A DNA stretch of 64,000 bases from Prochlorococcus marinus str. MIT 0918. GTDB taxonomy: Bacteria; Cyanobacteriota; Cyanobacteriia; PCC-6307; Cyanobiaceae. The stretch is taken from NCBI RefSeq assembly GCF_027359415.1, contig NZ_CP114780.1, positions 372,001-436,000 on the forward strand, given 5' to 3'. The notes under the pieces are model-generated. The model had not been told where the DNA came from. It saw only the letters and a program-made list of their open reading frames with translations, and did no database searches. This document shows, in pieces, positions 1-64,000 of the stretch. Positions within the stretch are counted from its first letter, which is position 1. Each line of letters starts with the position of its first letter. The position numbers and the translations under genes are program-made.

Positions 1-199
1 CTGGTATTCCACTTGAACCTTTTCTACTATTAGGACACCCACCTTGCGCCATAAACCCAGGTATAACACGATGAAATGAAAGACCATTATAAAAACCTTC
101 TTTAGATAGCTTTACAAAATTAGCTACTGTATTAGGTGCTTCTTCATCAAATAACTCTATGTTAATCTGACCTACATCAGTATCCATGATGGCTTTCAT
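1..199 (-). CDS. Peptidyl-prolyl cis-trans isomerase, cyclophilin type (partial, 5' end of gene)
   Basis: The minus strand encodes the first 66 residues of a cyclophilin; the rest lies beyond the left edge of the window. The start is the ATG at 199-197 and the protein opens [17 protein letters not shown]. Cyclophilin landmarks follow: [11 protein letters not shown], then [14 protein letters not shown], which holds the catalytic arginine and the phenylalanine/methionine of the proline pocket. No signal peptide is visible, so a cytoplasmic protein-folding role is likely. It reads in the same direction as the murQ-dnaJ-dnaK block upstream, with a gap of about 97 bases. Confidence 0.93.
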
Positions 200-296
200 T
201 TTTTTTAAAAGTTAAAGTTCAAAGATAATTATATCCTATATTCATTATCTAAATAGAAAATATTTTTAACCCAATATAAAAGAAATTATATGAATA

Positions 297-1247
297 TCAT
301 GTTCTTATACCTAACTTAGAAAGTGTATTTGGCAAGTGATCATTGTTTTCCTTTAATTCTTTTATTGAATTAACATAGTTCATTCCAGATAATCTCATCA
401 AAATAGAAACTTTAACGGAACCTCTAGATTCCTCTAAGAGTTTTATAGCTGCGTCACGATCAATATTCAATAAATCACATAAAATTCTTATAGATCTATC
501 TAAAAGTTTGTTATTAGTTACAGAAAGGTCTATCATTCTATTCTTATATACTTTACCTAATTTAATCATTACTCCTGAGGAAATAATATTTAGTGCCATC
601 TTTGCTGCTGTTGCTGCTTTCAAGCGTGTAGATCCAGCTATTATTTCTGGACCTGTAATCAATCTTATATCTATATCTGTACTGAAATTAGATTGATCTT
701 TTGTGACTGATGTTATTAATATAGTAAGTGCACCTAATTTTTTGGCATATTCCAAACTGGAAATTACATATGGTGTTGTTCCACCAGCTGTTATTCCTAT
801 CAAGCAGTCATTTGAAGTGAATTTACGATCTTTTAGTTCTTTTATTGATATTTCAGTATTATCTTCTGCTTGTTCTGAACTCTTAACTAAGCTTTCATAA
901 CCACCTGCAATAATTGCTTGCACCAGATCAGGAGATGTACAAAATGTAGGTGGACATTCACTAGCATCAAGAACAGCAAGCCTACCTGACGTGCCTGCTC
1001 CAATATAAAACAATCTTCCTTTATTATTTAATCTATTATAAATCATATCTATGGACTTAACTAGGTTCTTTTTGGAATATTTAATAGCTAATTGAGGTTT
1101 CAAATCTTCTTCTATAAATACATCAACCAACTTATCTGTATTATATAAGTGTATATTTTCACTATTATCATTTTGTTGTTCAGTAATAAGATGTCCTCTA
1201 TCCTTTATCTCGTTAATTTCTCTAGCGTAATCTTCAAATCTATTCAT
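297..1247 (-). CDS. murQ: N-acetylmuramic acid 6-phosphate etherase
   Basis: This 316-residue protein matches MurQ, which cleaves the lactyl ether of MurNAc-6-phosphate to GlcNAc-6-phosphate and D-lactate during cell-wall recycling. The SIS sugar-phosphate domain is seen at GAGTSGRLAVLD (residues 83-94), followed directly by ASECPP (95-100), whose glutamate is the expected catalytic residue. A second acidic site lies near AED (127-129). The helical C-terminal domain ends at residue 316, a normal family length. The ATG start directly abuts the stop of the upstream DUF3110 gene, so the two are probably cotranscribed. The C-terminal part diverges more than the SIS core. Confidence 0.93.
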   Translation of the reverse strand: MNRFEDYAREINEIKDRGHLITEQQNDNSENIHLYNTDKLVDVFIEEDLKPQLAIKYSKKNLVKSIDMIYNRLNNKGRLFYIGAGTSGRLAVLDASECPPTFCTSPDLVQAIIAGGYESLVKSSEQAEDNTEISIKELKDRKFTSNDCLIGITAGGTTPYVISSLEYAKKLGALTILITSVTKDQSNFSTDIDIRLITGPEIIAGSTRLKAATAAKMALNIISSGVMIKLGKVYKNRMIDLSVTNNKLLDRSIRILCDLLNIDRDAAIKLLEESRGSVKVSILMRLSGMNYVNSIKELKENNDHLPNTLSKLGIRT

Positions 1248-1649
1248 TTACAATAGATTCTCTAATTGATTTCTAATAGTATCTAATTGATTATTATTAA
1301 GTTCGTTAACTTGATTACTTCTATCATTTATATGTTCATCTAGTAGATTAAAGTCTAAATTCTTCTCTGGTGGGGCTATTAAAAGTCTATCTTCCTCTGA
1401 TTTAGGTATAAAACCTTTTTCTACAAAGCGAGATTCATAGCCGGCTTCCTTACAAAAAGAATCTATCTCTGATTCTTCTATTGCTTCAATTGTTGGTTTA
1501 GGAAAGTCCTGAGCTTCTAAAAGTCCGCAATACCTTTCAGCATCATCCTTATTTTCAAACATTAGTACAATTGTTTTTCCATTTAATTCAATCGAATGAA
1601 TACCTTCATTCTTATCACCTATTTCATAAAGCAGGACATGTACAAGCAT
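1248..1649 (-). CDS. DUF3110 family protein
   Basis: A 133-residue cyanobacterial protein of the DUF3110 family; function unknown. The N-terminal part, beginning MLVHVLLYEIG and running through an ALYCGLLEAQDFP-like stretch, is the conserved portion; the C-terminal third is acidic and asparagine-rich and probably disordered. A TTG codon lies three codons upstream at 1658, but the ATG at 1649 fits the family N-terminus. Its stop abuts the murQ start, and dnaJ ends about 30 bases upstream, suggesting one minus-strand unit running dnaK-dnaJ-DUF3110-murQ. No membrane segment or metal site is visible. Confidence 0.85.
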   Translation of the reverse strand: MLVHVLLYEIGDKNEGIHSIELNGKTIVLMFENKDDAERYCGLLEAQDFPKPTIEAIEESEIDSFCKEAGYESRFVEKGFIPKSEEDRLLIAPPEKNLDFNLLDEHINDRSNQVNELNNNQLDTIRNQLENLL

Positions 1650-1678
1650 TTTTATCAACTTAAAGAAAATTGATGAGA

Positions 1679-2644
1679 CTAATTATCATCATATGATAAT
1701 TCCTGAAGCCTTTTATATAAGGCTAATTCTGAGTCTGTTAGATCAGCTGGTAACACTATAACAACCTCTACAATTTGATCACCTACTAATTCTTCATATT
1801 CAAGTCCACGTCCCCTTAATCGTAGTAATCGCCCTGAAGATGACTTGGGAGGAACCTGCAATATAACAGGTCCTTCTAGGGTTGGTATTTCAACTCCACA
1901 ACCAAATAAAGCATCTTGTGGAAATAATTCCAATCGGTATAAAACTCTTAAGCCATCTATCCTTAATCCATCATCAGTTTCTACTCTTAGTTGAATAAAA
2001 TGATCCTTCCCTCCTTCTGCAACTCCAGGTAATCTTAATCTCCATCCATCTCCAGCAAAAGAGGGTGTTTGTATTTCAACTAAAGTTCCATTATTTAATT
2101 CAATTTGTATTTCAGTTCCATTCAATGATTCATCAGGTGTTAATTCAACTACAGATTCTTGATCCTCTAATTGTTTGATTGGTGGTGGAGAAGTAGGAGA
2201 TGGTGTAGGCTTATCAAAATCTTGATCTATATCATCTATATAAAATTCCTCTTCTAAAAATTCATCAAAATTATTTAAATTATATTCTTCTACATCTTGT
2301 TCATTATTAAAACTAGATTCATTATTAATACTATCTATCTGTATCCCTAATACTTGATTTAGATATTCATTATAAGAAGGAAAACCTTCTGCAAATAATT
2401 CAGAGGGAGCATTATTCTGTGACTCCCATAAAGTACGTTTTTTAGGATCTATTAAAACTTTATAAGCCTCATTAATTAATTTAAAACGTTCTTCAGCATT
2501 TCTATCGTTAATATTTAAATCTGGATGCCATCTTCTAGCTTCTGATCTAAATGCTGATTTTATTTGAGACAGGTCACTCCCAGGAGATAGACCCAAAATA
2601 GACCAATAATCTGGTTTAGCTGTAGAAGTCATTGTCCCAGTCAT
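1679..2644 (-). CDS. dnaJ: DnaJ-like co-chaperone, type II (no zinc finger)
   Basis: A 321-residue Hsp40 co-chaperone. The J domain is near residues 11-75 with the HPD motif at 40-42, which stimulates Hsp70 ATPase activity. An acidic asparagine-rich linker follows (about 95-165), then a C-terminal substrate-binding domain of the DnaJ_C type (about 170-321). There are no CxxCxGxG repeats, so it is a type II or CbpA-like DnaJ. The start overlaps the end of the upstream dnaK by 29 bases (a second ATG at 2632 would overlap by 17), so expression is translationally coupled and this is the dedicated partner of that dnaK. Confidence 0.93.
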   Translation of the reverse strand: MTGTMTSTAKPDYWSILGLSPGSDLSQIKSAFRSEARRWHPDLNINDRNAEERFKLINEAYKVLIDPKKRTLWESQNNAPSELFAEGFPSYNEYLNQVLGIQIDSINNESSFNNEQDVEEYNLNNFDEFLEEEFYIDDIDQDFDKPTPSPTSPPPIKQLEDQESVVELTPDESLNGTEIQIELNNGTLVEIQTPSFAGDGWRLRLPGVAEGGKDHFIQLRVETDDGLRIDGLRVLYRLELFPQDALFGCGVEIPTLEGPVILQVPPKSSSGRLLRLRGRGLEYEELVGDQIVEVVIVLPADLTDSELALYKRLQELSYDDN

Positions 2645-4610
2645 CTAGATTTCTATTTTTATACCCACGATTTCTAGCTTGATTTTGCGGCTCATAATCC
2701 CATGGATCATCATCCCAATAATCATCTGCAAATAATTCATCTTTTAATGATCCAAAAGTATTTTTTATACCTTGAATAGGATTATTATCTGATCTCTTTT
2801 CAGCAGAAATTCTTCTATTTAATCCAAATAATGATTCCTGAAGAGAAGAAACAGATATATCTAACTCTGCTAAATCATTATTTTCTAAATAATCTTCTAC
2901 ATCTCTAATTGCTACTTCTACTGCTCTTTGTTGTCTCTCTGCACAATAAGGACCAAATTCAAGAGAAACATCACGTAATCTTCTTTCTGCCTGAGCTACA
3001 AGAGTTAGAGCATTATTTTTTTGATCAATAGAAGCTCGTTTTTTGCGATCTGAATCAGCTTTTTGCTTTGCCTCATTTATTAAATTATTTACTTCTTCTT
3101 CATTTAGATTAGAACCACCAGTAATGCTTACCGACTGTTTTCTGCCCGTTGTTCTATCAGTAGCACTTACTTGAAGCATTCCATTAGCATCTATATCAAA
3201 TGCCACTTGTACTTGAGGGACACCTCTAGGAGCAGGAGGAATACCTGATAAACGAAATTTACCAAGCGATTTATTATCTGCTGCGAGTTGCCTTTCACCT
3301 TGCCAGACATTTATCTCTACAGAGGATTGATTGGGTTCAGATGTACTAAATACATCAGATTGTCTTACAGGAATTGGTGTATTTCTAGGAATTAAAACTT
3401 TCATAAGGCCTCCTACAGTTTCCAATCCCAATGACAAAGGAGTTACATCATTCAGCAAAAGATCTCTTAATTCTCCAGTAATGATTCCTCCTTGAACTGC
3501 TGCACCAATAGCTACAACTTCGTCTGGATTGACTGATTGAGATGGTTTTACAGGGACAAATGTTTTAACAAGTTGTTGAACCATAGGGATTCTTGTGCTT
3601 CCACCAACTAAAACAACATCGTTAATATCATCAGAGTTCCAACCAGAGTCATTTAGAACATTCTCCACAGGTTTTAACAACCTATCCATTAGATCCCTAC
3701 ATAGTCCTTCAAATGTTTTTCTATCTAGAACAGTTTCTATGTGCAAAGGGCCATTAGAACCAGTTGCAATAAAAGGTAGTGAAATAGGGGTTGAATTCAG
3801 ACCAGATAATTCTTGTTTGGCCTTTTCAGAAGCCTCAGAAAGGCGTTGAAGAGATTGTCTGTCTCTTCTTAGGTCTATTCCATTCTCTTTTTTAAAATCT
3901 TCAGCCAACCAATCAACAATTTTCTGATCAAAATCATTTCCACCTAATTGTGTATCGCCAGAGGTCGCTTTAACATCAAAAACTCCATTAGAAATTCTTA
4001 GCAAAGATATATCAAATGTCCCTCCACCTAGATCAAAAACTAAAACTCTAGAAGCTGCTTTCTTATCAAAGCCATATGCCAAAGCTGCCGCTGTTGGTTC
4101 ATTTAAGATTCTCTCTACTCTTATACCTGCAAGAAGAGCTGCATCTCTAGTAGCTTGTCTCTGAGAATCATTAAAATAAGCAGGTACAGTTATTACAGCA
4201 GAATCAATAGTTTCAGATAAATATTTTTCCCCATCATCTATTAACTTTCTAATGATACTTCCAATCAATTCTTCAGGTGCATATTCTCTTTCCGTGATTG
4301 GGCATATAACTCTAACGCTTCCTTGGTCATTGGATTTTATTGTATAAGGGACATTTAAGCTGGTTTCTTCTAATTCATCCCAAGCTCTTCCTATAAATCT
4401 TTTTAGATTTGAAAAGGTATTTCTAGGGTTAAGTACTAGTTGTCTTCTGGCTTGTTGACCGACCACCAATTCTGAATCCTTTGTATATCCAATTACTGAT
4501 GGAGTTGTTCTAAGCCCTTCAGCATTTGCAATTACAAGAGGGCGTCCAGCTTCCAAAACTCCGATGACGGAGTTAGTGGTACCTAAATCAATTCCAACAA
4601 TCCTCCCCAT
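2616..4610 (-). CDS. dnaK: Hsp70 chaperone DnaK (non-canonical cyanobacterial DnaK1/DnaK3 type)
   Basis: A 664-residue Hsp70. The nucleotide-binding domain begins GIDLGTTNSVIGVLE and contains VFDLGGGTFDISLL and the NEPTAAALAYG segment. The substrate-binding domain follows, about residues 380-500. The C-terminus is not the usual EEVDD-like tail: it is an Asp/Trp/Asn-rich extension (about 630-664) with DDYWDDDPW. Cyanobacteria have several DnaK paralogues, and this tail plus the adjacent zinc-finger-free dnaJ point to a DnaK1- or DnaK3-like member rather than the main stress DnaK2. Which one is not decided from sequence. It is first in the minus-strand unit, downstream of tRNA-Ser. Confidence 0.95.
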   Translation of the reverse strand: MGRIVGIDLGTTNSVIGVLEAGRPLVIANAEGLRTTPSVIGYTKDSELVVGQQARRQLVLNPRNTFSNLKRFIGRAWDELEETSLNVPYTIKSNDQGSVRVICPITEREYAPEELIGSIIRKLIDDGEKYLSETIDSAVITVPAYFNDSQRQATRDAALLAGIRVERILNEPTAAALAYGFDKKAASRVLVFDLGGGTFDISLLRISNGVFDVKATSGDTQLGGNDFDQKIVDWLAEDFKKENGIDLRRDRQSLQRLSEASEKAKQELSGLNSTPISLPFIATGSNGPLHIETVLDRKTFEGLCRDLMDRLLKPVENVLNDSGWNSDDINDVVLVGGSTRIPMVQQLVKTFVPVKPSQSVNPDEVVAIGAAVQGGIITGELRDLLLNDVTPLSLGLETVGGLMKVLIPRNTPIPVRQSDVFSTSEPNQSSVEINVWQGERQLAADNKSLGKFRLSGIPPAPRGVPQVQVAFDIDANGMLQVSATDRTTGRKQSVSITGGSNLNEEEVNNLINEAKQKADSDRKKRASIDQKNNALTLVAQAERRLRDVSLEFGPYCAERQQRAVEVAIRDVEDYLENNDLAELDISVSSLQESLFGLNRRISAEKRSDNNPIQGIKNTFGSLKDELFADDYWDDDPWDYEPQNQARNRGYKNRNLDDWDNDFYS

Positions 4611-4973
4611 GGCTGTTTTTATTTGCTCCCTACGGTAACGTTCATCGGCTCACTAACCAAGTTTTTTTTACTGATGCACACTTAAGATAAAAGCATTAAT
4701 AAACTTAAAAAGCAAAGATTGTTAAAATAATATTTAGAAAAAATAACTTGAAAATTTATAAATTAAATTTTTATGCATAATAATAATATACTATTATGCA
4801 ATTTATTTTAATAGATAGATTAACTAAATATGCATTACAACAAGTTTATCAATATCTAATTAATTACATTTAATTAGAATATATAAAAATTTATTTTGCA
4901 AAAGTCTAAATTTCCTTTATATATTAATATATAAAGAGAAAATTAATATATTTATTATTAAAGTTTTCTAAAA
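4611..4973. other. Intergenic region upstream of dnaK
   Basis: About 360 bases, extremely AT-rich, between the dnaK start and tRNA-Ser. I see no reading frame of note, no RNA gene and no clear CIRCE palindrome. It presumably contains the dnaK promoter on the minus strand. Confidence 0.5.
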
Positions 4974-5060
4974 CGGAGAGGGAGGGATTCGAACCCTCGA
5001 TAGAGTTGCCCCTATACAGCATTTCCAGTGCTGCGCCTTCGACCGCTCGGCCACCTCTCC
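4974..5060 (-). tRNA. tRNA-Ser (anticodon GGA)
   Basis: An 87-base class II tRNA on the minus strand. The acceptor stem GGAGAGG pairs with CCTCTCC, the T arm is GAGGG-TTCGAAT-CCCTC, and the anticodon loop reads CTGGAAA, giving GGA. A long variable arm, typical of serine tRNA, is present. CCA is not encoded. Confidence 0.96.
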
Positions 5061-5150
5061 ATACATTTGAAATGTTCTTCAAATCTAACAGAGGAAGTGC
5101 TATAACAAAATAAAGTTTCTATTTTACATAACTTAGATCTGTCTTTAAAA

Positions 5151-6014
5151 ATGACATCTTTTAAATGTGTTCAAGCATCTAATAAAATAGGCCTAGATCA
5201 AGAGACTCTAGATAATTTATCTGTAATTTCAAGAAAAGCAGCATTAATAGGAGGTAAAGTATTGATGAAATATTATCAAGATATAACAACAGTTAAAAAT
5301 AAAGGTAGCGAAGGTGATTTGGTTACAAATGTAGATATAGAAGCTGAAAACATAATAAAAGAGTATTTAAACAAAGAAACACCGAAAATTGGAATCCTAG
5401 CTGAAGAAAGTGGTTCCTCTGGGTATATAGATAATTTAGCTTGGTGTATAGATCCACTAGATGGAACAACGAATTTCGCACATGGCTATCCTTTTTTTGC
5501 CACGTCAATAGGTTTAATTTCTAACAATAGCCCAATACTTGGGGCAATTTATATACCTTACTTAAAAGAACTATACTGGGGTACTCCAGGTAAAGGGTCA
5601 TTTTGTAATAACAAAAAAATCTCAGTCTCGAAAACAATTATTTTAAAAGAATCTTTATTGGTTACAGGGTTTTCATATGATAGAAGGATAAATAACAATA
5701 ATAATTATGCAGAATTTTGTTGGTTAACACATAGAACTAGAGGAGTTAGAAGAGATGGAGCAGCTTCGGTTGATTTAGCTCTATTAGCAGCAGGCAAAGT
5801 TGATGGATATTGGGAACATGGATTGCAAAAATGGGATCTTGCAGCAGGTGCTCCTATAGTTGAGCTTGCTGGTGGATTTATTTCTCATTATAATTCTGAT
5901 GAGTTTGATCTTAGTAAAGGTAGTATTGTTGCTACTAATAAAGGAATTAGAAATGAGTTAATAGAAGAACTTAATAAAGTTACACCGCTTAGCCAAAAGT
6001 CTTATGGTGTATAA
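5151..6014 (+). CDS. suhB: Inositol monophosphatase family protein
   Basis: A 287-residue Mg2+-dependent phosphatase of the inositol monophosphatase (SuhB) family. Metal-binding motifs are in order: the acidic pair in LAEESG (85-86), DPLDGTTNFAHG (101-112) and WDLAAGAPIVELAGG (about 228). The natural substrate in cyanobacteria may be inositol phosphate or another sugar phosphate, so the symbol states the family only. The gene lies 42 bases upstream of hisZ on the same strand. Asparagine runs (INNNNNY, about 185) reflect the AT bias. Confidence 0.9.
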   Translation: MTSFKCVQASNKIGLDQETLDNLSVISRKAALIGGKVLMKYYQDITTVKNKGSEGDLVTNVDIEAENIIKEYLNKETPKIGILAEESGSSGYIDNLAWCIDPLDGTTNFAHGYPFFATSIGLISNNSPILGAIYIPYLKELYWGTPGKGSFCNNKKISVSKTIILKESLLVTGFSYDRRINNNNNYAEFCWLTHRTRGVRRDGAASVDLALLAAGKVDGYWEHGLQKWDLAAGAPIVELAGGFISHYNSDEFDLSKGSIVATNKGIRNELIEELNKVTPLSQKSYGV

Positions 6015-6056
6015 CAATTAAAGCTAAAAGTTAAAACTTCACAAATTACAATTTCA

Positions 6057-7235
6057 ATGTCTATACAGTCAAAATTTGAAACAAAGGATTTAAACCCTGA
6101 TGAGGTTAAAAACAACAAACAAATTATTTTTAGACTTTCTAATTTATATAAAAAATGGGGATATGAAGAGATTTCACCACCAACATTAGAAAGAATAGAA
6201 ACATTAATAGCTGGAGGAAAAATTTCTCAAAAAGAAATAGTCAAGTTAGTAGCAGATGAGCCAATTGGTTTAAGACCTGAAATGACAGCATCTATAGCCA
6301 GGGCTGCCAATACAAGGTTTGCAAATAAAAAAAGACCTTTAAGATTTTGGTCACCAGGGATAGTATTTAAAAGTAAAGAAGATAGTGAAGGTAGATTTAC
6401 AGTTGAAGAAAGTCTTCAAAGCAACATTGAACTTATAGGCATACGAGATATGTCTGCTGAAGTTGAGCTTTTATATCTCCTATTGGAATCATTAGAATCA
6501 TTAGAAATTAATCCCAAACATAAGCCCATTCTTTTAATTGGTCATAAGTCTCTAATAGAACTAATAATTCAAAATATAACCTCAGACTATAAGTCAATAG
6601 TGAAGACTTGCTTAACTAATTATGATCTAATAACGATAAATAAATTAGATCTAAAAGAGAATATAAAAAATATCCTACTTAACGTTCTAAAAATAAGAGG
6701 TAATCCCTTTAATATTTTAAGTCAATTAGAAAAAATATATGGTAAAAAAGATATATTTGAAGAATTAAAAAGACTTTTTTCTACTATCGAAACAATTGCT
6801 GATAAACATGGTGTTTCTATTAAATTAGATCCAACTTATCAACCACATTATGATTTATATACTGGTATAACATTCCAACTAGTTTGTCAAACAGATTACT
6901 CACCCATTGTTATAGCAAGAGGAGGTAGATATGATGATTTATTCAACATGTTTAATTATTCAAACAACAAAGAAACTGGAGCAGGGTTTTCATTTTCTAT
7001 TGATAACATAAGATTGTTACAGAAAAATAAAGGTAATAATAATAATAATATTAAGAAAAGAATACTAATTGCATATAGCACAAATAGAATTTACGAAGAT
7101 GCTTTATTTAAGCAATTAGAATTACATAAAAATGGTTTCCAAGCGATGGTTGAACTTACACCTTTCAAGACTAAAGAAGAAGCTCAGAAATTATTAATAG
7201 AGAGGGACTATGATCTTCTAGAATGGTTACCTTAA
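6057..7235 (+). CDS. hisZ: ATP phosphoribosyltransferase regulatory subunit
   Basis: A 392-residue catalytically inactive HisRS-like protein that forms the regulatory half of short-form HisG in histidine synthesis. Class II synthetase signatures are present: YGEISPPTLE-like motif 1 (residues 39-48), RPEMTASIAR (about 74-83) and the ARGGRYDDL segment near 290. The C-terminal HisRS anticodon-binding domain is missing, which distinguishes HisZ from HisS. A repeated AAT tract at about 7034-7050 encodes five asparagines in a surface loop. The ferredoxin gene begins 7 bases downstream, an arrangement common in cyanobacteria. Confidence 0.88.
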   Translation: MSIQSKFETKDLNPDEVKNNKQIIFRLSNLYKKWGYEEISPPTLERIETLIAGGKISQKEIVKLVADEPIGLRPEMTASIARAANTRFANKKRPLRFWSPGIVFKSKEDSEGRFTVEESLQSNIELIGIRDMSAEVELLYLLLESLESLEINPKHKPILLIGHKSLIELIIQNITSDYKSIVKTCLTNYDLITINKLDLKENIKNILLNVLKIRGNPFNILSQLEKIYGKKDIFEELKRLFSTIETIADKHGVSIKLDPTYQPHYDLYTGITFQLVCQTDYSPIVIARGGRYDDLFNMFNYSNNKETGAGFSFSIDNIRLLQKNKGNNNNNIKKRILIAYSTNRIYEDALFKQLELHKNGFQAMVELTPFKTKEEAQKLLIERDYDLLEWLP

Positions 7236-7242
7236 AGTTAAA

Positions 7243-7464
7243 ATGCCTCATTCTATAAATAGTGATGTTTGCGAAGGAATAGCATTATGTGTGGAAGCAT
7301 GCCCAGTAGATTGCATTAATATCGGTAGAGGTTTAAATAAGAAAGGGACTAAATACTTCTATATCAACTTTTCAACATGTATAGACTGTGGGGTATGTTT
7401 TGCAGTTTGTCCAGTAAAAGGTGCGGTCATTGATGAAGAAAGACCAGAACTACAAAAAAACTGA
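7243..7464 (+). CDS. 2[4Fe-4S] ferredoxin
   Basis: A 73-residue bacterial-type ferredoxin with eight cysteines for two clusters. The first set is C10, C16, C20, C24 (CX5CX3CX3C, wider than the classic CX2CX2CX3C). The second is C46, C49, C52, C56 (CX2CX2CX3C followed by proline). It begins 7 bases after hisZ and is followed by htpG. A soluble electron carrier; its redox partner cannot be told from the sequence. Confidence 0.92.
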   Translation: MPHSINSDVCEGIALCVEACPVDCINIGRGLNKKGTKYFYINFSTCIDCGVCFAVCPVKGAVIDEERPELQKN

Positions 7465-7544
7465 GAAGGTACGGAGAATACTGCTTATTCACTCTTGAGA
7501 GTTTTATACCTAAGAACTTAACGTTATTATAAATAAATAAAACT

Positions 7545-9446
7545 ATGGCTGTAATCGAAGAAGGGCAAATTCAGATTCATACTGAAAACATATTTCCTAT
7601 TATAAAAAAAGCAGTTTATTCGGATCATGAAATCTTTTTGCGTGAGTTAGTTAGCAATGGAGTTGATGCTATAAACAAGAGAAGAATGGCATCAATCGCT
7701 GGGGATTGTGAGTCTGGTGATGAAGGTAAAATCCTTATAAGTATCAATCGAGAGGAAAAAACACTAACGTTTTCCGATAATGGGATAGGGATGACAGATA
7801 CAGAAATTAAAAAATATATAAATCAAGTAGCATTTTCAAGTGCTGAGGAATTCCTAAAAAAATATGAGAATAATAATGAACAAATAATTGGTCATTTTGG
7901 TTTAGGTTTTTATTCTAGTTTTATGGTTGCCAAAAATGTTGTAATAATATCTAGATCCGCAAAGAAAGATAGTAAAGCAATTAAATGGTCATGTGATGGA
8001 TCTCCAAAATTTAGCTTAGAAGAATCAGAAAGAGAAGAGATTGGAACAGATATAATTTTATATTTAATGGATGAAGAAATAGAATTCATAGAGCCAAGTC
8101 GTATTAATACGCTAATAAAGAAATATTGTGACTTCATGCCAGTAGATGTTCAATTAGATGGGAAATCGATAAATAAAAGAAATTCACCATGGAGAAAAAG
8201 TCCTAGAGATTTGAATGATAATGATTATATTGAGCTATATAAATACTTATATCCATTTCAAGGTGATCCTTTGCTATGGATACATTTAAATACAGATTAT
8301 CCCTATAACCTTCAAGGTATTCTTTACTTCCCAAAAATCACTGGAAGAGCAGACTGGGAAACTGGAGAAATAAAACTTTACTCTAATCAAGTCTTTGTCA
8401 GCGATTCAATTAAAGAAGTTGTGCCAAGATATCTACTTCCCTTAAGAGGAATTATTGACTCTACAGATATTCCTCTTAATGTAAGTAGAAGTGCACTTCA
8501 GTCAGATAGAAGAGTTAGATCAATAGGAAATTTTATATCTAAAAAAATAGCTGATAAACTTAAATCAATTAAAAATGAAGATCCAGATTTTTATGCAGAA
8601 ATCTGGGAATCGATTGCTCCTTTTATCAAGATAGGAGCAATGGAAGATGACAAGTTTGCTGATATGGTAAGTGAACTAATAATTTTCAGGACAGTTAGAC
8701 AAAAGTCTTTTGAAAAAGATGATAATGTTATTAATTTTGAAAATAATAATTATACAACTATAAATGAATATATAAATAGATTATCCAATGAAAATGATAA
8801 AAAAGTTCTTTACTGTACAGATGAAATTGCTCAAGCTAATCCATTAGATTTATGGAAAAATCAGGGCAATGAAATTTTAACTGCTGATACAGTTATTGAT
8901 TCGCAATTTATTCCCTGGATAGAATCTAAAAAAGATAATGTTACATTCCAAAGAGTAGACTCAGAAATAGTGGATGATCTAAATGATGATTCACCAGAAA
9001 TAACAGGTAAAGATGGTGAAAAAGCATCTGAAATAATAAGAGACCTAATTAAGAAAGCTATAAACAATGAAAACGTATCAGTAAAGGTTCAAACATTAAA
9101 GTCTAATCCTGATGTTCCTGCAATGATTCTCTTACCTGAACAAATGCGTCGAATAAATGATATGGGAGCACTGATGGAGCAGAAATTACCAGGTCTCCCC
9201 GATAATCATGTGCTTTTAGTAAATAAAAGACACCCAATTATTGAAGGTCTATCAAAACTTAAATCAAATATTCTTATAATAGGTTCAGAAGGAAGTTCAG
9301 AAAATGATCAATTACTAAATGACATAGCCATAAATCTCTATGAAAGTGCATGTTTAAGCGTAGGTGGATTAGATCCACAAGGCATGAGTAATTACCAAAA
9401 GAAAACCACTGATCTAATGGGGAGATTGATATCTAAAATCTCCTGA
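7545..9446 (+). CDS. htpG: Hsp90-family chaperone HtpG
   Basis: A 633-residue bacterial Hsp90. The N-terminal GHKL ATPase domain shows [13 protein letters not shown] (residues 28-40; a valine where most HtpGs have alanine or serine), DNGIGMT and [13 protein letters not shown]. The middle domain has [11 protein letters not shown] with the catalytic-loop arginine, and the C-terminal dimerisation domain completes the normal length. In cyanobacteria HtpG is linked to heat, cold and high-light tolerance and to tetrapyrrole enzyme stability. It is followed 50 bases later by rpmB. Confidence 0.96.
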
Positions 9447-9496
9447 AGCCCAATAATTTGATAAGATATAAAAAATCCTTTTGCAGCTATAAGTCT

Positions 9497-9733
9497 ATGT
9501 CTCGAGTTTGCGAGCTATCAGGTACTAAAGCAAATAATGGCATGGCAGTTAGTCATTCCCATATTCGCACAAAAAAACTACAACAGGCAAATCTCCAAAA
9601 ACGACGTATTTGGTGGGAGCAAGGGAATAGATGGTTAAATCTTCGAGTTTCAACTAGAACATTAAAAACTATCCAAAAAAAAGGATTAGGAGCATATGCA
9701 AAATCCCAGGGTATTGATTTAAATAAGCTATAA
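9497..9733 (+). CDS. rpmB: 50S ribosomal protein L28
   Basis: A 78-residue L28. The start is the ATG at 9497, giving [15 protein letters not shown], which is the conserved N-terminus; an upstream in-frame ATA/ATG-like extension to 9458 is not supported by the family. The internal HSHIRTKK and RWWxQGNRW-type blocks and the [15 protein letters not shown]-terminus agree with L28. It follows htpG, an order seen in other picocyanobacteria. Confidence 0.95.
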
Positions 9734-9831
9734 CCCCTTTTTAATTTTAAAAATATAATATTTATTCTATGGACCAAATATCTTAAATAATATTATTACC
9801 TACTAACATTATTTTAAAAGCTAAAAGAAAT

Positions 9832-10134
9832 ATGCATGTACTTTCGCTGCCAACTTGGTTTATTCATATTTTAACTTTATTTGAATGGTTACTCGCTATA
9901 TTTTTTATTAATCAAATATCAAAGCAATCAAATAAAAAGGCTCTTAAATGGTTAGCAATGGCAATGCTTCCAAATCTAGCAAGTGCTATGGCAGCTATAA
10001 CATGGCACATATATGATAATCCTTCATCCTTATATGGTTTGGTATATATTCAGGCCCTCCTTACTTTTATAGGAAATATCTGTTTGGCATTAGCTGCTTG
10101 GAATCTTGTTAAAACAGAAAAACAGCTTATATAG
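9832..10134 (+). CDS. DUF2499 membrane protein (Ycf49-like)
   Basis: A 100-residue integral membrane protein with about three hydrophobic helices, beginning MHVLSLPTWFIHILTLFEW and containing NLASAMAAITWH. These match the DUF2499 family found in cyanobacteria and plastids (Ycf49-like). Function unknown. It is followed five bases later by a DUF3593 gene, and the pair is conserved in cyanobacteria, suggesting a shared complex. Confidence 0.85.
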   Translation: MHVLSLPTWFIHILTLFEWLLAIFFINQISKQSNKKALKWLAMAMLPNLASAMAAITWHIYDNPSSLYGLVYIQALLTFIGNICLALAAWNLVKTEKQLI

Positions 10135-10139
10135 GAAGA

Positions 10140-10454
10140 ATGAACAATCCTTTACTCTTTTTCAACGAACTTGACCCAGGACCTATTTTTGTCATATCAC
10201 TTTTCCCTTACCTTGTTTTTCTTTATTGGGCTCAGAAATCAAAATCAATACCCTTGGTTTCTCTATGGGGATTTAGATTGACTCTTCTCTTTGTTGGTAT
10301 GACTATAATTTTTTCAATAATCGCAGCTTTAAAATATGGCCAAGAACTTACTGATGTTGACTATTTACATGGATCAGCTGAAGCCTTTCTAACATTAAGC
10401 GATGGGTTAGTAGTACTTGGTTTTGCAGGGCTTTTGTCAAAAAGAGGTGAATAA
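10140..10454 (+). CDS. DUF3593 membrane protein
   Basis: A 104-residue membrane protein with three hydrophobic segments. It opens MNNPLLFFNELDPGPIFVIS and contains YLHGSAEAFLTLSDGLVVLG, characteristic of DUF3593. The start lies 5 bases after the DUF2499 stop. Function unknown; the tight DUF2499-DUF3593 pair upstream of psaK suggests a thylakoid-related role, which is inference only. Confidence 0.85.
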   Translation: MNNPLLFFNELDPGPIFVISLFPYLVFLYWAQKSKSIPLVSLWGFRLTLLFVGMTIIFSIIAALKYGQELTDVDYLHGSAEAFLTLSDGLVVLGFAGLLSKRGE

Positions 10455-10530
10455 CTCTTAAGAGGTAGGAAATGTTTGTGGTTAAATGTGCTTTATACAG
10501 GAGAATAATAATGTTGCTCTAATTGTGTTA

Positions 10531-10791
10531 ATGATTACAAATCTATTGGCTGCTGCAGCTCCTGCGACATTTCATTGGTCACCTAAATGCGCAGCAATAA
10601 TGATTTTATGTAATGTTCTTGCCTACGCTATAGCAAGAGCAAACATAGCTAAGCCCAATGAAGGCTTTGAAATTCCTAATTCAAAGTATTTTGGTGGTAT
10701 GAGTCATGCATCTGTAGTAGCCGCTAATTGTCTAGGTCATATCCTAGGGATAGGTTCAATCCTAGGCTTAGCAGCTAGAGGCGTCCTCTAA
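10531..10791 (+). CDS. psaK: Photosystem I subunit PsaK (subunit X)
   Basis: PsaK is a two-helix peripheral PSI subunit. From the ATG at 10531 the protein is 86 residues, MITNLLAAAAPATFHWSPK, which aligns with the usual PsaK N-terminus; helix one spans WSPKCAAIMILCNVLAY, a GGMSHAS loop follows, then GHILGIGSILGLAARGVL at the C-terminus. An in-frame ATG at 10486 would add 15 residues; an AGGAG at 10499 lies between the two, but no in-frame start follows it at good spacing. I prefer 10531. Confidence 0.9.
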   Translation: MITNLLAAAAPATFHWSPKCAAIMILCNVLAYAIARANIAKPNEGFEIPNSKYFGGMSHASVVAANCLGHILGIGSILGLAARGVL

Positions 10792-10830
10792 AAATAAATT
10801 AGATGAAGTTAGCTTAAATATTTAAATTAA

Positions 10831-10860
10831 TGCCTTATTTTAATCCTATAAAATAAGGCA
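10831..10860. terminator. Hairpin between convergent psaK and flavoprotein genes
   Basis: A perfect 12-bp inverted repeat, TGCCTTATTTTA / TAAAATAAGGCA with a 6-base loop. It overlaps the last codons of the minus-strand gene and ends psaK transcription on the other side. There is no strong T-run, so its efficiency is uncertain. Confidence 0.6.
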
Positions 10861-12034
10861 CTAACTTAAATAAAAATTTTTCAAATTTATAATCAAAAAG
10901 CAACTCATTTAAAGCATTTCCATCCTTATTAGATAATAGGTTTATTAATTTTTTAATCTTATAATCTGATTGATTATCAGATATAGAGTTCCATGTCTTT
11001 CTACCTATTCTATTAGCTATAATCCATCTCCAACCAAATTCTCTTCTTAATCTTTTCACATAGATATTTAACTTTGAAAAATCTTCTATATTGTTAAATT
11101 TCGATTCATTAAAATAACTAAGTAAAACATCAGCTAATATTTCAGCACTGCACAAGGCATGCCTTATACCTTCTCCACCTAATAAATTTGCTGTGCTTAC
11201 ACAATCACCTATACCTACTATTCTTTTACAAAAATGAGTCTCCTCTCGTTTTAGTGTACTGCTAACTAATCCACCATGAATATTAATTAGTGAATATCTA
11301 TTTATATTATTTAATTCTATCAAACGAGAAAGATCTATTAAGTTAGAACTCTTAAATGCCTGATTTTGTGGAGGTAATCTGCATACTCCAACTTTTAGTC
11401 TTAAATTAGACATTGGAAAAATCCAACCATATCCGTATTTAACCCAATTAGACCCTATAAAAAAACTTAGATGATTAGACCACTTATTATATAATTCCTT
11501 ATCAACTTCAATTAAATATTCTACACCACTTCCTTTATAATATGAATTCTCATTCGAATTATATCTATTTATTAAAGATCTATTAGTCCCTGTTGCATCA
11601 ACAACCAAATTAAATCTATGCGAATGTGAAATCTTATCTTTATCCATAAGAATTACTTCTGTAAATTGATTACAAGAGTTTATTTCTTTAACTGTCCAAC
11701 CTAATAACAGAGTAACGCCTAATGTTTTAGCTCTACACCACAAATCATTTCTGAACTTACCAAAGTTTAAAACTACTCCTAAGGGCAAGTCAGAAGAAAA
11801 ATTATGTTCTAAAGTATCAGGGCCAGTTATTTTCCAATTATTCCAATAAGAAGATACAGAATCTTTTATAAAAGAATATTTATCAATAGTTGAAATCGGC
11901 AATGCAGCACTGGAATAAGCATTATTGAAAGGATCATCTAATCTATCAATTAAGATAGACTTCATTCCATTTTTAGCTAAGAGAATTGATAAATATGCCC
12001 CTGCTGGTCCAGCACCTACAATTAAAACCGTCAA
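10835..12034 (-). CDS. FAD-dependent oxidoreductase, geranylgeranyl-reductase-like
   Basis: A 399-residue flavoprotein. The Rossmann FAD-binding motif GAGPAGAYL is at residues 7-15, a DATG motif is near 150, and GIGDCVSTANLLGGEGIRHAL (second FAD contact, about 265) follows. The layout matches the geranylgeranyl reductase / aromatic-ring hydroxylase superfamily, but it is not the canonical ChlP. It starts at a TTG (12034) and lies just downstream of dxs on the same strand, so a role in isoprenoid or quinone metabolism is plausible (inference from neighbours). Substrate unknown. Confidence 0.8.
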   Translation of the reverse strand: MTVLIVGAGPAGAYLSILLAKNGMKSILIDRLDDPFNNAYSSAALPISTIDKYSFIKDSVSSYWNNWKITGPDTLEHNFSSDLPLGVVLNFGKFRNDLWCRAKTLGVTLLLGWTVKEINSCNQFTEVILMDKDKISHSHRFNLVVDATGTNRSLINRYNSNENSYYKGSGVEYLIEVDKELYNKWSNHLSFFIGSNWVKYGYGWIFPMSNLRLKVGVCRLPPQNQAFKSSNLIDLSRLIELNNINRYSLINIHGGLVSSTLKREETHFCKRIVGIGDCVSTANLLGGEGIRHALCSAEILADVLLSYFNESKFNNIEDFSKLNIYVKRLRREFGWRWIIANRIGRKTWNSISDNQSDYKIKKLINLLSNKDGNALNELLFDYKFEKFLFKLVPYFIGLK

Positions 12035-12048
12035 AATTTAAATTAAAA

Positions 12049-13980
12049 CTAAAGTGATTCTGTATTTGAATTACCAACATAAATCGAATCTGACTTATCC
12101 CATCCAAATCTTTTCAATATAGTTTGAGTAATTTGATTTGGAGTTAAACCAAGTGCCTCTTTACTTTGCTGCGGGCTAGCATGATCAACTAATTTATCTG
12201 GTATACCTATTCTTAATGTTGAAACCTTTAAATCCTGATCTGCAAATGATTCAACAATAGCTGAGCCAAATCCTCCTAAAAGTGTTCCTTCTTCTATGGT
12301 AACGACTTTACCAATTCGTCTAGCTAATGGATGTATTAATGCTTGATCAAGAGGCCTTAAAAATCTCGCATTTACAACTGTTGAAGAAATACCAGATTTT
12401 TTAAGAATATTGGAAGTTTCTTTAGCGGAAGCAACCATTGCCCCATAAGCAATTATTAATAAATCATCACCTTCAGAAAGGACCTCTCCTCGACCTATTT
12501 TTAATGGCTCCCATCCTTCTTCCATTAAAGTCACCCCTTCACCAGGGCCTCTTGGAATCCGCAATGTACAGGGTCCGTCATGATGAAGGCATGTAACTAG
12601 CATTCTTTGAAGCTCTGCTTCATCTTTGGGTGCCATAACGGTAAAATTAGGTATAGATCTGAAATAGCTAATATCATATTGACCTTGATGAGTAGGGCCA
12701 TCAGCACCAACAATCCCTGCTCTATCAAGAACAAAAGTAACTGGTAAGTTTTGGATACCAACATCATGTATTAATTGGTCAAAAGCTCTTTGCAAGAAAG
12801 TGCTGTAAATAGCACAAACAGGCCTTAATCCATCACATGCCATACCTGCTGCAAGGGTGACGGCATGTTGTTCTGCAATTCCAACATCTACATATTGATC
12901 TGGTATAGCCTTCTGAAGCAAATCAAGACCTGTCCCTGTGGCCATGGCTGCTGTAATCCCAATCACCTTGCTATTTTGCTCACATATTTTTACCAATGTC
13001 TGACCAAAGACTTTGCTATAACTAGGTGGTTTTGGGGTTTTTGAAGGAATGGATTTACCAGTAGTTAAATCAAATGCAGATTGTGCGTGATATCCAACTT
13101 GATCAGCTTCTGCGTAAGGATATCCCTTACCTTTAGTGGTAGCAACATGAACTAATACTGGACCACCAATACGATGTGCTGCTTGAAAAGTACGAACCAT
13201 TTCAGATATATCATGACCATCTATTGGTCCCATATAAGTAAATCCTAATTCCTCAAATACAGCTCCTACTTTTGGAACAGCTAGTCGTTTTACACTTCCT
13301 GTCAATGATTTAATTTCTTGAGGTATATCCTTGCCTATAAAAGGAAAATTTTTCACACCTTCTTGAACACTATCGGAAAGAAATTGAATGGGGGGACTAT
13401 GCCTCATTCGATTTAAATATGTAGAAAGTGCTCCAACTGGTGGAGAAATTGACATGTCATTATCATTTAGTACTACTAAAAAAGGAGTATTTGGAAGATG
13501 TCCGGCATGATTAATAGCTTCTAATGCCATTCCACCAGTAAGTGCTCCATCTCCAATTACAGCGACACATTTATAATTTTTTCCTAAACGGTCTCGAGCA
13601 AATGCCATCCCAAGTGCAGCAGATATTGAAGTACTTGCATGCCCAGCACCAAAATGATCAAATAAACTTTCTGAACGTTTCAAATATCCAGCTACTCCAC
13701 CTTTTTGTCTTAAAGAATCAAAATTGGAATAGCGACCTGTAATTAATTTATGAGGATATGCTTGATGACCAACATCCCATACAATTTTATCCTCATCAAG
13801 ATCTAAGGTTTGATAAAGGGCAAGTGTTAATTCAACTACTCCTAATCCTGGGCCTAAATGACCACCACTTGTAGAAACAACCTGAAGATGCCTTTCCCTA
13901 ATCTGGCAAGCCATGTCTTCAAGTTGAGCTGTAGTCAAGCCATGGAGTTGATTAGGATGACTAACTTCGCTCAATCTCAT
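12049..13980 (-). CDS. dxs: 1-deoxy-D-xylulose-5-phosphate synthase
   Basis: A 643-residue DXS, which condenses pyruvate and glyceraldehyde-3-phosphate using thiamine diphosphate, the first step of the MEP isoprenoid pathway that feeds carotenoids and phytol. Seen are [14 protein letters not shown], the [13 protein letters not shown] ThDP/Mg2+ motif, the catalytic [15 protein letters not shown] block and the [15 protein letters not shown] segment. I use the ATG at 13980 ([16 protein letters not shown]); an upstream TTG at 14001 would add seven residues. It is divergent from ilvA across about 117 bases. Confidence 0.97.
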
Positions 13981-14097
13981 AACCGTAGAAGTTATTTTCA
14001 ATTAATCTACGGCCTTTTAATGCATTTCGAAAAGATTTTTACCTAACGAAAATGGAATGTAGAAAACAATTAACTAAAAAGCTGCCAGAATCTTAAA

Positions 14098-15642
14098 ATG
14101 GAGGAGATTTTTCAAAAAATTCTTAAAGCACGAGTTTATGACGTTGCTAAAGAAACACCCCTAGAAAAAGCTAGGAATCTAAGTAATAAGTTGCAAAATA
14201 AAATCTGGTTTAAAAGGGAAGATCTACAACCAGTATTTTCTTTCAAACTAAGAGGTGCCTATAACAAAATGGTTAACTTAACTCAAGATGAAAGAAAAAA
14301 AGGGGTAATAGCATCAAGTGCTGGGAATCATGCACAAGGAGTAGCGTTAAGCGCCTCATATCTAAATTGTAGAGCTGTAATAGTAATGCCAATTACCACT
14401 CCACCTATGAAAATAAAGTCCGTTAAAGCCTTAAATGCTGAAATAATATTATATGGAGAAACATATGACGAAGCGTATTTAGAAGCTAAAAGAATAAGTA
14501 AAAAGGAGAAATTGATTTTTATTCACCCTTTTGATGATCCAGAAGTAATCGCCGGACAAGGGACTATTGGCATAGAAATTCTTCAACAAATAGATACCAA
14601 GCCTGATGCAATCTATATAGCTGTAGGCGGCGGCGGATTAATAGCTGGCGTAGCTACTTATATAAAGACACTTTGGCCTGATGTTCAAATAATTGGGGTT
14701 GAACCAGAAGATGCATCTGCAATGACAGATTCATTAAAAGCAGGAAAACGAATTGAATTATCAACTGTAGGGTTGTTCGCTGATGGTGTAGCTGTTAAAG
14801 AAGTAGGTGCATTAAATTTTGAATTAGCCAAAACTTATGTAGATAATATGATTACTGTAAATACAGATGAAACTTGTGCTGCAATTAAAGATTTTTTTGA
14901 AGATACTCGGTCTATCTTGGAACCTGCTGGAGCTCTATCAATAGCAGGATTGAAATCTGATGTGCATAATAGAAAATTAAATAGTAAGAATCTTATAGCT
15001 ATAACTTGTGGAGCCAATATGAATTTTGAAAGGCTTAGATTTGTAGCTGAAAGATCAGTTCTAGGAGAAAAAAAAGAAGCAATGTTTGCAATTGAAATCC
15101 CAGAAGAAGCAGGATCTTTAAAAAGGTTTTGTGCAACTATAGGAAATAGAAATCTTACAGAGTTTAGTTACAGATTATCTATTGGAAATTCAGCAAATAT
15201 ATTTATGGGAATTGAAGTACAAAATGATGAAGATAGAGACTTAATAACAAAAAGACTTAATAAGTCAGGTTATAATTTAACTGATCTAAGTGATGACGAG
15301 TTTTCTAAATTACATTTACGTCATATGGTTGGCGGAAGACTTCCTATGTCATGTTTAAACAAATCATCTAAGGAATATAAGGAATTGCTTTATAGGTTTG
15401 AATTTCCCGAAAGACCTGGAGCATTAATGAAATTTCTCGAAGCAATGAAACCTGAGTGGAGCATAAGTATTTTTCACTATAGAAACCATGGGGCAGATAT
15501 TGGGAGGATAGTTATTGGTGTATTAGTAAAAAAAGATGATCTTGCTAACTGGGAGAACTTTCTAAATGAAATAGGCTATAAAAATTGGGAAGAAACTAAA
15601 AACCCTGCTTATAAATTATTTTTAGGTGCGCAGATTGATTAA
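14098..15642 (+). CDS. ilvA: Threonine ammonia-lyase (threonine dehydratase), biosynthetic
   Basis: A 514-residue PLP enzyme converting threonine to 2-oxobutyrate, the first committed step to isoleucine. The PLP lysine lies in VFSFKLRGAYNK, the ASSAGNHAQGVA phosphate/cofactor loop follows, and the glycine-rich VGGGGLIAG loop is near 180. The C-terminal region carries two ACT-like regulatory domains (about 325-410 and 420-510), the long form usually feedback-inhibited by isoleucine. ATG start with a GGAG two codons in; no obvious upstream SD. Confidence 0.95.
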   Translation: MEEIFQKILKARVYDVAKETPLEKARNLSNKLQNKIWFKREDLQPVFSFKLRGAYNKMVNLTQDERKKGVIASSAGNHAQGVALSASYLNCRAVIVMPITTPPMKIKSVKALNAEIILYGETYDEAYLEAKRISKKEKLIFIHPFDDPEVIAGQGTIGIEILQQIDTKPDAIYIAVGGGGLIAGVATYIKTLWPDVQIIGVEPEDASAMTDSLKAGKRIELSTVGLFADGVAVKEVGALNFELAKTYVDNMITVNTDETCAAIKDFFEDTRSILEPAGALSIAGLKSDVHNRKLNSKNLIAITCGANMNFERLRFVAERSVLGEKKEAMFAIEIPEEAGSLKRFCATIGNRNLTEFSYRLSIGNSANIFMGIEVQNDEDRDLITKRLNKSGYNLTDLSDDEFSKLHLRHMVGGRLPMSCLNKSSKEYKELLYRFEFPERPGALMKFLEAMKPEWSISIFHYRNHGADIGRIVIGVLVKKDDLANWENFLNEIGYKNWEETKNPAYKLFLGAQID

Positions 15643-15758
15643 TCAGGTTATTTTTAAAGTGAATTGCCAAAAGAGCTATCACTGATAAAGCAATCCCTAA
15701 TCAAATTTCAGACGATATAAAAATATCTCTGCCTGCACGTATAGAGGCTGTTCTTTAT

Positions 15759-16211
15759 TTGAAAGGTAAGCCTTTATCTTCAGATGAAATTTCCGACATC
15801 TTAAAGGAATCTAAATCACATATAGAAGAATCTATTTTTGCTCTTATTGCTGGGTATTCACAAAGAGACACTGCTCTTGAAATTAAAGATAAAAATGGAA
15901 AATATAGCCTTCAATTAAGACAAGGACTCGGAGAATTAGTACAAAACTTACTCCCCGTTGATATTTCCGGGGCAACTCTTAGAACACTTGCAACTATTGC
16001 TCTGAAAAAAAGAATCCTTCAATCTGATCTAGTTGAGCTAAGAGGTTCTGGTGCCTATGAACATATCAAAGAGCTTCTTGCAATAAATTTTATAGAAAGG
16101 AAGAGACAACGTGATGGTCGTTCTTTTTGGTTAACCCTCTCAGAAAAATTTCATCGGACATTCACTGTAATTCCTGATATAAAGGAGACAGATCCTAAAA
16201 AAGCTGCTTAA
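15759..16211 (+). CDS. scpB: Segregation and condensation protein B
   Basis: ScpB is the winged-helix kleisin-associated subunit of the SMC-ScpAB condensin. The protein shown (150 residues from the TTG at 15759) lacks the start of its first helix. The frame stays open upstream to the stop at 15660-15662, and residues just upstream read SLPARIEAVLY, exactly the conserved ScpB N-terminus. No ATG, GTG or TTG exists in that stretch; an ATA at 15723 sits where the usual initiator methionine would be. The true start may therefore be a non-canonical codon, or the start was mutated. The rest, including LRTLATIALKKRI and the ELRGSGAYEHIKELL wing, is intact. Confidence 0.88.
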   Translation: MKGKPLSSDEISDILKESKSHIEESIFALIAGYSQRDTALEIKDKNGKYSLQLRQGLGELVQNLLPVDISGATLRTLATIALKKRILQSDLVELRGSGAYEHIKELLAINFIERKRQRDGRSFWLTLSEKFHRTFTVIPDIKETDPKKAA

Positions 16212-16237
16212 ATTAGACCATAATTATCATTTTAAGG

Positions 16238-16543
16238 ATGTCAACAGTCATCTCAAACATCTTTGGAGTATTAAGTCAAACAGTATCAATATATTCCTAC
16301 ATACTGATATTACGAGTCCTATTAACGTGGTTTCCTAATATAGATTGGTCCAATCCTATTTTGAGTAGCGTTAGTTCTATAACTGATCCATATCTAAACT
16401 TATTTAGGGGCATAATACCTGCTATAGGAGGGCTTGATATATCACCTATTCTTGCATTTATACTTTTAAATGTAGTTGAATCAATGCTACTTAATCTTCA
16501 ATTTGCTGTAGTAAATAGTAATTTAATTAATAGCTTTGCATGA
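16238..16543 (+). CDS. YggT family membrane protein (Ycf19-like)
   Basis: A 101-residue two-helix membrane protein of the YggT/Ycf19 family. It has an N-terminal helix containing YSYILILRVLLTWFPNIDW, the conserved LSSVSSITDPYLNLFRGIIP segment, and a second helix containing SPILAFILLNVVE. In cyanobacteria and plastids the family is associated with membrane and nucleoid organisation. It follows scpB by 26 bases, consistent with one unit. Confidence 0.88.
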   Translation: MSTVISNIFGVLSQTVSIYSYILILRVLLTWFPNIDWSNPILSSVSSITDPYLNLFRGIIPAIGGLDISPILAFILLNVVESMLLNLQFAVVNSNLINSFA

Positions 16544-16544
16544 G

Positions 16545-16565
16545 AAATTAGGCCTCCTAATTTTA
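16545..16565. terminator. Hairpin between convergent yggT and mazG-like genes
   Basis: Inverted repeat AAATTAGG-CCT-CCTAATTT followed by T residues on the plus strand; it lies between the two stop codons and could act in both directions. Confidence 0.6.
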
Positions 16566-16892
16566 CCTGTTATCTCCATCACCTGAAATAGCCCCCCTTT
16601 TAGACCTACTTGATAATTTTTCAATGTTTGTAATTGCCACATCCTCTAATTTAAAGCCCAGCTCACTTGATAATTGAGCTACATACCAAAGGACATCTCC
16701 TAATTCAAGTTTAATTTGAATCTTTTCATTTTCACCGAATACCCCATTTTTATCTCTAATGACCTTCTTAACCTTGTCTGCAACCTCACCAGATTCACCA
16801 GCAAGGCCTAGTGTTGGATAAATAGGATTATTTCCTACATCAGGATAACGAGCTGTTTCTCTAGATTTGTCTTGGTACTGATTAAGGTCCAT
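16563..16892 (-). CDS. MazG-like nucleotide pyrophosphohydrolase
   Basis: A 109-residue protein of the MazG-like all-alpha NTP pyrophosphatase superfamily. The Mg2+-binding acidic motif is visible as LAGESGEVADKVKK (about 29-42) and LELGDVLWYVAQLSSELG (about 64-81), matching ExxE...ExxD. It is a single-domain short form, probably a nucleotide house-cleaning enzyme. It is transcribed opposite to its neighbours and is divergent from pyk. Confidence 0.88.
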   Translation of the reverse strand: MDLNQYQDKSRETARYPDVGNNPIYPTLGLAGESGEVADKVKKVIRDKNGVFGENEKIQIKLELGDVLWYVAQLSSELGFKLEDVAITNIEKLSSRSKRGAISGDGDNR

Positions 16893-16970
16893 GATAAGAA
16901 AGTAGAAAAGCTAAGAGGCAATCAAAGTGCACACAAGATGGTATTTTTCTGAAGAGCTAAGCTTCTTGAA

Positions 16971-18437
16971 ATGAATATGATAGACCTAAAACGAAGAACA
17001 AAGATCGTTGCAACAATTGGTCCCGCAACAGAAAGTTCAGAAAAGATATCTGAACTTATTAAAGCAGGTGCAACTACTTTTAGATTGAATTTCTCACATG
17101 GAGATCATGATGAGCATTCTCAAAGGATAAAAACCATAAGAGAAGTTGCATCTGATCTTGATGTAAATATCGGAATTCTCCAAGATCTTCAGGGTCCTAA
17201 AATTCGTCTAGGAAGATTTAAAGATGGACCAATAAATTTAAAAAAGGGTGATATCTTTTACCTAACTTCCAAAGAAACTATATGCAATCAAGAAATAGCT
17301 AATGTTACCTATGAAAATTTAGTTCAAGAAATGACAACAGGGAAAAGAATTCTCTTTGATGATGGAAAAGTAGAAATGATAGTTGAAGAGATAGATTTAA
17401 CTAACAATAAACTTAAATGTAAAGTTACCGTTGGAGGTATACTTTCAAATAATAAAGGTGTTAACTTTCCAGATGTTCAATTATCAATAAAGGCATTAAC
17501 TGATAAAGATAGAAAAGATTTAGAATTTGGACTTTCTCAAGGAGTTGATTGGGTTGCCTTAAGTTTTGTAAGAGATCCTTCTGATATAAAAGAAATAAAA
17601 CATTTAATTAAAAACCATGGTTACGAAACACCTGTTGTAGCAAAAATTGAAAAATTCGAAGCTATTGATCAAATTGATTCTATTCTTCAATTATGTGATG
17701 GAGTTATGGTTGCCAGAGGTGATTTAGGTGTTGAAATTGATGCTGAAGAAGTTCCATTACTACAAAAAGAACTAATTAAAAAATCTAATAGCCTTGGTAT
17801 TCCAATAATTACAGCAACACAGATGTTAGATTCAATGGCATCAAGTCCTAGACCAACCAGAGCAGAAGTAAGTGATGTAGCTAATGCAATTCTTGATGGA
17901 ACAGATGCAGTAATGCTTTCAAATGAAACTGCAGTAGGTGATTACCCTATAGAGGCTGTTGAAACAATGGTAAAAATAGCAAGAAGAATAGAAAGAGATT
18001 ATCCACAGAGAGCAATAGAAAGTCACCTCCCAAGTACTATTCCTAATGCAATAAGTGCCGCTGTTAGTACTATTGCTAGACAATTAAATGCTGCTGCTAT
18101 CCTCCCTTTAACAAAGAGTGGGGCTACTGCTCATAATGTAAGTAAATTCAGGCCTGCGACACCTGTTCTAGCAATTACTAATGAAATAACTGTTGCTAGA
18201 AGACTTCAACTTGTATGGGGAGTAATTCCATTAATGATAGATACTCAAGAAACCACCACTAAAACTTTTTCTTTAGCTATGAAATTAGCCATGAAAATGA
18301 AAATACTAAGCCCCAATGATTTGGTTGTTCAAACTGCTGGAACACTAACAGGTATAAGCGGTTCTACTGATTTAATTAAGGTAGGAATAGTTCCCGAGGA
18401 AATTGATATTAAAAAAGAGAAAAAAACTAATATTTGA
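16971..18437 (+). CDS. pyk: Pyruvate kinase
   Basis: A 488-residue pyruvate kinase, transferring phosphate from PEP to ADP. TIGPATESSE and the RLNFSHG substrate loop are at the N-terminus; the active-site lysine region IEKFEAIDQID is followed by MVARGDLGVEI and the signature ITATQMLDSM with RPTRAEVSDVANA. The C-terminal PEP-utilising extension found in many cyanobacterial kinases (about 590 residues) is absent. The next gene starts 7 bases after the stop. Confidence 0.96.
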   Translation: MNMIDLKRRTKIVATIGPATESSEKISELIKAGATTFRLNFSHGDHDEHSQRIKTIREVASDLDVNIGILQDLQGPKIRLGRFKDGPINLKKGDIFYLTSKETICNQEIANVTYENLVQEMTTGKRILFDDGKVEMIVEEIDLTNNKLKCKVTVGGILSNNKGVNFPDVQLSIKALTDKDRKDLEFGLSQGVDWVALSFVRDPSDIKEIKHLIKNHGYETPVVAKIEKFEAIDQIDSILQLCDGVMVARGDLGVEIDAEEVPLLQKELIKKSNSLGIPIITATQMLDSMASSPRPTRAEVSDVANAILDGTDAVMLSNETAVGDYPIEAVETMVKIARRIERDYPQRAIESHLPSTIPNAISAAVSTIARQLNAAAILPLTKSGATAHNVSKFRPATPVLAITNEITVARRLQLVWGVIPLMIDTQETTTKTFSLAMKLAMKMKILSPNDLVVQTAGTLTGISGSTDLIKVGIVPEEIDIKKEKKTNI

Positions 18438-18444
18438 ATTTTTA

Positions 18445-19674
18445 ATGGCAAGAAAAGTATCATTATCTGAAATCTTAATAATGTCTGTAAAGACATTAAA
18501 GTCTAATAAATTACGTAGTTCTTTGACTATGTTAGGAATAATAATTGGCAATGCATCTGTTATAACATTACTTGGGGTTGGTAAAGGAGCACAAAAATTA
18601 GCTACTAATCAGTTAAGTAATTTAGGTGCAAATGTACTTTTTGTTGTTCCAGGTAATAATGATACTAGAAGGAGAGGAGTAGCTTTTCCAAAGAATTTAA
18701 CTTTAAAAGATGCTATTGCTATAAAAGAACAAGTTCCATCAGTAAAAGAAGTAGCACCCCAAATATCATCAAATGAAGTTATTCAATATCAATCAAAAAG
18801 TATTAGTTCTACAGTAATAGGAGTAACAAAAGAATTTCTTCCTGTTAGAAGTTTTGATATTGCGAATGGAAGATTTATTTCTGATGATGATATAAATGGA
18901 GCAAAGAATGTTGTTATTATTGGTCATGAATTAAATAACGATCTTTTTAACAATAAAAATTCCCTGGGCGATAAGATAAGAATAAAAGATCAGTCATTTG
19001 TAATAATTGGAATAATGGAACCTAAGGGAGCAGTATTTGGTAGTAATCAGGATAAAAACTTATACATTCCTTTATCAACTATGGTTAATCGTATATCTGG
19101 AAAAGATCCAACATATGGAATTAGTTTAAGCTTTATAAGTGTTCAAGCTACAAATTCAAAAGCAATAAATGCCGCTAAGTTTCAAATAACAAATCTATTA
19201 AGGCAAAGACATAATATTATTAAAGATGATGATTTTGCTGTAAGGTCTCAAAAGGATGCTTTAACAATAGTTTCAACAATTACAGGTGGTTTAACATTAA
19301 TGCTTGCTGCAATAGGTGGTATTTCATTATTAGTTGGTGGGATAGGAATAATGAATATAATGTTAGTATCAGTAAGTGAAAGAACAGAAGAAATAGGTTT
19401 AAGAAAAGCTATTGGAGCAAGAGATTCTGATATTTTATTACAATTTCTAATAGAATCTCTTATTCTAGCAGTATTAGGTGGTGTGTTTGGCACATTTATA
19501 GGATTAGGATCAGTTAACCTGATTGCATTAGCAACTTCTTTGCCAGCAAACATTGAAATACGCGTAATCCTTTTTACTGTAAGTCTTTCTGGTTCTATTG
19601 GTTTAATCTTTGGAGTATTACCAGCACGAAGAGCTGCTAAATTAGATCCAATTGTTGCCTTGCGCAGCTTATAA
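18445..19674 (+). CDS. ABC transporter permease, MacB/FtsX type
   Basis: A 409-residue permease with the FtsX/MacB architecture: one N-terminal membrane helix (about 20-45) with the LRSSLTMLGIIIG motif, a large periplasmic domain (about 45-270) and three C-terminal helices (about 280-405) with RTEEIGLRKAIGAR. The start is the ATG at 18445; a TTG at 18403 inside the pyk end is less likely. No ATPase gene adjoins it here, so its MacB-like partner must be elsewhere. Likely exports a peptide, lipid or lipoprotein. Confidence 0.88.
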   Translation: MARKVSLSEILIMSVKTLKSNKLRSSLTMLGIIIGNASVITLLGVGKGAQKLATNQLSNLGANVLFVVPGNNDTRRRGVAFPKNLTLKDAIAIKEQVPSVKEVAPQISSNEVIQYQSKSISSTVIGVTKEFLPVRSFDIANGRFISDDDINGAKNVVIIGHELNNDLFNNKNSLGDKIRIKDQSFVIIGIMEPKGAVFGSNQDKNLYIPLSTMVNRISGKDPTYGISLSFISVQATNSKAINAAKFQITNLLRQRHNIIKDDDFAVRSQKDALTIVSTITGGLTLMLAAIGGISLLVGGIGIMNIMLVSVSERTEEIGLRKAIGARDSDILLQFLIESLILAVLGGVFGTFIGLGSVNLIALATSLPANIEIRVILFTVSLSGSIGLIFGVLPARRAAKLDPIVALRSL

Positions 19675-19780
19675 GAATGCTTGATTAAATAATATTTTTA
19701 GTTCGCTAAAATATATTTATCAAAAAATTCCACGATATCGTTATATTTTCTCTTATGATAGTAAAGGCTTTAAGAGATTC

Positions 19781-21694
19781 ATGAATCCAAAATTTAGATC
19801 AATAGCCTTATGGATAATTCCAATGGTTATAATAGTTCTTTTGACATGGCAAATCTTCAGTAATAGCAATAATAATTCAATAAATACCACCAATACCTCA
19901 GTAGCTGCAAGGAATACAGCTGTTTCTAAAATGAGTTATGGAAGATTTATTGATTATATAGACTCTGGGAAAGTAACATCCGTTGATATTTTTGAAGGTG
20001 GTAAAACAGCTGTAGTGGAAGCTGTTGAACCACAATTTGATAATAGAGTACAAAGAATAAGGGTAGATCTTCCAGGTTTAACCCCAGAATTGATCTCAAG
20101 GCTAAAGGAACAGTCAATTAGCTTTGATATTCATCCTCCCAAAGACCCTCCAAGTATTGGGTTTATTGGCAATCTTATATTTCCAGCTTTTTTAATCATT
20201 GGTCTTATTTTATTAGCAAGAAGATCTAGTTCAATGCCAGGTGGTCCTGGTCAGGCTATGCAATTTGGTAAAACTAAAGCCAGATTTGCAATGGAAGCAG
20301 AAACAGGAGTTAATTTTGATGATGTAGCTGGTGTAGAAGAAGCCAAGCAAGATTTACAGGAAGTTGTCACTTTTTTAAAACAACCTGAAAGGTTTACATC
20401 AGTTGGAGCAAAAATTCCAAAAGGTGCTCTTTTAGTTGGGCCTCCGGGAACAGGAAAAACATTATTAGCAAAAGCAATTGCTGGAGAAGCTGGGGTTCCA
20501 TTCTTCTCATTATCTGGTTCTGAATTCGTTGAGATGTTTGTTGGAGTAGGGGCGAGTAGAGTCAGAGATCTATTCAAAAGAGCTAAAGAGAATAGTCCTT
20601 GCTTAATCTTTATAGATGAAATTGATGCTGTTGGTAGACAAAGAGGCGCAGGTATAGGAGGAGGAAATGATGAAAGAGAACAAACATTAAATCAACTTTT
20701 GACAGAAATGGATGGATTTGAAGGTAATAGTGGAATTATCATTATTGCAGCAACAAATAGGCCAGATGTTCTTGATTCTGCTTTATTGAGACCTGGAAGA
20801 TTTGATAGGCAAGTTACAGTTGATGCTCCAGATATAAAAGGAAGATTATCGATCTTAAATGTTCATTCTAAAAATAAGAAATTAGATGAATTACTTTCAT
20901 TAGAAAGTATTGCAAGAAGAACTCCGGGTTTTACTGGTGCAGATCTTGCAAATTTATTAAATGAGGCTGCTATTCTTACAGCAAGAAGAAGAAAAGAATC
21001 AATTGGAATTAAAGAAATAGATGATGCTGTAGATAGAATTATTGCAGGCATGGAAGGACAACCTCTTACTGATGGGAGAAGTAAAAGACTAATTGCATAT
21101 CATGAAATTGGTCATGCAATAGTTGGATCACTTTTAAAAGATCATGATCCTGTTCAAAAAGTCACACTAATACCAAGAGGCCAAGCTAAAGGTCTTACTT
21201 GGTTCTCTCCAGATGAAGATCAAATGTTAGTAAGTAGATCCCAACTAACTGCAAGAATAATGGGTGCACTTGGTGGTAGAGCAGCAGAGGATGTAATTTT
21301 TGGTACTGGAGAAGTAACAACTGGAGCAGGAGGAGATATCCAACAAGTAGCCTCAATGGCTAGGCAAATGGTTACAAGATTTGGGATGAGCCGACTAGGT
21401 CCAATTTCTCTAGAGAATGACTCACAAGAAGTTTTTATTGGCAGAGACCTTATGACAAGAACTGAGATGTCAGATTCCATAGCTCAACAAATCGATGAGC
21501 AAGTTAGAAAGATTGTAAAAACCTGTTATATTGCTACTATTGAAATAATCTCAAAGAATAGAGAAGTTATTGATAAATTAGTAGATTTACTTATTGAGAA
21601 AGAAACTATTGATGGAGAGGAACTAATAAACGTTTTGTCCAAATATACAGATGTGCCTAAGAAAGAAAGAACAGAAAATATATTAGCTAATTAA
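19781..21694 (+). CDS. ftsH: ATP-dependent zinc metalloprotease FtsH
   Basis: A 637-residue membrane AAA+ protease. Two membrane helices flank a lumenal/periplasmic domain (about 8-27 and 127-147). The AAA domain has GPPGTGKT (Walker A), FIDEIDAVG (Walker B) and the second region of homology with RPGRFDRQV. The zinc protease site is HEIGH near residue 446. Thylakoid FtsH hexamers degrade damaged D1 during PSII repair. It is convergent with clpP, with 11 bases between stops. Confidence 0.97.
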
Positions 21695-21705
21695 CAATGA
21701 TATAT

Positions 21706-22317
21706 TTATATTATTTCAACTGGTTTCTTATTGAATACTTTATCGATTAAACCATATTTAATCGCTTCTGAAGGAGACATATAAAAATCTCTATCTGTAT
21801 CTTCAGCTATCTTAGAAAGAGGTTGGCCTGTCCTATCTGATAATTCATTATTAATTCTATTTTTGAGAAATAGTATTTCATCTGCCTGTATACGTATATC
21901 TGTTGCTTGACCTCTAGCTCCTCCAAGAGGTTGATGAATCATTATCCTCGAATGTAAAAGACTGCTTCTCTTACCTTTTGCCCCAGCTGAAAGCAAAAAT
22001 GCTCCCATGCTAGCTGCTAAACCAACACAAACTGTATGCACATCAGGTTTTACATGCTGCATAGTATCGAAAATACCAAATCCATCATAAACAGAGCCTC
22101 CAGGGGAATTTATATATAAAAAGATATCTTTATCAGGATCTTCAGCCTCTAAAAAAAGTAGTTGAGCAACAATTCTATTGGCAGACTCATTAGTTACAGG
22201 TTCGCCAAGGAAAATTATTCTCTCTCTCAATAATCTGGAATATATATCAAAGGCTCTTTCACCACCTCCTGTCTCCTCAACTACAATAGGAATCATTTTT
22301 AAAAGATCGGTTTCCAC
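21706..22317 (-). CDS. clpP: ATP-dependent Clp protease proteolytic subunit
   Basis: A 203-residue serine peptidase. The catalytic serine is in [11 protein letters not shown], the histidine in IMIHQPLGG and the aspartate in [10 protein letters not shown], so it is an active ClpP rather than the inactive ClpR. Two starts are possible: GTG at 22317 ([12 protein letters not shown]) and ATG at 22296 ([17 protein letters not shown]), the latter matching the usual cyanobacterial N-terminus. Works with ClpX or ClpC. Which of the paralogues it is cannot be settled. Confidence 0.95.
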
Positions 22318-22375
22318 GATATTAACTGCTAGATTGCAATTGCTAAGGTCTTTTTAGAATCAAACAAAAAAGAAG

Positions 22376-23020
22376 TTGGTAGAACGTAAAACCATTTCCG
22401 AAAGCAAATCTAGATTTCATAAGGATTTTCCTTATGTAATTCCATCTATTTATAGAAAAGTAGTAGATGAATATTTGGTTGAAATTAATCTAATTAGTAA
22501 TCAAAAAGAGTTTAAACAAGATGGAATTTTCTCCTATGGGCTTTTATCATCATTTAAAAAATTTACTATTGGATATGAACCCACAAATCATATTGACAAA
22601 GTCCTTGAAGCATTGTGCAATTCATGTGATATAAGTTACGTCAATACTATTGAGCTATCATCAAAGATTAATTCTATTAAATCAAAGTTAAATTTAGAAG
22701 AAATAACAGAACTATTAAAGAATAACTCAAAAGAAGGTAATCAAGCAAATGATTTAGACAAGTTAATAATGAAAGATTCTTACTATTCTAGGTTGCACTC
22801 AATAGGTATTTATGAATTTATACTTAATAATTATGGAAGTAATATGTCTACTAATCAAATAACAGAAAAATCTATAATGTTTGGAAAGTCTATAGGTTTT
22901 AAAGAAGAAAAGATAAAAAAAGACTTAACTCAATATCAAAATAATATAAAAAGGATTGAAGAAGCAATAGAATTAATTAAGATAACATCCAAAGAACAGA
23001 AAGAAAAGAAAATGAGATAG
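22376..23020 (+). CDS. thf1: Photosystem II biogenesis protein Psb29/Thf1
   Basis: A 214-residue protein of the Thf1/Psb29 family, involved in thylakoid formation, PSII assembly and FtsH stability. The conserved N-terminus (TISESKSRFHKDFPYVIPSI, with YRKVVDEYLVEINL after it) is intact; the C-terminal third is coiled-coil-like and lysine/glutamate-rich. The only in-frame start after the upstream stop is TTG at 22376. It is 59 bases from the divergent clpP start. Close to ftsH, with which Thf1 physically works in Synechocystis (known for the family). Confidence 0.88.
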   Translation: MVERKTISESKSRFHKDFPYVIPSIYRKVVDEYLVEINLISNQKEFKQDGIFSYGLLSSFKKFTIGYEPTNHIDKVLEALCNSCDISYVNTIELSSKINSIKSKLNLEEITELLKNNSKEGNQANDLDKLIMKDSYYSRLHSIGIYEFILNNYGSNMSTNQITEKSIMFGKSIGFKEEKIKKDLTQYQNNIKRIEEAIELIKITSKEQKEKKMR

Positions 23021-23032
23021 TTAGTTAAAAGA

Positions 23033-23194
23033 TTATTCTACATTTTTTCTTCTTTTATCTTTAAAGTCTATATATGAAATATAAGCGACACATATAGTTA
23101 AAACTAATAATAAAAAAAGTATAAAGACTGTTATATAAGAAGATGCTGATAAATGAATGAAGGATTGCCAGTAATTAGATATCGATTGAGCCAT
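23033..23194 (-). CDS. Small single-helix membrane protein overlapping petN
   Basis: A 53-residue protein starting [15 protein letters not shown], with one long hydrophobic helix (about 19-41) and a basic C-terminal tail (DKRRKNVE). Its start lies inside petN in another frame, overlapping by 20 bases, and a GGGGGAG sequence within petN is placed 8-9 bases upstream of the ATG at 23194. That spacing and the overlap suggest translation coupled with petN. I do not recognise the family. A GTG/ATG slightly upstream (23200, MVMAQ) is an alternative start. Confidence 0.65.
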
Positions 23195-23276
23195 CACCAT
23201 TTCTCCCCCATACAACCATTGCTATAGAAAAAGTAAATATGGCGGCTAAAGAAGCCCATGCAAAAGTAAAAAGCAT
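23175..23276 (-). CDS. petN: Cytochrome b6f complex subunit VIII, PetN
   Basis: A 33-residue single-helix subunit needed for cytochrome b6f stability. The reading frame from ATG at 23276 gives [19 protein letters not shown], then [14 protein letters not shown] and a stop, which matches cyanobacterial PetN along its full length. It is below usual gene-calling length limits. The 3' end overlaps the following 53-residue membrane protein gene by 20 bases in a different frame. Confidence 0.94.
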
Positions 23277-23379
23277 TATATTTAAGAATATTCATCAATT
23301 ATACAATATTAAAGCTAGTACAGTATAAAATTTAGATGGAATACACTATAATCTAAAAAAGAGAAGCTATGTACATAGC

Positions 23380-23655
23380 ATGGCAAGAATAGTAAAAACT
23401 CATAGTACTTATTTAGAAGGTCTACTTAAGGTTTTGGAAAAGATTAGTCAAGAGGGTAGTATAAAAACAATTATTCCTGGTGAGATAAAAAGAATAGAAG
23501 GACATAAAGAGAAATTAGAGCTAAAAGTTTTTCGAAAGACTATTAGTGGTTATATGGTTAAAGCCAGAAAAGGGAGGAGCTTACAGGAAGTATATATTAT
23601 TACAAATATTAAAAAGAAAGATGTAGAAAGAATTATAAGTCAAGCTATTAATTGA
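23380..23655 (+). CDS. DUF2103 family protein
   Basis: A 91-residue basic protein beginning MARIVKTHSTYLEGLLKVLEK, containing TIIPGEIKRIEGHKEKLELKV and ending in a domain with ARKGRSLQEVYIIT. These blocks match the cyanobacterial DUF2103 family, described as predicted metal-binding; biochemical function is unknown. Its last codons overlap by 8 bases the 3' end of a small minus-strand gene. Confidence 0.8.
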   Translation: MARIVKTHSTYLEGLLKVLEKISQEGSIKTIIPGEIKRIEGHKEKLELKVFRKTISGYMVKARKGRSLQEVYIITNIKKKDVERIISQAIN

Positions 23656-23770
23656 AAGATGTGTTATCAGAACTATCCTCAATAATATCTTGTAAGTTGT
23701 TGATCATATCTAAAAATAACTCCTCCTTTATAAGATTCATTGCATCGTCTATATCCGTAGTAGTAGCCAT
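23648..23770 (-). CDS. Small acidic protein, 40 residues
   Basis: The minus strand from ATG 23770 encodes MATTTDIDDAMNLIKEELFL and continues with a single amphipathic acidic helix to DNTSFN. The frame is clean and ends convergently within the end of the DUF2103 gene. No known domain. The leader MATTTDIDDAM resembles starts of small conserved picocyanobacterial proteins, but this is only an impression; it may be an ordinary small hypothetical gene. Confidence 0.5.
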   Translation of the reverse strand: MATTTDIDDAMNLIKEELFLDMINNLQDIIEDSSDNTSFN

Positions 23771-23860
23771 AGTTTTTTTTTATAATATAATGATCAAAAC
23801 TAAATAATGCTATTATCTTATTAATAAGTAATTAAGACAAGACTTGAGTATTAATCAATC

Positions 23861-24103
23861 ATGAAAAAACATAAAATAAAATCTGAGATTAAGTGTCTAC
23901 TGATTATAGTAATTTTGGTTTTTATAGATGGGAAGGGAATGGCTATAAATACCAGAGAGGCAACAAAAATATGTCAGAGGTCAAGTAACTATACAAAATG
24001 CGTAAAAAAATTATTAAAAAAGGACGAGCCAAGTAAGGTTATCAATAGACCAAATAGAAGAAATTATCCTGTTAGACTTAAGGTTGTACCCTATTATAAA
24101 TGA
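23861..24103 (+). CDS. Small secreted basic protein, 80 residues
   Basis: Unrecognised protein with a basic N-terminus (MKKHKIKSEIK), one hydrophobic segment (about 12-24, CLLIIVILVFIDG) acting as a signal peptide or anchor, and a strongly basic mature part with two cysteines (ICQRSSNYTKCVKK). Positively charged and ending in PYYK. It lies in a field of small unknown genes; no operon partner on the same strand. Confidence 0.6.
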   Translation: MKKHKIKSEIKCLLIIVILVFIDGKGMAINTREATKICQRSSNYTKCVKKLLKKDEPSKVINRPNRRNYPVRLKVVPYYK

Positions 24104-24140
24104 TATTTGGATATTAATATAATACATTATATAGACGCTA

Positions 24141-24533
24141 TTAAGAACATATATCATCAAAGAGATACTTCTCAAAATTAAGCTGAGGTGATAACCATTC
24201 CTTCCATATAAAATTTTCATCTGTAACATTTATTTTATTCTTTCTGCAATTAATTGCTATAAATATTATAGATTTATTTAAATTGTAGCCAGGCAATATG
24301 AAAACATTATTTTTTTTAAAGATCTTAGATGAATAGATGGTTAAGGGGCCATATTCTATTATAGGTAAAGATGATGATTGAGGGTTGAAATTAAGAAGGA
24401 CATCCGAAGAGTATAATTTATTAATGGTAGAAATATTTTCTAAGTCAGTAAGATTCTGGGAATATAAATTAGATGGATATATATATAAAATATTTAATAA
24501 TAAAAATATACTAATTTTAAAATTATATTTCAT
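24141..24533 (-). CDS. Secreted protein of unknown function, 130 residues
   Basis: A hydrophobic N-terminal stretch (about 6-20) followed by NLYSQNLT looks like a cleavable signal peptide. The rest is serine-, asparagine- and isoleucine-rich with two cysteines (INCRKNK; DDICS). No recognised domain. Its start overlaps the upstream minus-strand gene by 11 bases, so the two are probably coexpressed. Confidence 0.6.
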   Translation of the reverse strand: MKYNFKISIFLLLNILYIYPSNLYSQNLTDLENISTINKLYSSDVLLNFNPQSSSLPIIEYGPLTIYSSKIFKKNNVFILPGYNLNKSIIFIAINCRKNKINVTDENFIWKEWLSPQLNFEKYLFDDICS

Positions 24534-24792
24534 ATTCTGATTTAAAAGATTCTAGAGAATTTAAATATGTAGTAAATAAATCATCTGAATCAGTATCATA
24601 ACCTATTTCTTTATATTTAATATGTATTTGATCTAATAATTTCTTTACTGTAGAAAAAGCAATAGCATATTCTAATCTGATATCATCATCATCTATATCG
24701 TGTATTTTGGCAGTGATGAGTTCAATATCTTTAAGAGATTTTGTAATCAGTGATTCATAGGATTTAGATAGTTTTCTTCTACGTTTGGGCAT
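24523..24792 (-). CDS. Hypothetical cytoplasmic protein, 89 residues
   Basis: Begins with a very basic stretch (MPKRRRKLSKSYESL) followed by acidic, helical sequence with an aspartate run (DIDDDDIRLEY, about 33-43). Probably an all-helical cytoplasmic protein; the basic head could bind RNA or acidic partners (inference). Overlaps the downstream secreted protein gene by 11 bases. Family not recognised. Confidence 0.6.
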   Translation of the reverse strand: MPKRRRKLSKSYESLITKSLKDIELITAKIHDIDDDDIRLEYAIAFSTVKKLLDQIHIKYKEIGYDTDSDDLFTTYLNSLESFKSEYEI

Positions 24793-24964
24793 TGATTAAA
24801 TATTCAATAAAATAATAATAGCTATATTATACACAAAATAGAAATATTAATGTAATCTAATTATGTTAAAAAGTTTTAAAAACAGCATATAAACAGAAGA
24901 TAATGATAGTTTAAGATATATTAATGTTATCCCCAGTATAACTGTTTCGGAAATCATTTCTCCA

Positions 24965-25321
24965 ATGACTAATACAGAAGAGAACAATCAAAAAAAAGAT
25001 TCGTCTAAACTAAAGAAAAAGAAAACTGATCTACCTTGGTGGGTAGAAATTCTCTTTGTTCAAATAGGACTACCAGAAAAATTGCTTGTAAATTTTCTTA
25101 TTTATAAAGACTTAGTTAATAAGAATATAAAAAACAAATTTCCACATATTCAATTTACTTTATTTTTAATAATCACTGTAATATACATAAATCCAATTAT
25201 AAAAAACTACAGATATAAAAATATTTGTATAGAGGAAGCCTTGAGATCTACAAAATCTATAGATAACAAGCAAACTACTCATATAAACTCATTAAATATA
25301 TGCAATGGAGGTAAATTATAA
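24965..25321 (+). CDS. Hypothetical single-helix membrane protein, 118 residues
   Basis: A charged lysine-rich N-terminus (about 1-22), then a conserved-looking PWWVEILFVQIGLPEKLL segment, one membrane helix (about 62-78) and a hydrophilic C-terminus. The tryptophan-rich PWWVEILFVQ block resembles a motif shared by small membrane proteins in picocyanobacteria, but I cannot name a family. Confidence 0.6.
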   Translation: MTNTEENNQKKDSSKLKKKKTDLPWWVEILFVQIGLPEKLLVNFLIYKDLVNKNIKNKFPHIQFTLFLIITVIYINPIIKNYRYKNICIEEALRSTKSIDNKQTTHINSLNICNGGKL

Positions 25322-25334
25322 TTTAATAAAAGGT

Positions 25335-25502
25335 TTAATTCTTTTTAGATTCATTGATATCTAATTGATTATTATTAATTGAGTATGTAGGTTTTTTATT
25401 CGATTTCCTACCTTCTATTAAAGAAACAAATAAGTATAATATTCTCCCGAATAAAGGAACCCATAATTTCCTATACAAAATATCCAGCAAATTAAAAGCC
25501 AT
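25335..25502 (-). CDS. Small membrane-associated protein, 55 residues
   Basis: From the ATG at 25502 the protein reads MAFNLLDILYRKLWVPLFGR, then a hydrophobic stretch and a hydrophilic tail rich in asparagine and lysine. A TTG nine codons upstream gives a longer version. Probably an amphipathic or membrane-bound small protein; no known family. Confidence 0.5.
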   Translation of the reverse strand: MAFNLLDILYRKLWVPLFGRILYLFVSLIEGRKSNKKPTYSINNNQLDINESKKN

Positions 25503-25639
25503 AAGACTATATAGTGTTAGATAAATCAATTATAGAGAAACGATAAGTGATTTTCAGAAATGATTAAAAGTTACCATTCTCGCAATTCAAAACACATATT
25601 AATGAAAAGTTATAGAATATTACAAATTAGATAACCTAA

Positions 25640-25837
25640 ATGCCTACAGCAAAAGAAAAAAAAGAAGAAGTCAAGTCTCATTTTAAAAGACTTAGATCTG
25701 AACTTAGGACAATTCATTTGGCAGTAACTGACGAATTAAAAATGCCAGAAGCTGATAAAATCAAAGAACTGATGCAGCAAATGGAATTACTATTATCTAT
25801 AATTGATCCAAAATCAAAAAAGAACAAAAAAAAATAA
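25640..25837 (+). CDS. Small charged helical protein, 65 residues
   Basis: A lysine/glutamate-rich, all-helical protein beginning MPTAKEKKEEVKSHFKRLRS and ending in a basic tail (KSKKNKKK). No recognised domain. The next gene, a lipoprotein, starts one base after its stop, so the two are likely cotranscribed. Confidence 0.65.
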   Translation: MPTAKEKKEEVKSHFKRLRSELRTIHLAVTDELKMPEADKIKELMQQMELLLSIIDPKSKKNKKK

Positions 25838-25838
25838 T

Positions 25839-26210
25839 ATGAAGATACTAAAATTTTTTCCTATAACCATAGGAATATTATGTATATCATCTGGTTGTCA
25901 ATTAATAAATAGCAAGAATTCACTAGAGACTATAAAAATAGATGGATTAAAAATAGAAAAATCTAATATAGAAACAATTGAGATTTCGATAAGCTGTAAT
26001 AAAGATAATATACAAAAATACCTGCAAAAAGGTTGGTCTATACAATCATCAGAATCATCTGAGGTTCCATGTAGTTGGAAAACTGCTAAATCATCTAAAG
26101 ACTGTAATCTTAAAAAAGATAAAGGGTGTAAAATTACAGTTCCAGATATGATGGGAGAAAAAATAGATTATATTCTGGAGAAAAAAATTAATAGTAGGAA
26201 TAGTAAATAA
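25839..26210 (+). CDS. Putative lipoprotein, 123 residues
   Basis: Start at ATG 25839, one base after the upstream stop. The signal peptide ends in a lipobox (CISSGC, about residues 16-21), predicting a lipidated N-terminal cysteine. The mature part contains several more cysteines (SCNKDN, VPCSWK, DCNLKK, GCKIT), probably disulfide-bonded. No family recognised; probably anchored in the outer or inner membrane. Confidence 0.65.
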   Translation: MKILKFFPITIGILCISSGCQLINSKNSLETIKIDGLKIEKSNIETIEISISCNKDNIQKYLQKGWSIQSSESSEVPCSWKTAKSSKDCNLKKDKGCKITVPDMMGEKIDYILEKKINSRNSK

Positions 26211-26228
26211 ATTTGTATTATCAAGTAA

Positions 26229-26387
26229 TTATTTGTCTAAAGCTATCTGATGAGTTTCTTCCATCAATGGTTGTAGAGCAAATTCTAAATCTTCACTTGA
26301 TGAAAAACCTAATTTATCAAATGATTCATTTCCAAGAGAATGAATGAAAGAATCATTGTTAGAGAACATCTGAATAATATTTTTCAC
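26229..26387 (-). CDS. Small acidic protein, about 52 residues
   Basis: A minus-strand frame from GTG 26387 (or ATG 26369) to TAA at 26229, with MFSNNDSFIHSLGNESF and SEDLEFALQPLMEETHQI. Acidic, no membrane helix. It is isolated between plus-strand genes; composition looks coding rather than random, but no family is recognised. Confidence 0.45.
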   Translation of the reverse strand: MKNIIQMFSNNDSFIHSLGNESFDKLGFSSSEDLEFALQPLMEETHQIALDK

Positions 26388-26627
26388 AATTAATCAAATG
26401 CTAATGAATAATAATAAGATTTTTAATTAAAAAACCTTATTCTTATTATAAGATTTATCTACTAACTAGCATTAATTAATGCGGAAATAAATAAAAACTT
26501 CCATTTTATGGATATAAATTGTATAATATGCTACAAAGAGTCGATAAAATTTAATAAAAAATTAATATTTGTGTAGTAATTGGTCTTTCAAGCATAATGT
26601 CTAGTATTTTAAAAAAAAAATAAATAA

Positions 26628-26717
26628 ATGAACATTTCACTATTAGCAGCTATGGCAGCCATAGGTGCAATCTTTATGAGTACTACCTTTCTAGTAGTTA
26701 TAGTGTCAGGCATATAA
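26628..26717 (+). CDS. Membrane microprotein, 29 residues
   Basis: Reads MNISLLAAMAAIGAIFMSTT, then FLVVIVSGI and stop. A single hydrophobic helix spans almost the whole peptide, the style of photosystem or cytochrome b6f small subunits. It does not match PetG, PetL, PetM, PsaI, PsaM, PsbX or Psb30 as I remember them. It may be a new thylakoid micro-subunit or an unrelated small membrane protein. Confidence 0.5.
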   Translation: MNISLLAAMAAIGAIFMSTTFLVVIVSGI

Positions 26718-26822
26718 CAGTTAAAATTAGAGTACTACAACACTTAATATAAATTAAGAGTATTTAAAGATAAAACTAATTATTATAACTATAATAATAT
26801 TAAATTAAAAAATATTTATTTA

Positions 26823-27017
26823 ATGGTTGATATTATTGCAAATATGACATGGAAGAACCCAATATTTATGTTAGTTTTTTTTGGTTGTTTATGGTTTCTA
26901 CCTGGTCTACTACTTACTATAAGAAATAACAATATTAAAGAGAAGAGATATAAAGAAGATCAGGAAAATAGAATTTCTCGGCTTTACCCATCTGAAAAAC
27001 AATCTGAAAATAAATAG
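26823..27017 (+). CDS. Small single-helix membrane protein, 64 residues
   Basis: An N-terminal membrane helix (about residues 13-33) is followed by a charged Lys/Glu/Arg tail. No family recognised. It lies downstream of the 29-residue membrane microprotein gene, about 105 bases apart, with an AT-only stretch between them. Confidence 0.6.
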   Translation: MVDIIANMTWKNPIFMLVFFGCLWFLPGLLLTIRNNNIKEKRYKEDQENRISRLYPSEKQSENK

Positions 27018-27047
27018 TTTTATATTTAAAGATAATATAATTTGTAT

Positions 27048-27362
27048 TTAAACAATTTTTTCAGATAATGATTTCAACTTTGTGCGAAAATCACCTTTGG
27101 ACATACCACCCTTTATTTCTCCTATTATATTAAAATCTGAATCTGCATTTGATACAAGTAAGTAAGTTGGCCATCCCATACCTTCCTTATTAGGATATTT
27201 AGATATTAAGATTTTTCTGTATTTTCTATATTGAACTACATCTTGCATTACTACATCTATAAAATTCAAGCCTAGTTCTTTTACAACTTTAGAATCGTAA
27301 TGAGACATCCTATGACATGTACCACAGTCATCTGAACTAAATTTAATAATAGATAATTCCAT
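27048..27362 (-). CDS. Thioredoxin-fold protein with CGTC motif
   Basis: A 104-residue thioredoxin-like protein. The redox pair is C13-G-T-C16 near the N-terminus, and GWPTYL at about 73-78 provides the cis-proline. There is no signal peptide, so it is cytoplasmic. CGTC differs from the classic CGPC and suggests a different redox potential. Partner unknown; it is transcribed alone on the minus strand. Confidence 0.8.
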   Translation of the reverse strand: MELSIIKFSSDDCGTCHRMSHYDSKVVKELGLNFIDVVMQDVVQYRKYRKILISKYPNKEGMGWPTYLLVSNADSDFNIIGEIKGGMSKGDFRTKLKSLSEKIV

Positions 27363-27428
27363 GAGTGTAAGCTAAATAACTAAATAATATATATTATAAA
27401 GCATTCGTCTATAAAGCCAAACTTTGGA

Positions 27429-27818
27429 TTATTTTAAAACATTGTAAAATTTTTGTATAAGTCCAATGTTAGCAGAGATTATCAAAAAGTAAAATAAAAC
27501 CGTAGGGTATAATAGTTCTATAGGAAATGATTCAAACAAGAATTTAATAATGATTGAAAGACCTGAAAAAGAACTAAATAAAAATATAGAGTTAATAAGT
27601 AAAATAAATAATACTCTAATAATCTTATTAGCAGAGATACCTGAAAATTGACTTTTTAAATAACTATCATCGAATAATGTAAATATTAGAATTATTATTG
27701 TTGCTAATCCTGAGGGTATCCATAGTAATGAATTATTAATATATGATGTTAAAATAAATAATATAGAAAGTAGAATACTTATGATAGAAATAGTTATAGA
27801 AAATCTAATTTCTTTCAT
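27429..27818 (-). CDS. Four-helix membrane protein, 129 residues
   Basis: Hydropathy by eye suggests four membrane helices (about 8-24, 32-48, 67-85, 103-121). Polar residues are few. No transporter or enzyme motif is recognised. It lies 67 bases downstream of another small membrane protein on the same strand, so the two may form an operon. Confidence 0.6.
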   Translation of the reverse strand: MKEIRFSITISIISILLSILFILTSYINNSLLWIPSGLATIIILIFTLFDDSYLKSQFSGISANKIIRVLFILLINSIFLFSSFSGLSIIIKFLFESFPIELLYPTVLFYFLIISANIGLIQKFYNVLK

Positions 27819-27885
27819 ATAGAACTAAAAAATATAATTAGTAGAGTATATTTTTTTATTTATATATACAGAATTGAATAAATTA

Positions 27886-28236
27886 TTAAGGGGTGTGATC
27901 ATTTGATCTAATATTTGAGGATCTTTTATTCATATACAATTTTAAGAATCTCCATAGAGCACCTATAATTAGCAATAAACTAATAAGTATCAATGATATA
28001 ACTATAAAGGCGCCTCCAATTAAAGTGAATGATTCTAAAAGGCTAATTAAAGAAGATGTTAATTGTAGCCATGTATCCTTAGATAGTCGATTTTGAATAA
28101 AATCGGAAGGTAATGAATTTAAGAAAATAATCATATTAATACCAATAGCAAGCATTGTAGAAGCTTCAATTAATTGCCTATACTTACTTTTGGCTGTTTT
28201 ACCTCTAAATATAAATGCCTTTGAATTTTTCTTCAT
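27886..28236 (-). CDS. Two-helix membrane protein, 116 residues
   Basis: From ATG 28236 (a TTG at 28254 would extend it six residues) the protein begins MKKNSKAFIFRGKTAKSKYR, a basic cytoplasmic head, then two hydrophobic helices (about 27-42 and 72-97) and a basic tail. Family not recognised. It lies upstream of the four-helix protein on the same strand. Confidence 0.55.
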   Translation of the reverse strand: MKKNSKAFIFRGKTAKSKYRQLIEASTMLAIGINMIIFLNSLPSDFIQNRLSKDTWLQLTSSLISLLESFTLIGGAFIVISLILISLLLIIGALWRFLKLYMNKRSSNIRSNDHTP

Positions 28237-28323
28237 ATATCTATTATTTGACAAACTTCATTATTAAAGCTGTTTTCATTTTGACTTGAAAGGCTAGAAT
28301 GTCAAGATATGTAAAAAATTATA

Positions 28324-28923
28324 CTAATCAATAAACAATGATTCTTTATTGGTATCGTATATAATTGGTTCTGATAAATCGATTTTTGATAGGTTAATAA
28401 ATGAAATGGATGAAATTAAGACTAAAAAGGTACCTAATAAGATAGAAGCTAAACTCGATTCATTCTTATTTGATATTAATAAATTATTAGTTTTTTTCAA
28501 TTTAAAATTGTTTGTTTTCCAATTGATTAATAATCTACTATCATCATATATTTTATCTAGGCAAAGTGTTAAATCAATAAAATCAGCATCATCTAACTTA
28601 AGTGAAAGAGGCTTTACATCTTTTTTACTACTAACTAATTTAAGATTATGATAATCTTTAGAATATGTTATAGAAACATATTCTGTAGAAACAGAAGTTA
28701 AAATATCCCTATCATAAATAAACTTATTAGAATAAGATTTGATAACATACAATAAATCTATAAGATGTTCTTTTTTTCCTTCCAATGTTGCTAACCCTAT
28801 CAGATTTAATTTCCAGGAAAGAATGATCGATATAGAGTTAGAATCCTGACTTATTGAGAAATCAGGTAATCCATCTATATCTATATTTGCTATGCCTTTA
28901 GAATAATTAAATGAGTTTTTCAT
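28324..28923 (-). CDS. DUF4335 family protein
   Basis: A 199-residue protein of the cyanobacterial DUF4335 family, with a soluble beta-rich domain and one C-terminal membrane helix (about 160-180) followed by a short tail. Function unknown. In cyanobacteria it is regularly paired with DUF3038, which ends six bases upstream, so the pair probably acts together at a membrane. Confidence 0.72.
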   Translation of the reverse strand: MKNSFNYSKGIANIDIDGLPDFSISQDSNSISIILSWKLNLIGLATLEGKKEHLIDLLYVIKSYSNKFIYDRDILTSVSTEYVSITYSKDYHNLKLVSSKKDVKPLSLKLDDADFIDLTLCLDKIYDDSRLLINWKTNNFKLKKTNNLLISNKNESSLASILLGTFLVLISSISFINLSKIDLSEPIIYDTNKESLFID

Positions 28924-28929
28924 ATCAAA

Positions 28930-29469
28930 TTAAAATATATTTAAGACACTTGTACGCAATCTTTTAACACCGGATTTACCAGATGACAAGGCTAAGGTAA
29001 TAACAAGATCCTTACAAAATTGATTAGATTCATTAATCTTTCTTAAATAGTTCTGAACAGCTTCTCTTCTAATATTCATACGTTCTGAAATAAGTTGGGA
29101 AAATCTAACACTAAATGCTTCCCAATTTGAATTATGAAATGATGATGGTGTTCGAGAGGATATAAGTTCCCTAATCTTAGATGAATAACGTTCTGACATT
29201 GAAGAAATTAGAACAATTAAGGCTTCAAAAGATGCTAATGATAGCTTTTCATTCGTTGTTGCTTTTCTCATGGGATTATGACAACGAGACTTCCAAAAGA
29301 TTACATAATTAGGAAAATATTTTTTAAGATGAAGTTGCTCTGAAACAACTAGGAATTCTTGTGAGGCATTTACATCGATACTTTCTATGCATAAAAGAAG
29401 CATGTCTAGCTTTTCTATAGCTTTCCTAGCTGTTGAGGTATTTATAGAAAAGTCTTTGTTAGGATCCAT
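28930..29469 (-). CDS. DUF3038 family protein
   Basis: A 179-residue all-helical cytoplasmic protein matching DUF3038, a cyanobacterium-restricted family. Landmarks are the LDMLLLCIESID helix near residues 21-32 and the ERMNIRREAVQNYLRKI segment. Function unknown. It is the first gene of the DUF3038-DUF4335 pair on the minus strand. Confidence 0.78.
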   Translation of the reverse strand: MDPNKDFSINTSTARKAIEKLDMLLLCIESIDVNASQEFLVVSEQLHLKKYFPNYVIFWKSRCHNPMRKATTNEKLSLASFEALIVLISSMSERYSSKIRELISSRTPSSFHNSNWEAFSVRFSQLISERMNIRREAVQNYLRKINESNQFCKDLVITLALSSGKSGVKRLRTSVLNIF

Positions 29470-29539
29470 ATTTATACTATAAAAGAATTCCCGTTATACA
29501 AAATCATTATTTTTAATATGATAGCAGTTTAAAGGGAAA

Positions 29540-29671
29540 TTGTACGATCGTAATGGAGTTGAATGCATTCATATAGATGAATTAGATTTAAAGAATTTAG
29601 AATTAAAGATAAAAAGATTAAAACCATATAACAATTTAATATTAATTGTTATTCATACATATAAGGTTTGA
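29540..29671 (+). CDS. Possible small protein, 43 residues
   Basis: An open frame from TTG 29540, preceded by AAAGGG three bases upstream, encodes MYDRNGVECIHIDELDLKNL, then a basic and hydrophobic end (LILIVIHTYKV). It ends exactly where the convergent DUF2949 gene ends. The sequence has alternating charged and hydrophobic residues like a real fold, but the TTG start and lack of a family keep confidence low. Confidence 0.3.
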   Translation: MYDRNGVECIHIDELDLKNLELKIKRLKPYNNLILIVIHTYKV

Positions 29672-29884
29672 CTAATGATTAATATCAACCCACTCCAAAA
29701 GCTTCTGATATTTGTCTAAACTTATAAGACCATATGTTAGCAATATAATTGGCAATGGGGCTGCTTCATATTTAGATTGTCTTATGGCAAGGTTAATGGC
29801 ATTATCAGAAAGTTCAAATTCTTTGTTGAGAAACTCCATCATCTCCTTTGAAATAGGTGGTTCATTATGACTAGTTAATATCAT
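29672..29884 (-). CDS. DUF2949 family protein
   Basis: A 70-residue helical protein matching DUF2949, with PISKEMMEFLNKEFELSDNA and the conserved PLPIILLTYGLISLDKYQKLL C-terminal half, here ending in EWVD. Cyanobacterium-specific, function unknown. It lies 16 bases downstream of the ubiH-like gene on the same strand. Confidence 0.78.
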   Translation of the reverse strand: MILTSHNEPPISKEMMEFLNKEFELSDNAINLAIRQSKYEAAPLPIILLTYGLISLDKYQKLLEWVDINH

Positions 29885-29900
29885 AAATTAATAATTTAAA

Positions 29901-31040
29901 TTATTTAAATATAGCACCATCTGTCATCAACGATAGTATAATAATTCTAAAGAAGCTTGACTTATTTAAGATAGTAAACGCAAATCTTCTGAAGGGTATT
30001 AGTAGTAATGATTTATTAGAGAAAATTCTTATAAGGGAATCTGTGATAAAACTAATCATTAAGATATCAATGTATCTTGATAATATGAAAATAGTATATT
30101 CTTTTAATCTAAAAGAATTAGGTTCTCTAGAATTATTTAGTAGCTCAATAATTGCTCCTATATCTCTTATTGAAAGATTCAATCCTTGTCCACCTATTGG
30201 ATGAATAGAGTGGGCTGATTCTCCTATAAGAAAATTATTTCCTCTATTTAATGAATATGCAATTGATAATTCTTGAGGAAAACATTGAGGCTGATTATAT
30301 AAACAATCTATTTCTATAGAGGGGGGAAGTGTAATTGCTATCTTATCTAAAAAATCAGCTGATGACAATGATAATAATTTATGACATTTATTAGATGGGG
30401 CTGTCAATACTATTTGATAGAGATCTGAATTGATTGGTAGTATTGCCATAGGACCATCAGGCCTAAGTATTTCATAAGCTACATTAGTATTAATTGAACG
30501 TAATAAGGCTTTGAATGTAATGCATGATTGATTATAAGGGATCCTCATCCTTTTAATATTCCACTTTTTCCTGGATGAAGATGATACCCCATCTGCAGCT
30601 AGATAATAATCAAAAGAATTAAAGTTGTCGTTAAGATCACTTTGTAATAACAATTTAATATTTTGATTTCTTTTAATTTTTTCGAATAAATATCCCATTA
30701 AATCTTTATGATCTATAATCCAACCAAGATCTTTGCTTGAATAATTGCATTTCTTTAAATCATTTCTGTCTAGAGTTATTTTATTATTTAAAAAAGAATC
30801 TTCAATTATTAATCTTTTAAAAGGTTTCATAATAGAATTCAAATCATTCCAAATATGATTTTTCTCAAAAAACCTTCTAGAAGAGTGAGTAATAGCATAA
30901 ACCCTATCTCTTTTTAACAATTGTTCTTCAGATAGAAGATCGGTCAATGTGACATCATATTTATTATGTGCCAATGCAATGGCTGTTAAACAACCAGTTG
31001 GTCCTGCCCCTATAACCTTTAGCTTAGCAATTCTTTTCAT
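29901..31040 (-). CDS. UbiH/Coq6-type FAD-dependent monooxygenase
   Basis: A 379-residue flavoprotein hydroxylase. The dinucleotide fold VIGAGPTGCLTAIAL is at residues 9-23, the DG motif (YYLAADGVSSSSR) near 155, and the second FAD site (GESAHSIHPIGGQGLNLSIRD) near 273. This is the UbiH/Coq6 family of quinone ring hydroxylases; in cyanobacteria the substrate could be a quinone or carotenoid precursor, which cannot be told here. Located between DUF2949 and an unknown membrane-protein gene. Confidence 0.82.
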   Translation of the reverse strand: MKRIAKLKVIGAGPTGCLTAIALAHNKYDVTLTDLLSEEQLLKRDRVYAITHSSRRFFEKNHIWNDLNSIMKPFKRLIIEDSFLNNKITLDRNDLKKCNYSSKDLGWIIDHKDLMGYLFEKIKRNQNIKLLLQSDLNDNFNSFDYYLAADGVSSSSRKKWNIKRMRIPYNQSCITFKALLRSINTNVAYEILRPDGPMAILPINSDLYQIVLTAPSNKCHKLLSLSSADFLDKIAITLPPSIEIDCLYNQPQCFPQELSIAYSLNRGNNFLIGESAHSIHPIGGQGLNLSIRDIGAIIELLNNSREPNSFRLKEYTIFILSRYIDILMISFITDSLIRIFSNKSLLLIPFRRFAFTILNKSSFFRIIILSLMTDGAIFK

Positions 31041-31076
31041 AAACTTATTTTTTTAATCATCTTTAGGTTTATTTGA

Positions 31077-31739
31077 CTATTTATCATATTGATTATCTCT
31101 TAACCTTAAAGAACATAGTTCTTCAAAAGCTGGTTTAAGTAAGTAAGGATATTCCCCAACCCATATTCTTTTACTTGGCAACCAAGCATCACTGATATTT
31201 AAAATACGAGAAAAGTCTTTCTTATTACTAAAAACTATGCACCTAACTATTGAATCAATGCTAATGACCTGATGTTTATTTTCTAATGGGAATCTTATAT
31301 TAGATAGATAACCATCTTCATCTCCTAGTTCTAGGACTAACCAAGTCCTTTTATTTTCTATTAATTCTAGTTCTCCCATTTCATTAGCTTGCTCATGACT
31401 AGATTCAACAAGTTCCTCTGTAAAAACATCTAATACTTTACCTTCAAAAATAGCAGCAAATAGATTAGACTTTATTTTTGAATTTTTTCTACTTGCTTCT
31501 AATATTGGTCCCCATAGTAAATATAAAAGAAACACAACTCCAAGTATTAACCAAAGTGAATAAAACTGACTGGTAACCTGACTCTGACTTATGAGCAATG
31601 TTATTACACCACCAATAGAAGAAATAATTATTCTTTGAAGAATTTTCCTTGGATTGCCTAACGCTGCATTAAATTGATTGCTTGTAGCTACCGCAGGTAT
31701 TAGTTTATCCAACTCATATCGACGTAGTGGAATAAGCAT
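31077..31739 (-). CDS. Conserved cyanobacterial membrane protein (sometimes labelled phosphate ABC permease)
   Basis: A 220-residue protein that begins MLIPLRRYELDKLIPAVATS, has two membrane helices (about 35-52 and 60-78), then a soluble C-terminal domain. The family is conserved in cyanobacteria and has been labelled as a phosphate transport permease, but no permease architecture is visible, so I would not use that name. It lies 18 bases downstream of dapB on the minus strand. Confidence 0.72.
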   Translation of the reverse strand: MLIPLRRYELDKLIPAVATSNQFNAALGNPRKILQRIIISSIGGVITLLISQSQVTSQFYSLWLILGVVFLLYLLWGPILEASRKNSKIKSNLFAAIFEGKVLDVFTEELVESSHEQANEMGELELIENKRTWLVLELGDEDGYLSNIRFPLENKHQVISIDSIVRCIVFSNKKDFSRILNISDAWLPSKRIWVGEYPYLLKPAFEELCSLRLRDNQYDK

Positions 31740-31757
31740 TCGTTAATTTAATAAGCT

Positions 31758-32609
31758 TTAAATGACTTTTTCAAGTCCATAAATAAGAGAATTTAAAAAC
31801 CTAACTTTTTTAATTGTAAGCAATACACCTGGCATATAAGCAGATCTTTCAATTGTGTTGTGACTTAATAAATACGTTTCTCCTTTTGAACCAAACATAA
31901 CTTGTTGATGAGCAACTATCCCAGGAAGCCTAACTGAATGGATTCTTAAACCACTTTTTCTAAGACCACCTCTACATCCTTCTAATGATTCACTTTCTTC
32001 AACTTGCATAGAGTTAAATTGCTTTCCAAATTCTTCAATTATTTCTGCTGTTTTTATACATGTCCCACTAGGAGCATCTGCCTTTTCGTTATGGTGAGAT
32101 TCTGTTAATTCAATAAAATCGTAGAAATGGGCAGCTGCTGCTGCGGCTTGCTGCAAAAGGACCATTCCAATAGAAAAATTTGGGATAATTGCTCCACCAA
32201 TAGATGCTTTTTCAGAAAAAATAGTTAGCTCATCAATTTGATTAGAAGTTAAGCCAGTAGTTCCTATTACAGGGTGAACTCCATAAGCTATTGCTGCCCT
32301 TGTATGCTCATAAACAACTTTAGGATGAGTAAAATCTACAAGCACAGCGCCATTATTGCCATTATTATTTCTAATTGATTGACTTGCAAAACATAAAGAA
32401 GCTTCTAAATCAGAAGTAATGGAAATGTCCAAGGAATTAATACCTAACTCAAGACCAATGTCATGCCCTTGCTTATCTGGAGCATTATCAATTGCTGCTA
32501 CTAATTCGTATTGCTTTGATTGTGTTAGTGCCTTAATAACTTCTGCTCCCATTTTCCCAAGAGCACCTGCTACTAATACCGGAATTTTTTGGGATGTGTG
32601 ATTATTCAT
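31758..32609 (-). CDS. dapB: 4-hydroxy-tetrahydrodipicolinate reductase
   Basis: A 283-residue DapB, the NAD(P)H-dependent reductase of the diaminopimelate/lysine pathway. The N-terminal dinucleotide-binding motif is [12 protein letters not shown], a GTTGLT loop is near 135, and the catalytic [17 protein letters not shown] block is intact, including the His pair and lysine. Divergent from chlH across about 130 bases. Confidence 0.96.
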
Positions 32610-32740
32610 TGAATTAATTTCAGGTTAAATCAAGTAATTACAGGGGATTATAAAAATTAGATGTAACATCCATTAAGAAAAAGCCACAGTTAATCCCCTT
32701 ATAAACGTAGGCTTGGTCAAAATACCTAGCTCATAGAAAG

Positions 32741-35700
32741 ATGTTTACACAGGTTCGCTCAGCCAATCGCAGAGTATTGCCTGTAGAAGGCCAAAATCAT
32801 AAATATATAATGAAGTTAGTTTACTTGGTTTTAGAGCCTCAATACCAAAATGCACTTTCAGAAGCGGCAAAAGAACTAAATGAACAAAATGGCCCAATAG
32901 GAATAGAACTAAATGGGTATTTAATTGAAGAATTAAGAGACTCAACAAATTATTCAGATTTTAAAACCGATATAGCTCAAGCAGATGTATTTATAGGTTC
33001 ACTTATTTTTATAGAAGATTTAGCACAAAAAGTAGTTGAGGCTGTTGAACCCCATAAACAAAGATTAAAAGCATCAATTGTTTTTCCTTCAATGCCTGAA
33101 GTAATGAGGCTGAATAAACTCGGGACTTTTTCTATGGCTCAGTTAGGTCAGAGCAAAAGTCTTATAGGCGATTTTATGAAAAAAAGAAAAGAGGCTGATG
33201 GGGCTGGGTTTCAAGATTCAATGCTTAAGCTACTAAATACACTTCCTTCAATCCTTAAATTTCTACCTGTTGACAAAGCGCAAGATGCTAGAAATTTTAT
33301 TTTGGGTTTTCAATATTGGCTAGGTGGAACACCTGAAAACCTTAAAAACTTTTACTTATTATTAGCTGATAAATATGTAATAGAAGAAGATAATAATTTG
33401 GACATTAAAGTTAATGAGCCTAAGGTATTTCCAGATTTAGGAATATGGCATCCACTTGCACCAAAAATGTTTGAGGATATAAATGAATATATTAATTGGA
33501 CTAAAAATAGAGCTGATCTTTCTCAAAAAGCATTAAAAGGTCCTTCAATTGGATTGGTATTGCAAAGAAGTCACATAGTTACTGGAGATGATGCACATTA
33601 TGTAGCTGTAATTCAAGAACTTGAATATAGGGGAGCAACTGTAATTCCAATTTTTTGTGGCGGTCTTGACTTTTCAAAACCAGTTGAAAAATTCTTTTAC
33701 GATCCAAATAATCAAAACGAACCCTTAACTGATGGAGTTGTCTCATTGACAGGATTTGCTTTAGTTGGTGGTCCAGCAAGACAAGATCATCCAAAAGCCA
33801 TAGAAGCACTTAAAAAACTAAATAGGCCTTATATGGTTGCTCTGCCATTGGTTTTTCAAACAACACAAGAGTGGGAAGGAAGTGATCTTGGTCTTCATCC
33901 TGTTCAAGTTGCTTTGCAAATTGCAATCCCAGAATTAGATGGAGCTATTGAACCTATAGTCTTATCTGGAAGAGATGATGCAACCGGTAAGGCTCATACT
34001 CTTCAAGATAGGGTTGATGCAATAGCTCAAAGAGCAATTAAATGGTCCTCATTAAGGATAAAACCAAGAAATCTTAAGAAGCTGGCAATAACTGTTTTTA
34101 GTTTTCCTCCTGACAAAGGAAATGTAGGTACAGCAGCTTATTTAAATGTATTTGGCTCGATTCACAGAGTTTTGCAAGAAATGAAATTAAAAGGATATGA
34201 CATTCAAGATTTACCAAAAACTCCAAAATTGTTAATGGAGAGATTAATTAGTGACCCAGAGGCTTTAGAAGGTTCTCCTGAATTAACAATTGCTCATAAA
34301 ATGACCGTTAAAGAATATGAAAAGCTTACGCCATATTCATCAAGATTAGAAGAAAACTGGGGCAAACCTCCTGGGAACCTTAATAGCGACGGGCAAAACC
34401 TTTTGATATATGGTTGTCATTTTGGGAACGTATTTGTAGGTGTTCAACCAACATTTGGATACGAAGGCGATCCAATGAGATTGCTTTACTCCAAAAGTGC
34501 AAGTCCTCATCATGGTTTTGCCGCTTATTACACTTATTTAGAAAAGGTCTGGGATGCTGATGCTGTCCTCCACTTTGGTACTCATGGCTCATTAGAGTTT
34601 ATGCCTGGTAAACAAATGGGAATGAGTGAAACATGTTATCCAGATTCACTTATAGGAGGACTACCTAATCTTTACTATTATGCAGCCAATAATCCATCTG
34701 AAGCAACAATTGCTAAAAGGAGAGGATATGCATCTACAATCAGTTATTTAACACCACCAGCTGAGAATGCTGGCCTATATAAAGGTCTAAAAGAATTAAG
34801 TGAATTAGTAGGTTCTTATCAACAATTGCGGGAAAGTGGAAGAGGGATTCAAATAATTAACGCAATTATAGAAACAGCAAAACAATGTAATCTAGACAAA
34901 GATGTAGATCTTCCAGATGAAGATGCTTCTACAATAAGTTTGGATGAAAGAGATTCTGTTGTTGGATCAATTTACAGTCAATTGATGGAAATAGAAAGTA
35001 GATTACTTCCTTGTGGTTTACATACAATAGGCATGCCACCTACAGCGGAAGAAGCTATAGCAAGTCTTGTAAGTATAGCTTCTTTAGAAAGAGAACAAGA
35101 AAAAATCAGATCTCTACCGGGATTACTTGCAGAAGCAATTGAACGGAATATAGATGATATATATAAAGGTAATAATAAAGGTGAACTAATAGATGTTGAA
35201 CTAAATAAGAAGATAACTGAAACTGCAAGATCTGCAGTAAGAGCTATGGTTATATCCCTTACAGGTTCAGATGGAAGAGTTACACTTAAGAAAAATTTTT
35301 CAGAACAAATTATTGAATTCCTACGCTCAATAGGATTCAAAATACCTTCCCCATGGCAAAGCCAATGTATAAAAAACAACTTTAAAAATGTTGATAGTAA
35401 AGAACTGGATAAATTATTTGATTATTTGAGATTTTGTTTAAATCAAATTTGTGCTGATAAAGAAATGGATAGTCTTTTAAAAGCTTTAGATGGAGATTAT
35501 GTTTTACCTGGGCCAGGTGGAGATCCAATAAGAAATCCAAGTGTACTTCCAAGTGGTAAAAATATACATGCCTTAGATCCTCAATCAATCCCAACTACAG
35601 CAGCTGTAGCAGCAGCAAAGGGAGTAGTAGAAAAACTTATAGAAAAACAAAAAGAAGAAGAAGGACAATGGCCTGAGACAATTGCATGTGTTTTATGGGG

Positions 35701-36745
35701 TACAGATAACATCAAGACTTATGGTGAATCATTAGCTCAGATACTCTGGTTTGTTGGTGTTAAACCAAAACCAGACTCTGTAGGTAGAGTGAATAAACTT
35801 GAGTTAATTCCTCTAGAGGAACTTGGCAGACCAAGAATAGATGTCGTGGTTAATTGTTCAGGTGTTTTCAGAGATTTATTTATTAATCAAATGGCATTAA
35901 TAGATCAAGCTGTCAAAATGGCTGCAGAAGCAGATGAATCAATTAATGATAATTTCGTTAGAAAACATGCACTTGAACAAGCCAAATCAGAAGGCATAGA
36001 ACTAAGAGATGCTGCCTGCAGGGTATTCTCCAATTCTAGTGGAAGTTATAGCTCAAATGTTAACTTAGCTGTTGAAAACTCTACTTGGGAAGAAGAAAAT
36101 GAATTACAAGAAATGTATCTTTCTAGAAAGACTTATGCTTTTAATGCTGACAATCCAGGAGAGATGAATCAAAACAGAAAAGTATTTGAATCAGTTATGA
36201 AGACGGCAGATGTAACATTTCAGAATCTAGATTCATCAGAAATTTCTCTCACAGATGTAAGTCATTATTTTGATTCTGATCCAACAAATTTAATATCAAA
36301 ATTAAGAGAGGATGGTAAAAAACCAAATAGCTATATAGCTGATACAACTACCGCAAATGCTCAAGTTAGGTCTTTAAGTGAAACAATCAGACTAGATTCA
36401 AGAACTAAATTGCTTAACCCGAAATGGTATGAAGGAATGCTTAATTCAGGCTATGAAGGTGTAAGAGAAGTTTCTAATAGACTTAATTACACATTAGGGT
36501 GGAGTGCAACAAGTGGCCAAGTAGATAATTTTGTATATGAAGAATCTAATGAAACATTTATAAATGATCCTGAAATGAGAAAACGACTGATGGAATTAAA
36601 TCCACATAGTTTCCGTAGAATTGTAGGAACATTATTAGAAGTTAATGGTAGAGGTTATTGGGATACTTCAGAAGAAAATATTGAACAATTGAAAGAATTA
36701 TATCAAGAGGTTGAAGACAAAATAGAAGGCGTTGAAACTGATTAG
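32741..36745 (+). CDS. chlH: Magnesium chelatase subunit H
   Basis: A 1334-residue ChlH, the porphyrin-binding large subunit that inserts Mg2+ into protoporphyrin IX with ChlI and ChlD, committing tetrapyrroles to chlorophyll. It has the N-terminal ChlH-specific domain (from [19 protein letters not shown]), the CobN/Mg-chelatase core with [14 protein letters not shown], and the C-terminal [20 protein letters not shown] block. Full family length. The dapB-chlH gap holds a 9-bp inverted repeat AGGGGATTA/TAATCCCCT. Confidence 0.97.
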
Positions 36746-36761
36746 TCAATAAAATCTTAGT

Positions 36762-37598
36762 TTAATAATTCCACAAATAATTTGACATATTAATAACTTG
36801 AGAAGTTTCTTTAATATCATGAACTCTGACTATATTAACTTTTGCTTGAACACACCTACAAACAACAGCCAAACTCCCTAATAGTCTTTTTTTTGGATCA
36901 CTCTCATTAAGAACATGTCCGATAAATCTCTTTCTAGATGGGCCTACTAAAACAGGGTATTTTGTATTGGTAAATTTTTCTAGATTTGCTAAAAGAGTAA
37001 TATTTTGTTTATTGTCTTTAGCAAATCCCAAACCTGGATCTATAATTATCCTATCAGATGAAATTCCTGCATTAATCGCTTTATCTACCTGTATCATCAG
37101 TTCGTTAAAAACTTCTACTCCTACATTTTTATAACAAGCAAAGTCATTCATTGTTTTACTATTACCTCTACTATGGGTAATGACAAAAGTGCATTTAGAA
37201 GCTGAAATAACATCTAATATTTTTGGATCATGCCTTCCTCCAGTGACATCATTTATTACATCTACTCCAATATTTAAAACCTCTTCTGCAACTTTCGAAT
37301 GGAAAGTATCTACTGATAATATTAAATTAGGATGTAATTTACGTAAGGTTCTTACTATAGGGAGAATTCTATTTAGTTCTTCTTCTGGGCTAACAAAATT
37401 AGCTCCCGGGCGAGTACTTTGTCCACCTATATCTAATATATCAACTCCAGATTTTATATGCTGCTTTGCCTTATTTATAGCATCTTCTGGTTTATAATAT
37501 AAACCTCCATCACTAAATGAATCAGGAGTAATATTAAGAACTCCCATTATAGAGGTGTTTTTTTTATATATAATTTCTAGCAAAAGATTAGTTTTCAA
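36762..37598 (-). CDS. folP: Dihydropteroate synthase
   Basis: A 278-residue folate enzyme that joins 4-aminobenzoate to the pterin pyrophosphate. The signature [15 protein letters not shown] is at residues 18-32, [13 protein letters not shown] (about 54-66) and a DPGLGFAK motif (about 187) follow, and GPSRKRFIG near 219 is the C-terminal phosphate site. The start is a TTG at 37598 that overlaps the tpiA stop by 11 bases, so the two are coupled; the ATG at 37547 would leave too short an N-terminus. Confidence 0.94.
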
Positions 37599-38322
37599 TA
37601 TTAAAATTAGCTATTCTTCCAAAACTTATTGGGTCTAATGATGCTCCTCCTACTAGCACTCCATCAATATCACTCATTGACATAATTTCATCAATGTTCG
37701 AAGGCTTAACTGAACCGCCATATTGGATTACTAGATCTGAAGTTCCTACCCATTCTCTTATTAGTCCACAAATTCTATTTGCCTCTTTTGATTCACATGT
37801 TCTTCCTGTACCAATCGCCCAGATTGGTTCATATGCAATTACAAGATTATTAGCATCTAATTGTTCTAGGCCTTGTTCAACTTGACGCCTAATTACACGC
37901 TCAGCTTCACCTCGTTCTCTCTGTTCAATACTTTCTCCTACACAAACGATAGGTATTAAACCATTTGACTGTGCTGACCTAGCGCGAAGATTAATTTGTT
38001 CATCACTTTCACTAAAATATTTTCTTGGTTCACTATGACCAACTATTGCGTAGCGTACTTCATGCTCTAATAGCATTTGTGGTGAGATTTCTGCTGTAAA
38101 AGCACCTTGATCCTCCCAATGAACATTCTGACTTGATATAAAGACATCTGTTTCTTTTAAAAGAGAACTTAAGGTAGAAATTGCAGTAAATGGGGGTGCT
38201 ATTACAACATCACGATCTGAGGGAAATTCCTTAGCTAAAGGTAAAAACTTAGTCATATATTCAACTGCTGAAGCACATGTCATGTGCATCTTCCAATTAC
38301 CAGCAATAACTGTTTTACGCAC
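37588..38322 (-). CDS. tpiA: Triosephosphate isomerase
   Basis: A 244-residue TIM barrel. AGNWKMH carries the active-site lysine, the catalytic histidine is in [10 protein letters not shown], the catalytic glutamate in [11 protein letters not shown], and the YGGSVKPSN phosphate loop closes the site. It starts with GTG at 38322. It interconverts dihydroxyacetone phosphate and glyceraldehyde-3-phosphate in glycolysis and the Calvin cycle. Coupled to folP by overlap. Confidence 0.97.
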
Positions 38323-38338
38323 TCTTAGTCCCTCGTAA

Positions 38339-38554
38339 TTAATCGCTATTATCTAACTTACGGCCTAGGGGTTGATTATTTGAAAAGATGTACTCATTGT
38401 TAGCCAAAGAGACAAGATCACCCTGACGTAATTGTCTGCCGCGTCTAGTCTCTATGAAACCATTTACTGCTACATGTCCACCACTAATAAGGTGTTTTGC
38501 CTGACCTCCAGATCCAGCAACTCCAATCCATTTTAAAAATTGATCCAATTTCAT
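38339..38554 (-). CDS. S4-domain RNA-binding protein
   Basis: A 71-residue single S4 domain. [20 protein letters not shown] and [20 protein letters not shown] define the fold; similar small proteins (YbcJ/RlbA type) bind rRNA. It is the first gene of the minus-strand group with tpiA and folP, and is divergent from the ABC exporter with only 20 bases between the starts. Confidence 0.88.
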
Positions 38555-38574
38555 AAAAAAAGACAGTCAAAAAA

Positions 38575-40323
38575 ATGATTTCAAGTTCAGAATTTAGCTT
38601 CAAAAGGTTAGTGCCACTTTTATCCCCCTATTCGCATCAAATATTTTTAGGGGGGATTTTTATGATTATCTATGTAGCATGTTGGCCCCTACTAGCTTGG
38701 TTGGCAGGAAAACTCATTCCAGCAATAGGAGAAGGTGATTTAGAAACAGTAATAAAAATAATAGTCCAATCTCTACTAGTTTTTTTAATTCAAAAATCAT
38801 CTCAATACCTTCAAGATACTATTTTGGCCAAACCAGCCCTAAAAATAAGTCAGGAATTGAGACAAAATATATTTAACAAGTTACAAAAAATAAAAATAGA
38901 ATCAATAGAAAAACTTTCTACAGGAGATATAACATATAGATTAACAGAAGATGCAGATAGAGTAGGTGAGGTTATATATAAAACAATCCAAGACACCCTA
39001 CCATGTACATTTCAATTGATAGCTGTTATAGGTTATATGTTCTTTCTAGATATAAATCTATCACTGGCAACTATTCTATTAGCACCAATAATTTCATTAT
39101 TAGTTGGTAAATTTGGAGAGCAAGTGTTATTAACAACAGAAAGAAGTCAGAAACAAATAAGCAATCTTGCAAGTTTACTTTCTGAATCTATACAAATATT
39201 ACCTCTTATAAGAGCCTTTGGATCAGAGAAATGGTTACAGAAAAGATTTAACGATGAAGTAGAACTCCATAGATATGCAAAATATAAATCGTTAAAACAA
39301 ATAGCTTTGCAACATCCTGTAATTGGATTTATAGAAGCTCTAGGCATATTAATAGTTCTAGCTATAGGTGCCTTAAGAATTCAAACAGGTGCAATTAATG
39401 GACAAGAGTTTAGTAGTTTCTTTGCAGCTTTATTAATGTTAATTGATCCTATTAGCCATTTAACTACAAATTTTAATGAACTTCAACAAGGGCAAGCATC
39501 ACTTAAAAGACTACGAGAAATTGAGAATGAGCCTATAGAACCAGAGATTAATAATATTCCTAATAAAATATCAAGAGATCATGGAAGAATACATTTTAAT
39601 AATGTATCTTTCTCTTATGTAAATAACAAGCAAGTAATTAATAGCATATCCATAAATATTAATCCAGGAGAAATGGTAGCCTTAGTAGGCCCCTCAGGCG
39701 CTGGTAAAAGCACAATATTTTCTCTACTGTTAAAGTTCATCAGTCCTCAGAAAGGTGAGATTTATATTGATGGCAACAATATATCAATTACTAATACTAA
39801 AGAAATAAGGAAGAGAATGGCTATTGTTCCTCAAAAAGTTAACATTCTTTCAGGCTCAATTATAGAAAGCATTAGGTTTGGAAGAAAGTATACACTTGAG
39901 GATGTTATTGAAGCAGCTAAAATAGCTAATGCTCATGAATTCATAATGAACTTTCCTAATAAATATAATACTTATATAGAAGAAAGAGGCACTAATTTAT
40001 CAGGTGGACAATTACAAAGAATTTCTATCGCAAGAGCTGTTCTAGGTAATCCATCGATATTGTTATTAGATGAAGCCACTAGTGCACTTGATGCAGAAGC
40101 TGAGAGATCTGTTCAAATGGGATTATCTCAAGCAATGAAAAACAGAACAGTTTTGGTAATAGCGCACAGATTATCTACGACCCAAGAAGCAGATAAAATT
40201 ATTCTTCTTGAAGAAGGTACAGTTAAAGAGATAGGCAAGCATGATGATCTAATGAAAAGTGATGGAAAATATAGAGATCTATGTGAAAAACAATTTATTA
40301 GAGATAAAAGACAATTAAATTAA
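38575..40323 (+). CDS. ABC transporter, fused permease and ATPase (exporter type)
   Basis: A 582-residue half-transporter. The N-terminal six-helix exporter domain spans about 15-310. The ATPase domain has GPSGAGKST (about 377), the LSGGQLQR signature and LLLDEATSALD, followed by the H-loop IAHRL. MsbA/lipid-A-exporter-like or peptide exporter; substrate unknown. Conserved in cyanobacteria. Confidence 0.9.
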   Translation: MISSSEFSFKRLVPLLSPYSHQIFLGGIFMIIYVACWPLLAWLAGKLIPAIGEGDLETVIKIIVQSLLVFLIQKSSQYLQDTILAKPALKISQELRQNIFNKLQKIKIESIEKLSTGDITYRLTEDADRVGEVIYKTIQDTLPCTFQLIAVIGYMFFLDINLSLATILLAPIISLLVGKFGEQVLLTTERSQKQISNLASLLSESIQILPLIRAFGSEKWLQKRFNDEVELHRYAKYKSLKQIALQHPVIGFIEALGILIVLAIGALRIQTGAINGQEFSSFFAALLMLIDPISHLTTNFNELQQGQASLKRLREIENEPIEPEINNIPNKISRDHGRIHFNNVSFSYVNNKQVINSISININPGEMVALVGPSGAGKSTIFSLLLKFISPQKGEIYIDGNNISITNTKEIRKRMAIVPQKVNILSGSIIESIRFGRKYTLEDVIEAAKIANAHEFIMNFPNKYNTYIEERGTNLSGGQLQRISIARAVLGNPSILLLDEATSALDAEAERSVQMGLSQAMKNRTVLVIAHRLSTTQEADKIILLEEGTVKEIGKHDDLMKSDGKYRDLCEKQFIRDKRQLN

Positions 40324-40386
40324 CTAATGTAATTATTATTAATTAATAAATTTACTACTATATAATAATAAAAATATCTAATTTAA

Positions 40387-40620
40387 ATGGCTATCCCTTA
40401 TAAAGAACAATCAGACCCGATACTTACATTTGATGGTAAACGCTATAATGTAAAAGAATTACCAGATGAAACAAAGGAAATTCTAAAAGGGCTTCAAGTA
40501 GCAGATAATCAACTAAGGCTATATGAAGATACACTTAAAGTATTGGCAGTTGGCAGGCAATCTATGGCTAAACAACTTAGTGAAAGTCTGAGAAATATTA
40601 AATCCTTAGAAGAAAAGTGA
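40387..40620 (+). CDS. Small conserved protein, DUF6447-like
   Basis: A 77-residue soluble protein whose ILTFDGKRYNVKELPDETKE opening and KGLQVADNQLRLYEDTLKVL helix resemble DUF6447. Function unknown. It lies 63 bases downstream of the ABC exporter and convergent with carB. Confidence 0.6.
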   Translation: MAIPYKEQSDPILTFDGKRYNVKELPDETKEILKGLQVADNQLRLYEDTLKVLAVGRQSMAKQLSESLRNIKSLEEK

Positions 40621-40646
40621 ATTAATTTTTCTAATCAATTAACTTA

Positions 40647-43600
40647 CTATTTGTGGATATCTTGCAATGCATTCACAGATATATCCTCATTTTGTAGTGC
40701 ATAAATACCCTCTACCGCAGCTCTAGCACCAGCTAAAGTAGTAAGAGTTGGAACTGAGTAATCAAGCGCAGCCCTTCGTAAATATTTATCATCATGAATG
40801 GCTTGCCTACCAATAGGTGTATTAATAATCAGCTGAATATGACCAGACCTAATCTGATCCTCAATGTTAGGTCTACCTTCATGGACTTTTAACACTTTTA
40901 AAACTTCAATACCTGCTTTTGATATAAATTCTGCAGTACCAGATGTAGCTCTCAATGAAAACCCCAAATCAACAAGGCCTTGCGCAATAGGAATCAAACC
41001 TGACTTATCCCTATCATTAGCAGATAAAAATACTATTCCCTTAGTTGGGAGAGCCTCTCCTGCTGAAATTTCTGACTTTGCGTATGCCATACCAAAATTA
41101 TTTGCTGAGGACATAACTTCACCAGTGGATCTCATCTCAGGACCTAAAACACTGTCAGATCCAGGAAACTTTCTAAAAGGCAATACAGCTTCTTTTATGG
41201 TTTGCAGTGGAGGAACTGGTTCATTGTGTATCCCTAGTTCACTTAATGTTTTTCCTATAAGAAGACTTGTAGCTAATCTTGCTATAGGTAATCCAGTTGC
41301 CTTAGAAACAAAAGGAACTGTCCTTGAGGCTCTTGGATTAGCCTCAATAATAAATACTTTTTCTATACCCAAAATATCTTTTTGAACAGCAAACTGAAGG
41401 TTTATTAATCCAGTTACATTTAATGAATTAGATATAGATTTTGTCCATTGTTTTATAATTTCAATAGAACTTTGAGAAAGTGATACTGATGGCAAGCAAC
41501 AAGCTGAATCTCCAGAATGAACTCCAGCTGGTTCTATATGTTCCATAAGGCCAGCAATAACAACATTACCAGTAGAATCTGATAAAGCATCTACATCTAC
41601 CTCAATAGCATTTTCTAAATATTGATCTATCAACACTGGGTGATCAGGTTCAACCTTAACGGCCTGTTTCATATATGTTTGTAATTCATTCTTCTCATAA
41701 ACTATTTCCATTGCTCTACCACCAAGAACATAAGAGGGTCTAACAACTAAAGGGTATGAAATCTTTTTCGCAACTTGTTCTGCTTCAAATGATGATCTAG
41801 CAATTCCATTTTTAGGTTGTCGGATCTTTAATTGATTTAATATCTGATCAAATTGTTCTCTATCTTCTGCTGTATCTATTGAAGTAGGAGATGTTCCAAG
41901 TATTTTTGCGCCTGATTTTTTCCCGTCTTCAGATTGTAACCATTTAAAGATAGGAATAGAAAGTTTTAGAGGTGTTTGTCCTCCAAACTGAATTATTACG
42001 CCATCTGGTCTTTCTTGCTCAATAACATTCAAGACATCTTCTAAAGTTAAAGGTTCAAAATAAAGACAATCACTAGTGTCATAATCAGTTGAAACAGTTT
42101 CTGGATTACTATTAAGCATTATTGTATTGAAGCCTTCTTTCTGTAATTGAAATGAAGCATGACAACAACAATAATCAAATTCGATTCCCTGACCTATTCT
42201 ATTAGGACCACCTCCTAGAATCAGTATTTTCTTATTTTTAAATTTATTAATTTCTGACAATTGTTTTTTTTCTATGGTAGTTCCATCAGAATTAATTAGA
42301 TAAAAAGGCTTTTCATATGTAGAGTAATGATAGGGTGTACTTGACTCAAACTCTGCTGCACATGTATCTACAGTTTTATAAGTAGGTATTATATTATATT
42401 TCTTTCTTATAGACCTAATATCATATTCACTAATACTAAAAGAATCTCCTATTTGAATATCTGAAAATCCTAATTGCTTAAGCTCAAATAAAAATTTGGG
42501 GTCTAAATTACTAATATTGTTAAGTTTTTTTAGCCTTGTTTCTGCGTTAACTATATTTCTTAATTTTGATAGGAACCAAAGGTCAATGTGCGATAGAGAA
42601 TTTATATAATCATCAGATTTACCATTTAACATTGCTAATTTAATTGCTATTATTCTATCTGGCGAAGGAACTCTTAAGAATCTATCAATTTCACTTAAGC
42701 CAAAAGGAAGATTATTTTCATCAAATGACCAACCTGATAAACCAGTTTCTAATGATCGCAAAGCTTTTTGAAAAGACTCCTCAAAACATCTACCTATAGC
42801 CATCACTTCACCAACAGATTTCATGGATGTATTTAAAATTGCAGGAGATCCATTAAATTTTTCAAACGCAAAACGAGGGATTTTAGTAACGATATAATCA
42901 ATTGTTGGCTCAAAACATGAAGGAGTTTTTGTTGTTATATCATTAGTTATCTCATCTAATCTATAACCAACAGCCAAAAGTGCTGCGATTTTTGCAATCG
43001 GAAATCCTGTCGCTTTACTTGCTAATGCTGAAGATCTTGAAACCCTCGGATTCATTTCAATAACGATTACTTCACCATCAATAGGGTTAATAGCAAATTG
43101 AATATTACTACCACCAGTTGCAACACCTATTTCTCTAATAATTTTAATAGATTGATCTCTTAACCTTTGATATTCTTTATCAGTTAATGTTTGCGCTGGA
43201 GCAACAGTTATAGAATCACCAGTATGTACCCCCATTGGATCAAAATTCTCTATACTACATACAATAACTACATTATCTGATATATCTCTCATTACTTCTA
43301 ATTCAAATTCCTTCCATCCCAATAAAGACTTTTCTATAAGTATTTGAGATACTGGACTAGATTCTATACCTGATTTACAGATCTCTATAAACTCCTCTTC
43401 ATTATAAGCAATACCACCTCCAGTACCACCTAAGGTAAAAGCAGGTCTAATTATTCTAGGAAAAGAATGTATATTAGAACCAACAATCTTAGCCTCCTCA
43501 ATATCACAAGCTATTCCAGATGGACATACATTTACTCCTATTTTTTCCATACTACTTTTAAACAATTGACGATCTTCAGCCTTTTTAATTGAAATTAAAT

Positions 43601-43955
43601 CTGCTCCTATTAGTTCAACTCCAAACTTTTTCAAATTTCCAGATTCAGATAAATCTACTGCTGCGTTAAGAGCCGTTTGTCCTCCCATAGTTGGCAAAAG
43701 AGCATCAGGCCTCTCTAATTCAATGATTTTTGTTATGACCTCTGTGGTTAAAGGTTCTATATATGTCCTGTCTGCCATTTCAGGATCTGTCATGATCGAG
43801 GCAGGATTTGAATTAACAAGAATAACTTCATATCCCTCATTCTTGAGGGCTTTGCAGGCTTGAGTACCTGAATAGTCGAATTCACAGGCCTGGCCAATAA
43901 CAATTGGACCTGAACCAAGAATTAATATGCGACGTATATCTTTACGCCGTGGCAT
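40647..43955 (-). CDS. carB: Carbamoyl-phosphate synthase large subunit
   Basis: A 1102-residue enzyme making carbamoyl phosphate for arginine and pyrimidine synthesis. Both ATP-grasp halves are complete: each opens with an [14 protein letters not shown]- or [14 protein letters not shown]-type block and has GG-rich grasp motifs. The C-terminal allosteric MGS-like domain (about 960-1080) with [20 protein letters not shown] is present. Start ATG at 43955. Confidence 0.97.
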
Positions 43956-44076
43956 TGTTTTTAATAATTTGCTCTGATTTTCATGTAGCTTCTATTCAAG
44001 CTGATAAGAGTCAGCTAACCAAGTCGCTACTAACATACAAATAATAGCTAAGTTGTTTGGATTGAGAAGCTAAACC

Positions 44077-44712
44077 ATGAGCGAGCTACAGCGTTTAAAA
44101 GGACTACTTCCACCTGAAAATCAAAGCTGGGTTTTCGTAGAACCTGCAGCAGCTATAGATCCTCCTCTTATCGACTTGGAAGAGATTGGAAGAGATGAAG
44201 TTGAAATACAAATAGATATAGAACAATGGGAAACATTTGCACTTGATCATAGAAATTTACTTTTCTGGCATGAAGTTGGAAGAATTCAAAACGATACAAT
44301 TCCAAGAGATGGCTGGGAGATGGCAGCTCTAGCTATTGGTCTTGGTGGTGCAATTGGAGAATTATGGGTTCAAGATGGTTTATTACTTTTAATGGCTTTA
44401 GGACTTTCTGGTTTTGCAGGTTACAGACTTTATTTAAAAAACAATTCAGAAAAGAGAATACAAGATGCCATTTCGGCTGACGAAAGAGCAATTGATCTGG
44501 CATGTAGGTTTGGATATAGTGTTCCTAATGCTTATAAAAGTCTTGGGGGAGCACTTAAAGATTTAATCGAAAAAACACGTAAAAAGAAAAAAAGATCATT
44601 TTACGAAGATAGGCTAGAGGCACTTAGGAAAAGTGCAGAAAGAGCAAGAGCAGAAATGGCGTCACAGGAAGGCTCTAGTCAATCAATAACGAGTGAAAAT
44701 GTATATGGATAG
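44077..44712 (+). CDS. DUF3318 membrane protein
   Basis: A 211-residue protein of the cyanobacterial DUF3318 family: a soluble N-terminal part including QWETFALDHRNLLFWHEVGR, two adjacent membrane helices (about 88-104 and 106-122), and a basic helical C-terminus rich in Arg, Ala and Glu. Function unknown. It overlaps the start of rsfS, so the two are likely coupled. Confidence 0.85.
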   Translation: MSELQRLKGLLPPENQSWVFVEPAAAIDPPLIDLEEIGRDEVEIQIDIEQWETFALDHRNLLFWHEVGRIQNDTIPRDGWEMAALAIGLGGAIGELWVQDGLLLLMALGLSGFAGYRLYLKNNSEKRIQDAISADERAIDLACRFGYSVPNAYKSLGGALKDLIEKTRKKKKRSFYEDRLEALRKSAERARAEMASQEGSSQSITSENVYG

Positions 44713-45058
44713 TAAAAGGTTAATTAAGATTGCTGCAGAAGCAGCAGATAATCTTAAAGCTTCGAATATTAAGTTGATTCAAATTGAAAAGGTTTCAAGC
44801 CTTGCTGATTGGATTATGATTAGCGAAGGTTTATCAGACGTTCAAGTAAGATCAATAGTTAAAGCAATTGAAATTAAATTAAATGAAGATGCAAACTTAT
44901 TACCTTTAAGAAAAGAAGGTGTTATCGAAGCAAAGTGGGCTTTGCTTGATTATGGAGACATAATAATTAATATATTTCAACCTAAGGAAAGAAAGTACTA
45001 TGAACTAGAAGCCTTTTGGAGCAATGGAATAACCCATAATTATTCAGAACAGTATTGA
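44705..45058 (+). CDS. rsfS: Ribosomal silencing factor RsfS
   Basis: A RsfS/YbeB-type factor (about 117 residues from ATG 44705) that binds L14 and blocks subunit joining when nutrients are low. Landmarks are EKVSSLADWIMISEGLSDVQVRSI and EAKWALLDYGDIIINIFQP followed by RKYYELEAFW. A GTG (44693) and an ATG (44699) lie just upstream in frame. The start overlaps the DUF3318 stop. Confidence 0.92.
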   Translation: MDSKRLIKIAAEAADNLKASNIKLIQIEKVSSLADWIMISEGLSDVQVRSIVKAIEIKLNEDANLLPLRKEGVIEAKWALLDYGDIIINIFQPKERKYYELEAFWSNGITHNYSEQY

Positions 45059-45068
45059 TCAAATAACC

Positions 45069-45569
45069 TTGAAACAATCAAATTACAGTCCTGTTCCTAT
45101 AAAACAAATACCATTACAGGAATTCATTGAATTATCTAAATCAATTTTTTTTTCTTGGCCATTAAAAGGGTCTATTCAACTTAATATAAGGTTATTTATA
45201 ACTTGGTTATTATTTCTACCAATATTTCTAATCATAATTAGTGGTAGCTATTCTCTAAAAAATGATCTGTTTAATTATTTAATCATTTCTTTTTTATCTA
45301 GTCTCCTTATACCTTTCATCTTATTAATAAGACAATTACTTGGATGGAGTTATGTTTACAAAAGGCTTAAATCTGAAGCTATTAACTATGAAGAAACAGA
45401 TTGGCATGATGGTCAAAGTTGGAAAAAACCCATTATTTGGCAGAATAGAGATAAACTAGTTGCAAATAATGACCTAATGCCAATATTAACAACGTTAAAA
45501 AGATCACTCTTTGTGCTAACGTTAATCTTTATATTTTCATCCTCTCTAATAGTATACAAATTCAACTAA
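45069..45569 (+). CDS. CGLD27-family (DUF1230) membrane protein
   Basis: A 166-residue membrane protein matching CGLD27 (PF06799), a family shared by cyanobacteria, algae and plants and linked to photosynthesis and iron homeostasis. It has two hydrophobic segments (about 43-59 and 67-87), a RQLLGWSYVYKRLKSEAINYEE block and a WHDGQSWKKP segment typical of the family. The start is a TTG at 45069, the only reasonable candidate. Confidence 0.8.
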   Translation: MKQSNYSPVPIKQIPLQEFIELSKSIFFSWPLKGSIQLNIRLFITWLLFLPIFLIIISGSYSLKNDLFNYLIISFLSSLLIPFILLIRQLLGWSYVYKRLKSEAINYEETDWHDGQSWKKPIIWQNRDKLVANNDLMPILTTLKRSLFVLTLIFIFSSSLIVYKFN

Positions 45570-45573
45570 ATTA

Positions 45574-46548
45574 ATGAACATTAATAAAAATATGAACTTA
45601 GATAATATGAATAGGAATTACTTAAGAGTTTATCTTAAGAGAAACTCATCTATAGAGTCTGTTCATATAGTTAATGCTGTTATATGTGACAAAAAAGGCC
45701 GGATATTAATGAAAGCTGGAGATCCAAAATACACAACATTTATAAGATCTGCATTAAAACCATTCCAAGCTATTCCTTTTGTAAGTTCAGGTGCTTATAA
45801 AAATTCATTATTAGATGAAAAAACACTTGCAATAGCATGTAGTTCCCATGCTGGAACAACAAATCATGCTCGGCAATCATTTAAAATTTTATGGTATTCA
45901 AAAATTGAAGCTTCTCAACTTCAATGCCCAATACCAGAAGGAAAAAATAATAGACTTGAACATAATTGTTCTGGAAAACATGCTGCATTTTTAGCAACCT
46001 GTAAAAAAATGAATTGGCCATTAAATAATTATTTAGATATTAATCATCCTCTTCAAATTGAAATTAATAGAAGAGTTTCAGAACTAATTGGAATACCGCG
46101 TGAAGAACTCATCTCAGCCAAAGATGATTGCGGTGCACCTACACTAAAAATGCAACTTGATCAAATGGCGTTACTTTATGCACATTTAGGAGATTCAACA
46201 CATAGCGAATTAGAACAAATTAATCGAGCAATGATAAGACAACCTGAACTAATTGCTGGCATAGGTAAATTTGATACAGAAGTAATAAAAAGAGCTCATG
46301 GACAATTGTTATGCAAGGGAGGTTCTGAAGGAATTCAATGCATAAGCAAACTAGGTGATGGAATGGGAATTGCTATAAAGGTTCAAGATGGTTCTAAAAG
46401 AGCCAAGCAAGCTGTAGCTCTTCATTTGTTAAAGCAATTAGAATGGATGACTCCAATAAGCCTTCAGGAACTAGAAGATCAGGTCTTAAAAATAAAACCA
46501 GGATTAGAACTTGAAGTGGAGGGTCAACTAAAATTTCAAGAAAACTAA
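45574..46548 (+). CDS. L-asparaginase II family protein
   Basis: A 324-residue protein of the asparaginase II family (PF06089, unrelated to AnsA/B). The SALKPFQAIPF and ACSSHAGTTNHA blocks are present, followed by HNCSGKHAAFLATCK and GGSEGIQCISKLGDG. Likely hydrolyses asparagine to aspartate and ammonia, in the cytoplasm. Start ATG 45574; other ATGs at 45592 and 45607 are alternatives. Confidence 0.88.
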   Translation: MNINKNMNLDNMNRNYLRVYLKRNSSIESVHIVNAVICDKKGRILMKAGDPKYTTFIRSALKPFQAIPFVSSGAYKNSLLDEKTLAIACSSHAGTTNHARQSFKILWYSKIEASQLQCPIPEGKNNRLEHNCSGKHAAFLATCKKMNWPLNNYLDINHPLQIEINRRVSELIGIPREELISAKDDCGAPTLKMQLDQMALLYAHLGDSTHSELEQINRAMIRQPELIAGIGKFDTEVIKRAHGQLLCKGGSEGIQCISKLGDGMGIAIKVQDGSKRAKQAVALHLLKQLEWMTPISLQELEDQVLKIKPGLELEVEGQLKFQEN

Positions 46549-46597
46549 ATCTTTTATATAAGCAATTGGTACATTCACATGTATGCTTATAGAGCAT

Positions 46598-46674
<77 letters not shown>

Positions 46675-46680
46675 ACATAA

Positions 46681-46707
46681 AAGCCAGTCTTTGACTGGCT
46701 TTTTTTA
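46681..46707 (+). terminator. Rho-independent terminator after tRNA-fMet
   Basis: Stem AAGCCAGTC / GACTGGCTT with a 3-base loop followed by a seven-T run, 6 bases after the tRNA end. Confidence 0.9.
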
Positions 46708-46932
46708 ATGTCAGCTAAAAATATTAATTAAAATAAATCCCTCTAGCATCTAAATACAACTTTTCTTCTAATTTATTCAATACCAATAAAAAACATACCT
46801 AGGCAATCTAGAGTTATTATGCCTCTTCAGACCAAGGGCTATCTAGTTATACTAGTCACTCTAGGTAGAGATCTTTTTAGTTAGTCTTATATATATATAT
46901 ATATAATAGTAGAGGATAAGTAAATTATTTGT

Positions 46933-47889
46933 ATGAATAAAATAAATGTTGCTGATCCTGGGATAAAAGGGATTAATTTAAGGACCAATGACGTTAGTGA
47001 AGCTGAAATAAAATCCTGCAGAATATGTGGATCATATAAATTGGAGAGAGCTCTTGAAGTTCAATCAAACCCTAATATTTACTTTACGAGATGCACAGAT
47101 TGCAGAATTACACAATGCTCATGTTTACCTAAAAAAGCATTCATAGAAAATCTTTATAACGAAAAGCAGAACTTACTTTCAAAAACAGAAGTTAATGTAG
47201 GAGATAGACTTGGGCATGCAGCATCGCATATTGCTAAAAATCTATATCGACAATTAAATAATAGAGATAGGCTATTAAATACAAAAGTAATACATGTTCT
47301 TGATTTTGGTGGAGGCACTGGACAACTCTCAATAGAAATTTTAAAAAAACTTAGAAAGCTTTTAGGGAATATTCAATTTGAGCTAAATATTTGTGATTAC
47401 AGTAAACCAGAGTTAAAAAAAAATATAATAGGAATAAAAACTAAATCATATAGAACTTTAAGTGATCTGCCAGAATTAGCTACCTTTGACATTTGTATAG
47501 CATCTTCAATCTTGGAACATGTAACCGATCCAATTAATGATCTTTTTATAATAATATCAAAAATAAATCGTGATGGCATAATTTACATGAGAACTCCATG
47601 GATAATTCCCTTAGCGGCATTATTAAAGAGAATAAAGATAAAAATTGATACTTTATATCCTATTCACTTATATGACATGGGCGGAGATTTCTATGAAGGG
47701 AAAGTATTGCGTAAGCTGATTAATAGAAATTACAAAATAGTTATGTCTAGAACAAGTTTTATTAATGCTAGTCCAAGTAAACAATTCATAACGTATATAC
47801 TATCGGCAATACTTAAGATGCCAACATATATTTTCGGCATTAAATGGCCTTTTTGTGGAGGTTGGGAAGTTATTTTTAAAATACTCTAA
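46933..47889 (+). CDS. SAM-dependent methyltransferase with N-terminal zinc site
   Basis: A 318-residue class I methyltransferase. An N-terminal zinc-ribbon-like knuckle is formed by C29xxC32 and C54xxC57. The SAM-binding motif I is VLDFGGGTG (122-130), with an LEHVTDP-type acidic loop (about 195-201). This layout recalls C-methyltransferases for unusual sugars. It lies just downstream of tRNA-fMet, preceded by a long (TA) repeat, and next to an oxygenase gene, suggesting surface-polysaccharide work (inference). Confidence 0.8.
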   Translation: MNKINVADPGIKGINLRTNDVSEAEIKSCRICGSYKLERALEVQSNPNIYFTRCTDCRITQCSCLPKKAFIENLYNEKQNLLSKTEVNVGDRLGHAASHIAKNLYRQLNNRDRLLNTKVIHVLDFGGGTGQLSIEILKKLRKLLGNIQFELNICDYSKPELKKNIIGIKTKSYRTLSDLPELATFDICIASSILEHVTDPINDLFIIISKINRDGIIYMRTPWIIPLAALLKRIKIKIDTLYPIHLYDMGGDFYEGKVLRKLINRNYKIVMSRTSFINASPSKQFITYILSAILKMPTYIFGIKWPFCGGWEVIFKIL

Positions 47890-47910
47890 AGATGATGTAA
47901 GAAATCAAAC

Positions 47911-48735
47911 TTACAAGAATCTAAATTCTAGACTAATCCTTGTGTGTTTACTTAAATTAATAGCTCCACCATGAATTAAATATGGTGAGAAAATCATAAT
48001 TTCTCCATAATCTACTATTGGTCTAATAAGATTTAATGGCTCTTTAGAAGCTTTTGAAAGAATAGCTGGTACTGAAAATTTCTTCTTGTCAATAATAGGG
48101 TTTAAAAGAGTTCTTATAATCGAATTTTCATTCCAGAAATGACTTTCTTCTATTAACGAAAGAGAACTATCATTATTAACCCCATAAATTGGCATGAAGC
48201 TATTAATAGCATTTCTTAAATGTGATATATAAACGTCTCTATGAGGTGGATTAAAATCATTAGCTGCGGGCCTAATAATTCTAATTAACAAGGCTGGTAC
48301 GTGATTTATATGTTGAAGCTGTAAATTCTTTCCAAGATTATTAGAGACCCAATGTTCTAAATCGGTTACTTTAAAAGGTAATTCATCAAAACCTATTCCA
48401 GTATTATATAGCTTCCTTACTCTCTTGTAAAAGAAAGTATCTTCCATTTTCTGGAACATATCATCTACGTTATCTGAAGATAAATTAATTTCAAAAACTT
48501 TACCAATATAATCATATACAGATTTTCTAAGATTAATAAATTGTGTGTTATCTAAAAATCTAGAAACAAAATAACCCCTATTATTATTTTTATGATGCTC
48601 TAATATATTATGGTCTGAAAGTAACAGGATCTCATTTTTAGGATCAGAAAGAATCTGTCCTTGAAAACTTCTTATTACTTTCTTCCCATTTACATAATAG
48701 AAAAAATGATCTTTTGCTAAAGAATTAGTATACAT
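47911..48735 (-). CDS. 2-oxoglutarate/Fe(II)-dependent oxygenase (phytanoyl-CoA dioxygenase-like)
   Basis: A 274-residue protein with the facial triad of the 2OG-Fe(II) fold: H165-x-D167 in PPHRDVY and H255 in LIHGGA, with R266 (HTRISLE) for 2-oxoglutarate. Fold features match the phytanoyl-CoA dioxygenase superfamily. Substrate unknown; the neighbouring methyltransferases and SGNH hydrolase suggest modification of a surface sugar or small molecule (inference). No signal peptide. Confidence 0.75.
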   Translation of the reverse strand: MYTNSLAKDHFFYYVNGKKVIRSFQGQILSDPKNEILLLSDHNILEHHKNNNRGYFVSRFLDNTQFINLRKSVYDYIGKVFEINLSSDNVDDMFQKMEDTFFYKRVRKLYNTGIGFDELPFKVTDLEHWVSNNLGKNLQLQHINHVPALLIRIIRPAANDFNPPHRDVYISHLRNAINSFMPIYGVNNDSSLSLIEESHFWNENSIIRTLLNPIIDKKKFSVPAILSKASKEPLNLIRPIVDYGEIMIFSPYLIHGGAINLSKHTRISLEFRFL

Positions 48736-48830
48736 ATACTAGCGTTATACAGTTTTTTACTGATTTTTGTAAAATAAAATCTTTAACAATATAAATTATA
48801 AGTGTATATTGTGCAAGCTAATCTAATTAA

Positions 48831-50057
48831 TTATTTGTTGATACTATTTTCTATTTTAGTAATAGCTTTAATAATAGATTCAGAAACTACTTTATGAGCA
48901 TAAGGATTCCAATGTCCATCATTAATAAATTCAAACTTATGATTTGTAGTCTTAAATACCCTTCTAAAATCATTATCCAAATCAATTATACTAAAACCTT
49001 TGCTTTTGAGTTTATTCATTAGATAGTTACGTTGCATTTCAAAATAACTACTTTTAGGTATTCTTTCGTCATATATATTCTGCCGATCAGCATCAAAAAT
49101 AAAAATTGTTTTTTTTCTTTCTAATGAAGATTTCCTTAAACGTTCAATATTATAAATAAGCAAATCAGACGAATGGTATCCATCTATATAACGTTGATGA
49201 TCAGTATCAATTTCAGAATCTATAATATTAGCTGCTATTTTACCTTCTACACAAGCATCCCATAAGAAACATAAAGGTTTGCTATAAAATATTCCTGCTG
49301 CTTCTAAGTTTATAATTATATATCTAGATAATGCAAAGTTATTTACAATAAATCTTTTAAATATAGCTCTAAAATTTTCTAAATAAGGATCAAAAATAAT
49401 ATTATTAGAATCGAGTTTGAAAAAGAAGTATCCTTTTGCAGCAATAGAACTATATTCTTTAAAAGACGTTTCAAAATCATTCGAAATAATAGTAATTATT
49501 ACATAAGAATCCTGAATCATTGCTTTGTTTGAAGCAAATTCAAGGGCCTTAACATAATGAGGAAAAGAATATCCCATTGCTCCTATAGATGTTGAGACAA
49601 TATTTAATTTCCTTTTAGTTTTATTTTGATAAATTTTACTATGGGTTAATATCCCATGAAAAGATTCATCATTTCTTACTTGTTTAGCTTCTACAAAAGA
49701 ATCTCCTATAGAAATAATTGGTATGCTATTGATATTATTTTTAGAATATTGACTAAAATCTATATCAGAAAATTGCCCTATATCATTTACATTCTTAATT
49801 ACATCAATAGGAAATGGAGGAAATGCTCCTTTTATATACCTCAATTTAGAAAAAGGTTTTCTGCGATGAAAACATTTAATATTAATTATTGAATTCTCTG
49901 GGCATTGAATTGGGAATACAATTGAAGTAGAGTCAGAAGCTGGCAAAAGTCTAGCTATAGTTTCAGCTGTAATTATTGAAATAAAGATCCCAAATGATAA
50001 TGCAACAAGATTCTTAAATGTTTTATTTAATTTATTGACGTGAATTAAGAATTTCAT
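48831..50057 (-). CDS. Membrane-anchored SGNH hydrolase-like protein
   Basis: A 408-residue protein from ATG 50057 (TTG at 50069 is an alternative). One N-terminal membrane helix (about 16-32) anchors a periplasmic domain. The catalytic serine is in ISIGDSFVEAKQV (118-121 for GDSF), an ISND segment provides the Asn, and INDGHWNPYAHKVV near the C-terminus provides Asp and His. This is the SGNH/AlgX-like group that acetylates or deacetylates sugars. Confidence 0.75.
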   Translation of the reverse strand: MKFLIHVNKLNKTFKNLVALSFGIFISIITAETIARLLPASDSTSIVFPIQCPENSIINIKCFHRRKPFSKLRYIKGAFPPFPIDVIKNVNDIGQFSDIDFSQYSKNNINSIPIISIGDSFVEAKQVRNDESFHGILTHSKIYQNKTKRKLNIVSTSIGAMGYSFPHYVKALEFASNKAMIQDSYVIITIISNDFETSFKEYSSIAAKGYFFFKLDSNNIIFDPYLENFRAIFKRFIVNNFALSRYIIINLEAAGIFYSKPLCFLWDACVEGKIAANIIDSEIDTDHQRYIDGYHSSDLLIYNIERLRKSSLERKKTIFIFDADRQNIYDERIPKSSYFEMQRNYLMNKLKSKGFSIIDLDNDFRRVFKTTNHKFEFINDGHWNPYAHKVVSESIIKAITKIENSINK

Positions 50058-50119
50058 TTTACTTTGCAAAATAAAGCCTAAGGCTTGGCATGAGATTCAA
50101 GTTGATAATTAGATAGAAT

Positions 50120-50905
50120 TCATTTTATTTCATTAGTATTCTCTATCCCTTTCTTTACTAAAACAAGCAATGAACCTCCTAATGGAAATATAAAACCTAG
50201 TTTTAAAATGAATATTTCTACTTTCATCAAAAAATATAATGCCAAATTAAGATTAGGATCTATACCTAACTCTGCCTTAGAATCATAATTTCTTGGATTG
50301 TTATTTATAAGCCGCCTTTGTAAGAACATAACTGGTAGTAATAGACTTACAAATGAAGTTGAATATATAACCTCAAAACCTTTTGACTTAAGTAAGTTAA
50401 GTAAACCTCTTTTAGAATATCTTCGGCAATGGTTTGAAAATTCATCTGTATGAGACCATAGCCAGTTATGCTGGGGCACAGATATAAGTAAGGATCCATT
50501 AGGTTTTAATGCTTTATATAAATTAGAAACTACTTTTTGATCATTTTCTATATGCTCTAATACATCAAATGTTCCTATACAATCGTAAGTATTTTCTTCA
50601 CTCATTATTGTTGCATCTATACATTTAAAATTACATGAAGGGACCCTTCTCCTTGCATACACTAAACCCTCCTCATAGTATTCACTAGCATTAAGACTTA
50701 CTTCCGGAAATTCATTTGCTAAAGCCTTTAGAACAAACCCTGTTCCACATCCTACTTCTAAATAATTAGAAAACTTATTTACTTTGTTACGTAAAACCCA
50801 TATAAGAATAGAATTTCTTGAGAGGAACCACCAATTTCCATTTTCTTTAAGGAATAGGCTTTCAAATTCTTCAGTAGGGAATACTTTATTTGACAAAAAA
50901 ATCAA
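50120..50905 (-). CDS. SAM-dependent methyltransferase
   Basis: A 261-residue class I methyltransferase. YLEVGCGTGF (about 48-57) is motif I, FDVLEHIEND follows near 115, and a hydrophobic C-terminal segment suggests a membrane contact. TTG at 50905 is the first start; a strong GGAGG lies directly before it but the spacing fits poorly, so the exact start is unsure. It is separated from the SGNH gene by about 60 bases on the same strand. Confidence 0.78.
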   Translation of the reverse strand: MIFLSNKVFPTEEFESLFLKENGNWWFLSRNSILIWVLRNKVNKFSNYLEVGCGTGFVLKALANEFPEVSLNASEYYEEGLVYARRRVPSCNFKCIDATIMSEENTYDCIGTFDVLEHIENDQKVVSNLYKALKPNGSLLISVPQHNWLWSHTDEFSNHCRRYSKRGLLNLLKSKGFEVIYSTSFVSLLLPVMFLQRRLINNNPRNYDSKAELGIDPNLNLALYFLMKVEIFILKLGFIFPLGGSLLVLVKKGIENTNEIK

Positions 50906-51088
50906 GGCCTCCTATTAATGACAATCTATTGGAAAAATCTAGATGAAAGAAATCAGATACAATAATTACCTTCTTTAGGATAATAAGCAAATTGATATCA
51001 ATGAAATGAGTATAACTAAATTCCTTATTAAACTCCAGATATAAAAAGTTACCTCAAGCAATCAATAAACTCTTTTAATTCATTGCAT

Positions 51089-51120
51089 TAAAAAGCCCTG
51101 CTATAAAGCAGGGCTTTTTA
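51089..51120 (-). terminator. Terminator downstream of the first pcb gene
   Basis: Strong hairpin AAAAAGCCCTGC / GCAGGGCTTTTT with a short loop and T-runs on both strands; it ends the minus-strand pcb transcript. Confidence 0.92.
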
Positions 51121-51154
51121 TCACAAATCAGATAGAAAAATAATCTATAGATTA

Positions 51155-52216
51155 TTAATCCAATTTAATTTGAGATGTTTCAAGGTTGTCAAACAACTTG
51201 CCAATACTTCTGAAGTCAAAGCCTAAAGCTCTTAGACCATGCCAGAAGTGTCCCTGAAGATATACAAAACCAATGTAGAAGTGAACATTGGTCAACCATG
51301 CACGTCCTGTGTGGGCATCAGCTGCAAGTGATGTATCTGTATCAACCCAATATGGAGCTACCCCCAACTTGAACTGAAGAACATCACCATAAAGATCTAC
51401 TGGGTAGATAGTTGTATTGCTTGCACACCATAGGGCTGCAACAAAAGCTGTGTATGCAGCTCCAGCTAGGGATGTGGATAGAACAAATTCTGCAGAAAGG
51501 AGATCTGCTCCTTTAAATGAATTGTATTCACCATAATTCTTGGTGAGAATATGGAAAATACCACCAGCACTCATAAAGAATGCTAAGAAAGCATGTCCAC
51601 CCATAATGTCTTCCAAACTACTAATAGAAAGGAAATCAAATTGATGGTTCCAGATCATTCCAAGATCAAGGTTGTACTCAACTTGGCGAACTACACCAGC
51701 TGCTGAGTCATAAATTCCATGCCACTTAGCCCATTCAACGAATTGAATGTTTCCTGCAGCTAGGAATAAAAGATGATGGCCAAGGATGAAAGTAAGTCTG
51801 TCTGGATCATTCCAGTCAAACTTGAACTTATTCGCTCTTGATGTAGCAGGATAACTTTCTAGTTTTTCCTCATATCTAAAGGCATGAAGCATTCCGCCAC
51901 CGCCATATACACCTGAAAGGATCAGATGAAGTATGGCAACAACTAACAACTGATAGGTATCAGTGAATACACCATTAGATATCCCACCTAAACCAATTCC
52001 AGCTAGGTGAGGAAGTACAACAAGCCCTTGAGAGCCCATGGGCAAATCAGGGTTGTAACGAGCTAATTCAAAAAGGGTGTTTGCACCAGCTCCGAAGCAA
52101 ATGAGGCCCGTATGCGCAATATGCGAGGAAATGAATCTACCGGATTTGTTAGTAACAGCTCCAGCATTCGCCGCATACCATGCATAGGAAACGTTGGGGT
52201 CTCCGTAGGTCTGCAC
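51155..52216 (-). CDS. pcb: Chlorophyll a/b light-harvesting protein (Pcb/IsiA family), copy 1
   Basis: A 353-residue CP43-like antenna protein with six membrane helices that binds divinyl chlorophylls a and b around the photosystems. Diagnostic blocks are QTYGDPNVSYAWYAANAG, LPHLAGIGLGGISNG, GMLHAFRYEE, GHHLLFLAAGNIQFVEWAK, the chlorophyll-ligand histidines of LEDIMGGHAFLAFF, and NVHFYIGFVYLQGHFWHGLRA. The lumenal loop of true CP43 is absent. It starts with GTG at 52216. It differs substantially from the second pcb at 57009, so they are not recent duplicates. Confidence 0.95.
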   Translation of the reverse strand: MQTYGDPNVSYAWYAANAGAVTNKSGRFISSHIAHTGLICFGAGANTLFELARYNPDLPMGSQGLVVLPHLAGIGLGGISNGVFTDTYQLLVVAILHLILSGVYGGGGMLHAFRYEEKLESYPATSRANKFKFDWNDPDRLTFILGHHLLFLAAGNIQFVEWAKWHGIYDSAAGVVRQVEYNLDLGMIWNHQFDFLSISSLEDIMGGHAFLAFFMSAGGIFHILTKNYGEYNSFKGADLLSAEFVLSTSLAGAAYTAFVAALWCASNTTIYPVDLYGDVLQFKLGVAPYWVDTDTSLAADAHTGRAWLTNVHFYIGFVYLQGHFWHGLRALGFDFRSIGKLFDNLETSQIKLD

Positions 52217-52290
52217 GTGTGATTGGTAATAAAATACGGATCCAAGATATACAAAAGTTGCGAGAGATAGCCAGAAAATTTACATGGCTT

Positions 52291-52308
52291 ATTGAAAATG
52301 TTTTCAAT
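52291..52308. promoter_or_regulatory. Palindrome between pcb copy 1 and a divergent small gene
   Basis: ATTGAAAATGTTTTCAAT, with 8-bp arms and a 2-base centre, lies about 75 bases upstream of the pcb start and 77 bases upstream of the divergent 77-residue gene. It resembles a dimeric regulator operator and has partial resemblance to a compact Fur site, but no factor can be assigned. Confidence 0.5.
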
Positions 52309-52384
52309 CGCTCCTATTTAGCTTAATTAATGAATGAAAACTAAATAAAAAAAGTGGATAGCTTAACGAATTAATTTAAAGCTT

Positions 52385-52618
52385 ATGACAATTATGAATC
52401 AGAGCCATGTCTTTATTTTTGAGGATGAAATTAAAAAGGATATTGGAGGGATCCTAACCAGAAACAAGCTTTTAAGCTTTTTCAGTACAGAGCTAATAAC
52501 CTCGAGAAGCAAAATCACTTTTAAGGGCATTAGCCATAAATATAAAAAAAAAATAAAATATCAGGCCAAAAAAAAAGGCATTGGTCAAAAAAGATTATTC
52601 ATCGAGTTAAATAGATAA
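52385..52618 (+). CDS. Very basic hypothetical protein, 77 residues
   Basis: Divergent from pcb copy 1. The protein is soluble and strongly basic towards the C-terminus (KYKKKIKYQAKKKGIGQKR, about 53-71). It has no membrane helix and no recognised domain. Charge suggests nucleic acid or acidic membrane binding (inference). Confidence 0.5.
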   Translation: MTIMNQSHVFIFEDEIKKDIGGILTRNKLLSFFSTELITSRSKITFKGISHKYKKKIKYQAKKKGIGQKRLFIELNR

Positions 52619-53237
52619 AATTAACTTATGAGAAGTGCACAAGAGGCGATATCCAATCTAAGAGCAAATATTAAGTATACAAATTATTAGTTTTAACACT
52701 AAAGCCTAAGCTGACTAACAATCTAATATTATTAGAAGGAAGTATCTAGGTAAAGAGTGAATCAGAAGAAGTAATAACTACAATAAGTACCAAAACATAT
52801 TTTGCATTACTAATTAAATCTATTTGGAAGTATAAGTATTATTATGAATAATAAAATAATCTCCTAATACATATTATAGTTATCTGATAATCCCTTTCAT
52901 ACATTGATTATTAACTTATTATATTTATAGTTTTCCTCTAATAATATTTAATCAATTAACTGGTAAAAGAAAAATACTTAACAAGATCATTCACAATAGA
53001 CATCGGCCTTAGCAAGGCTATGTAAGAAATAGTAATCAAGAATTAAACCAGAAAATATATTATGATTCATATAATAATAAAAGAATAATCACAAAATCAC
53101 TTGGCAAAATTTTTATTTTACTGCCTTAAAATAGTACTTTTATAATAAGGAGAATAGAATAAAATAAAAAATATAGTAAGAAATACTCATTGCTTTTGCA
53201 GCCATGTAAAGCATTTTTTAAGAAATAAAATTAACAA
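52619..53237. other. Long intergenic region with a hairpin
   Basis: About 620 very AT-rich bases with no convincing gene. A 20-codon frame (52628-52690, MRSAQEAISNLRAN...) is too short to support. A GC-rich hairpin at 53000-53023 (GGCCTT-AGC-AAGGC core with outer ACAT/ATGT pairs) stands out and could belong to a small RNA or a terminator; it is not followed by a T-run. Confidence 0.4.
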
Positions 53238-53417
53238 ATGCCTTCACTTCCAGAACTAGTTCACACAACCCGCCAAGGTGGGACTGTTCATAAATATGAA
53301 TTAAGTGGAGGGAAAAGTTCATTCCTTAGGTATTTAGGTTGCTACCTAGGAACTTGTAAATTCTGCAATGATCTTGAAGAAGCTACTCAATATTTAGAAA
53401 ATACATTTGAAAAATAG
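53238..53417 (+). CDS. Small cysteine-containing protein, 59 residues
   Basis: Starts MPSLPELVHTTRQGGTVHKY; a C35-x4-C40-x2-C43 cluster follows in RYLGCYLGTCKFC, then an acidic helix. Cysteine spacing suggests a metal or disulfide site. A good clean frame in an AT-rich gap, but no known family. It is about 190 bases upstream of the cao-like gene and could be part of the same regulon. Confidence 0.6.
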   Translation: MPSLPELVHTTRQGGTVHKYELSGGKSSFLRYLGCYLGTCKFCNDLEEATQYLENTFEK

Positions 53418-53609
53418 GTATCATACAATAGCAACTTAAAGAATATTTATCATATTTTGAAACAATAAACTATTATTTTTTTATTTAATTGTTTATTCAC
53501 TTAACAGAACCTATAAATTCAAGGACTTTGAACGATCTTTTCAATCCTAATAAGGTAGTATCAAATTTGCTTAAAGCATAAAACTTATTGCTTTAAAAGA
53601 CAGCAAGCT

Positions 53610-54944
53610 ATGAACGATGAAGGAGTTGCACAATTTAAGAAGTTAAATTTGGATAATGATTCGTCCACTAATAATAATTTGTTGGAACGAAATAATCATG
53701 AGAAGTTAGTAAGCACATCTCAAAAACCTTCTAATCAACTAAAAAATGGTTTACTTGGGTGGTATGCAGTCTGTAGTACCAGAGAACTCAAAGATAACAA
53801 GCCATATTTTTTCACAATGTTCAATGAACCCCTTGTTATATACAAGGATAAAGAAAACAACTTGAGATGTATCAAAGATCTTTGTCCCCATAGAGGAGCA
53901 TCATTTATAGGAGGAGAAGTAATAGATGGAGAATTAGTATGTCCTTACCACGGTGCAAGATTTTCTTCAAAAGGTGAATGTACAAACCTAAGTAGGATAA
54001 CCTGTAACCATATAGTAGATGATAACTATGATAATTATGCTTCAAAGATTCATCTCTTCCAATACATTTGTAAAGAGGTAGGTGATTACATATATATTTA
54101 TTATACAGGAAAAGCAAAAACTAATTTAAATGACTTTGAAGTTACTGATCCTTTATATACAAGGTTCATAAATAACTATGGCTTTAATATTGACGAATAT
54201 GCTTTTGAAGAAGTTGTTGTTGATTTTAAATGTGATTGGGCAAGAATTATAGAAAATCACTTAGACATACTCCATCTATTCTGGGTACATGGAGAAACAA
54301 TACCTGATAATGAAGTTAATAGAAAAGTTATTACAAGCTTTAATCAAGAAATAACAAAAGAGAGAGACCAAATAGAAAGTAAATATAAATATAAAGATAA
54401 AACTAAAGGAGAATTTATAAGAATAAAATTCTTACCACCTGGAAGAATAGTTATATATAAAGGTGAGCCAAAAGAAGCTAGGTATATACAAGTATTGGAT
54501 CATATCCCTCTTTCTAAAAATCAAGCACGAGTAATTGTAAGACATTATAGGAAATTTATGAAGAATAAATTAATTACAGAGCTACTATTATTTAGAAAAT
54601 TACAACATAGAGTTTTTTATAAAGTTTTTACCGAAGATTATATGATTTTGAGAACTCAAACATTTAATAACCAAATGGGTTACGTAGAAAAAGATAATGT
54701 TAAATTACTTGGAGAAGATAAAATGGTTCAATATTATTGGGATTGGTTTAAAAGTTCAAATATCAAGGATAATCCATGGGAAATACACCCAATAAACTCA
54801 GATACTAATTCAGTTCATCAAGATATAGCAATGCTTTATCCGCCTGCTAATAATAAGCTTCAAAAGAAAAATACTCAGAGTATAAAAATCAATCTATTAA
54901 TTAGAATGCTTATACCAATTGGACTATTATTATTAATACTATAA
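53610..54944 (+). CDS. Rieske oxygenase, probable chlorophyllide a oxygenase (Prochlorococcus type)
   Basis: A 444-residue non-haem iron oxygenase. The Rieske [2Fe-2S] ligands are C92xH94 (CPHRGA) and C111xxH114 (CPYHGA). The mononuclear iron site is seen as D219, H222, H227 in ENHLDILHLFWVHGE. A disordered N-terminus (1-45) precedes the domain, and a hydrophobic C-terminal helix (about 426-444) likely anchors it to a membrane. This arrangement fits the CAO/PaO/Tic55 family; Prochlorococcus makes chlorophyll b with such a CAO, and the pcb neighbours support it. Other members of the family cannot be excluded. Confidence 0.7.
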   Translation: MNDEGVAQFKKLNLDNDSSTNNNLLERNNHEKLVSTSQKPSNQLKNGLLGWYAVCSTRELKDNKPYFFTMFNEPLVIYKDKENNLRCIKDLCPHRGASFIGGEVIDGELVCPYHGARFSSKGECTNLSRITCNHIVDDNYDNYASKIHLFQYICKEVGDYIYIYYTGKAKTNLNDFEVTDPLYTRFINNYGFNIDEYAFEEVVVDFKCDWARIIENHLDILHLFWVHGETIPDNEVNRKVITSFNQEITKERDQIESKYKYKDKTKGEFIRIKFLPPGRIVIYKGEPKEARYIQVLDHIPLSKNQARVIVRHYRKFMKNKLITELLLFRKLQHRVFYKVFTEDYMILRTQTFNNQMGYVEKDNVKLLGEDKMVQYYWDWFKSSNIKDNPWEIHPINSDTNSVHQDIAMLYPPANNKLQKKNTQSIKINLLIRMLIPIGLLLLIL

Positions 54945-55045
54945 TGAATAATTATCAAAGACCTCCATGGTTAAACTGGCTCTATCTTTTTATATTTTTA
55001 TTTTCTAGTTGGCAACTCTTTACAATGTGGAGTAGTAGGATTTGA
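54944..55045 (+). CDS. Membrane microprotein, 33 residues, coupled to the Rieske oxygenase
   Basis: The ATG shares its A with the stop of the oxygenase (TAATG), and its stop overlaps the TTG start of the following ABC ATPase (TTGA). It reads MNNYQRPPWLNWLYLFIFLF, then SSWQLFTMWSSRI: one membrane helix with five tryptophans overall. Too short to be a permease. Both overlaps indicate translational coupling, so it is likely a real subunit. No known family. Confidence 0.6.
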   Translation: MNNYQRPPWLNWLYLFIFLFSSWQLFTMWSSRI

Positions 55046-55842
55046 TAGAAAATGAATGGCTGAATGTAAAAAATTTAGTTCTTTATTTTAAAAACAAAAA
55101 GATACTTGACCAAATAACATTCAACTTATCAATAAAACAAAATACAGTTATTATTGGACCCAATGGTTCTGGGAAATCTACACTTATAAGAACTATTACT
55201 AAACACATTTATCCTAAATATCAAATAGATTCACATATTAAAATATTTGGAGAAGATAATATAAATATATGGAAATTACGTACTCACATTGGATTTTTAA
55301 TAACAGAGATAGATTCTAGAATTAAAAATACTACTCTAGTAAAAGATGTTATTCTTTCCGGGTTCCAGGGTACATATGGACTAGTCAACTATAAACTTAT
55401 AACAGCTGCTCATATAAAAGCATTAAATAATTTGTTATGTAAAATGAATCTTAATGGTATTAGTGATTATTATTCAGATTTATCCGATGGCCAAAAAAGA
55501 AGAGTATTAATTGCTAGAGCAATTGTAAACAAACCTAAGGTATTAATACTTGACGAGCCTACTAGTATGTTAGATATAAAATGTACATATGAACTTCTAG
55601 ATAGTCTAAGTAAATTAGTTAAAGATGGTATTACATTGTTATATGTAACTAATAATATTCAAAATATAATACTAGAAACAGAAAGAGTTATTTTGATTAA
55701 AAAAGGAAAAATAATTGCAGATGGTGACCCAAATAAGATATTAACTTCAAAGAACCTTAGTTATTTATATGAATATGACCTTAATGTAGATTTCTTAAAT
55801 GGATTCTGGCGAATATCCCCCTCAAAAGAATTTTCAAATTAA
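55042..55842 (+). CDS. ABC transporter ATP-binding protein
   Basis: A 266-residue ATPase. Walker A is GPNGSGKST (39-47), the signature LSDGQKRR is near 150, and Walker B VLILDEPTS follows. The signature has Asp where Gly is usual (LSDGQ for LSGGQ). It starts from a TTG that overlaps the microprotein stop. There is no permease gene beside it, so it is an orphan ATPase or one that works with a distant permease. Third gene of the cao-type operon. Confidence 0.82.
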   Translation: MIENEWLNVKNLVLYFKNKKILDQITFNLSIKQNTVIIGPNGSGKSTLIRTITKHIYPKYQIDSHIKIFGEDNINIWKLRTHIGFLITEIDSRIKNTTLVKDVILSGFQGTYGLVNYKLITAAHIKALNNLLCKMNLNGISDYYSDLSDGQKRRVLIARAIVNKPKVLILDEPTSMLDIKCTYELLDSLSKLVKDGITLLYVTNNIQNIILETERVILIKKGKIIADGDPNKILTSKNLSYLYEYDLNVDFLNGFWRISPSKEFSN

Positions 55843-56037
55843 TATAATGATAATAATAGCCAAAATAACTATTAAAATAAATGGTTGCTTCTTAAAATAA
55901 AACTTAGTAAAATTATGTGAATTTATAATATTACTATTTGAAATAGAAGAACAACCGCATATCGTACAAATAAGTCTGCCTCCCAATGCCCTATCTGCAA
56001 TAAGTTTATTAGAACCACATCTTGTACATATTTTCAT
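55834..56037 (-). CDS. Zinc-ribbon protein with C-terminal membrane anchor, 67 residues
   Basis: Four cysteines C4xxC7 and C24xxC27 (with a fifth at 29) form a zinc ribbon at the N-terminus, and an isoleucine-rich helix (about 51-67) ends the protein, the layout of a tail-anchored membrane protein. Convergent with the ABC ATPase, overlapping its 3' end by 9 bases. Function unknown; it could hold a partner at the thylakoid or plasma membrane. Confidence 0.7.
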   Translation of the reverse strand: MKICTRCGSNKLIADRALGGRLICTICGCSSISNSNIINSHNFTKFYFKKQPFILIVILAIIIIILI

Positions 56038-56058
56038 AATTTTGTAAATATAGTTAAA

Positions 56059-56784
56059 CTAAATAAAGTCTTGAAGGAATTCAATAGGAGATGACATATT
56101 CTTGGAAAATCCTAAAAGAGATTTGCTTTTATAACAATAGAGTAATTTCATTTTGGAATCAATTATGAATGTTCCAGTTCTTTGAGTAAGATACGAATGG
56201 TCAAACATATAAATATCCCATTTTGATAGCACCTCTATCATATTCAATAGTCTTAAAGAAGCCAATTCAAACGGTCTAAGTTTACCCTTACGACCAATTA
56301 GATTAAACATACTAGTTTTTAATAAAAAATTATTTGGAAAGCTTATATATTCATTTTCATCAAATATTTGTGAAGAATTTTTGTCCCCAACATAACCTCT
56401 TAATACTTCTAATAGAGTACCTGGAGAAAATACACCTAAACACATTAATATAAGATTTAGTAAGGGATTAATTGGCAATTCAAGACCACCAGATATCTCT
56501 AATCTCTTATGAAATAAATTATTTTCTACAACAATTAGATATTCTTCTGGTAATTTTGTATATTTGCAAAATCTCCTTTTAGATAGCTCAGTACCAATAC
56601 CTACTACAATAAGATTAATATTAGAATCTTTTATTTTTTTTATATAGGGTAACAAACACTGAACATATTCAAAACTATCGAAGTCTCCTAACAGACCTAA
56701 GACAACTAACAAAGTTTTTCTAGGTAAATAAGTTTTATTAAGTTCTTGTTTAAATATTTTATTTATTGAAAAATCCTTTTGCAT
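56059..56784 (-). CDS. Peroxiredoxin-like (AhpC/TSA fold) protein lacking the catalytic cysteine
   Basis: A 241-residue protein with the thioredoxin-like fold of the AhpC/TSA superfamily (PRXL2/FAM213-like). LLVVLGLLGDFDSFEYVQCLLP (residues 25-46) lies where active enzymes have a CxxC or peroxidatic cysteine; here only C43 is near. FCKYTKLPEEYLIVV and GVFSPGTLLEVLRGYVGD match the family. Probably not a standard peroxidase. Upstream and divergent from pcb copy 2. Confidence 0.65.
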   Translation of the reverse strand: MQKDFSINKIFKQELNKTYLPRKTLLVVLGLLGDFDSFEYVQCLLPYIKKIKDSNINLIVVGIGTELSKRRFCKYTKLPEEYLIVVENNLFHKRLEISGGLELPINPLLNLILMCLGVFSPGTLLEVLRGYVGDKNSSQIFDENEYISFPNNFLLKTSMFNLIGRKGKLRPFELASLRLLNMIEVLSKWDIYMFDHSYLTQRTGTFIIDSKMKLLYCYKSKSLLGFSKNMSSPIEFLQDFI

Positions 56785-57008
56785 GGTTAATTCCTCTTAA
56801 AAATTCATAAAAGCTAGAATCATTTCTTTTTAGATATTTGTCTTTTAACTTGAATTAACATAATTCTATCAAATTTAAAACATAAGAAGTATCAGATAAA
56901 TACAATCGGATGTATAAAAACAACAATAGTACTAAGCAATGTGAATTCGTAATTATTAAATCTGAAACAGTCCAATAGTTTAATAGTGCCTTTTAATTTA
57001 TTACTCTC

Positions 57009-58064
57009 GTGCAGACCTACGGGAACCCAAACGTTACCTACGCTTGGTATGCGGGCAACTCAGGGACGACGAACCGTTCAGGAAAATTCATCGCAGCTCA
57101 TGCAGCTCATGCAGGTTTGATGATGTTCTGGGCAGGAGCTTTTACTCTCTTTGAACTCGCTCGTTACGACTCATCTTTACCGATGGGTAATCAAAACCTT
57201 ATTTGCCTTCCACATCTAGCTGGTCTTGGCATTGGTGGAGTCTCAAATGGTGTTATTACAGAACCATACGGTTGTACTGTTATAGCTGTTTTACACTTGA
57301 TTTTCTCTGGTGTACTTGGTGCAGGTGGCCTTTTACACTCAATGAGATATGAAGGAGATCTAGGCAATTATCCTGAAGGTTCAAGAGCTAAAAAGTTTGA
57401 CTTTGAATGGGATGACCCAGACAGATTGACTTTTATTCTTGGTCATCACCTTATATTTCTAGGCCTTGGAAACATTCAATTTGTTGAATGGGCAAGAATT
57501 CATGGAATCTACGATGCTGCTCAAGGTGTTACTAGAACTGTTAATTACAATCTAGACCTTGGAATGATTTGGAATCACCAAGCTGACTTCTTAACAGTCA
57601 ATAGCTTGGAAGACATTATGGGTGGACATGCTTTCTTAGCTTTCTTTTTGATAATTGGTGGTGCTTTCCATATTGCTACAAGACAATATGGTCAATACAC
57701 CGAGTTCAAAGGAAAAGGGCTCCTATCAGCCGAATCAGTTCTTTCATACTCATTAGCTGGTGTGGCTTATTGCGCATTTGTTGCTGCTTTTTGGTGTGCC
57801 ACCAATACAACTATTTACCCAACAGATCTTTATGGTGAGGTACTTAGTCTTAAATTTGAATTTGCACCTTATTTTGTAGATACTGCAGATCTACCAGCAG
57901 ATGCCCATACAGCAAGAGCATGGCTTTCTAACGTTCACTTTTATTTAGGATTCTTTTTTCTTCAAGGTCATCTATGGCATGCGCTTAGAGGAATGGGATT
58001 CGACTTCAAACGAGTTGGAAAAGCCTTTGACAATATGGAAGATGTCAAGATCACTGCAGGTTAA
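57009..58064 (+). CDS. pcb: Chlorophyll a/b light-harvesting protein (Pcb/IsiA family), copy 2
   Basis: A 351-residue six-helix antenna protein. QTYGNPNVTYAWYAGNSG, LPHLAGLGIGGVSNGV, GLLHSMRYEGD, GHHLIFLGLGNIQFVEWAR, LEDIMGGHAFLAFF and NVHFYLGFFFLQGHLWHALRGM are all present. GTG start at 57009. The first 50 bases have about 57% GC (29 of 51), far above the surroundings, and closely match copy 1 at base level. It is followed by a strong terminator and the Crp-type regulator and ferritin genes; pcb genes near iron genes are iron-stress antennae in other strains, so an iron-induced role is possible (inference). Confidence 0.95.
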   Translation: MQTYGNPNVTYAWYAGNSGTTNRSGKFIAAHAAHAGLMMFWAGAFTLFELARYDSSLPMGNQNLICLPHLAGLGIGGVSNGVITEPYGCTVIAVLHLIFSGVLGAGGLLHSMRYEGDLGNYPEGSRAKKFDFEWDDPDRLTFILGHHLIFLGLGNIQFVEWARIHGIYDAAQGVTRTVNYNLDLGMIWNHQADFLTVNSLEDIMGGHAFLAFFLIIGGAFHIATRQYGQYTEFKGKGLLSAESVLSYSLAGVAYCAFVAAFWCATNTTIYPTDLYGEVLSLKFEFAPYFVDTADLPADAHTARAWLSNVHFYLGFFFLQGHLWHALRGMGFDFKRVGKAFDNMEDVKITAG

Positions 58065-58104
58065 TTCATAAAAAGATATTGCTTTAAAGGACTATCTTTT
58101 ACTT

Positions 58105-58136
58105 AAAAGCCTCTTTAGGAAAGAGGCTTTTTTTCT
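58105..58136 (+). terminator. Terminator downstream of the second pcb gene
   Basis: Hairpin AAAAGCCTCTTT / AAAGAGGCTTTT followed by seven Ts; 41 bases after the pcb stop. Confidence 0.93.
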
Positions 58137-58244
58137 TATAAATAATTGTGCGCTAATAAAAACATTTTTTCTCATTAAACACACCATGACGTATAAAAAA
58201 TCACATTATCTATGTTTTTTTTGTGAAATCTCTCAACTACCTCC

Positions 58245-58312
58245 TTGCTATTGAGAATCGGTTGCAAAAAGGATCTCTTGCAATGTATGTTGATAAGTAT
58301 TCTCAATAGCAA
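58245..58312. promoter_or_regulatory. Nested inverted repeats with Fur-like site upstream of the Crp-type regulator
   Basis: A perfect 14-bp inverted repeat TTGCTATTGAGAAT (58245-58258) / ATTCTCAATAGCAA (58299-58312) encloses two copies of the palindrome TTGCAA (58262-58267, 58278-58283). Within it, TGATAAGTATTCTCA (58291-58305) matches the 7-1-7 Fur consensus at 12 of 14 arm positions. It ends 15 bases before the regulator start. Likely an operator for iron control or autoregulation; a stem-loop leader is also possible. Confidence 0.55.
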
Positions 58313-58326
58313 GAGTTGTTTAATAA

Positions 58327-58920
58327 ATGAACTACAGATTCCTGCCAGATGGACCTGTACCTAAAGTAAGATTGTCTGTCGGGCAAACTGTTCTAATTGA
58401 TCCTTCAGCTCGTTCAGGAGGTTCATGCTTAGAAGTTATTGATGGAATTGCAAGGGTTTACTGCCCTTGTGAAGAAACCGAAGGAATGACACTTGCATTC
58501 CTTCAATCTGGAGACCAACTAAGAACTGATCGTTTATGTAGTGATGGTATATGTGTAGAAGCTCTTACTCAACTTTGCTTTAGAAGTGATACTGAATCAA
58601 CAGAAGCTAATGGATTTGATTCTGTAAATGAATGGACATTGCAACTATTACGTATTAGACATTTAGGGAATGCTGAACAAAGACTTCAAGCATTATTTGC
58701 ATTACTTGTTAATCGTTTAGGGAAAAGATGTGGTGATTGGTGTCAACTTCCATTTAGATTAACTCACGAAAGAATAGGGGAACTAATTGGGTCAACAAGA
58801 GTAACTTCAACCAGATTAATTAGTCGATTAAGATCAGCAGATTTATTACTAGCTCCCTCAGGAGAAACTACTTTAAGTTTAGCTCCAGAATTCATAGAAG
58901 AATCTCCACTTTCTGCTTGA
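58327..58920 (+). CDS. Crp/Fnr family transcriptional regulator, cysteine-rich
   Basis: A 197-residue regulator. The N-terminal beta-roll is degenerate for cyclic nucleotide binding; the C-terminal winged helix has the HTH RLTHERIGELIGSTRVTSTR (about 144-163). Eight cysteines (34, 46, 48, 71, 76, 84, 135, 139) include YCPC and RLCSDGIC, unusual for NtcA or Crp and possible ligands of an Fe-S or redox site. It sits downstream of a Fur-like leader and between pcb and ferritin, so it may link iron or redox state to antenna and ferritin expression (inference). Confidence 0.8.
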   Translation: MNYRFLPDGPVPKVRLSVGQTVLIDPSARSGGSCLEVIDGIARVYCPCEETEGMTLAFLQSGDQLRTDRLCSDGICVEALTQLCFRSDTESTEANGFDSVNEWTLQLLRIRHLGNAEQRLQALFALLVNRLGKRCGDWCQLPFRLTHERIGELIGSTRVTSTRLISRLRSADLLLAPSGETTLSLAPEFIEESPLSA

Positions 58921-58921
58921 A

Positions 58922-59197
58922 ATGAATACTGCAATAACCATTTCTGATTCTCTTATAACCAGCTTATGTAGAGAAATTGATTTTATAAGGTATAGATACA
59001 AGCGTATAAATGAATCTTTATCCTTTTGCAAGAACAACCTAGTAAAGAAAAGACTTTTAGAAGAAATTAATAATCTCAATGCACGAAGAATTGAATTAGT
59101 AGATATATCAAGTGAAATGCAAAAAAGTTTATCTCCTAGTACTGCAAAGTTATTCTTATATGAATTATGTAAACGTCCTTTAGACTTCTCTATTTGA
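58922..59197 (+). CDS. Hypothetical helical protein, 91 residues
   Basis: Starts one base after the Crp-type regulator stop, so it is in the same operon. All-helical with a possible coiled coil (LLEEINNLNARRIELVDISSE, about 45-65, one residue over is not shown here). No family recognised; perhaps a partner of the regulator. Confidence 0.65.
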   Translation: MNTAITISDSLITSLCREIDFIRYRYKRINESLSFCKNNLVKKRLLEEINNLNARRIELVDISSEMQKSLSPSTAKLFLYELCKRPLDFSI

Positions 59198-59209
59198 AAT
59201 ATAGAAAAT

Positions 59210-59245
59210 GAATTAGCTTATAAATTAAAATTTTTAAGCTAATTC
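59210..59245. terminator. Hairpin between convergent operon ends
   Basis: A perfect 11-bp inverted repeat GAATTAGCTTA / TAAGCTAATTC with a 14-base AT loop; it covers the last codons of ferritin and may terminate both transcripts. Confidence 0.6.
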
Positions 59246-59779
59246 ACCGTCAATTATTAACAGTGCAGATGGCTGAGATTTAGCAAATTGTACTCTAGAT
59301 AGTATATGTGCAAACTCATCTTCTGATTTAGTCTGAGCCTCTACTATGGGATCTAGAAAAACAGTTGTTCTTGTATCACTAGATCTTTCAGCTGTCGCAT
59401 AAAGTTGATGAATTGAAGAAGTTACATCTGCTTCTAGCTGGAAAGAATCTGCTATAACTTCTTCAATAGAATTCCATTGTTGTTTTGGAGCTACTAAATC
59501 ATGCAAAACTACTGTTTGACCTCTAGAGACTAAATAATTAGAAAAATTTACTGCATGTTGATGCTCAGATAATGACTCCTTTTGATAAAAAGATGAAAAT
59601 CCGTTCAAATCTCTTTCTGCAAACCATATCGACATTGCAAAATATTGAGCACTCGCATGTCTTTCCGCTGTCAAATGAAGATATAACAACTCAACCAAAG
59701 ATTTCTCCATTGGTTGAGCTATAGCCCTACCAGCTGGGCTAGAATTAACGATAGTTCTATTCGAAATAGCTTCAGTCAT
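59234..59779 (-). CDS. Ferritin
   Basis: A 181-residue non-haem ferritin that oxidises and stores iron. The four-helix bundle has the ferroxidase residues in LLYLHLTAERHASAQY (Glu at the first iron site) and in the EHQHAVNF segment, with a DEFAH motif (EDEFAHIL) in helix D. Similar to the characterised Prochlorococcus MIT9313 ferritin. A 23-residue N-terminal extension precedes it. Transcribed toward the Crp operon, convergent with it. Promoter not identified. Confidence 0.93.
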   Translation of the reverse strand: MTEAISNRTIVNSSPAGRAIAQPMEKSLVELLYLHLTAERHASAQYFAMSIWFAERDLNGFSSFYQKESLSEHQHAVNFSNYLVSRGQTVVLHDLVAPKQQWNSIEEVIADSFQLEADVTSSIHQLYATAERSSDTRTTVFLDPIVEAQTKSEDEFAHILSRVQFAKSQPSALLIIDGELA

Positions 59780-59904
59780 ATGTAAATATATTTAGTTGTA
59801 CAAATTATACAAGGAAATCAAAATAAGTAAAAAGGTTGGCAACTATCCTTAAAAACGTACTAGATTATAAAGGTTATCAATTGTATTAAAACAATTATCA
59901 TCAA

Positions 59905-60027
59905 ATGATTGTTCTATTAGGAAGAAAGAAAAATAGTCTTAGTTTCTTCGTACAAAATAAGAAAAAGAAATGCAAGCAAAGAAAATGTTCTAATTGGAAA
60001 GGAGGTAAGTGTAATTGTGGAAGATAA
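59905..60027 (+). CDS. Cysteine-rich basic peptide, 40 residues
   Basis: A frame from ATG 59905 reads MIVLLGRKKNSLSFFVQNKK then a cysteine-rich end with C23-x4-C28-x7-C36-x-C38 (KCKQRKCSNW... CNCGR). It lies between ferritin and the FutC-like ATPase genes but on the opposite strand. Thiol spacing suggests metal or Fe-S binding. A partial Fur-like sequence (59886-59900) lies right before the start. Not recognised as a known family. Confidence 0.5.
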   Translation: MIVLLGRKKNSLSFFVQNKKKKCKQRKCSNWKGGKCNCGR

Positions 60028-60061
60028 ATAGGTCTTATATGTTTCGACCTTAATTTATTTT

Positions 60062-61123
60062 TCACTTAAGAATGCAAGAAATACATCCAGGGAATAAATA
60101 ACCATACTTTCCAGAGATAAATTTAACATCACAATTATCACCTATATCAATAGTCGAATCTAAAGGTGCCGATATCCTTAGGATGCTACCTTCATAATCA
60201 ACTCTCATAATCCAATATGAATTAGAGAATTCTTTTCCTTTAATAACACATTTTCCATGAAGTGAAGGTATGATTTCTAAAGAATTATCATCTAACATAA
60301 GTAATTCTGGTGTTTCCTTAATTAAATGATTTTGCACTAGAACCTTCCCGAAAGAGGTCTGTATCAAACCAGATTTAAATTGTATATTTATTAAATTATT
60401 CTGAGAAACAAATTTACCAATAAATGGTGTTTCTGGTTTAGTTAAAATTTCTATAGGGGAAGCACATTGATGAATAATTCCATTTCTCATTACTGCTACA
60501 CGATCACAAATACCAAGTGCCTCTTGAGGATCATGAGTAACTAGTATTGCTGAAGCTGAGCAAGAACTAAGAACACGCGATAATTCATTGCGTAATCTAT
60601 ATCTAACTTCAACATCTAGGCTGCTGAAAGGTTCATCTAAAACAACAATAGAATTTCCAGGAGCTAATGCTCTTGCAAGCCCAAGTCGCTGCCTTTGACC
60701 TCCAGAAAGTTCATGAGGGAAACGATTTACAAACGACTTAAGGTCTAATAAATCAACTAGCCAGTGTGCCCTTGATTTATTATCTGATGGTTTTAATCCG
60801 AATATTATATTTTCCCAAGCATTCAAATGAGGGAAAAGTGCATAGTCTTGAAATACCATGCCTATCCCTCTTCTTTCTGGAGGCAAAATATAAGAAGGGG
60901 ATGAAATAATATTATCTTCTAATGAAATAATTCCTTTATACGGACGTTCAAAGCCTGCGATTAATCTTAATAAGGTTGTTTTCCCGCACCCTGAGGGCCC
61001 TAAAAGTCCAAGAAGTTCTCCATGTTTTAGAGTTAAGTTAACCGAATTAATAGTAAGGCCACTATTTGGGAAATCTCCATAATGATGACTGAGATTGGAA
61101 ATCTCTAGTTGATTATCATTCAC
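60062..61123 (-). CDS. ABC transporter ATP-binding protein, Fe3+/FutC-FbpC type
   Basis: A 353-residue importer ATPase. Walker A is GPSGCGKTT, the signature LSGGQRQR, and Walker B VVLDEPFSSLD. The C-terminal TOBE-like regulatory part (about 250-353) fits the iron (FutC/FbpC) or thiosulfate/polyamine class; VGGFERPYKG-like loop IAGFERPYKG and the SSPSYILPPERRGIGMVFQ segment resemble FbpC. Ferritin, the Cys-rich gene and the pcb gene nearby support iron. Starts GTG at 61123, 19 bases from the divergent nth. Confidence 0.82.
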   Translation of the reverse strand: MNDNQLEISNLSHHYGDFPNSGLTINSVNLTLKHGELLGLLGPSGCGKTTLLRLIAGFERPYKGIISLEDNIISSPSYILPPERRGIGMVFQDYALFPHLNAWENIIFGLKPSDNKSRAHWLVDLLDLKSFVNRFPHELSGGQRQRLGLARALAPGNSIVVLDEPFSSLDVEVRYRLRNELSRVLSSCSASAILVTHDPQEALGICDRVAVMRNGIIHQCASPIEILTKPETPFIGKFVSQNNLINIQFKSGLIQTSFGKVLVQNHLIKETPELLMLDDNSLEIIPSLHGKCVIKGKEFSNSYWIMRVDYEGSILRISAPLDSTIDIGDNCDVKFISGKYGYLFPGCISCILK

Positions 61124-61142
61124 AACTCAAAACCAATAAAAA

Positions 61143-61793
61143 ATGAAAAAGGCTGAAAGAGCAAATTTAATTATGCATAGATTAGCTGAAAAATATCCTA
61201 ATCCACCTATACCTCTAAATCATACTAATAGTTTTACATTACTTGTTGCTGTTGTCTTAAGTGCACAATCTACTGATAAAAAGGTCAATGAAATAACACC
61301 TGCTTTATTCAAGAATCGTGATAACGCAGAAGAAATCAATAAATTAGGTAAAGATGTTATATATGAATATATCAAACAAATTGGATTGGCTAATACAAAG
61401 GCAAAACATATATACGAGCTAAGCAAAATCATTAAGAGAGACTATTCAAATAAGGTGCCTGACAATCTCGAAGATCTTAAGTCATTACCAGGAGTAGGCC
61501 ATAAAACAGCAAGTGTTGTAATGTCTCAAGCATTTGGAGTGCCTTCTTTCCCAGTTGATACACATATTCACAGACTTAGTCAAAGGTGGAAATTAACCAC
61601 AGGAAAAAGTGTAGAGCAAACAGAAAAAGACTTGAAAAAACTTTTTCCTAAAGAAAAATGGAATTTATTACATTTACAAATAATTTATTATGGTAGAGAA
61701 TATTGCACAGCTAGGGGGTGTGACGGGACAAAATGTTATCTATGCAAGGAATTATTTCCATTAAGAAAAAAACCTATAATTTGTAATAAATGA
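61143..61793 (+). CDS. nth: Endonuclease III
   Basis: A 216-residue DNA glycosylase/AP lyase of the HhH-GPD family removing oxidised pyrimidines. The HhH motif is LPGVGHKTASVVMSQAFG, the catalytic lysine is in that motif and the aspartate in FPVDTHIHRLS. The C-terminal [4Fe-4S] cluster cysteines are in YCTARGCDGTKCYLC. Divergent from the iron ABC ATPase. Confidence 0.95.
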   Translation: MKKAERANLIMHRLAEKYPNPPIPLNHTNSFTLLVAVVLSAQSTDKKVNEITPALFKNRDNAEEINKLGKDVIYEYIKQIGLANTKAKHIYELSKIIKRDYSNKVPDNLEDLKSLPGVGHKTASVVMSQAFGVPSFPVDTHIHRLSQRWKLTTGKSVEQTEKDLKKLFPKEKWNLLHLQIIYYGREYCTARGCDGTKCYLCKELFPLRKKPIICNK

Positions 61794-61867
61794 TGGTATC
61801 GGAATAAAAGTAAATAAACAATGTACTAAATTATTAGCTAATATAAATTGTATTTTAAATTTTTTAT

Positions 61868-62542
61868 ATGAATATCGCAGTAAGTGGAGCATCTGGAAAA
61901 ACTGGATTTAGGATCTCAGAAGAGGCCTTAAAAGCTGGCAATAAAGTCAGGCTAATAACAAGAAAAAACTCTATAATTCCGGAATCCCTAAAAGGGTGTG
62001 AGAATTATCAACTAGATTTTTCCCAGCAAAATATTTTAGATAAAGCATTACAAGGTATAGATACCTTAATTATTGCAACAGGTGCTAGACCTAATATAGA
62101 TTTAACTGGACCTGCAAAGGTTGATGCATTAGGTGTTAAAAGACAAGTCTCTAGTTGTCAAAGAGTAGGTATAAAAAGAATAGTTTTAGTTAGTTCACTA
62201 TGTGTAGGTAAAATACTTCACCCACTAAATCTTTTTGGATTTATATTATTATGGAAACAAGTAGGTGAAAATAGTGTGATTAATAGTAATATCGATTGGA
62301 CAATTATTAGGCCAGGCGGACTAAATGAGAAAGAAAATGATTTAGATAAAGAAAATATTAACTATACAACTGAAGGAAATCAAGAGGAGGGGTCAATACC
62401 AAGAAGATTAGTAGCAAAGACATGTATAGATGCATTAAAAAATACATCATCAATAAATAAGATCATTGAAATAACAAGTAATATAGAGAATAATAATATA
62501 TCCTTTAAAAAAGCCATAGAAGGCTTTACTATAAAAAGATAA
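61868..62542 (+). CDS. Atypical SDR (NAD(P)H-binding) protein
   Basis: A 224-residue NAD(P)-binding protein. The N-terminal GASGKTG motif starts a Rossmann fold, and IATGARPN, LVSSLCVG and TIIRPGGLN mark atypical short-chain dehydrogenases related to Ycf39-like proteins. Substrate unknown. Conserved in cyanobacteria and plants. Confidence 0.82.
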   Translation: MNIAVSGASGKTGFRISEEALKAGNKVRLITRKNSIIPESLKGCENYQLDFSQQNILDKALQGIDTLIIATGARPNIDLTGPAKVDALGVKRQVSSCQRVGIKRIVLVSSLCVGKILHPLNLFGFILLWKQVGENSVINSNIDWTIIRPGGLNEKENDLDKENINYTTEGNQEEGSIPRRLVAKTCIDALKNTSSINKIIEITSNIENNNISFKKAIEGFTIKR

Positions 62543-62554
62543 TCATCATAAAGT

Positions 62555-62740
62555 ATGAAAACAAATCCTAAAATAGATTCTCTACAACTTATGCTAACAG
62601 ATTTAAGAACTAGGAATGAAGCTATACGCCACAAAGCAGCATTCAAAGGATGTCAACCAGAATTTCAATCGTTAGTTACTAAGCTAATCAAACAACTTGA
62701 GGATGATCTGTCTACTGAAAAAAAATTAATTCGAGATTAA
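62555..62740 (+). CDS. Small conserved helical protein, 61 residues
   Basis: Thirteen bases after the SDR gene. Reads LQLMLTDLRTRNEAIRHKAA and KGCQPEFQSLVTKLIKQLED; all helical, no membrane segment. Family unknown. Likely cotranscribed with the SDR gene. Confidence 0.65.
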   Translation: MKTNPKIDSLQLMLTDLRTRNEAIRHKAAFKGCQPEFQSLVTKLIKQLEDDLSTEKKLIRD

Positions 62741-62757
62741 TAAAAAATCTAGATAAT

Positions 62758-63645
62758 TCATCCTAATTCAAGACATGCCAAACCATAGATCTCTTTCATG
62801 GATATAGTTGGCTGCTCTCCTTTATACATTCTAACTGTATAAGATATGGGTTGAAAATTTAAATTAGTAAACAATATATTTGCATCTATATTGATGCCAG
62901 GAGAGTCTACAAGAATTATTCCAGGAAATTGCTTTATAAGATTTTGCAGTAGAAAACATGCCAAATCATGATTGTCTGCAATAAGTGGGCCAATACGGTG
63001 GCCTCGGCCTTCTTTTAGAAGGCATGTACGGATTCGTCCAAAGCCTACACATATACCTGACTGATTAACTAAAGCAAGTACTTTCCCATCGGTATTAGAC
63101 AACCAATCAGAAAGAAAATGAGGACGAGGAGTATATTCTTTAGTAGAATCATATTTTTGAATTATATCTTGGGGTATTTGTGATCCTTCAAGTAATAAAT
63201 AATCGTTAATATTAATACTATAAGAATCTTTCAGATCAGGCTTAACTGTGCTATCAATTCTCCACCTAGTAGTTATTGAAGATGGCATAAAACCCCAAGT
63301 TTGATAATCAGTAATACGATCTGGAGCGGCCTCTATACCAAGACAATTTACATGCTTTAAATGGTTTATTATATGCTTCCATAATTGTAGTCCAAACCCT
63401 TTACCTCTAAATCTATCATCAACGATAAATAAGCCTACAAAACCATAATTTTGATTATATTTTATTCCTGCAATACATCCTATAACTTTAGAATTCAAAC
63501 AACCAACCCATAAGCCCTGTTTATCTGTATTACGATAAATATTTACATCTCCTAAACCTGGTGCAAAATTCTCTTTTATAGCGAGTTTAGTAATATAAGG
63601 AATATCATTATTAGTTAACGATCTTATCATAAAATTATTACTCAT
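62758..63645 (-). CDS. GNAT family N-acetyltransferase (two domains)
   Basis: A 295-residue acetyltransferase. The N-terminal GNAT domain has the acetyl-CoA motif A (VDDRFRGKGFGLQLW). The C-terminal half (about 150-295) resembles the second domain of YitH/HolE-type acetyltransferases. Substrate unknown. Its start overlaps none, but the next gene upstream (on the minus strand) ends 4 bases away. Confidence 0.85.
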   Translation of the reverse strand: MSNNFMIRSLTNNDIPYITKLAIKENFAPGLGDVNIYRNTDKQGLWVGCLNSKVIGCIAGIKYNQNYGFVGLFIVDDRFRGKGFGLQLWKHIINHLKHVNCLGIEAAPDRITDYQTWGFMPSSITTRWRIDSTVKPDLKDSYSININDYLLLEGSQIPQDIIQKYDSTKEYTPRPHFLSDWLSNTDGKVLALVNQSGICVGFGRIRTCLLKEGRGHRIGPLIADNHDLACFLLQNLIKQFPGIILVDSPGINIDANILFTNLNFQPISYTVRMYKGEQPTISMKEIYGLACLELG

Positions 63646-63649
63646 AAAA

Positions 63650-63874
63650 CTAATTATTATCTGAGGAACTATAAATATAAGGTGCTAAAAATAGGAAAAG
63701 AAACCACCATATAGATATTAAAAAAACAAATAGAAGTCTTATAATCCAACTATTAGTGATTAAATATATAATAATAAGAACTAAAGTACCTGTTAATAAA
63801 ATCGACCAAGGCTGACACCATTTTGGTTTATAAGACCAAAAAGATGAAATTACTGGCTTAGTTTCTGACTCCAT
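63650..63874 (-). CDS. Small membrane protein, DUF6737-like
   Basis: A 74-residue protein beginning MESETKPVISSFWSYKPKWC and containing two hydrophobic helices (about 23-41 and 46-68). The FWSYKPKWCQPWSILLTG opening matches the DUF6737 family of cyanobacteria. Its ATG overlaps the stop of the upstream glutaredoxin by one base (TAATG). Confidence 0.68.
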   Translation of the reverse strand: MESETKPVISSFWSYKPKWCQPWSILLTGTLVLIIIYLITNSWIIRLLFVFLISIWWFLFLFLAPYIYSSSDNN

Positions 63875-64000
63875 TAAGAGAATTTTCCTGATGAATATAA
63901 TTCTTTAAACTCTTCATAGCCACCTATAAAATTATTATCTATAAATACTTGGGGAAATGTAGAGGAATCGCTTCTCTTACTTATTTCAATAAATTTATCA
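63874..64000 (-). CDS. Glutaredoxin (partial, 3' end)
   Basis: The last 41 codons of a glutaredoxin: SSTFPQVFIDNNFIGGYEEF with the conserved TxPQxF glutathione-binding site and GG motif, then KELYSSGKFS and stop at 63874. The CPYC active site lies beyond the window. Confidence 0.9.
   Translation of the reverse strand, partial: DKFIEISKRSDSSTFPQVFIDNNFIGGYEEFKELYSSGKFS

Follow-up and report, generated by a model that had tools for sequence, protein, structure and literature searches.

Organization of the locus

The window analyzed here is a stretch of 64,000 nucleotides that covers positions 372001–436000 of a single-contig genome of the Prochlorococcus type (1,789,313 bases). Three consecutive genes were studied in it, coding for a Rieske oxygenase, a tryptophan-rich microprotein and an orphan ABC-type ATPase (Table 1). 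The first-pass annotation of this DNA reported that the stop codon of each of the first two genes overlaps the initiation codon of the next one, and all its statements on the sequence of these overlaps were confirmed. No Rfam match was found on the three genes. The counts of promoter-like sites (18 against 23.1 expected) and of terminator-like sites (none against 1.2 expected) are uninformative.

Table 1. Genes and gene junctions of the locus (positions are those of the window).
Feature	Position	Strand	Remarks
Rieske oxygenase, probable PcCAO (Prochlorococcus chlorophyllide a oxygenase)	53610..54944	+	444 aa, stop TAA
TAATG, oxygenase stop/microprotein start	54942..54946	+	1-base overlap, read from sequence
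Tryptophan-rich microprotein, probably single-span membrane protein	54944..55045	+	33 codons/33 aa
TTGA, microprotein stop/ATPase start	55042..55045	+	4-base overlap, read from sequence
Orphan ABC-type ATPase	55042..55842	+	266 aa, TTG start

The Rieske oxygenase

The product of the first gene matches PF00355 of Pfam (E 4.4e-22). The genome codes for two PF00355 proteins, the second being PetC, which leaves this one as its sole Rieske oxygenase. The Rieske [2Fe-2S] motif (C-x-H ... C-x2-H) and the mononuclear iron motif (N-x2-D-x2-H-x4-H) are found in all 19 oxygenase rows compared (18 genomes, one represented twice, the window copy counted). The structural model (mean pLDDT 79.3) has a fold resembling Rieske monooxygenases, for instance dicamba monooxygenase 3gke (E 1.5e-16), and closes in a C-terminal hydrophobic helix (residues 415–443). 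Most of the 19 rows share this hydrophobic C-terminus; it is missing in HNLC1 (L185) and extended by a tail in two other loci (L027 and L108). Because it is the sole Rieske oxygenase of the genome, the protein is very probably PcCAO, the chlorophyll b enzyme. The earlier proposal of a probable chlorophyll b-forming enzyme is thus supported by this status, by both motifs and by the fold. As a Prochlorococcus, the strain probably makes chlorophyll b.

CAO was detected at E 1e-60 in 54 of 161 genomes of the Prochlorococcus/Synechococcus/Cyanobium family, 26 of them among the 99 of good quality (completeness of at least 90%, contamination of at most 5%). When the surroundings of the microprotein gene (at most 6 kb to either side) were inspected in titled loci, limited to the best 80 of 242 relatives, CAO was present in 57. 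Their titles name Prochlorococcus in 56 cases and “uncultured Synechococcaceae” in one (L177); among the same 80 loci and within the same distance, none titled Synechococcus or Cyanobium has CAO. In phages the CAO protein (P0001) matched four distant Rieske proteins (22–28% identity).

The microprotein

The microprotein was recognized with a profile of 30 relatives in 130 of the 161 family genomes and in 92 of the 99 good-quality ones. The 30 aligned rows (alignment A1) come from 42 loci examined, five of which gave weak matches only; seven of the 37 remaining sequences were omitted, three as exact repeats and four as close ones. Their consensus is RPxW[LM]NW..L.IF..SSWQL..FW, with R, P, W, N, W, L, F and S as invariant residues. 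A search of 242 genomes across the class gave 38 matches at E ≤0.05. Of these, 29 are strong, with E-values of 1.1e-14 or lower, and all come from the picocyanobacterial family; no convincing match was found outside it in this set, the other nine being no better than E 0.0136.

The reading frame is conserved at the amino acid level. In three groups of loci, delimited manually and with the help of a sequence word, its pN/pS is 0.14, 0.20 and 0.23, with a third-codon-position bias, against 0.75–3.1 for shifted frames of the same DNA. A comparison of the three genes gave a constraint on the microprotein (pN/pS 0.16–0.31, with 9 of 12 loci in the HL row because the others failed the E-value limit) similar to that on CAO (0.18–0.25), while the ATPase is looser (0.38–0.52). 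A chance 33-codon frame is ruled out by conservation across the family, by frame-specific selection and by the recurrence of tight junctions with changed bases (see below). The microprotein gene is therefore a real gene on sequence grounds. Its product is very likely made, in agreement with the strong evidence that the first-pass annotation saw in the double overlap; in-frame selection, family conservation and the kept coupling all point this way.

The hydropathy of the window microprotein is modest (best 18-residue mean 1.28; 2.11 and 1.57 in two relatives). No family above cut-off was found for it in Pfam, NCBIfam or PHROGs, NCBIfam giving no match at all. Ten of the 30 members match FixP_N of Pfam under the cut-off (best E 0.0083), a resemblance that is a hint only and fits a respiratory partner equally well. 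A PDB search with the microprotein profile returned chance matches to unrelated structures (best E 0.82). A phage origin was rejected, there being no relative among viral contigs, where zero of 15 pattern matches was confirmed. The peptide had been taken as otherwise undescribed, and we found no earlier description of it or of the gene trio in the searchable literature, which excludes most papers under subscription and all supplementary tables (e.g., the small frames of PMC2518516). The microprotein is probably a core membrane protein of picocyanobacteria, not previously named, with a predicted single span.

The ABC-type ATPase

The third gene product matches PF00005 (E 4.2e-25) and its ABC ATPase domain is complete for Walker A (GPNGSGKST), signature (LSDGQ) and Walker B (VLILDEPTS), the Q-loop column being unscored. 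Its model (pLDDT 93.8) has the orphan ATPases 4hzi (E 3.8e-26) and 2ihy as nearest solved folds. The best NCBIfam match, the ModF/PhrA equivalog NF008186, scores 137.4 bits against a cut-off of 459, which excludes that the protein is ModF. The ATPase had been described as lacking any permease, and none was recognized next to it in the window or in the orthologue loci listed. The exception beside orthologues is an ABC-2 exporter of three genes, one of them for a separate ATPase, that is divergent from CAO in some genomes.

The first-pass annotation also drew attention to LSDGQ in place of LSGGQ. The motif is present, although it is not special: of the 37 sequences compared, 35 carry LS[DE]G[QE] and not one has LSGGQ, so that it is a trait of the family. 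The H-loop histidine, a general feature of ABC proteins, serves ATP hydrolysis. It is replaced by asparagine in 12 of the 37 sequences, the window copy among them, all from SS120-like or g4 genomes (one of which is represented twice), and kept in the other 25, which include HL, other LL and Synechococcus-type sequences. This replacement suggests that ATP hydrolysis may be weakened or altered in the SS120-like/g4 group.

Conservation of gene order and junctions

The microprotein gene lies directly 3′ of CAO in 74 of 79 CAO loci and its 74 DNA sequences are all distinct. This fraction is not a linkage rate, because the microprotein itself served to find the majority of the loci, with a leaning to HL and close relatives. 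The spacing between CAO and the microprotein gene is −1 to 6 bp in 59 of the 74 loci, with a 1-base overlap in eight. At the other junction, 59 loci show an overlap (1, 4 or 8 bases) of the microprotein gene with the ATPase start, and both junctions are tight in 58. The two genes are 2 bp apart in two further loci; the flavodoxin gene isiB is found between them in seven; the ATPase starts 18–163 bp beyond the microprotein gene in three; and no ATPase was found downstream in another three, one of which meets a contig end.

The initiation codon of the ATPase varies among loci (GTG, TTG, ATG) with the overlap maintained. MIT 9201 (L215), which we take to be an HL strain, has a 3-bp gap and TAGTG at its two junctions, and the SS120-like group has mostly TAATG and a 4-base overlap (here and below, clade labels of genomes such as LLIV-like and SS120-like are inferred ones). 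The search for the trio in other genomes thus revealed tight junctions that recur with different bases and initiation codons. The first-pass annotation had made its reading depend on conservation of the frame and of the overlaps in related genomes, and both were found to be conserved. In a tree of CAO made of 39 rows, with rows and labels picked by hand (two rows with gaps of 17 and 43 bp were labelled tight), nine of the 36 inner branches are starred. The tight arrangement appears there in two separate well-supported groups, which requires two changes. It may have had one origin followed by loss, or two origins.

Independent occurrence of the three genes

All 26 good-quality genomes with CAO carry the microprotein, and it adjoins CAO in only 18 of them. 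The remaining eight are one g4, two LLIV-like g29 and five g56 genomes. The microprotein is found as well in 66 of the 73 good family genomes without CAO (by subtraction), and because of this its main job is probably broader than chlorophyll b synthesis. The ATPase is present in 105 of the 161 family genomes and in 70 of the 99 good ones: 46 of the 73 without CAO (by subtraction) and 24 of the 26 with CAO, where it is near CAO in 22 of the 24. No ATPase orthologue was found in two single-contig genomes (G043 and G064) that retain CAO and the microprotein. Every first-look candidate was scored with a 31-row profile, and the best E-values of these genomes (3.4e-35 and 1.3e-34) are at paralogue level, as set by the second-best matches in the control genomes G002 and G016, where the true copies reach E 1.5e-108 and 1.3e-99. 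The best match in G043 adjoins membrane-protein genes and is by eye of the polar-amino-acid type. In two LLIV-like genomes CAO, the microprotein gene and the ATPase gene are all apart.

Away from CAO the microprotein gene has several contexts. A pcb antenna gene flanks it on either side in two g4 genomes; it is placed about 340 bp before a flavodoxin gene in one LLIV-like genome, and amid unknown genes in the single g56 genome inspected. In 15 of the 80 titled loci (the best 80 of 242 relatives) it lies at most 420 bp from a PPK2 gene; the titles of these loci name Synechococcus, Cyanobium or Synechococcales. Nothing in this PPK2 context hints at photosynthesis.

Functional interpretation

The explanation that we prefer, to which we give about an even chance of being right, is that the three genes form a translationally coupled operon in which the microprotein would be a helper of the photosynthetic membrane with a role wider than chlorophyll b, the ATPase being an accessory or a passenger. 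PcCAO with its C-terminal membrane helix would be translated first. Ribosomes terminating at its TAA would re-start at the overlapping ATG of the microprotein and once more at the ATPase start that overlaps the microprotein stop. The microprotein, inserted in the membrane, would belong, as a small auxiliary subunit, to an electron-transport or chlorophyll-protein complex, and its co-production with CAO would match its amount to pigment supply. Chlorophyll b would not need the ATPase. A photosynthetic membrane was chosen because the neighbours of the microprotein gene in Prochlorococcus, besides CAO, are flavodoxin and pcb genes. The silent PPK2 context, the modest hydropathy, the unknown g56 neighbours, the hint of FixP_N and the packing of unrelated genes in streamlined genomes speak against the preferred reading.

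The gene order also suggests how the cluster may have arisen. The two LLIV-like genomes have the three genes apart, several LL-type loci have them accompanied by isiB, and SS120-like and HL loci have them tightly packed. According to PMC11559063, an LLVII grade with a large pcb expansion is placed between LLIV and LLII/III, and an LLVIII grade between LLII/III and LLI. We infer that the cluster formed after the LLIV split. The microprotein would be older than its link with CAO; its gene would have been placed behind PcCAO, initially with isiB before the ATPase gene, and the removal of isiB would have brought microprotein and ATPase into contact. Genome compaction would then have packed the cluster tightly.

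Another account, less probable than the preferred one and in our view somewhat doubtful, is an operon of convenience in which streamlining packed unrelated genes, with the microprotein serving a non-photosynthetic complex (e.g., in respiration, transport or polyphosphate metabolism). Overlapping genes are common in streamlined genomes, and coupling alone is therefore no proof of shared function. The microprotein and the ATPase both occur without CAO, the former being unlinked in eight of the 26 good CAO genomes and the latter absent from two of them, and a flavodoxin gene separates the two in seven loci; the PPK2 neighbourhood of 15 of the 80 titled loci (again the best 80 of 242 relatives) and the weak FixP_N resemblance below the Pfam cut-off would also fit. 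Such an account explains less well why CAO and the ATPase are adjacent in 22 of the 24 good genomes having both, why very tight junctions persist in two distinct groups although the sequences have changed, and why the microprotein gene, where it has other neighbours in Prochlorococcus, lies with flavodoxin and pcb genes.

A third proposal, that the trio makes a membrane complex devoted to the synthesis or handling of chlorophyll b, with the microprotein anchoring or stabilizing CAO and the ATPase moving pigment or remodelling that complex, seems to us improbable. The conserved order and tight coupling agree with it, as do the membrane helix that ends CAO, the single-span look of the microprotein and the presence of the latter somewhere in all 26 good CAO genomes. 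It was rated lower on two grounds: microprotein and ATPase are each present in CAO-less genomes, and the ATPase is dispensable, being absent from two CAO genomes that consist of a single contig. Furthermore, the ATPase changes faster than its partners, asparagine has replaced its H-loop histidine in the group of the window, and the three genes are apart in two LLIV-like genomes. An obligate chlorophyll b complex is thus unlikely. Of the pigment complex tied to an ATPase that was put forward in the first-pass annotation, the conserved coupling and the adjacency of CAO and ATPase (22 of 24) are supported; the dedicated complex is not, its partners being present in CAO-less genomes. The position of the 33-codon frame and its overlaps at both ends would finally suit a leader-like translational relay by which ribosomes pass from CAO on to the ATPase, the encoded sequence mattering little. 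This reading is disfavoured to the point of being hardly credible, given purifying selection at the amino acid level and conserved copies in genomes where the microprotein joins neither CAO nor the ATPase.

Within the preferred reading of a photosynthetic-membrane helper, we tentatively propose something more specific, with rather less than an even chance: the microprotein might be a so far unrecognized core thylakoid subunit of picocyanobacteria whose synthesis the Prochlorococcus overlaps lock to that of CAO, fixing the ratio between pigment supply and membrane complex. If true, these would be produced in fixed proportion in Prochlorococcus, which is among the most abundant phototrophs of the ocean. 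The tight and recurrent coupling to CAO gives access to the question of how membrane assembly may be coordinated with pigment synthesis. With its consensus and gene positions, the microprotein can be looked for directly in proteomes, ribosome profiles and cryo-EM maps that already exist.

Comparison with known systems

The CAO locus lies at about 806,500–808,800 in genome G002, which we take to be SS120. A peptide of Prochlorococcus, Yfr6, is described in the accessible parts of its sources as having 33 amino acids and being conserved in HL and LL (PMC2518516, PMC1242208). It shares its number of codons with the microprotein and is set apart by location; as its SS120 coordinates are given as 923780–924018 (PMC1242208), a different locus, the identity of the two was rejected. 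Norf4 (31 aa) and HliR1 (37 aa) are small single-span cyanobacterial membrane proteins (PMC5126843) that resemble the microprotein in length, in one predicted span and in having been overlooked by older annotation. Their distribution, as described in the accessible part of that paper, differs: Norf4 is absent from alpha-cyanobacteria and HliR1 is confined to Synechocystis, whereas the microprotein was found only in the picocyanobacterial family.

PcCao is presented in the available part of PMC3441193 as the chlorophyll b enzyme and called Prochlorococcus-specific, with credit to Satoh and Tanaka 2006; that part mentions neither the microprotein nor the ATPase. The window oxygenase was likened to it as the sole Rieske oxygenase of a Prochlorococcus genome and by its Rieske and mononuclear iron motifs. 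The ATPase has a single ATPase domain and the lack of a recognized permease gene next to it in common with the orphan ABC ATPases of Leptospira interrogans (4hzi) and Staphylococcus aureus (2ihy) and with ModF-like proteins (NF008186). It is close in fold to 4hzi (TM 0.84/0.88, 31% identity) and is unlike the orphan ATPases compared in its position 3′ of CAO and in the H-loop asparagine of the SS120-like group.

Genes surrounding the oxygenase, the microprotein and the ATPase

The ABC-type ATPase encoded downstream of the probable chlorophyllide a oxygenase (CAO) retains intact Walker A and B motifs but has an asparagine in place of the H-loop histidine, a replacement common to the SS120-like relatives examined. 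Its 3′ end shares 9 bases with the end of a convergent 67-aa frame. Conservation of the neighbourhood was followed in the named loci, the best 80 of 242 relatives found through the 33-aa microprotein itself. Among the 56 carrying both CAO and ATPase, 55 also have the 67-aa gene, and the lone exception stops at a contig end. Upstream of CAO, the window has a 59-aa frame with a CKFC motif, for which searches of Pfam and NCBIfam gave no match. CAO is carried by 57 named loci, some of them on cut contigs, and in 35 of these the frame likewise precedes it. An in-frame stop splits the CAO copy of one incomplete genome (G006:C1:61134-62370); this could be a true lesion or an assembly error.

Other arrangements are found among relatives. 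Several LL-type Prochlorococcus genomes carry, divergently from CAO, an ABC-2 type exporter of three genes that include its own ATPase; none was seen beside CAO in the window. The microprotein gene lies away from CAO in two genomes of group g4, between two pcb antenna genes (identity checked with PF00421 for L111 only).

Features in the window and in related loci (L-numbers)
Feature	Position	Strand	Remark
IsrR (Rfam) match	51643-51814	+	antisense of a pcb gene; 42.8 bits, below gathering score
59-aa frame	53238-53417	+	CKFC motif
ATPase	55042-55842	+	
67-aa frame	55834-56037	-	hydrophobic tail; weak zinc-ribbon match
AhpC-TSA_2 protein	56059-56784	-	convergent neighbour; E 4.8e-12
IsrR (Rfam) match	57408-57579	-	antisense of the other pcb gene; 52.0 bits, equal to gathering score
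ABC-2 type exporter	L093 6760-9374; L099 7979-10576; similar loci		divergent from CAO
Microprotein gene	L111 7392-7487; L119 6743-6838		pcb on both sides

Antisense strands of the pcb genes

The antisense strands of both pcb genes in the window match the model of IsrR, the antisense regulator of isiA, and coding similarity between pcb and isiA may by itself be the source of these matches.
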